Virus record (IMG/VR): IMGVR_UViG_3300025141_000811
Coordinates: 1-22,900 of that record
DNA: 22,900 nucleotides
Source of the DNA: a virus
Reading direction: 5' to 3' (one strand)
Positions 1 through 22,900 of this stretch are shown piece by piece (positions within the stretch are counted from its first letter, which is position 1; each line of letters opens with the position of its first letter). A model generated the notes under the pieces. That model was not told the origin of the DNA. It made no database searches and saw only the letters and a list, made by a program, of their open reading frames with translations. The position numbers and the translations under genes were made by a program.

Positions 1-498
1 ATAGCAGTCATTGTCGATCTGTTGGACGCCAATTCTTTTACAAAAACTAGGCAACCTTATGAACCAAATTATAGAGGTTTGGTAGACGCATTGATTGATG
101 TAAAAGAAGGATTTCCCACTTTTGCTCCTACACGTTTAAGTTTTGATGCTACTGCATTTGAAAATGTTGCCGATGGTGATGCTTTATATATGAGAGCTTC
201 GGATGCTCAAGTTGGTAAAGCTAGCGCTGCTGATGGGTCCTTAGAGAATGCTCATGTTATTGGTTTTGCGGATGCTGTTACTTCCGCTACAGGTACATGC
301 AAGGTAGTAACTATGGGGACTAAGACAATGCCATTTACTTTAGATCCTGGGGATCTTTACTATTTAAGTCCATCAACTGCTGGGGCTATAACAACTACGA
401 TACCTTCAGCCTCTGGACAAGCTGTTGCAAGAGTAGGAGAGCCAGGAACAACAGCTATTTTTAGTATTCGTATTGACCCACCTGTGAGGTTAGACTGA
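1..498 (+). CDS. Beta-rich phage structural/adhesin protein, copy 1 (5' truncated by window edge)
   Basis: The frame is open from base 1, so the true start lies upstream; the first internal start-like codon is TTG at 22. The product is a Gly/Ala/Thr-rich, beta-type protein without membrane segments. It is clearly paralogous to the next gene: both share a YEPNY/YEPYDSN-type motif, then GL-IDL/IDV, an AFENV block, ALYxR, a VGKA block and YYLS followed by TTTxPS and RVG. The first codons read IAVIVDL, which resembles the GLIGVLIDL stretch of copy 2. The protein may therefore contain another unit of the motif upstream. It ends in an ATGA overlap with the next gene (stop 496-498, start 498-500), which suggests translational coupling. 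It sits at the head of a fibre locus, so a role as a fibre-associated or virion decoration protein is inferred. No enzymatic motif is seen. Confidence 0.75.
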   Translation: MAVIVDLLDANSFTKTRQPYEPNYRGLVDALIDVKEGFPTFAPTRLSFDATAFENVADGDALYMRASDAQVGKASAADGSLENAHVIGFADAVTSATGTCKVVTMGTKTMPFTLDPGDLYYLSPSTAGAITTTIPSASGQAVARVGEPGTTAIFSIRIDPPVRLD

Positions 499-962
499 TG
501 GCTGGTGCAAAAGATTATGAACCATACGATTCTAATTTTGATGGTTTAATTGGTGTTTTAATTGATTTGAAAACTACAGTTGCTGGAAAACAGGTATACT
601 CTATTGCTGGTTTTACAGCTCCTGCTTTTGAAAACGTTGTTCAAGGTGAGGCTTTATATTCTCGTGTAAGTGATGGAAAAGTTGGTAAAGCTATAGCGAA
701 TGATACCGTTGATAAAGCTACTTGTATTGGTTTTGCCCAAACTTCGAAATTAACAGGTGAAACTGTAAGGTGCCTTACACATGGTCAATTAGCTACTTCA
801 GGGTTAACAGCTGGAAGTGATTATTACTTATCTAGTTCTGGTTCTGGTGGAGTAGTAACAACACCTCCAAGTGGAGCTGGTACTTATCTTGTTAGAGTTG
901 GGAGAGCTTCTAGTACAGCTCAGCTTATTGTCAAGATAGAGGCACCTGCAGTTAGGAGTTAA
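498..962 (+). CDS. Beta-rich phage structural/adhesin protein, copy 2
   Basis: A 154-residue protein paralogous to the preceding one. It begins with YEPYDSNFDGLIGVLIDLKT near residues 7-26, then has AFENVVQGEALYSRVSDGKVG in mid-protein. The C-terminal half carries YYLSSSGSGG and a TTPPSGAGTYLVRVG block, the commonest shape in small repetitive phage tail or decoration proteins. The ATG overlaps the stop of copy 1 by one base (ATGA), which fixes the start. It lacks a signal peptide and membrane segments. Tandem duplication followed by divergence is the simplest history, since the order of the motifs is identical. Its role as a virion or fibre-associated protein is inferred from its neighbours. 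Confidence 0.75.
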   Translation: MAGAKDYEPYDSNFDGLIGVLIDLKTTVAGKQVYSIAGFTAPAFENVVQGEALYSRVSDGKVGKAIANDTVDKATCIGFAQTSKLTGETVRCLTHGQLATSGLTAGSDYYLSSSGSGGVVTTPPSGAGTYLVRVGRASSTAQLIVKIEAPAVRS

Positions 963-1042
963 TAACTATATTCTTGGTAAGATAGATATAAAATAAAAAG
1001 TTCTTTTTTTAAAGAATATATAGAACTGAGTTGGTTTGAAGT
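963..1042 (+). promoter_or_regulatory. AT-rich intergenic spacer with TATAAAATA box and small AU hairpin
   Basis: This 80-base gap separates the paired small proteins from the large fibre gene. It has TATAAAATA at 987-995, which differs from the T4 late promoter box TATAAATA by one inserted A. It also has a perfect TTCTTT/AAAGAA stem (1001-1006 with 1011-1016, four-T loop). The stem has too little GC for a convincing intrinsic terminator. A late-type promoter for the fibre gene is possible but unproven. Confidence 0.3.
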
Positions 1043-3334
1043 ATGGCAGCTAGAAAGTCGATTGTAATCCTCAGTGGTTTATTCCAGGAGTTGAATACTC
1101 CATCGGATAAATTAGACTTTGCCGGAAATACAACAGCCGATCTTACAGAAAATACAAATCTTTATTATACGACTGCACGAGCACGTGGTGCGGTAAGTAT
1201 AGCTTCAGGTGAAGGACTTACATATAACTCTTCCACTGGTGTATTTGGGACTAGTGCTATTCCTAATGCACAGCTAGCAAACAGCTCGGTAACGATTGGA
1301 GGAACTGCGGTAGCACTTGGTGCAACAGTAACTACGTTTACAGGTATAAGTGCGCTGACGGCAACTACTGGTAATGTTACGACGTTAAATGTAGGAACAG
1401 CTGAGGCTGCAAACTCTTTAAAATTAACTACTAGTGGGATTACTTTTGAAGGTGCAACAGCAGATGCTTATGAGACAACACTAACTGTTACTGATCCAAC
1501 AGCAGATCGGACAATTACATTTCCAAATGAAACTGGAACTGTACTAACGACTGCTACTTCTATCGGAAATAGTAATCTCGCCAATAGTGCAGTAACTATT
1601 GGTAGCACTGGTGTCACCCTTGGGGCAACAGTAACTACTTTTGTTGGGTTAAGTTCTTTAACTTCAACTTCATTAATAGGTACAACTCTATATGCGGGTG
1701 CGATAGATGCTGCTAATACTATCAGTATTGGAAGTGGAAATATTGTATTTGAAGGTTCAACAGCCAATGCCTATGAGACATCCTTAACTGCAACAGACGC
1801 CACAGCTGATAGGACAATTACATTACCTGATTCAACAGGTACGGTTGCATTATTAAATTCAATCTCAGTTACAGATGCTGGTGGTGACGGAAGTCTTGCA
1901 TATAACAATTCGACAGGTGTTATTACATATACAGGTCCATCAGCTTCTGAAGTTAGAGCTCATATAAGCGTTGCTTCTGGATCAGGGTTAACATATTCTT
2001 CTGGAGAAATAGGTACAAGTTCCATCCCGAATGCTCAGCTTGCTAATAGTTCAGTAACAGTAGGTAGTACAGGTATTGCTCTAGGAGGTACTGCTACAAC
2101 AATTGCGGGTTTATCTTCTATTACATCTACTGCAGTAGTTACAGATGATAGCGGATTCCGTATTAGAGATAATTCAGATAATACAAAACAATTAGCCTTC
2201 GAATGTTCCGGTATATCTGGTAGTACTACTCGAACGCTTACCGTTCAAGATGTTAACGGAACTGTTTCTTTAATTGCTGCAGCTGAAACTCTTACAAATA
2301 AAACTTTAACTAGTCCTGTTTTAAATAGCACTATTTCAGGAACTTCAATTAAAGATGAAGATAATATGTCGAGTGATTCGGCAACTCACTTAGCCACGCA
2401 GCAGAGTATTAAAGCTTACGTTGATACGAAGATTACTGCTGAAGATTTAGATATTACTACAGATTCTGGAAACATTGATATTGATCTTGATTCAGAAGCT
2501 TTAGCACTTACTGGTGGTACAGGAATTAACACTAGTGCTACAGGTACAACTGTTACTTACGCGATTGATTCAACAGTAGCAACTTTAACTGGAGCCCAGA
2601 CGTTAACAAACAAAACTATAACTGCTCCTATCGCTACTAGTATTCTTCTTAGTGATTCAAATCTTATTTTTGAAGGAAGTACTGCTGATGCTCATGAAAC
2701 AACGTTAACTGTTGTTGATCCGACTGCAGATCGAACTATTTCACTTCCAAACGCAACAGATACACTTGTTGGTTTAGCTACTACAGATACGTTAACGAAT
2801 AAGACATTAACAAGTGCCGTTTTAAATAGCACTATTTCAGGTACTTCAATTAAAGATGAAGATACTATGTCGAGTGATTCAGCAACTCACTTAGCTACTC
2901 AACAGAGTATTAAAGCTTATGTAGATACAAAAATAACAGCTGAAGATTTAGACATTCAGACTGACTCTGGAAATATAGATATTGACTTAGACTCGGAGGC
3001 TTTAGTTCTTACTGGGGGTACAGGAATTGATACTAGTGCTACAGGTGCGACTGTTACTTACGCCATTGATTCAACAGTAGCTACATTAACTGGAACTCAG
3101 ACTTTAACAAATAAGACATTAAGTGCTCCTACGATTACAGGAGTATTAACTGCAACTAGTGCAGTTCTTGCAGGAGGTAGTCCACTTGTTTTTGAAGGAG
3201 CTACAGCTAATGCTTATGAACTGACTCTTGCAGTCACAGATCCAACTGCGGATCGAACTCTTACTCTTCCAGATGAAACTGGAAATATAGCTACTGAAAG
3301 TTTCGCAACTGCAATAGCAGTTGCATTAGGATAG
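1043..3334 (+). CDS. Large repetitive tail fibre protein (763 residues)
   Basis: A long Thr/Ser/Ala/Gly-rich protein of the type that forms cyanophage tail fibres. The N-terminal third has the NLYYTTARARGAVSI motif, typical of cyanophage fibre-like proteins, followed by GLTYNSSTGVFG. An FEGxTAxAYETTLTVTDP-type unit ending in ADRTITxPxxTGT occurs four times, near residues 135, 235, 545 and 715, and a degenerate fifth lies near 390-410. A larger unit is duplicated: TLTNKTLTSP through STISGTSIKDED, HLATQQSIKAYVDTKITAEDLDI and IDIDLDSEA. Its two copies start at bases 2288 and 2789. The C terminus is short, with no recognisable receptor-binding fold, so this may be a fibre shaft. Assignment rests on repeat pattern and position; no catalytic motif is present. 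Confidence 0.8.
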   Translation: MAARKSIVILSGLFQELNTPSDKLDFAGNTTADLTENTNLYYTTARARGAVSIASGEGLTYNSSTGVFGTSAIPNAQLANSSVTIGGTAVALGATVTTFTGISALTATTGNVTTLNVGTAEAANSLKLTTSGITFEGATADAYETTLTVTDPTADRTITFPNETGTVLTTATSIGNSNLANSAVTIGSTGVTLGATVTTFVGLSSLTSTSLIGTTLYAGAIDAANTISIGSGNIVFEGSTANAYETSLTATDATADRTITLPDSTGTVALLNSISVTDAGGDGSLAYNNSTGVITYTGPSASEVRAHISVASGSGLTYSSGEIGTSSIPNAQLANSSVTVGSTGIALGGTATTIAGLSSITSTAVVTDDSGFRIRDNSDNTKQLAFECSGISGSTTRTLTVQDVNGTVSLIAAAETLTNKTLTSPVLNSTISGTSIKDEDNMSSDSATHLATQQSIKAYVDTKITAEDLDITTDSGNIDIDLDSEALALTGGTGINTSATGTTVTYAIDSTVATLTGAQTLTNKTITAPIATSILLSDSNLIFEGSTADAHETTLTVVDPTADRTISLPNATDTLVGLATTDTLTNKTLTSAVLNSTISGTSIKDEDTMSSDSATHLATQQSIKAYVDTKITAEDLDIQTDSGNIDIDLDSEALVLTGGTGIDTSATGATVTYAIDSTVATLTGTQTLTNKTLSAPTITGVLTATSAVLAGGSPLVFEGATANAYELTLAVTDPTADRTLTLPDETGNIATESFATAIAVALG
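2288..2617 (+). repeat. Long direct repeat in fibre gene, copy 1
   Basis: About 330 bases that recur exactly 501 bases downstream (2789-3118) in the same frame. The encoded segments differ at only about ten of 110 residues, while many third codon positions differ. This indicates an older in-frame duplication held by protein-level selection. Such blocks are substrates for shaft-length change by homologous recombination. Confidence 0.85.
2789..3118 (+). repeat. Long direct repeat in fibre gene, copy 2
   Basis: Second copy of the block at 2288-2617. It starts with the TLTNKTLTS-coding stretch and ends after the next TLTNKTL-coding stretch. Between the two copies lies one FEG-type unit, so the full duplicated period of 501 bases (167 residues) is one large unit plus one small unit. 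Confidence 0.85.
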
Positions 3335-3338
3335 TCTT

Positions 3339-3743
3339 ATGGCCACTCAAGTACAACTTCGTCGGGGATCGACTCTTCAAACATCTACTTTCATTGGTGC
3401 GGTAGGTGAAGTCACTGTTGATACAGATAAAAAAATCTGTGTTATCCATGATAATACGACTTCAGGAGGAATAGCACTTCTAAGAGAAGATGGAACAAAT
3501 TCATCTTTTGGGATGGGCTCGTTAACAAGCTGCGCTCTTAAATTTGCAAACGACCCTAATACAGGAATTATCTCTACAGGTGCAGATCAACTAGCTATGG
3601 TAACAGGAGGTGTTGCTCGGCTTACAATAGATGGATCAGGATCAGTAACCATACCAGGTAACGTTTCCATTGCAGGAAGCTTAACTGTAAGTGGACTGTT
3701 TAATTCTAATGACAACATCGCTCTCATCGTCGCTTTAGCTTGA
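3339..3743 (+). CDS. Fibre-associated protein with Mtd-N-like N-terminal domain
   Basis: A 134-residue protein whose first 50 residues (VQLRRGST, then GAVGEVTVDTDKK, then VIHDNTTSGGIALLRE) match the short N-terminal domain seen in phage major tropism determinant (Mtd_N) and in many phage tail fibres. In those it mediates attachment of the fibre to the particle. The rest is Gly/Ser/Thr-rich with a DPNTGI motif and a beta-helix-like pattern ending in GNVSIAGSLTVSGLF. It is too short to carry a C-type lectin domain, so it is not a full Mtd, and no reverse transcriptase is present in the window. It starts four bases after the large fibre gene and ends one base before the next gene. It may be a connector or a short fibre. 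Confidence 0.7.
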   Translation: MATQVQLRRGSTLQTSTFIGAVGEVTVDTDKKICVIHDNTTSGGIALLREDGTNSSFGMGSLTSCALKFANDPNTGIISTGADQLAMVTGGVARLTIDGSGSVTIPGNVSIAGSLTVSGLFNSNDNIALIVALA

Positions 3744-3744
3744 T

Positions 3745-4086
3745 ATGGCAAATACCTTCAAACAGGCAACTAAATCTAGTTTAGTTACAGATGCTGTTAG
3801 TAGTACAAATACCAACATTGTCACTGCTGGAAACTCATCAACTCTTATTATTCTTAATGCATTGGTTGCTAACAAAACTACTACTAGTGCAAATGTCGAT
3901 GTTTATTTAGTGCCTAATAGTGGAGACAGTGTCTATCTTCTTAAAGGAGTTCCTGTCCCAGCTGGATCTTCACTGGAATTAATTACCGGAAGTAAGATTA
4001 TTCTTGAATCCAGTGATGTTTTGAGAGCACGATGTGATACAACAACAGCTATGGATTTAACATTGAGTTATCTTGATCAGACTTAA
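3745..4086 (+). CDS. Small beta-rich virion-type protein, conserved in appearance, function unknown
   Basis: 113 residues, no cysteine cluster or membrane segment. The pattern of alternating hydrophobic and polar residues (for example STLIILNALVANKTT, NVDVYLVPNSGDSVYLL and SLELITGSKIIL) predicts a compact beta sandwich. It ends with a DTTTAMDLTLSYLDQ strand pair. Small proteins of this build are common between fibre genes of cyanomyoviruses and are usually annotated only as virion structural or hypothetical. The start lies one base after the previous stop and the next gene starts five bases downstream, so it is embedded in the fibre operon. A structural role is inferred from position and composition only. 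Confidence 0.6.
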   Translation: MANTFKQATKSSLVTDAVSSTNTNIVTAGNSSTLIILNALVANKTTTSANVDVYLVPNSGDSVYLLKGVPVPAGSSLELITGSKIILESSDVLRARCDTTTAMDLTLSYLDQT

Positions 4087-4091
4087 GACTC

Positions 4092-4418
4092 ATGGGTTTA
4101 TCTACATTTGGTGATGTTAGCTCACTTCAAAGGCAATTTGAAGATATTAAAAGTGAAATTGACAAGCAATTTGATAGAGCAATACTTAACCTAGAGGATA
4201 CTAGTTGGAATATTATTCGTAAAAAGCGAGATTTTTTATTACGAACTACTGATTGGACAATGACTCCGGGTTGTAGTGTTGATCAAGCTGCATGGGCAGC
4301 CTATCGTCAATCAGTAAGAGATATACCTCAAACATATGCGAAAACTGGATATGGATCCGTTGTTTGGCCTAAAGCTCCTACAACTAATGGACCTAATACT
4401 AAATGGGAAGTGGAATAG
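4092..4418 (+). CDS. Phage tail assembly chaperone-like protein
   Basis: 108 residues. The N-terminal 45 residues form a probable coiled coil (LQRQFEDIKSEIDKQFDRAI). From residue 50 the protein has the signature of the phage tail assembly chaperone family (Phage_tail_APC type): RDFLLRTTDWTMTPGC, then AWAAYRQSVRDIPQTY, then VVWPKAP. In that family a short protein with R-x-x-LL-x-TDWT, W-x-x-YRQ-x-LRD-IP and WP-x-x-P helps assemble tail or fibre parts and is often encoded next to the fibre. Position between fibre genes fits this. The family pattern is strong, but the exact client is unknown; the 859-residue fibre immediately downstream is the obvious candidate. Confidence 0.75.
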   Translation: MGLSTFGDVSSLQRQFEDIKSEIDKQFDRAILNLEDTSWNIIRKKRDFLLRTTDWTMTPGCSVDQAAWAAYRQSVRDIPQTYAKTGYGSVVWPKAPTTNGPNTKWEVE

Positions 4419-4467
4419 ATAAACAGAGTCGAAATACAATAGAAGATAATAAAGTTATTCGATACAA

Positions 4468-7047
4468 ATGTATATTGGGAACGATCTACAGGTTGCAGAG
4501 TCAGGCAACAAAATTATTGATGATATAAGTTCTGGTTTTAACGGGAGCGAAACATCATTCGCATTGACAGTTGGAGGTTACGCACCAGTTCCTTTCCCAA
4601 TCAATACTCAACAGATATATCTCTCAGTTAATGGGGTAATTCAAGAGCCAGATCCTACAGGTAGTGCAGGATTTAAATTATTAGGAACCAATATTGTATT
4701 TAGTTCGGCTCCTGCTAATGGGCATGCATTCTTTGGTGTAATTTTATCAGGTGCAGATTACGTCACAGTAGGTACGGAGTTTCCTGCGGGGTCTGCTACA
4801 TCTCCGTCGATCACATTCGGTACGGATAATGACACCGGAATGTACTCGGTAACTGCTGGTCAGATGGGTTTCACTTCTGACGGAGTTCAAACTTTTACTC
4901 TTGATGGAGACGCGTTTAGATTTAACGACAATAAAAAACTCATCGCCGGTACAGGTTCGGATTTAGAGATTTATCATAATGGGAGCGACTCATATATAAA
5001 AAACCTTACTGGCGGTTTAAATATAAGTACAGATGATGGTCAGCCAATCTACATCCGTGGTGGCGAGAATATGGCTGAAACTTTAGCTGCGTTTACTGAT
5101 AATGGAGCGTGTGAATTTTATTTTGACAATTCAAACAAGTTGCAGACGGTAACTGGAGGTATAAATGTTACCGGAACAGTCGTAGACGATGGTGCTACAC
5201 ACGACGGAGATGTAACGTTTACTGGTGCATCTGCAAACGTTGTTTGGGATAAGTCAGAAGATGATTTGATCTTTAATGATAATGCTAAGGCTGTATTTGG
5301 AACAGGCTCAGATCTACAAATCTACCACAACGGTAGTCATTCGTATATAGATGAAAACGGTGCAGGCATCTTCGCGATAAGAAGTAATGGCACTGAACTT
5401 GCTCTCACTAGTGTCTCAGGTGAGTCAATGGGACGATTCATCAATGATGGAGCCGTAGAACTCTATTACGACAATGCAAAGAAGTTTGAGACAACGAGTA
5501 CTGGAGTTAGTGTTAGTGGTTCAGTCTCTGTAGATGCTGGAACCAATACTACACAAGCAATATTTTCTGGATCAGGAGGTTCAGGAGCAAGAGGATTAGC
5601 AATAGTAACTGAAGCTGCTGGTGCAGCAGATGAAGGTGTAATTTTCAATGCTAGATCTAGTGGTACTACCGCTACAATGAAGTTCCAGACAAATAGTGCA
5701 ACTGCTTTAACTATTCAAGGTGAAGGTGATGAGATAGATATACCAGATGGTACTAAGTTAAGATTTGGAGATAGCAATGATCTACAAATCTACCATAGTG
5801 GGTCTAATTCATTTATAGATGAAACTGGTACTGGAAATTTACTCATACGAGCTGCTGAAGAAGTACAGATTAAAGATTCCGATAGTAGTGAAGCTATGGG
5901 TATCTTTAAAAAGAACGGTGCCGTAGAACTCTATTACAATAACGATAAAAAGTTTGAGACATGTTCAACTGGCACAATTCTCCATAAAGAAGCATTTATT
6001 ACAGGTGTAGAAGATGGAGATGCTAGGTTATACTTCCATGCCGATGAAGGTGATGATAATGCTGATAAATGGCAATTTGGTGCTGCAACACAAGGACATT
6101 TCTATATACAAAATCTTGCTAGTGGTGTTTGGGAAACTAATATCGAATTTAATGGTAATGGGAATGTAGAGCTCTATTACGACAACTCTAAGAAGTTTGA
6201 GACAACTTCAGGTGGAGCTACTGTAACCGGAACCTTAGAATCTACAGAAGCTATAGGTGTAGGAGAATCTTCTCCTGATGTTAGATTGCACGTAACTGAG
6301 ACATTTAATACTGGGTATACTGTTGACAACGCTACTACTGAATCAAATAATTTATTAAAACTAGAAAATCCTAGTTCAACTGCAAATGCTTTTGCTGGAA
6401 TAGCCTTCCGTACCGGTAGTGGCGCGGATATGTATTTTGGATCAATACAACAGTCTGGAAATGATGGGGACTTCTATTTTGCTAATCAGAACTCAACTAA
6501 TAAAGAACTACTAAGAATAAAATCAACTGGAGATGTAAATATAGCAGATGGAAACCTAATAATAGGAACGTCTGGTCACGGTATTGACTTTAGCGCCACT
6601 GCTAACTCTAGCGGTACAGTGGCATCGGAACTTCTTGCGGATTATGAAATTGGAACTTGGACACCTCAATTAGGTGGATCTGGTAATTCCTTTACTTATC
6701 ATGCTGATTGTGGTGGAAGTTATATCAAAGTCGGCCAATTAGTCACATTGCTAGGAGCTATAAGGCTAACTGCTAGAAGCGGCTCATCTCAGTTAACTCT
6801 CCATAATTTCCCATTTACTGTAGGAGATGTTTCAAGTGGAGACTCAAATCATGAAGGTGGTGTTGTCACACATTATACAGATAACTCTGCATCTGGTTCT
6901 CACGGACCGCTAGGACATTGTACAAGTGGTTCTGGTAGCGTCTCCTTATCTCATCAACTTAGTAGTGGAAATGGTAGTGCTTTAAATGCTGACGAAATTG
7001 ATGCTACATTTGTTTGGCGATTTATGGTGACATATCCATCAGCCTAA
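4468..7047 (+). CDS. Tail fibre / receptor-binding protein (859 residues)
   Basis: Modular fibre. Residues 1-110 form an N-terminal domain found in many cyanophage fibres: IDDISSGFNGSETSFALTVG, NTQQIYLSVNGVIQEPDPTG and the SITFGTDNDTGMYS junction. The shaft carries three copies of a DLQIYHNGS(x)SYIDE unit near residues 160, 277 and 433. It also has four copies of a V/CEL/FYYDNxKKFET unit near 215, 330, 487 and 566. Residues from about 725 (YEIGTWTPQLGG, YIKVGQLVTLLG) to the end match the C-terminal head often found on phage fibres and probably form the receptor-binding tip. It ends in FVWRFMVTYPSA. Repeated 17-base DNA stretches (5311 and 5780) show recent exchange between units. Host-range variation would be expected in this gene. 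Confidence 0.85.
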   Translation: MYIGNDLQVAESGNKIIDDISSGFNGSETSFALTVGGYAPVPFPINTQQIYLSVNGVIQEPDPTGSAGFKLLGTNIVFSSAPANGHAFFGVILSGADYVTVGTEFPAGSATSPSITFGTDNDTGMYSVTAGQMGFTSDGVQTFTLDGDAFRFNDNKKLIAGTGSDLEIYHNGSDSYIKNLTGGLNISTDDGQPIYIRGGENMAETLAAFTDNGACEFYFDNSNKLQTVTGGINVTGTVVDDGATHDGDVTFTGASANVVWDKSEDDLIFNDNAKAVFGTGSDLQIYHNGSHSYIDENGAGIFAIRSNGTELALTSVSGESMGRFINDGAVELYYDNAKKFETTSTGVSVSGSVSVDAGTNTTQAIFSGSGGSGARGLAIVTEAAGAADEGVIFNARSSGTTATMKFQTNSATALTIQGEGDEIDIPDGTKLRFGDSNDLQIYHSGSNSFIDETGTGNLLIRAAEEVQIKDSDSSEAMGIFKKNGAVELYYNNDKKFETCSTGTILHKEAFITGVEDGDARLYFHADEGDDNADKWQFGAATQGHFYIQNLASGVWETNIEFNGNGNVELYYDNSKKFETTSGGATVTGTLESTEAIGVGESSPDVRLHVTETFNTGYTVDNATTESNNLLKLENPSSTANAFAGIAFRTGSGADMYFGSIQQSGNDGDFYFANQNSTNKELLRIKSTGDVNIADGNLIIGTSGHGIDFSATANSSGTVASELLADYEIGTWTPQLGGSGNSFTYHADCGGSYIKVGQLVTLLGAIRLTARSGSSQLTLHNFPFTVGDVSSGDSNHEGGVVTHYTDNSASGSHGPLGHCTSGSGSVSLSHQLSSGNGSALNADEIDATFVWRFMVTYPSA

Positions 7048-7111
7048 AACAGACTTTACTGCTTTCCTAGTAGCTAATAAACCCACTCCACCATCTAGCT
7101 AATAAAAATTA
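7048..7111 (+). repeat. Spacer with 11-base direct repeat TAGCTAATAAA
   Basis: The 64-base gap after the fibre gene has two exact copies of TAGCTAATAAA at 7071-7081 and 7096-7106, 25 bases apart, the second just before the nuclease start. A promoter or operator is possible but no clear -35/-10 pair is seen, and no terminator hairpin is visible. Confidence 0.4.
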
Positions 7112-7603
7112 ATGAAACCACCTAATACGAATAACTGTTATAACTTTAGAGTTATCTCTGTTGATCGTGTTGTCGATGGCGATACCATAGATGTAACTTT
7201 AGATTTAGGTTTTAATATTTGTAAATCTGAAAGAATTCGAGTAGCAGGAATTGATACGCCTGAAAAACGTACTCGTGATTTAGAAGAGAAAGAATTAGGA
7301 ATTGATGCTACAGAGTGGCTTGAATATAGGCTTGAGGGAGCTATAGCTGGCGATGAGGATCTAGTAATTAGAACTGAGTTAAAAGGTGGTGTAGGTAAAT
7401 ATGGGCGTCTTCTAGGTTGGTTATATATTGGATATCCTGAATGCACTAAAGAGTGTGATTGTGAATGCCATCATCAGAAGTCCCTCAACGAGGAAATGAT
7501 CGAAAAAGGATATGCATGGGAGTATGATGGCGGTACTAAATCTAAGGATCTTGAAAGTTTAAGAGAGATTCGTAGAAGTAAAGGAACCTTAATTTCTGAA
7601 TAA
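7112..7603 (+). CDS. Thermonuclease-like (SNase fold) protein with Cys/His insertion
   Basis: 163 residues with the staphylococcal nuclease-like core. VDRVVDGDTIDVTLDLG (17-33) supplies the metal-binding aspartates D22 and D24. RIRVAGIDTPEKR (41-53) has R43, D48 and E51, matching the family's catalytic Arg, Asp and Glu. GKYGRLLGWLY (95-105) has R99, the second catalytic Arg. SLNEEMIEKGYAWEYDG (124-140) is the usual C-terminal helix. All expected active residues are present, so a calcium-dependent DNA/RNA nuclease is plausible. Unusually, residues 111-121 hold CTKECDCECHH, a cluster of four Cys and two His between the last strand and helix that may bind a metal. There is no signal peptide, so it should act in the cytoplasm. 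SNase-like genes are known in cyanophages. Host nucleic-acid degradation is an inference. Confidence 0.8.
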   Translation: MKPPNTNNCYNFRVISVDRVVDGDTIDVTLDLGFNICKSERIRVAGIDTPEKRTRDLEEKELGIDATEWLEYRLEGAIAGDEDLVIRTELKGGVGKYGRLLGWLYIGYPECTKECDCECHHQKSLNEEMIEKGYAWEYDGGTKSKDLESLREIRRSKGTLISE

Positions 7604-7606
7604 ATC

Positions 7607-7828
7607 ATGCAAAAAATTGTAAATGTCATCGCAGTGTCGGCTGGTGTTGTATCTCTTGCCATTGTTGGGAGTGGTTTATATGTTTATATACAGAGAGATA
7701 AACTTATTAATAATATCAAGTCTCAGGTACTTAATTCAGTTAGTGGATCGCTTCCTGGGTTAGTTGATACAAAATTACCTACAACTACTGGATTACCTTC
7801 AGCAGGTATGGGAATTCCTAAGTTTTAG
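7607..7828 (+). CDS. Small single-pass membrane protein, unknown function
   Basis: 73 residues. The N terminus (MQKIVNVIA, then VVSLAIVGSGLYVYI to about residue 28) is one hydrophobic helix preceded by a lysine and followed by RDK, consistent with a membrane anchor. The remainder is soluble and rich in Ser, Pro, Gly and Thr, ending GLPSAGMGIPKF. It starts three bases after the nuclease stop and its stop overlaps the next start by one base (TAGTG), so all three genes are probably co-translated. It lacks a dual-start or second membrane helix that would support a holin call. No family is recognised with confidence. Confidence 0.65.
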   Translation: MQKIVNVIAVSAGVVSLAIVGSGLYVYIQRDKLINNIKSQVLNSVSGSLPGLVDTKLPTTTGLPSAGMGIPKF

Positions 7829-8601
7829 TGTCGGAAATTCCTGATATTCAAGTCAGGAATATTGGTACATATCAGATTCCTGTTTGGGCTATTCAACAGC
7901 CTTCTCTAGTCCCTTTACCAGCGCCTGTAACGGTCCAAATAGGGTTTCCTATAGTTGACCTACCAGGCTGTGTAGAATGGCATCCAGACGATAAAAGAGC
8001 AGCTAATTTACCAATAGAGGATGATAATGGTGTAAGAACATTATGTCCTCATGGGCAGTATCCATCTTTTAATGCAATGGATTATTCCCCACATGATTTA
8101 GTATATACTTCTCCTGCAAAGCCACCATCGTATCAACAGCCTAAAACTCCACCTCCTGTTCCTGAAACTAAGATACCTGAAACTAAAGAAGATGTGGAAT
8201 GTCCTGCACCTAATTCACCTCGTATAGGAGATATTGCACAAAATAAAAAAGAAAAGGTATCAGGTTATGAATTAAATAAAGAAGGTACGATATGTATTAT
8301 TTTGTATGAAGATATTGGCATTGCAGAGCAATTTTTACCTGCACCTCAATTAGTTACTACGACTGCAGCTATTGCCGCGGTGGCAACGACATCGGCCCTC
8401 CTAGCAAAGCCGCTGGCGGACCTTCTTCTGAAGGTGGTGAAGCCTGCCGTGAAAAAGGCCATCGGAGCCATCCAGAAGAAGCTTGGTCAGACTCCTTATC
8501 GTCCGACTCGGGCTGAGATAGCTGCTGATCGTTATCGTGAGAAGAGGGGGTTACTTCCTTTGAAGAAGGGTTTTTCGAAGAAGTCGAAGGAGAAGAAATA
8601 G
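7828..8601 (+). CDS. Conserved phage protein of unknown function with hydrophobic helix and basic tail
   Basis: 257 residues from a GTG start that shares a base with the previous stop (TAGTG). The first half has aromatic and Pro-rich segments (IPVWAIQQPSLVPLP, GCVEWHPDDKRAANLP, LCPHGQYPSFNAMDYSPHD). Residues 105-120 form a Pro-rich linker. The end has an Ala-rich hydrophobic helix near 170-200 (TAAIAAVATTSALLAKPLAD), then a strongly basic tail ending in a KKGFSKKSKEKK run. This C-terminal third is encoded by a locally GC-rich stretch (58% at 8401-8460 against 32% at 8281-8340). It overlaps 233 bases of the gene on the other strand. The layout suggests a protein that inserts into or docks on a membrane and carries a nucleic-acid or phospholipid-binding tail, but this is inference. 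No enzyme motif is seen. Confidence 0.7.
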   Translation: MSEIPDIQVRNIGTYQIPVWAIQQPSLVPLPAPVTVQIGFPIVDLPGCVEWHPDDKRAANLPIEDDNGVRTLCPHGQYPSFNAMDYSPHDLVYTSPAKPPSYQQPKTPPPVPETKIPETKEDVECPAPNSPRIGDIAQNKKEKVSGYELNKEGTICIILYEDIGIAEQFLPAPQLVTTTAAIAAVATTSALLAKPLADLLLKVVKPAVKKAIGAIQKKLGQTPYRPTRAEIAADRYREKRGLLPLKKGFSKKSKEKK

Positions 8602-9409
8602 AATGGGTATGTGGAACTACTTTTCCAGGTATAGGAGTAAGCATTATGTCTGAACAAATAATTGCAAATTTTGAACGTGGATGAAATCGAATTCCTTCTT
8701 TCATTAAATTTCCACAATTTTTAAGTCTGGCGAGTTCAAAATCCAATCTCTTATTTGCTACTAATTGATTTCTCATTGCTATATGTGAGTCCACACTTTT
8801 TTTACATCTCGCTTGTAAGCTACCATCTAGAGGCATAGAGAAAGTTGCAGATATTCCATAATTAAAACCATGTTGATCTTTTTGTCCTGTTCTTGTAGGT
8901 ACATAATAAAGAACTTCTCCTGGATTAATTAAATTATCATCATCATCTGTAGACATGTCATACACAGGCGAATCATAATATTCTTCATTAGGAATCTGCC
9001 AAGATTTAGAAGAAGTCACGAATGGCGTGATATTCATAGTAGGACCCTGGCACGAGATTCCGTCCCCATAGGTGTTGGTAATGTACGGTCCCTGTAGGAC
9101 TTGGATGGCTTGGTTGGTGACACTACCTGAACTATTAGCAACAGGATTAGCAGTGGCGCTAACACCGCCAACGTCACCAGCGCGTGATGCTGTCGGGAAG
9201 AGAATTGACGCATTGAGTAATACTAGAAGGAAATATTTTAATTGCTGAAAATTGAAGTTGTATCTGTCACACTTTGGATCTCGGTAACTCTTTGGATTAT
9301 TGTTTGGTTGACCATTCCAGGAGCTCGATATGATTCTGTAAATTGAAAACTGCCAGCCGGTTGTACAATGTTCCAATCTGGTTTGTTTGCTGCATTTAAG
9401 CCGGTCCAT
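8369..9409 (-). CDS. Putative secreted protein of cyanophage type; start codon unclear
   Basis: The recognisable protein starts at a signal peptide, LKYFLLVLLNASILFPTASR followed by AGD, encoded from 9241 downward. However, the codon at that leucine is TTA and no ATG, GTG or TTG lies near it. The nearest ATG in frame is at 9409 and would add 56 unlikely residues that overlap the upstream gene in another frame. A conserved-looking block follows (SSGSVTNQAIQVLQGPYITN, then GDGISCQGPTMNITPFV), encoded by GC-rich C-ending codons. Next comes a mixed acidic and basic region with several Cys. The last 75 residues are low-complexity Ser/Pro/Glu and overlap the opposite-strand gene. Start options are reinitiation at a non-standard codon linked to the upstream TAA at 9238-9240, frameshift fusion, or a sequence error. 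It is probably exported across the cytoplasmic membrane. Confidence 0.6.
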   Translation of the reverse strand: MDRLKCSKQTRLEHCTTGWQFSIYRIISSSWNGQPNNNPKSYRDPKCDRYNFNFQQLKYFLLVLLNASILFPTASRAGDVGGVSATANPVANSSGSVTNQAIQVLQGPYITNTYGDGISCQGPTMNITPFVTSSKSWQIPNEEYYDSPVYDMSTDDDDNLINPGEVLYYVPTRTGQKDQHGFNYGISATFSMPLDGSLQARCKKSVDSHIAMRNQLVANKRLDFELARLKNCGNLMKEGIRFHPRSKFAIICSDIMLTPIPGKVVPHTHSISSPSTSSKNPSSKEVTPSSHDNDQQLSQPESDDKESDQASSGWLRWPFSRQASPPSEEGPPAALLGGPMSLPPRQ

Positions 9410-9669
9410 GTTGTTGTAACACCTTGAAGCGTATTGCTATTGCCTGACACTGCATTAGGCGAAATACTTGTTCCTGAGTGATCGACGTTTGTGCCAGTCA
9501 CAGTATACTGCCATCCAGTCGCATAATCCATCGAATTTATAGTTTCAGTTACTTGCGATGTTGTTTCTGTATGGGAACTCATACTACCCTGTGTAAAATT
9601 AGGTACAACAGGGATTGCTGAAACTTTAGGTGTAAATATAAAGAATAAAAGAGCTATAAGCCTTTTCAT
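9238..9669 (-). CDS. Putative secreted beta-rich protein, paralogue of its upstream neighbour
   Basis: 143 residues with a clear Sec signal peptide: MKRLIALLFFIFTPKVSA then IPVV, with cleavage likely near residue 18. The mature part is Thr/Ser/Asn-rich and beta in character. Two motifs are shared with the protein encoded at 9677-10189: YTVTGTN here against YTVSGSN there, and SFQFTESY against AFSFSESY, with similar spacing. The two are therefore probable paralogues. The start ATG lies seven bases after the upstream stop, with a GGAGA about 11 bases before it. Secreted phage proteins are uncommon except for lysis and superinfection functions. No catalytic motif is visible. A role in modifying the host envelope or periplasm is only inferred from the signal peptide. 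Confidence 0.7.
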   Translation of the reverse strand: MKRLIALLFFIFTPKVSAIPVVPNFTQGSMSSHTETTSQVTETINSMDYATGWQYTVTGTNVDHSGTSISPNAVSGNSNTLQGVTTTWTGLNAANKPDWNIVQPAGSFQFTESYRAPGMVNQTIIQRVTEIQSVTDTTSIFSN

Positions 9670-9676
9670 AACCGGC

Positions 9677-10189
9677 TTAATCTCCGATAGTTATCTCACT
9701 TACAAATTGACCAACTGCAGAGGTTCCTGCGCCACCAGCGGTTAATGTGGAGACTCCTGCACTTGTAATTGTGCCCGCAAGTGATCCAGCAACGCCACCA
9801 GATTGCGTAGTTGTATTACCAAAAGCAGGCATATCTGCGACAACTCCAGATGTAACATCAACACCAGATCCTATTGCAGGTACGGCGTCTCCTTGTGTAT
9901 AACTTTCGGAGAAAGAAAAAGCACTGCCTACAGTATTTACATCATATGTACCTGCTTTCATTGTTGCAGCTGCAGTAGCTGATCCTATTGTTAAGCCACC
10001 AAAAACATCGCTATTCCCTGTTCCTACTTTTATATTGGAACCAGAAACTGTATAAGTGCTTCCGACACGTTCTGAGGCTGTTGCTGCTCCATTAACTGAT
10101 AGCTGAGTTGAAGTTGATAGACGATGGACCAGATCTGCACGAGCAGAAGGTGCAATAAATAATATTAATAACGGCAGAAGTTTCCACAT
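9677..10189 (-). CDS. Putative secreted beta-rich protein with Sec signal peptide
   Basis: I place the start at the ATG at 10189, giving 170 residues. An in-frame TTG at 10213 would add eight residues and spoil the signal peptide. From the ATG the sequence is MWKLLPLLILFIAPSARA then D, an ideal Sec signal with an ARA cleavage site. The mature protein is very low in charge and rich in Gly, Thr, Ser, Ala and Val (for example SGVVADMPAFGNTTTQSGGV and GTITSAGVSTLTAGGAGTS), typical of extracellular beta-helix or amyloid-like proteins. It shares the YTVSGSN and FSFSESY motifs with its downstream neighbour. It is the first gene of a three-gene secreted cassette and is divergent from the holin-like gene. 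Function is unknown; a surface or periplasmic role is inferred. Confidence 0.7.
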   Translation of the reverse strand: MWKLLPLLILFIAPSARADLVHRLSTSTQLSVNGAATASERVGSTYTVSGSNIKVGTGNSDVFGGLTIGSATAAATMKAGTYDVNTVGSAFSFSESYTQGDAVPAIGSGVDVTSGVVADMPAFGNTTTQSGGVAGSLAGTITSAGVSTLTAGGAGTSAVGQFVSEITIGD

Positions 10190-10259
10190 AGTAGGGATTA
10201 ATACCTTAGGCAATATAAGTTTAACTGAGGGTAAACTTAATACGTATTGCTACTATACG
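10190..10259. promoter_or_regulatory. Divergent intergenic region between secreted cassette and lysis module
   Basis: About 70 bases separate the divergent starts at 10189 (minus) and 10260 (plus). Any promoters for the two operons must overlap or lie inside the flanking genes. The stretch is AT-rich, with a weak inverted TACCTTAGG/CCTAAGGTA-like core near 10202. No consensus -35/-10 pair is visible. Confidence 0.3.
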
Positions 10260-10724
10260 ATGTCTGAAAATGTAATTGAAGATCCTAAAAAGAAGGATGA
10301 TAGCAAGAAGAAAGGTGTACTTGGCAAAGTTAAGGCTGCCCTTCTCCCTGATCAAGAAGAACAGGCTGCAATTATCTCCACAATGGTCAGAATTGGGGTA
10401 TTGGTTTGGAGCGGAGGAATATTAACTTTAAATTATGTTGCTATTCCAGGAGTTCCTCAACAGAAGATAGATCCAACCTTCATAGCTAGCGTGTTTACTG
10501 GTGTTTTGGCCAGTTTTGGGATCGCTACAGCGTCTAAAAAGGGCGATGGAACTATGAAGATGAATGGTGATAGTAATGGCCAAGTTAGTAAGAAAGATAT
10601 GGAAAGCATGATTGAAAAAGCTGCAGCTAATTCTTCTGTTCAAACTATTAGGATTGAGCAGGCTCCATTAGTAATTAAGGCTGAGAATCCTGATTCTAAA
10701 GATCAACCTAAATATTCTATGTAA
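10260..10724 (+). CDS. Holin-like two-helix membrane protein
   Basis: 154 residues. The N terminus is soluble and highly basic (KKKDDSKKKGVLGKVKAALL). Two hydrophobic helices follow, near residues 37-60 (AAIISTMVRIGVLVWSGGIL) and 73-91 (TFIASVFTGVLASFGIATA), separated by a short polar turn with Pro and Gln. The rest is a polar C-terminal tail. This architecture matches small phage holins or membrane anchors. The next gene encodes a probable SH3/C39-like cell-wall protein, the order expected of a holin-endolysin cassette. The long soluble tail is larger than in classical class II holins, so an alternative is a membrane-tethered accessory protein. A holin label rests on topology and neighbours, not on a specific family signature. 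Confidence 0.5.
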   Translation: MSENVIEDPKKKDDSKKKGVLGKVKAALLPDQEEQAAIISTMVRIGVLVWSGGILTLNYVAIPGVPQQKIDPTFIASVFTGVLASFGIATASKKGDGTMKMNGDSNGQVSKKDMESMIEKAAANSSVQTIRIEQAPLVIKAENPDSKDQPKYSM

Positions 10725-10768
10725 TTAGGTAAGGCTTGGTTAATATGTGAACAGTATTTTCCATTAGG

Positions 10769-11572
10769 GTGTCCGATCTTTATTGGGGTTGGGTTTCAGT
10801 TACTTCAAAATGCCACACTTGGTTAAAGAAACGTCCTGCAGAGGTAAGCGAGCTATCTAATGATGAGAAGGCTCAAATAGTACCTTCTCGGTCCATATTG
10901 CGCTGCAAGATACTGGATCGAGAGAATGAGCATACTCATCTGGAGATGTTATATGGTTTAGGAAACTGGTGGATAGACGATAATCACTGGGATGGACTGT
11001 CGTCAAAAAATATATCCCTACCTTATACAGTTAATGGCGATTTAGTTTTTCTAAAAGATTTTCCTTATTTTTATCAAGATCCAGAAAAGGTAGGGGATAG
11101 TCATATTTTTACTTTTGCAATGTGTCTTAAATATCTTAAAACCCCAGGTATTAACGGGGTTATGGAATACTCAGAGACACTTAATAAGTATGGTAAGAGC
11201 ATTCGAAGAGAGGCTCATGTTCAAGCTTTAGCTGATTTTGGGATGAAATCTACTTTCACGTACTCTGCTGATCCTGAGGATATTAAAGTTGAGATAAGAA
11301 AAGGAAAACCTGTTGCAGCGAGTTTACTCTCTAAAGGGGAGTTAATAAAGCCGACTAAAGGGACTCATCTTGTAGCAATTACCGGATATGGAGATGGATA
11401 TTGGTTAGTTCAAGATCCTTTCGGTCAAATGGATTTAATTAATGGATTATGGTCCGATAGAAACCCTCTATCAGGGAAAGATGTTCACTATAACTTTGAT
11501 CATGTGAATCCAAGATTATTTGCTAGTGGAGGGGCTACAGGGTGGTGCTGGTTGAATTTTCGAGAGATTTAG
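10769..11572 (+). CDS. SH3-like plus C39-type peptidase-fold protein (Cys nucleophile apparently replaced)
   Basis: 267 residues from a GTG start at 10769. The N-terminal 80 residues resemble a bacterial SH3-type cell-wall domain (VTSKCHTWLKKRPAEVSEL, then a GLGNWWIDDNHWDG block). Residues about 95-225 match the C39-family fold: FTFAMCLKYLKTPGI, EAHVQALADFGMKST, an EIRKGKPVAASL block, and THLVAITGYGDGYWLVQDP with G at 219. H200 and D216 sit where the catalytic His and Asp are expected. The usual nucleophile block (T-C-G-P-T before xxAM) appears as D110-S111-H112-I113, so the cysteine seems to be serine or absent. It lies immediately after the holin-like gene, suggesting a lysis or cell-wall role. 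It might be a binding protein, a modified hydrolase, or a peptidase using Ser. Confidence 0.6.
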   Translation: MSDLYWGWVSVTSKCHTWLKKRPAEVSELSNDEKAQIVPSRSILRCKILDRENEHTHLEMLYGLGNWWIDDNHWDGLSSKNISLPYTVNGDLVFLKDFPYFYQDPEKVGDSHIFTFAMCLKYLKTPGINGVMEYSETLNKYGKSIRREAHVQALADFGMKSTFTYSADPEDIKVEIRKGKPVAASLLSKGELIKPTKGTHLVAITGYGDGYWLVQDPFGQMDLINGLWSDRNPLSGKDVHYNFDHVNPRLFASGGATGWCWLNFREI

Positions 11573-11642
11573 TGGGGTAGATATATATCTCAAGATTTAG
11601 GACGGCTATTGTCTCTTTGATGAGTTATTTATTTTTTGAACC
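11573..11642 (+). other. Short spacer with perfect palindrome AGATATATATCT
   Basis: A 70-base gap after the C39-like gene. A 12-base self-complementary AGATATATATCT lies at 11579-11590, and a T-rich run (TTATTTATTTTTTG) leads to the next start. Neither a canonical promoter nor a terminator is clear. Confidence 0.3.
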
Positions 11643-11849
11643 ATGGCAGACGCTCCAAAGCCTCTAGAAGATCAGCTACAAGAACAGCGTGAACAATTAG
11701 AGACAACAATAAAAGATCTTGAAGCCCAGCTTATGAGATCCAAAGAAGGTTATTTAAAAGTTTGTGGTGCTTTGGAGTATGCCGCTATTTTGAAACAACA
11801 ATCTGAAACAGCTCCAGAATCCACTACTACCGAGGTCGTTGACCCCTAG
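11643..11849 (+). CDS. Small coiled-coil protein, unknown function
   Basis: 68 residues with a continuous charged heptad pattern from residue 8 to about 40 (LEDQLQEQREQLETTIKDLE) and therefore a probable short coiled coil. The end is Ser/Thr/Pro/Glu-rich. The ATG is the first start after a non-coding gap. The next frame opens before this gene ends. It has no hydrophobic helix. Comparable small helical proteins occur in cyanophage accessory regions without known roles. Confidence 0.55.
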   Translation: MADAPKPLEDQLQEQREQLETTIKDLEAQLMRSKEGYLKVCGALEYAAILKQQSETAPESTTTEVVDP

Positions 11850-11853
11850 TCTC

Positions 11854-12090
11854 ATGTTAGGCGAGTTGAACAAAAGTAGATATCGAGCCCTTGAGTTATT
11901 AGCAGAGCATGTACGTGCCCCATCCCGTCAGCTCTCTATAGATGCCATAGTTTGTGATATTAGTGAAGAAGATTTACGTTGGGTTACAGACAGAATTCAC
12001 TACTATTTATTGAAGTTACTAGAAGATGCTGAATATGATCCAGTAGACGAAGAGATTCTAATGGTAACTGAGGAAGTAGAGATTTGTTAA
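11854..12090 (+). CDS. Small helical acidic protein, unknown function
   Basis: 78 residues if the ATG at 11854 is used. A TTG at 11839 would extend it by five residues and overlap the coiled-coil gene by 11 bases. The ATG is preferred as a canonical start. The protein is mostly helical and acidic: KSRYRALELLAEHVRAPSRQ, then CDISEEDLRWVTDRIHYYLL, and a C-terminal EEILMVTEEVEIC. It is followed immediately by a terminator-like hairpin. No family is recognised; a helix-turn-helix type or other small binding protein is possible. Confidence 0.55.
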   Translation: MLGELNKSRYRALELLAEHVRAPSRQLSIDAIVCDISEEDLRWVTDRIHYYLLKLLEDAEYDPVDEEILMVTEEVEIC

Positions 12091-12116
12091 ACTGAGATAG
12101 CAGTATCAGTTTTTTT
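12089..12116 (+). terminator. Intrinsic terminator-like hairpin with T tract
   Basis: AAACTGA (12089-12095) pairs perfectly with TCAGTTT (12106-12112) around a 10-base loop, followed by more T to 12116. The hairpin overlaps the stop codon of the preceding gene. An inner GATA/TATC pairing is an alternative fold. The stem is low in GC, so strength is uncertain. A new gene begins at 12120, only three bases further on, so some read-through or an internal promoter is likely. Confidence 0.5.
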
Positions 12117-12119
12117 ATA

Positions 12120-12293
12120 GTGGAACCTAAAATAGATCCATATGAATTCTTACGTGAAAGAGCATTAAAAGTTGCTGATGAGATGGAAGATCATAGATAT
12201 GAGAGGGATGCTGCTATAGGAAGGCGTGCTATCGCTGGAGAGAAGCCTATGACTGTTAGAGAGAAGATGGATGATAGGACGATTACTACTTAA
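12120..12293 (+). CDS. Small basic/acidic helical protein, 57 residues
   Basis: Open frame from GTG at 12120 to TAA at 12291-12293. The product starts MEPKIDPYEFLRERALKV and continues ADEMEDHRYERDAAIGRRA to a TVREKMDDRTITT end. The charged, helix-forming composition and a stop 14 bases before the next ATG support a genuine gene, as does the position in a co-directional run. Start codons ATG at 12183 and beyond would lose the best-structured part. The ribosome-binding site is weak. No family is recognised. Length and content resemble other small cyanophage proteins of unknown function. Confidence 0.55.
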   Translation: MEPKIDPYEFLRERALKVADEMEDHRYERDAAIGRRAIAGEKPMTVREKMDDRTITT

Positions 12294-12307
12294 CCGAGGA
12301 TAATTCT

Positions 12308-12565
12308 ATGAATGAACCTCTGTGGGGGCCACTAAAGAAAGAGCACAGTTCCGGCATGAACTCATGGGGTTCTGGTCAATGGTCTAAATCTTTAGGTGCT
12401 GCTAATGCATTCCAAAGTCTTCGTGCTAGTGATTTATTAAAACAGATGGATAGACAATATATTCCAAAATCAACGTATCTTGTAGGACAATATTGGGATC
12501 AAGCCGGAAACCCTACAGAGGGTCCGCCTTTGCATGAATCTGGTTTAACTAAGTTTGGTTTTTGA
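12308..12565 (+). CDS. Small phage protein with W/G/S-rich N terminus, unknown function
   Basis: 85 residues from ATG 12308, with a good GAGGA Shine-Dalgarno six to eight bases upstream. The sequence reads like a virion or scaffold piece: MNEPLWGPLKKEHSSGMNSW, an AANAFQSLRASDLLKQMD helix, then QYWDQAGNPTEGPPLHESGL. No membrane helix or catalytic motif. Its stop codon (12563-12565) directly abuts the stop of the minus-strand oxygenase gene (12566-12568), so there is no room for a terminator between the converging genes. Confidence 0.6.
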   Translation: MNEPLWGPLKKEHSSGMNSWGSGQWSKSLGAANAFQSLRASDLLKQMDRQYIPKSTYLVGQYWDQAGNPTEGPPLHESGLTKFGF

Positions 12566-13372
12566 TTAAATCAACGCCCAGCTACGCCACCATTTAGTAA
12601 TTACGTATTTATCTTCTTTTAGTGGTGGTAAAGCTTCGTGCATAGTTTTATAATTTGGTTTTCCATTTCTGTATAAGTTATTCCAAGCTACAAGAAGGCC
12701 TCTTTCTGGTTTAATTTTTAAATTGAGTCGTTTAAAATATGTTTCTCCTCCTTCTTTTACATTGTTTAAGTAGATCATTGTTGTCCAGGTTCTTTGACCC
12801 ATCCATTCACAGTAAACCTTATATTGTTTTTTCTCATTAGGTAGAAAGAAATCCCAATGTTCTTTATAATATTCTCCTGGATGATATTTGTGTGCTTGGG
12901 ATCCTTCTCCTAGGAAGGTGTCTAGTTCTAATAAATTTCCTATTCTTTCCTCTACATCAAAGACTATTTCATTAGGAAAGTGTTCTAAATTAGCAGTTTG
13001 ACTAGTTCTATAGTCTGAAGTTTCATATTCATCTTCATCATTTGCTAATGGTGATCTAAAGGCTGCTGTATCAATATAATTAATTAATGTAGAGCATTCT
13101 TTTTCTGTTAGAAAATTTCTATAAGCATAAACTTGCGTGAATGGATATTTTATTTGAAGTGCCTTTTTTGTAATTGGGCTGTTATAGAAATAGTCATAAT
13201 CAATTCGTTTTGGTTTCTTTTTAAAATTGCAAAGTTGTAATAACCATTCAATTTCTTTATCATTATATTTACCATTTTCTTTAAATTCTCTTAAGAGACT
13301 TGTCTTTGATGTACCAGCTAAAGCGCCTCTTGTAAGATACTTAATTCCATCTTGCATTTCTTTTGGGTCCAT
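12566..13372 (-). CDS. 2OG-Fe(II) dioxygenase, prolyl 4-hydroxylase type
   Basis: 268 residues. The double-stranded beta-helix domain spans about 80-265. H172 and D174 (KEHWDFF) form the HxD motif, H245 (MHEALPP) is the distal iron ligand, and K255 (EDKYVITKWW) is the expected 2-oxoglutarate-binding lysine, ten residues after H245 as in P4H-type enzymes. All four are present, so an active dioxygenase is likely. The GGETYFKRLN block and GLLVAWNN also fit the family. The N-terminal 60 residues are charged and helical and may bind a partner. Such P4H-like genes are frequent in cyanomyoviruses; the substrate is unknown. The gene is alone on the minus strand, with both neighbours pointing the other way, so it should have its own promoter upstream of 13372. 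Confidence 0.85.
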   Translation of the reverse strand: MDPKEMQDGIKYLTRGALAGTSKTSLLREFKENGKYNDKEIEWLLQLCNFKKKPKRIDYDYFYNSPITKKALQIKYPFTQVYAYRNFLTEKECSTLINYIDTAAFRSPLANDEDEYETSDYRTSQTANLEHFPNEIVFDVEERIGNLLELDTFLGEGSQAHKYHPGEYYKEHWDFFLPNEKKQYKVYCEWMGQRTWTTMIYLNNVKEGGETYFKRLNLKIKPERGLLVAWNNLYRNGKPNYKTMHEALPPLKEDKYVITKWWRSWALI

Positions 13373-13421
13373 TATTAAGTTCGAATGTGCTTACAATAGA
13401 TAAGTGTAACTATACAGGTAA

Positions 13422-13562
13422 TTGGAGTTCATTATTCTGAACTTTATAGTATTGTTTGGAGGAAGCTACGGTGTCAGTACGCTTCTACTTAGACGTAGTG
13501 CGCAAAAGTTGAGTGGTAAACGTCATAGACGAGGAATTGCAGTGTCAGTTCAGCGCTGGTAA
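13422..13562 (+). CDS. Possible small membrane protein, 46 residues, TTG start
   Basis: Open frame from TTG at 13422 to TAA at 13560-13562. Product: MEFIILNFIVLFGGSYGVST, then LLLRRSAQKLSGKRHRRGIA and VSVQRW. The layout is a single hydrophobic helix (residues 2-23) followed by a very basic cytoplasmic tail, which obeys the positive-inside rule. The frame fills most of the 215-base gap between the oxygenase start and the NblA-like gene. It ends 25 bases before the next ATG. Start choice is weak because the codon is TTG and no strong ribosome-binding site is visible; an internal TTG at 13452 is the other option. No family is recognised. Confidence 0.45.
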   Translation: MEFIILNFIVLFGGSYGVSTLLLRRSAQKLSGKRHRRGIAVSVQRW

Positions 13563-13587
13563 TATATGTATAAGGTTCTAAGTTTTT

Positions 13588-13803
13588 ATGGACGCATTAG
13601 AGCTTCCAGTTGACGTTGAATTTTCAATTCACGCTGCTTCGTTAGCTATTCAAACTCTTGATCGTTCAGATTTGGAGGAAGCTTTCGTTGAAATGTTACA
13701 CCAGAAAGCCTTAGACAAACAGATGTTTTTTAACATTCTGAAAGATCACGGCATTGACGCCGACATCAAATTCAACATCTCCACGGTGGGACAGATCTCT
13801 TAA
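13588..13803 (+). CDS. NblA-like phycobilisome degradation adaptor (probable)
   Basis: 71 residues. Residues 5-55 follow the pattern of NblA: an EL(P)xxxEFSI start, a first helix, then a loop and DLEEAFVEMLHQKALDKQMF, NILKDHGID. NblA of cyanobacteria has L-x-x-EF-S-L, a DR/SRE-type turn, an xxFLxxLYxQM helix and a final LLKH-W-GLD. It is a small helical hairpin that links phycobilisomes to Clp protease. The gene here has the right length, order and charge pattern, and NblA homologues are known in some cyanophages such as Ma-LMM01. The assignment is by eye. The last 17 codons are mostly C-ending and GC-richer than the first half. If real, the phage would trigger light-harvesting antenna breakdown in a phycobilisome-bearing host. 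Confidence 0.55.
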   Translation: MDALELPVDVEFSIHAASLAIQTLDRSDLEEAFVEMLHQKALDKQMFFNILKDHGIDADIKFNISTVGQIS

Positions 13804-13808
13804 ATACT

Positions 13809-14192
13809 ATGGCTACTCGCACTATTGAAGGCACTTTAGACACACAAAGCGTTGATGCTGGGTCTGAAGTTACCTATCTCGGCTCAACAGCAGCTTCTAA
13901 TCCAGGTGAAGCTATTAGGGGCTTCCGTGTAAATCCAGGAGGTACAGGAGATATTAAAGTTACTCTTGATCGTAGTAGTGCTATTAACACTATGGAGATT
14001 TTTCAAGAGGATTCTTATACTGCAGGAAGTGCGCCAACTGGCTATTCAAAATTTGCAAATATTGTTCGAGATGGTAAAGGTAAAGGAGTTGTAGGTGTAA
14101 CAGTAACTAATGCCGCCAAGGACTATATTGTTTTACTTAAATTAGACGGCTATTCTGAGGTTAGTTACAGCGGTAGCGTTGTCGTCCCATAA
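13809..14192 (+). CDS. Beta-rich small virion-type protein, unknown function
   Basis: 127 residues starting with ATG five bases after the NblA-like stop. The sequence MATRTIEGTLDTQSVDAGSE, IRGFRVNPGGTGDIKVTLDR and VIVLLKLDGYSE-like ends (DYIVLLKLDGYSEVS) has the Gly/Thr/Val profile of small phage beta-sandwich decoration or tail proteins. No Cys, no membrane segment. Its 3' end overlaps the lysozyme-fold gene by 14 bases, so the two are probably translated together. No specific family is recognised. Confidence 0.6.
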   Translation: MATRTIEGTLDTQSVDAGSEVTYLGSTAASNPGEAIRGFRVNPGGTGDIKVTLDRSSAINTMEIFQEDSYTAGSAPTGYSKFANIVRDGKGKGVVGVTVTNAAKDYIVLLKLDGYSEVSYSGSVVVP

Positions 14193-14925
14193 GAAAAAGA
14201 AAGTCCAGACTAGGTGGAAGGAACATCCCTTTTTAACTAGAAAGGGTATCAATCTAATAAAATCTCACTCAGCGCCTCGTACTTGTATTGGTATGGGGCG
14301 TTATGCATCTTATAAGGACTATGGGGAAAGTATATGGAGAATTGGGTACGGAAGTAAAAAACTAGGTAAAAGGTGGCTTAATTCTATTGATAAAGCAACG
14401 AAGGAGGAAATAGACCTTCAATTAGAGGAAGACTTAAAAGAGTTCTCTGATTTGGTAGCTAACTATGTTTTAGTACCTTTAAATACGAATCGTAAAGCTT
14501 CTCTTTTAAGTTTTGCTCACAGTATTGGTATAACTTCGTTTAAGACCTGTCGTTTACTGGAATTAATAAATACTTCTGCTGGCAAGACTAAAATTATTAA
14601 AGAGTGGAGTCCTTATATCAATCATCTTTGGAGGTCTGGGGGCGATCTAATGATAGATAAACGTCGTGTTGAATTGGATACCTATTACGCTGCAGATAAA
14701 GAGATTCCCACGTTAGTTCCTCATCGTTGTCGGGTGAAGAGATGTCTACTAAATCTCCCTGAGACTTATACTGGGGCTCCCAATCAGTTGAAAGCAATTG
14801 AATATCTTGAGAGAAAGATGCTGGACTGGGATCCTTCTGGGGAAGTGATGCGTCAGTTTTTTCGTTATTGGACTCAGAAGCCCAGAGGTCTAGGATCTTC
14901 GCCGCGTCGGGCTCATAATGTTTAA
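14179..14925 (+). CDS. Phage lysozyme-fold (GH24-like) protein with apparently lost catalytic residues
   Basis: 248 residues from TTG 14179. Residues about 24-170 match the T4-lysozyme/GH24 fold: LIKSHSAPRTCIGMGRYASY then KDYGESIWRIGYG, the expected YKDxxG-xWxIGxG signature. An RRVELDTYY end fits the final RR-x-x-E helix. In GH24 the catalytic Glu sits in the LI-x-x-xEG stretch, but here the aligned position is Ser (S29-S31), and the Thr of the W/Y-T-IGxG motif is Arg (R54). D47 is kept. Insertion of about seven residues precedes YKD, so the alignment is approximate. If correct, the enzyme is probably inactive and may be a binding or tail-spike protein. An extra C-terminal domain of 75 residues follows (QLKAIEYLERKMLDWDP, FFRYWTQKPRGLGSSP). 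It overlaps the opposite gene at 14618-14992. Confidence 0.65.
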   Translation: MSSHKKKKVQTRWKEHPFLTRKGINLIKSHSAPRTCIGMGRYASYKDYGESIWRIGYGSKKLGKRWLNSIDKATKEEIDLQLEEDLKEFSDLVANYVLVPLNTNRKASLLSFAHSIGITSFKTCRLLELINTSAGKTKIIKEWSPYINHLWRSGGDLMIDKRRVELDTYYAADKEIPTLVPHRCRVKRCLLNLPETYTGAPNQLKAIEYLERKMLDWDPSGEVMRQFFRYWTQKPRGLGSSPRRAHNV

Positions 14926-14992
14926 GCATGTCCAGTGCATCGATTAGTTGAAGTTCTGGTGTGTAGTTTTCTAGGAGGGTTTCGTACTGCAT
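14618..14992 (-). CDS. Possible small protein convergently overlapping the lysozyme-fold gene
   Basis: 124 residues with ATG at 14992; its first 22 codons overlap the end of the previous minus-strand gene. The first 45 residues look coherent (MQYETLLENYTPELQLIDAL, DMLKHYEPDAAKILDLWASE). The rest, from residue 46, is acidic, Ser/Asp/Pro-rich and antisense to the 3' end of the lysozyme-fold gene. No Shine-Dalgarno precedes the ATG. It might be a real short gene with an overprinted tail, or only the first part might be meaningful. I do not recognise a family. It is last in a minus-strand run of six. Confidence 0.4.
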   Translation of the reverse strand: MQYETLLENYTPELQLIDALDMLKHYEPDAAKILDLWASESNNEKTDASLPQKDPSPASFSQDIQLLSTDWEPQYKSQGDLVDISSPDNDEELTWESLYLQRNRYPIQHDVYLSLDRPQTSKDD

Positions 14993-15291
14993 GAAGGAAG
15001 GATTTTCTGTAGATCTTTTTGTTGGTTTAATCCTATTTTAAGCAATACTAAATAGCCAATTAGGTCCATTATGACGTCTTCGTCCTCTCCAATCAACCCT
15101 GCTCCTTTTTGGATTCTATTTAATTTATCGTCGATCCTTACTAATAATTGCTCAACTGCACTTGATTTACTGAATATACGAGCTGGCTCAAGCGCAGAGT
15201 TACCATATTTGTTATTTTTATGTAATAAGAGTTCTTTAACGTCATCACAGACAGTTGCTATTTTGAGTTGAGAGTCTGTCATATTTAACAT
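14971..15291 (-). CDS. DUF1599/Nmad1-like protein (nucleotide modification-associated)
   Basis: 106 residues. The pattern is HKNNKYGNSALEPARIF, VEQLLVRIDDKLNRIQKG, then DVIMDLIGYLVLLKIGL. This matches the small DUF1599 family (nucleotide modification-associated domain 1), with the N-x-x-YG, xR-x-DKL-R-I and D-x-x-x-DL-x-x-YxxL motifs. The family occurs widely in phages and in DNA-modification loci; its precise reaction is not established. Starts at M1 (15291) or M4 (15282) are equally possible. It lies directly downstream of the Dam-type methyltransferase homologue, which fits a DNA-modification or nucleotide-pool module. Confidence 0.6.
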   Translation of the reverse strand: MLNMTDSQLKIATVCDDVKELLLHKNNKYGNSALEPARIFSKSSAVEQLLVRIDDKLNRIQKGAGLIGEDEDVIMDLIGYLVLLKIGLNQQKDLQKILPSCSTKPS

Positions 15292-15310
15292 GATACGTTA
15301 AAATCTTAAT

Positions 15311-15937
15311 TTAGCAGATGATTTTACCTAAATTAGAAAATATCTCTTTAAATCGTTCAGTTTGATCAAAACCGAATTCAAGGCTTGGTAAATATATAAA
15401 ATACCCCCAATATAAAGGGGATTTCAGCGTATACAGATCACTTCCATGAATCAGATTTGCTCTATCAGTAGGTATACATACTGGAAAATCCCACATTTCG
15501 GGGCAAATTCTCATCATTTCTGGATAAGTTGTATAAAACAAAGCTTCTGGTATATTTCTAAGCTTCCACTCTTTTATTAGTCGTCTAAACCATATAATTG
15601 ATGGTGCTTTTGACGAAACGCCAGCTTTTAAGCTCCATCTCCATGTTCCTCTTTCTTTATTAAAAGAACATCTCCCAAATGTTGGAGGAAATAGGTATAC
15701 CTTTCCTGTCCAAGGGTCCTGCATATTTAGTCCATCATCATCTAAGGTATATATTTTCTTTGCTCGTAGGAATTCAACATTTGCAGAGTGTGTAGAACAA
15801 GGATCTAAGTCAATATCACCTAATAAAGCATAGATATAAGGTAAATACTCCGCTGGTGTTAGCCAGTCTTGATTAATATGGTTTATACGTCCTAAGACGA
15901 GCTTATAATCAGCCCAACGTAACTTTCTCTTTTTCAC
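15311..15937 (-). CDS. Dam-type DNA N6-adenine methyltransferase homologue with altered catalytic motif
   Basis: 208 residues from GTG 15937, overlapping the previous stop by four bases (GTGA). The order of motifs matches phage Dam-like methyltransferases: W-LTP-A (residues 25-29), then GDIDLDPCSTHSANVEF (40-56) with DxDPC, then DDDGLNMQDPWTGKVYL (66-82). The catalytic block expected to be NPPY appears as F83-P84-P85-T86, so the Asn is Phe and the Tyr is Thr. Most of the C-terminal half is Trp/Tyr-rich and includes DRANLIHGSDLYTLK. If this reading is right, the enzyme may lack adenine methylation activity. A remnant SAM-binding or DNA-binding role is possible. Family membership is supported by sequence, but activity is doubtful. 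Confidence 0.65.
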   Translation of the reverse strand: MKKRKLRWADYKLVLGRINHINQDWLTPAEYLPYIYALLGDIDLDPCSTHSANVEFLRAKKIYTLDDDGLNMQDPWTGKVYLFPPTFGRCSFNKERGTWRWSLKAGVSSKAPSIIWFRRLIKEWKLRNIPEALFYTTYPEMMRICPEMWDFPVCIPTDRANLIHGSDLYTLKSPLYWGYFIYLPSLEFGFDQTERFKEIFSNLGKIIC

Positions 15938-16338
15938 ATCATTTTGATGAAGTCAGCTCCTTCACTGTCATGTTTATAGTGGATAAGCTGCATTTTTTGT
16001 TGATCTTGGATAATAAAAAGTGACTCTTTTTCAGGGTCTATTTGCTCAGCTCGAGAAATTGCCTTCTGCATTACCTCTGCAACTCCTTCCATATCCCTAC
16101 TATTAAAGTCATTAAGAGCGCTTATTAAATGATCTACTGCTAAATAGAACATGCTTTTCTTTTCTGGCGCATCAGGCACGTAGACCATGGCGCCAGGACC
16201 TTCTTTTTTATAGAACTCTGTATAGAATTCACACATGTCAGCACATATGCGTTCAACAGTTAGCTGTAAGAGTTTTGCTTCGTCTTCGCTAGTGACAGTG
16301 CGTAGCAATTTTTTCAGAAGTTCGTTCCGTCGACTCAT
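15934..16338 (-). CDS. Helical hypothetical protein, unknown function
   Basis: 134 residues, predicted mainly helical and charged. Starts MSRRNELLKKLLRTVTSEDE; residues 30-45 are Cys/Glu/Tyr-rich (ICADMCEFYTEFYKKEG), and the middle has an amphipathic helix (MFYLAVDHLISALNDFNSRD). No recognisable family or catalytic motif. It is joined to the methyltransferase homologue by a four-base overlap, suggesting a shared operon. The intergenic gap upstream (16339-16388) is 50 bases and contains an ACCTAGGT palindrome at 16374-16381. Confidence 0.6.
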   Translation of the reverse strand: MSRRNELLKKLLRTVTSEDEAKLLQLTVERICADMCEFYTEFYKKEGPGAMVYVPDAPEKKSMFYLAVDHLISALNDFNSRDMEGVAEVMQKAISRAEQIDPEKESLFIIQDQQKMQLIHYKHDSEGADFIKMM

Positions 16339-16388
16339 AATTTTATCTATTTGACAGAAACAATAACCCTACTAAACCTAGGTATTTT

Positions 16389-16982
16389 TCAAGTTTTTTC
16401 TTTATTAGTAGCCTTTTCTTTAAGAACACATTTAATAAGATGTCCCAAACCTGAGCGTTTCAACGTCTCTAATAATTTTGGTAGCGGTTGATATAGGACT
16501 ACAGCTTTTTGCATATTTCCTATCTTTTTGATTAATTTACCATTTTCGTCTCTTAATTTTGTTAATTCACCTTGTCGTATCAAATATTCTGCGACGCATC
16601 GGTATCTACGCTTCTCTGCTAGGTTTATCTCTGGATATCGATCACAAATGGTACTAGTTCTCATGTCACTAAAAGTTAGTCGAATTTGATCAGCTAGTGA
16701 CAGACCTAGCATTAAATCTGTTGTACTGGTTTCATAACTGCAGATTAATTCTAAGTATCGTCTTAAGTCAGGGGTTGCAAAGCTACCAGATGGAGGGATA
16801 AAAATTTCTATCTGCTCAAGCAATGAAGGTACTACAGCATCTCTATAATTTTCGATAGTGATAGTATTGATATCAAGTTCTGAGAATCTATAACTTTGAT
16901 AAACGTTGTTACTGTCTTCTATAGGTTCATATTCTGTTTGATTTAAGGCCTCAATCCAGTCCTCATTTTTTATAACTGTCAT
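16389..16982 (-). CDS. Hypothetical protein with possible winged-helix segment
   Basis: 197 residues. ATG at 16982 overlaps the previous gene's TGA by four bases (ATGA). The N terminus is acidic (MTVIKNEDWIEALNQTEYEP). Helical segments include LRRYLELICSYETST and an LMLGLSLADQIRLTFSDM block. Residues 124-152 (EKRRYRCVAEYLIRQGELTK, then LRDENGKLIKK) have the helix-strand-strand rhythm of a winged helix. The C terminus is basic. DNA binding is therefore possible but unproven. Conserved order with the neighbours suggests a joint function in the minus-strand module. Confidence 0.6.
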   Translation of the reverse strand: MTVIKNEDWIEALNQTEYEPIEDSNNVYQSYRFSELDINTITIENYRDAVVPSLLEQIEIFIPPSGSFATPDLRRYLELICSYETSTTDLMLGLSLADQIRLTFSDMRTSTICDRYPEINLAEKRRYRCVAEYLIRQGELTKLRDENGKLIKKIGNMQKAVVLYQPLPKLLETLKRSGLGHLIKCVLKEKATNKEKT

Positions 16983-17380
16983 TCGAGGACTTTATCTTCT
17001 TCAATAGTAACCCAAAATCTATGATCGTCCCACTGTTTTTTGTGATCAATTTGAAGAATGTATTCATAATAGTCTCGTATATCCTCCATATTCTCATCTA
17101 TTGAAGTGATTTGATACCATTTGGGGCCATGAAGTTCTTTAAGTCTTTTCTCACATTTAGCTTCAGATCCCCCATAATTTTCAGCTTCCCAGATTGAATT
17201 CGCAAACTTTTTTTGTTGTCCAGTCATTAATTCTAGTAGTTTCTCTATGGACAATTTTGATATAAGGTCGCTAAACTCTTTAAGGAAAGGATATTGTTCA
17301 TCATGCGCCGACCTATCACTTATGCTGAGTTGCTCTTGATCCTCGCGCTTTTGCCCGTTGGCATTATTGGTGCCCAGCAT
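16979..17380 (-). CDS. Hypothetical acidic/helical protein, first gene of minus-strand module
   Basis: 133 residues with ATG at 17380. The coherent part starts around residue 29 (QYPFLKEFSDLISKLSIEKL, then LELMTGQQKKFANSIWEAEN) and ends with DYYEYILQIDHKKQWDDHRF. The first 26 residues are low complexity and lie antisense to the small membrane gene at 17303-17431, so the true start may lie further in, although no good ATG/GTG is available before codon 53. No family is recognised. It leads a six-gene run ending at 14618 and is coupled to the next gene through an ATGA overlap. Confidence 0.6.
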   Translation of the reverse strand: MLGTNNANGQKREDQEQLSISDRSAHDEQYPFLKEFSDLISKLSIEKLLELMTGQQKKFANSIWEAENYGGSEAKCEKRLKELHGPKWYQITSIDENMEDIRDYYEYILQIDHKKQWDDHRFWVTIEEDKVLE

Positions 17381-17431
17381 TTACACGGGTTTGTGACAGA
17401 TAGAATCAGTATAGAGATTAAGCTTAAATAA
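17303..17431 (+). CDS. Small membrane protein, 42 residues, overlapping the minus-strand module head
   Basis: Frame from ATG 17303 to TAA 17429-17431, only three bases before the ATG of the next plus-strand gene. Product: MRRPITYAELLLILALLPVG then IIGAQHLHGFVTDRISIEIK and LK. It is one hydrophobic helix (about residues 8-24) preceded by two arginines, with a short amphipathic tail. The GC-rich stretch that encodes it (52% at 17301-17360) contrasts with 33% upstream. The exact adjacency to the next start and the clean membrane topology argue that it is a gene, although 78 of its bases are antisense to the head of the minus-strand gene. Function unknown. Confidence 0.5.
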   Translation: MRRPITYAELLLILALLPVGIIGAQHLHGFVTDRISIEIKLK

Positions 17432-17434
17432 ACA

Positions 17435-18064
17435 ATGGGGAAAAAATCGCCACCACCGGCTCCGGCTCCTGTAATTGTAAAGAATACCCCGCCGCCACCC
17501 GCGACCTTATATCAAGATGTCACTCCCAAGGCTACATATCATGATGCAACGGATTATTTAGCACGTATGCATGAGCGTGAGGAGGCAATTGAGAAAAGAA
17601 GGTGGGATGCAGGAGAGACTCCAGGAAATGTTAGAGCGTCTCATGCAGGTATTAATTTAGCGTCAGCCGAGTTAGCTAATAAATTAGATCAGTCTAGTTC
17701 ATTCCCAGGCACTCCTGCTTTTGGCGGGGAAAGATTTGGTGGTACTGATGCTGTTATTATTAGTGCATTAGCTGCAAAACCAGTTTCAGGTAGTACTAGT
17801 CGTGATGCTCGAATTAGGCCAAGTCAATTATCTGAAACAGCTCAAGGCACAGCCCTTACTGGTCCTGAAAGACGTCTTCAGAAAGCTCAAAAGGCTTATT
17901 ATTTAGCAAGCCAGGCTAAGGATAGTGAGGAGTTCTCTTATCCTGATTTTGTAAAGCCTTCTTGGCATGATCGTGATTGGTATCCAGTTATGGAGAAGTG
18001 GAAAGAGAGAGATATTCCTGTTGAGGTGAATGATGATGATCCTGAAATAATAAAAATAGCTTAA
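17435..18064 (+). CDS. Pro-rich phage protein, possibly virion-associated
   Basis: 209 residues. The N-terminal 40 residues are very Pro-rich (MGKKSPPPAPAPVIVKNTPP, then PPATLYQDVTP). A helical charged segment follows (ARMHEREEAIEKRRWDAGET) and then an Ala/Ser-rich middle. The C terminus has paired aromatic motifs (FVKPSWHDRDWYPVMEKWKE). This Lys/Pro-rich start is common in phage internal or tail-associated proteins but is not specific. It is adjacent, on the same strand, to the small membrane gene at 17303. Its stop is three bases from the stop of the converging minus-strand gene. No catalytic motif is recognised. Confidence 0.6.
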   Translation: MGKKSPPPAPAPVIVKNTPPPPATLYQDVTPKATYHDATDYLARMHEREEAIEKRRWDAGETPGNVRASHAGINLASAELANKLDQSSSFPGTPAFGGERFGGTDAVIISALAAKPVSGSTSRDARIRPSQLSETAQGTALTGPERRLQKAQKAYYLASQAKDSEEFSYPDFVKPSWHDRDWYPVMEKWKERDIPVEVNDDDPEIIKIA

Positions 18065-18067
18065 TAA

Positions 18068-18745
18068 TTAGTCGTCTACTGCTCCAAAATCTAACATATC
18101 GACGTAATCTTGTGTGAGTAGACCAAAGTCTAGTTGAGTATCAAAATCATCTTTAATTAAACCCCAATCATTAATATTGACATTTAAGCTTATTGCATAA
18201 GTAGTCTCAAGATAGCGAATGTCATTCGTTACTAAGAACAGGTAATTTCCTGGTGACAACTTAGTGATAGGGTAATCATCAGTACCAATTTCTATCTCAT
18301 CATCTAGATAATCAACTGCACCCTCGTTGTATACATAACCGTCATCATTAATTGGTAGCTCTTCTCTTCTTTTATCTTCAGTTATTCGATAGAATGCAAG
18401 TAATGTATTTTTATTTGTATTACTCTCATATGAAAATTGAGAGTAATCTTGTGTAAATTGAAGAGATCTTGGTTCAATTAATTTTATTTTATAAAAAGTT
18501 GTTTGTTTACGAGATAAACCTCCATGAGAGTTTTTTATTGATAGAGATTTAAATACAGAAGAAAAATCTCCTAGGTCAATTGGGTTATTGAGGTTATCTC
18601 CATCTTCTACTGGTCGTGGATCTGAACCATAATATGATGTAGGCCCATAGGCGGTTGGTCCTGCACCTCCTGTAGGATATGACTGTACTGTTCCTAGGTT
18701 ATAAAAACCTGTATTATTCGGAATTGTCGTTAGATACCTGCTCAT
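18068..18745 (-). CDS. Beta-rich protein with PPC-like domain, probably virion-associated
   Basis: 225 residues. The N terminus is Tyr/Gly/Pro-rich (YPTGGAGPTAYGPTSYYGSD). A predicted beta sandwich follows, resembling the pre-peptidase C-terminal (PPC) domain: NNPIDLGDFSSVFK opening, then QTTFYKIKLIEPRSLQFTQD, then ITKLSPGNYLFLVTNDIRYL and YAISLNV. PPC domains occur as non-catalytic attachment modules on secreted enzymes and phage proteins. The C terminus has a repeated acidic LDFG motif (FDTQLDFGLLTQDYVDMLDF). There is no catalytic motif, so this would be a binding or structural module. The 5' end overlaps the upstream gene by 32 bases. Confidence 0.55.
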   Translation of the reverse strand: MSRYLTTIPNNTGFYNLGTVQSYPTGGAGPTAYGPTSYYGSDPRPVEDGDNLNNPIDLGDFSSVFKSLSIKNSHGGLSRKQTTFYKIKLIEPRSLQFTQDYSQFSYESNTNKNTLLAFYRITEDKRREELPINDDGYVYNEGAVDYLDDEIEIGTDDYPITKLSPGNYLFLVTNDIRYLETTYAISLNVNINDWGLIKDDFDTQLDFGLLTQDYVDMLDFGAVDD

Positions 18746-19148
18746 ATTCTGCTTTTAAGCCAGTGGTTAGTCCATGCATGGGATGTTCAGGATCATCTCT
18801 GCCGGATTCTTTATATCTTTCATTCATTATTCTAACTCGTTCAGCCATACGCTTAACTCCTTCTTTACCTGTACTCTCATTTGCCATGACGTCAGTGTAG
18901 GAGTGATAATCCATTGCTTCTTCTAGTAAAGGTTTTACAGCTTCAGCTTCAGTTTTTGTATCAAACCAAGCAGACCAAGTTGATTGACCATTGATGGTAA
19001 TTAGGACTGCATATTGACGCTCCTCTGGTAAATGATAATTACTTGGTTGTACCGAGCTTTCCTTGCATGTTATGCGCCCTCTCTTTGTGGTGTTTAAAGA
19101 TGTTTCCGTGAGTGAGTTTGATTCTCTCAATTTCATTTGGGTGGTCAC
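18714..19148 (-). CDS. Small hypothetical protein, start uncertain
   Basis: Up to 144 residues from a GTG at 19148. The first 36 or so codons overlap the end of the HNH-like gene in another frame and look poor. The coherent part starts around residue 40 (LPEERQYAVLITINGQSTWS, then AWFDTKTEAEAVKPLLEEAM) and continues into a charged helix (VKRMAERVRIMNERYKESGR). No ATG, GTG or TTG lies in the ideal position near 19040. ATG at 19136 or TTG at 19130 are the nearest. The combination of a beta start and a long helix does not identify a family. Confidence 0.5.
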   Translation of the reverse strand: MTTQMKLRESNSLTETSLNTTKRGRITCKESSVQPSNYHLPEERQYAVLITINGQSTWSAWFDTKTEAEAVKPLLEEAMDYHSYTDVMANESTGKEGVKRMAERVRIMNERYKESGRDDPEHPMHGLTTGLKAEYEQVSNDNSE

Positions 19149-20184
19149 AGTTTTTTAGTTCTCTGATTGTAAGGTGTGTTGGGTTGCAGCAGAAAGAAAC
19201 ACATGTTGGTCTGCTAAAAATTCTATATTTACCTGTATAGCCTCGACTTAGCCAAAAAGCTACTCTTGAAGCCGATTGGGTTTTAGCGGCGTGGAATGGC
19301 GAAGGAAAATAAGCAGTGGATTCAGTCCCATGTTTTCTAGCGGCCCCTTGCCATTTCCAACATTCGTCAGCTCCTTTTATGTCAACTTGATCCCAGAAGC
19401 TTTTTGCTTGCCAATAGAAGGTTCTGAAGTCGAAGTTAGTGACATCTACTGTACATCGTCCCTTTTTTATTTCTTTCATGCAATCTAAACACTCTCCCAT
19501 TAAACCAAAGTTTCCTTTGTGTCCTTCGTCTCCTGGTTTATGCCAAGGGCATGTTTTACTCTCATTCATAAGGTAGGTACGTCGAAAATCCTGAGTTTCA
19601 ATGGGATGAGCTTGAACTAATTCTTTACAGGTTACTAGAAAATTTTCCCAAACTTCTTTAAAGCTACCAGATTTAAGATCCCCGGCAACTTCCTCATAAG
19701 TTATATTATTGCAGATTCGTCTGACCGTATGATATGGAACTTTATAAACTTTAGATAACTCTTTATTACTTATCCCCTCCTCCTTTTCACTTCTTAATTT
19801 AGTTATTAAGTCTTTACTAATGTCTTTTTTAGTACGTTTTGCTTCTTCATAGGCAACATCACTTCTTGTCCCCCAATAGTAATGGGTTGGATTAATGCAG
19901 TATTTAGATTTACATATTGATCGACGAACAATTATAGGCTTTGTTCCTTCATAGGGGCTTCCTATCATTGCGAGTAGAAGTGGTCTTGCATCTTTATTTT
20001 TATAGAGAGGTATATTTACTTTTGTAGTTTTAAAACCTTGGAGCGCTAACGAATTATATTCTTTGAGACACCAGCATTGCTCTTTTCCTATCTCTTTAAT
20101 AGCAGCTTGAAAGGCTACAGCGAAAGCTATTTGGTCTTTTGCGGTTAAGTCTTTAGCTAGAAATGGTGATTCAATACTTATCAT
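19039..20184 (-). CDS. HNH-like zinc protein with two CxxxxCxNPxH-type modules and a central helix-turn-helix
   Basis: 381 residues. Module 1 (about 35-110) ends in RRSICKSKYCINPTHYYWGT. Residues 120-160 (DISKDLITKLRSEKEEGISN, KELSKVYKVPYHTVRRICNN) look like a helix-turn-helix. A zinc-ribbon-like pair (C212, H215, C232, C235) follows. Module 2 (about 262-340) has FWDQVDIKGADECWKWQGAA at its start and TCVSFCCNPTHLTI at its end. The W-x-W-x-G and C-x4-C-NP-x-HL signature belongs to HNH endonucleases of phages. The first catalytic His expected just before the Cys is Arg or Pro in both modules, so nuclease activity is uncertain. A site-specific DNA-binding or homing-endonuclease-derived role is plausible. 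It heads the minus-strand set and is next to the palindrome-rich region. Confidence 0.65.
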   Translation of the reverse strand: MISIESPFLAKDLTAKDQIAFAVAFQAAIKEIGKEQCWCLKEYNSLALQGFKTTKVNIPLYKNKDARPLLLAMIGSPYEGTKPIIVRRSICKSKYCINPTHYYWGTRSDVAYEEAKRTKKDISKDLITKLRSEKEEGISNKELSKVYKVPYHTVRRICNNITYEEVAGDLKSGSFKEVWENFLVTCKELVQAHPIETQDFRRTYLMNESKTCPWHKPGDEGHKGNFGLMGECLDCMKEIKKGRCTVDVTNFDFRTFYWQAKSFWDQVDIKGADECWKWQGAARKHGTESTAYFPSPFHAAKTQSASRVAFWLSRGYTGKYRIFSRPTCVSFCCNPTHLTIRELKNCDHPNEIERIKLTHGNIFKHHKERAHNMQGKLGTTK

Positions 20185-20293
20185 AAGTAGGGTAACAGGT
20201 GCTGAGCAGCTAAGACTTCAGTTATAGCAAGAAAAGTTGTTGACAACCAAATTGTAACTTTTTCCCTCTATTTTATTTACTTCTAGAGAGGAT

Positions 20294-20344
20294 GAGGTTA
20301 GGTACTTGTCTGTAATTCTTTTATATACACTCTTATACCTAACC
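20294..20344. repeat. Palindromic element A (GGTTAGGTA arms)
   Basis: Perfect inverted arms GGTTAGGTA (20296-20304) and TACCTAACC (20336-20344), with a 31-base spacer. The left arm extends as GAGGTTAGGTACTTG (20294-20308), which is the reverse complement of the right arm of element B (20560-20574) at 14 of 15 positions. Internal motifs TTGTCTGTAA, ATATACACTC and TACCTAAC are shared with element B. Confidence 0.75.
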
Positions 20345-20422
20345 ACAACATATACGTACTTAAGTAAAACACCCTTTATTTTTTAAAATTTGGGTGTTCA
20401 CAACAAAATAATTGCGGTGAAA

Positions 20423-20463
20423 GGGGTTTTGAGGAATTAGGCCTTGAGAAAGGGTCCTCCCCC
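20423..20463. other. GC-rich imperfect hairpin, possible terminator or structured RNA
   Basis: Nested pairings are visible: GGGG (20423-20426) with CCCC (20460-20463), GAGG (20431-20434) with CCTC (20456-20459), and CCTT (20442-20445) with AAGG (20450-20453) around a GAGA tetraloop. Small bulges interrupt the stem on the left arm. Read on the minus strand it would follow the 54-residue gene and end in CCCC then TTTTC, so it may be a leftward terminator. Confidence 0.45.
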
Positions 20464-20513
20464 TACCTATTTTTAGTGTTATTGACTATTTTTTCGAAGG
20501 AATTTAGATTTTG

Positions 20514-20574
20514 GGTTAGGTAGTTGCCTGTAAAATTCGACTAAAATTCATATGACACTCAAGTACCTAATCTC
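20514..20574. repeat. Palindromic element B (related copy of A)
   Basis: Left arm GGTTAGGTA (20514-20522), right arm TACCTAATC (20564-20572), paired at eight of nine positions. The internal order mirrors element A: GGTTAGGTA, then TTGCCTGTAA, TTC, ATA, ACACTC and TACCTAA. The spacer is about ten bases longer. The right arm reaches into the stop codon of the small gene at 20573-20737. Confidence 0.75.
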
Positions 20575-20737
20575 AATGGTAGTTAAATAATTCTTCGTAG
20601 AGTTCTGCAAATGTTTTAGCTTGATCTGCATCTTTGGCGTATCGACATGTACCTCCTCCTGGGCAGCAAACTAAGTGTTCTTTATGTCCTCTATTTTCAA
20701 AGACTTCTATTGTTGTCCCATGCTGTAAGGTTGTCAC
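20573..20737 (-). CDS. Small Cys-containing protein, 54 residues
   Basis: Frame from GTG at 20737 to TGA at 20573-20575. Product: MTTLQHGTTIEVFENRGHKE, then HLVCCPGGGTCRYAKDADQA and KTFAELYEELFNYH. The CCPGGGTC motif (residues 24-31) is distinctive, and His21 nearby could complete a metal site. A helix (DADQAKTFAELYEELF) forms the C terminus. The composition and the clear beta-then-helix organisation argue for a real gene, although the start is GTG and the ribosome-binding site is poor. It ends where element B's right arm begins. No family is recognised. If a metal-binding regulator, it could act on the neighbouring palindromes, but that is speculation. Confidence 0.6.
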   Translation of the reverse strand: MTTLQHGTTIEVFENRGHKEHLVCCPGGGTCRYAKDADQAKTFAELYEELFNYH

Positions 20738-20792
20738 TCTATTTACCGTTTTCCGATGATATTATTATAAAAGGCCTGTAATTTATTTAGTA

Positions 20793-21491
20793 ATGTCATC
20801 GTCATTTATATCTCCAAATTCACTAAAACTAGGACCTTTTAGTAAGTTTTCATCTACTGTTGCTCCTAAAGTTAGTAGAGGACTTCCTTTTTTAAAGACT
20901 TTTGCTAAAGGGTTGAGGTTTGCTCCTGGTATTCGGATAGGTACTGGTCTGTTGTCAGGTACGAGCAGGCTTTTATCTGGTGAACCGCTGCATAAAGTTG
21001 GTATGGGTTACGCTCAAGCAATTCCAGGTCCTATAGGTTGGTCGGCAGTTGCAGCTGATTTGGCTGACCAAGCTGGAGTATTTTCTAACATGTCTGGGGG
21101 TAATCCTGCGTCTAACTTTACCGGTGGGTTACCAAATACTTCACCAAGTACAGGAATGGCCAATATTCCAGCGACTGTACCAAGTACTGGGCAGTCTCAT
21201 AAAGATTTTGAAATTCAGCAACGTCAGGAGCAAGGTGCATACATTCCACCTGGGATGACTACTTCAGCTGGGGTTCCTGTCGAAGCGCAAGCTGGTGGTG
21301 GTATACCTGATTTTATAAATACAGGAAAAGATCAATGGGGTAGGTCCGCATCTTATAAAACTGATGATGGTACTTGGGTAAATAGATCTAATGTATTTAC
21401 GCCACATTACGAGACTGGTGAGGATCTTGGAGTCATGACTCGAAATCAGCGTAGGGCATATGATCTAGCAGCAGCAAAAGCTGGGTTTTGA
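20793..21491 (+). CDS. Hypothetical Gly/Pro/Ser-rich phage protein, possibly virion-associated
   Basis: 232 residues with ATG at 20793. The N-terminal 60 residues are basic and amphipathic (LKTFAKGLRFAPGIRIGTGL). A weakly hydrophobic segment follows (GYAQAIPGPIGWSAVAADLA). The centre is a low-complexity Pro/Ser/Gly/Thr stretch. The C terminus has GKDQWGRSASYKTDDGTWVN and ends TRNQRRAYDLAAAKAGF. No signal peptide and no catalytic motif are visible. The amphipathic basic N terminus followed by a flexible region is typical of membrane-interacting or ejected virion proteins, but the evidence is only compositional. It starts the final plus-strand block and is divergent from the 54-residue gene, with a 55-base gap between them. 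Confidence 0.6.
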   Translation: MSSSFISPNSLKLGPFSKFSSTVAPKVSRGLPFLKTFAKGLRFAPGIRIGTGLLSGTSRLLSGEPLHKVGMGYAQAIPGPIGWSAVAADLADQAGVFSNMSGGNPASNFTGGLPNTSPSTGMANIPATVPSTGQSHKDFEIQQRQEQGAYIPPGMTTSAGVPVEAQAGGGIPDFINTGKDQWGRSASYKTDDGTWVNRSNVFTPHYETGEDLGVMTRNQRRAYDLAAAKAGF

Positions 21492-21519
21492 TTATAGATA
21501 ATCATAGCTTTATAATTAG

Positions 21520-21527
21520 TATAAATA
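21520..21527 (+). promoter_or_regulatory. T4 late-type promoter box TATAAATA
   Basis: Exact match to the T4 late promoter core TATAAATA, in an AT-rich 48-base gap and 12 bases before the ATG at 21540. Late promoters of T4-like phages consist of this -10 box alone. The short leader it would give leaves little room for a ribosome-binding site. The match could arise by chance in AT-rich DNA. Confidence 0.4.
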
Positions 21528-21539
21528 GTCAATAAAGTA

Positions 21540-21764
21540 ATGAACGGCGCAGGATTTGATCCTTCTGGGTTTGATATGACTGATATTGGTGATCCTCGTC
21601 GCCAATCGAAGTTACCTGGTGGATATGCAACTCAGGGGCAAGCAGTTAGTGCACCTTATGCAGATGCAAATAGAGCTGCCGCAGAGAAGACTAATCCCAT
21701 GAATGCTGCTTCTCAAGGCATAGGGGATAGGGTTGACAATTTCTTAAGTAGGTTAGGAGGTTAG
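21540..21764 (+). CDS. Small Gly/Ala-rich phage protein, unknown function
   Basis: 74 residues, beginning MNGAGFDPSGFDMTDIGDPR and continuing with QSKLPGGYATQGQAVSAPYA. The end forms a helix with NPMNAASQGIGDRVDNFLSR then LGG. Low complexity, no Cys. It lies between two other small plus-strand genes with two to fifty-base gaps. A good GGAGG ribosome-binding site for the next gene is inside its final codons. A structural or scaffold-type role is a guess from composition only. Confidence 0.5.
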   Translation: MNGAGFDPSGFDMTDIGDPRRQSKLPGGYATQGQAVSAPYADANRAAAEKTNPMNAASQGIGDRVDNFLSRLGG

Positions 21765-21766
21765 TT

Positions 21767-22246
21767 ATGGAGATGATGAATCCTGGTGATGCCTTTCTTA
21801 AAGATTACAAGGATCGCCATTCTACTTATTTTTCAGATCGTCCAGAGGATCGATCTATTGATATCTCACTTGGAGATGCATTAGTAGGTGCGTCAGTGAG
21901 AGCTACAAATGATGCAAGAGAAACAGCGGAAAGAGAAGGAATGAATACATCGGCAACACAAAATTTAAATCCTACTTCTGAGTCCTCCCTACGTGAACTA
22001 CAAGCAGTTCCAGGAGAACAACCAGTGAGAGGATCAGGAGAACAACCAGTGAGAGGATCAGGAGAACAACCAGTGAGAGGACCAGGAGGATTGACTAGAG
22101 AGGAGTTTGAGGCTCTATCTGATGACGAACAATTTCGGACAGTACTTAAAGATTCAATGCCTACACCACATGGATTACATCGTGTAGTTACAGGTGTTGC
22201 TGATTTCTTAACGGGTAATCAATATGATTATGATCGGCGCGGTTAA
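21767..22246 (+). CDS. Acidic hypothetical protein with GEQPVRGS tandem repeat
   Basis: 159 residues from ATG 21767, preceded by GGAGG about five bases upstream. The N terminus is charged (MEMMNPGDAFLKDYKDRHST). Residues 83-106 are three tandem octapeptides GEQPVRGS, the last ending in GP. The C-terminal part has LTREEFEALSDDEQFRTVLK, then VVTGVADFLTGNQYDYD. A REEFEALSDDEQF-type helix of this kind resembles phage scaffold or connector segments, though no family is named with confidence. The 24-base DNA repeat is nearly perfect and in frame, so copy number may vary between phages. Confidence 0.6.
   Translation: MEMMNPGDAFLKDYKDRHSTYFSDRPEDRSIDISLGDALVGASVRATNDARETAEREGMNTSATQNLNPTSESSLRELQAVPGEQPVRGSGEQPVRGSGEQPVRGPGGLTREEFEALSDDEQFRTVLKDSMPTPHGLHRVVTGVADFLTGNQYDYDRRG
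22013..22084 (+). repeat. Triple 24-base tandem repeat
   Basis: Three head-to-tail units at 22013-22036, 22037-22060 and 22061-22084, each starting GGAGAACAACCAGTGAGAGG. Units 1 and 2 are identical; unit 3 has one T-to-C change. Each unit codes for eight residues in frame, so gain or loss would not disrupt the gene. Its near-identity points to recent slippage. Confidence 0.9.
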
Positions 22247-22251
22247 GTAAG

Positions 22252-22479
22252 ATGGGTGATAATGATTTTCCAGCAGTAATGGCCAACGGTGGTTGGGATG
22301 AAGCTAAAGATAAGGCTTCTAAATGGAAGACGTATCGGAGTGGTGCATCTTCATATAGCCAATCTGGGACTGATATACCTACAGGAAGTATGCAAAGTAG
22401 GGGTGAATTTACTGATGGATCAGATATTACTCCTTACGGTTATGAAGAATTTGGCATTAGTCCAAGCTTATTAAGGTAA
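22252..22479 (+). CDS. Small hypothetical protein, last of the small-gene series
   Basis: 75 residues. Starts MGDNDFPAVMANGGWDEAKD, with AKDKASKWKTYRSGASSYSQ and a C-terminal YGYEEFGISPSLLR. It is charged and lacks a hydrophobic helix. The ATG follows the previous stop by five bases. A second frame across the same bases (22289-22474) has less plausible composition. No family is recognised. Confidence 0.5.
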   Translation: MGDNDFPAVMANGGWDEAKDKASKWKTYRSGASSYSQSGTDIPTGSMQSRGEFTDGSDITPYGYEEFGISPSLLR

Positions 22480-22534
22480 AGACTAGATTTTGTAAGCGTA
22501 AAATTGAATATATAGACTAAAGTTTAGACGGTAG

Positions 22535-22900
22535 ATGTCACAAACAAAAGCACAGTTACTTGATAATATCAAGGATAATGTTCAACTTGACGCGCAAAAG
22601 GCTCTGCGATTTGCAGATTCTGACTCGAGTCATTATGTAGCTTTTAAGGCTCCAGGTACTGTTTCTAGTAGTGTTACTTGGACATTACCGGCAGCAGATG
22701 GTAGCGCAAATTACGTATTAGCTACGGACGGTAGTGGAAATCTCTCGTGGATAGCTGATCCAGCTGGGCAATGGGTAACTAGTAGTAGCAATATCTATTT
22801 CACAGGAGGCAATGTAGGTATAGGAGATAGCTCACCAAGTAATCCCTTATCTGTGACAGGGGCTTCAGCTTTTAATGGTGATGTTCAGTTTACTGGTGCA
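22535..22900 (+). CDS. Fibre/adhesin protein of cyanophage type (3' truncated by window edge)
   Basis: Frame open from ATG 22535 to the end of the window (122 codons). The N terminus MSQTKAQLLDNIKDNVQLDA, then LRFADSDSSHYVAFKAPGTV and VTWTLPAADGSANYVLATDG, is a familiar beginning of cyanomyovirus fibre proteins. FTGGNVGIGDSSPSNPLSVT is the fibre module that often follows. The second fibre locus of the window therefore begins here. It lacks an upstream match to the late box; the gap 22480-22534 is AT-rich with no clear promoter. No C-terminal domain is visible in the window. Confidence 0.8.
   Translation, partial: MSQTKAQLLDNIKDNVQLDAQKALRFADSDSSHYVAFKAPGTVSSSVTWTLPAADGSANYVLATDGSGNLSWIADPAGQWVTSSSNIYFTGGNVGIGDSSPSNPLSVTGASAFNGDVQFTGA

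Follow-up and report, generated by a model that had tools for sequence, protein, structure and literature searches.

The palindromic repeats found in a non-coding region of this virus genome are probably an operator/promoter array, a gene switch of the virus's own, with the neighbouring HNH-like protein of 381 residues as its putative binder. The array consists of six related boxes in mirror arrangement (up to six within about 330 bp, in direct and inverted orientation), separated by T-rich tracts. It was found in a 22.9-kb virus record with genes for tail fibre, endolysin and endonuclease; this whole stretch of 22,900 nucleotides is the window to which all positions refer (Table 1). A sequence-only reading of the same DNA had offered three options for the repeats, a replication origin or iteron set, paired operators, and a structured RNA family; paired operators fits best, and the structured RNA is disfavoured.

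Table 1. Elements of the array and genes on either side of it, with positions in the window
Feature	Position	Strand	Remarks
225-aa gene	18068..18745	-	downstream of the HNH-like gene, same direction; conserved in relatives
381-aa protein, proposed array binder	19039..20184	-	two HNH-like halves around a helix-turn-helix; conserved gene of ~380 aa
P1, lone inner-box half-site	20240..20251	-	TTTGGTTGTCAA on the minus strand; consensus TTTGGSTGTTCA; fixed place conserved in relatives
Leftward -10-like box, putative promoter of the HNH-like operon	20270..20282	-	AAGTAAATAAAAT; conserved; mirrors the box at 20361-20369
Unit A	20296..20344	+	palindrome; arms AL 20296-20313 and AR 20327-20344; dyad ~20320
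Rightward -10-like box, putative promoter	20361..20369	+	TAAGTAAAA; exact-register mirror of the left box
P2, lone inner-box half-site	20389..20400	+	TTTGGGTGTTCA; opposite orientation to P1
Unit B	20514..20572	+	auxiliary palindrome; arms BL 20514-20531 and BR 20555-20572
54-aa ORF with clustered cysteines	20573..20737	-	stop codon abuts unit B
232-aa gene, first of the rightward operon	20793..21491	+	tail-fibre/spike genes then follow in relatives

Palindromic units and the mirror-symmetric module

The four arm copies of GGTTAGGTA lie where they had been placed, at 20296 and 20514 on the plus strand and at 20336 and 20564 on the minus strand (the last with one mismatch); they form two homologous units, A of 49 and B of 59 bases, whose outer arms indeed pair with each other (83% over 24 nt). 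The arms are longer than the 9 bp first assigned to them: each measures 18 bp, with a consensus common to both units (GGTTAGGTAYRTGASTGT) that runs from the outer box GGTTAGGTA through a variable middle to an inner box TGASTGT. Each unit usually combines one TGACTGT half with one TGAGTGT half, and the units are further related to each other by direct repeats of 20 nt (90%) and 22 nt (77%). That such elements are rare holds for the pair and not for the single palindrome; 9-bp inverted repeats of the arm type number three in the window against 3.4 expected, so that a lone one is at chance level, while two units with the same arms within 350 bp occur in 0 of 300 dinucleotide shuffles.

The division into two units is real and yet incomplete, having overlooked two lone half-sites, P1 and P2, and two -10-like boxes that flank A. 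P1 sits between the array and the HNH-like gene and mirrors P2 across the dyad of A, from which both are equidistant (about 74.5 bp each); a -10-like box falls between A and each of them (TAAATAAAAT on the left, TAAGTAAAA on the right). The resulting order is P1, -10-like box, AL to AR, -10-like box, P2, with two-fold symmetry around ~20320; when the left side is reverse-complemented and compared with the right, identity is 0.50 in exact register and falls to 0.27-0.35 at shifts of 1-6 bases. The centre of B lies ~223 bp from the centre of this module. Where other hairpins had been noted between the units, the one at 20367-20399 overlaps P2 and has a stability that is not unusual (z -1.6). The -10-like boxes were not selected by a generic promoter scan, and no recognisable -35 element stands beside them. 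Helical phasing of the boxes was considered and dropped, as spacings of 24 and 28 bp break the phase.

Conservation and position in relatives

Searching viral contigs for the arm pattern, which yields motif-selected loci, finds the pair of A and B in the same order in dozens of marine contigs, the two starts being separated by 214-229 bp. For an unbiased set of loci, relatives of the 381-aa protein were collected by protein, not by motif, and the DNA upstream was then read. Among these protein-selected relatives, nearly all that exceed 54% identity have the first base of unit A 108-113 bp ahead of the HNH-like gene's start codon, and B lies at about 327-340 bp upstream in most of them; at 37-54% identity, most relatives carry at the place of A a palindrome of comparable size whose arm sequences differ, such as GGGTTATTCAGTGACTGT (L181) and AAAAAAGGGTTACTGACTAGCAGACA (L083). 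Unit B is missing from L121-L125, and its left arm alone is found in L161 and L171; because several relatives lack it, B is not needed everywhere. Loci that bear the element and have enough flanking sequence encode the HNH-like protein, which always adjoins the array where the flank allows, and no relative was found that has the site without this gene. The sites are also kept more strongly than the DNA around them, with a divergence per genome pair of ~0.2 against 0.46 for linkers and spacers.

In one distant relative (L199, u358-447), the place where B would be is taken by three palindromic arms in succession, TGTGTTCATACAGTGCCCGTACATT and variants of it; the most distant relatives (L081-L086) have a palindrome between A and T runs, which might also serve as a terminator in both directions. 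A 38-bp palindrome, GGTTAGGTA...TACCTAACC, with a conserved interior, is carried by another family of marine contigs that is unrelated to this one (L002-L006, L008, L013, L014 and others); it may be coding.

The array is most likely a feature of the DNA, not of an RNA. Palindromes retained in distant relatives despite changed arms would also suit a leader or small RNA built from hairpins A and B, as would the stability of the single units, which exceeds that of shuffled sequence (A: z -2.7 and -4.1; B: z -2.3 and -1.3). P1 and P2 complement each other, and their likeness is slightly greater inside a genome than between genomes (p about 0.01), a result that fits either reading. Such an RNA is nonetheless very unlikely, as both pairing and covariation of the arms stand at the level of shuffles: in 20 A units, pairing is 80.3% against 80.8% shuffled and covariation 0.042 against 0.053, and in 15 B units the corresponding values are 83.7% against 82.8% and 0.118 against 0.112. 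At arm position 15, moreover, the bases do not pair in 17/20 A units and 14/15 B units. The arms of A fit each other with 0.713 within a genome and 0.723 across genomes, where an RNA stem would predict the better fit within; the inner boxes occur alone as P1 and P2; and Rfam has no match in the window (Rfam, tRNA and tandem-repeat scans all find nothing at the array locus). Same-orientation arms of A and B, in turn, share their middle bases (0.69, against 0.50 across genomes, p 0.003), a likeness for which base pairing offers no explanation; the p-values of these arm comparisons are too small owing to relatedness, and the negatives thus outweigh the positives. The sequence-only reading had looked to relatives with the same neighbouring genes for the units and for compensatory changes in their arms: the units do occur beside the same neighbouring gene, but the clade shows no compensatory changes.

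The HNH-like protein, its neighbours and the virus group

The C-terminal half of the 381-aa protein matches phage HNH endonuclease families in 36/36 aligned relatives, with PHROG 1872, 826 and 3593 all three matched in 34-36 of the 36, and comparison with the fold of HNH proteins finds local structural similarity; PDB sequence and fold searches with the protein give no significant match. It differs from these endonucleases in combining two HNH-like halves and a helix-turn-helix in one chain, and in the loss of the first catalytic His: the C..C.NP.H core is kept in both halves, whereas the His that precedes the CxxxCxNPxH core is found in 0/36 C-terminal and 1/36 N-terminal halves. A helical segment at ~residues 124-158, modelled with good confidence, matches helix-turn-helix models; the structure model overall is modest (pLDDT 72, pTM 0.47), and the arrangement of domains is not readable from such a model. 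We propose, on these sequence features, that the protein is HNH-derived and catalytically degenerate, and that it binds DNA.

The presence of an HNH-like neighbour would also suit a site of DNA processing, be it for packaging (cos/pac), recombination or homing, with this protein as the nuclease; in other phages, proteins of the HNH type have roles in packaging or homing, and a few contigs end near the units. We give this reading scarcely any weight. With the first His missing from both halves in nearly all of the 36 relatives, the array is unlikely to be a target that the HNH-like protein cleaves; in near-full-length contigs of 73-87 kb the array is internal and varies in position, and is thus not a fixed genome end (cos); the terminase lies about 35 kb from the array in the 87-kb relative; and the constant company of the site and the HNH-like gene likewise speaks against it.

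Divergence of the sites correlates with that of the protein (r 0.51), a value that drops to a partial r of 0.04 (p 0.37) once the linked spacer DNA is controlled for. An apparent signal of site-protein co-evolution measured against the 225-aa neighbour (partial r 0.52) vanished under the same control and was rejected.

In a clade of some 20 loci, the gene that follows on the right is divergent from the HNH-like gene, its start ~425 bp away, and the array fills the intergenic region between the HNH-like operon and the tail-fibre/spike operon; since this region is divergent, promoters for both directions are expected there. Some clades have retained the 54-aa ORF and others have lost it, one clade having a rightward gene instead. 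The 225-aa protein matches no family. Elsewhere in the window, a nearly perfect 24-bp tandem repeat of 3.2 copies (CAGGAGAACAACCAGTGAGAGGAT) at 22011-22088 adds 8-residue repeats to a 159-aa ORF (21767-22246), and a 268-aa protein with a 2OG-Fe(II) oxygenase domain (PF13640) is encoded on the minus strand at 12566-13372.

Among the genes of the 87-kb relative (L113-L117) are those for a D5-type primase-helicase, a family A DNA polymerase and the photosystem protein PsbA. Of the named phages, the one closest to it in gene content is Synechococcus phage S-EIV1 (KJ410740; terminase 66.6% over 302 aa), with which the marine group has terminase, structural proteins, primase and DNA polymerase in common; judged by these genes, the viruses are marine, S-EIV1-related uncultured cyanophages. 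S-EIV1 differs in that the HNH-like and 225-aa proteins have no tblastn match there, only a weak partial match of 24%, and tblastn against a collection of GenBank phages, S-EIV1 included, finds no relative of either protein. The array region has no relevant DNA relative among GenBank phages, and a scan of bacterial and archaeal genomes finds none of the 381-aa protein. Marine genomes of the S-EIV1 type are listed as gOTU G238 (Nishimura et al. 2017, PMC5332604), and in one ocean survey such phages accounted for 3.3% of the abundance of cyanophages (PMC5332604). In the literature searched, which excludes the original S-EIV1 paper, no regulator was found described for S-EIV1-like phages, and within that limit the array and its link to the HNH-like protein family seem undescribed. 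For finding S-EIV1-related phages of this group, GGTTAGGTANNTGACTGT provides a precise DNA tag.

Proposed mode of action and known systems

An autoregulatory array is marked by related dyad sites that keep a constant place ahead of the gene for a DNA-binding protein, and such an arrangement, with a putative DNA-binding protein, is found here. In the proposed scheme, the HNH-like protein would contact the inner TGASTGT-type boxes of A, B, P1 and P2, and the outer GGTTAGGTA boxes of A and B. Bound at A, it would stand beside the expected -35 regions of two divergent promoters, to which the -10-like boxes may belong; bound at P1 and P2, it would stand just downstream of both promoters or starts. 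It would thereby govern its own leftward operon and the rightward operon that leads to tail-fibre/spike genes in relatives, with B possibly assisting by looping. If this holds, the array is the control point for a regulator and for tail genes in an uncultured lineage, and HNH nuclease folds have been reused as sequence-specific regulators. A bolder and more tentative proposal, which we hold to be somewhat doubtful, is that this represents a new kind of phage regulator, namely an HNH protein that is duplicated and catalytically dead, carries a helix-turn-helix at its centre, reads 18-bp half-sites of two boxes each within a nested mirror module, and switches a divergent region of regulator and tail genes, where the sequences of the sites change between lineages while the palindromic layout stays.

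The main rival to the operator reading is a replication origin, in which the boxes would be iterons and the HNH-like or another phage protein the initiator, melting AT-rich tracts between them. Iteron-type origins beside an initiator gene are found in phage P4 (ori/crr) and in plasmids, and the array resembles them in its clustered direct and inverted repeats by the gene of a putative DNA-binding protein, with T-rich tracts in between. It occurs at a single place in the 87-kb relative examined, which suits an origin and leaves a genome-wide regulator role unsupported. This layout makes an origin possible; we nevertheless consider it unlikely. The initiator of phage P4 is its primase/helicase, whereas here the primase is about 9 kb from the array and the replication genes are elsewhere (primase-helicase and DNA polymerase at 9-20 kb), tail and endolysin genes being nearer; the GC skew of the 87-kb relative has no sharp reversal at the array; and the promoters needed for divergent genes in one clade explain the conserved sites without an origin.

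The operator/promoter reading finds its closest parallels in autoregulated divergent operator/promoter regions with several dyad operators, such as lambda OR/OL, the switches of the P2/186 type, and the main and auxiliary operators of lac. As in these, related dyad sites lie by the gene of a (here putative) DNA-binding protein, between divergent units, with a distal auxiliary site. The array is unlike them in sequence, to which it has no relation, and in construction, being built of two-box 18-bp half-sites and lone inner boxes in a nested mirror module; its putative binder, moreover, would be HNH-derived, where systems of the lambda, P2/186 and lac type use a classical repressor.
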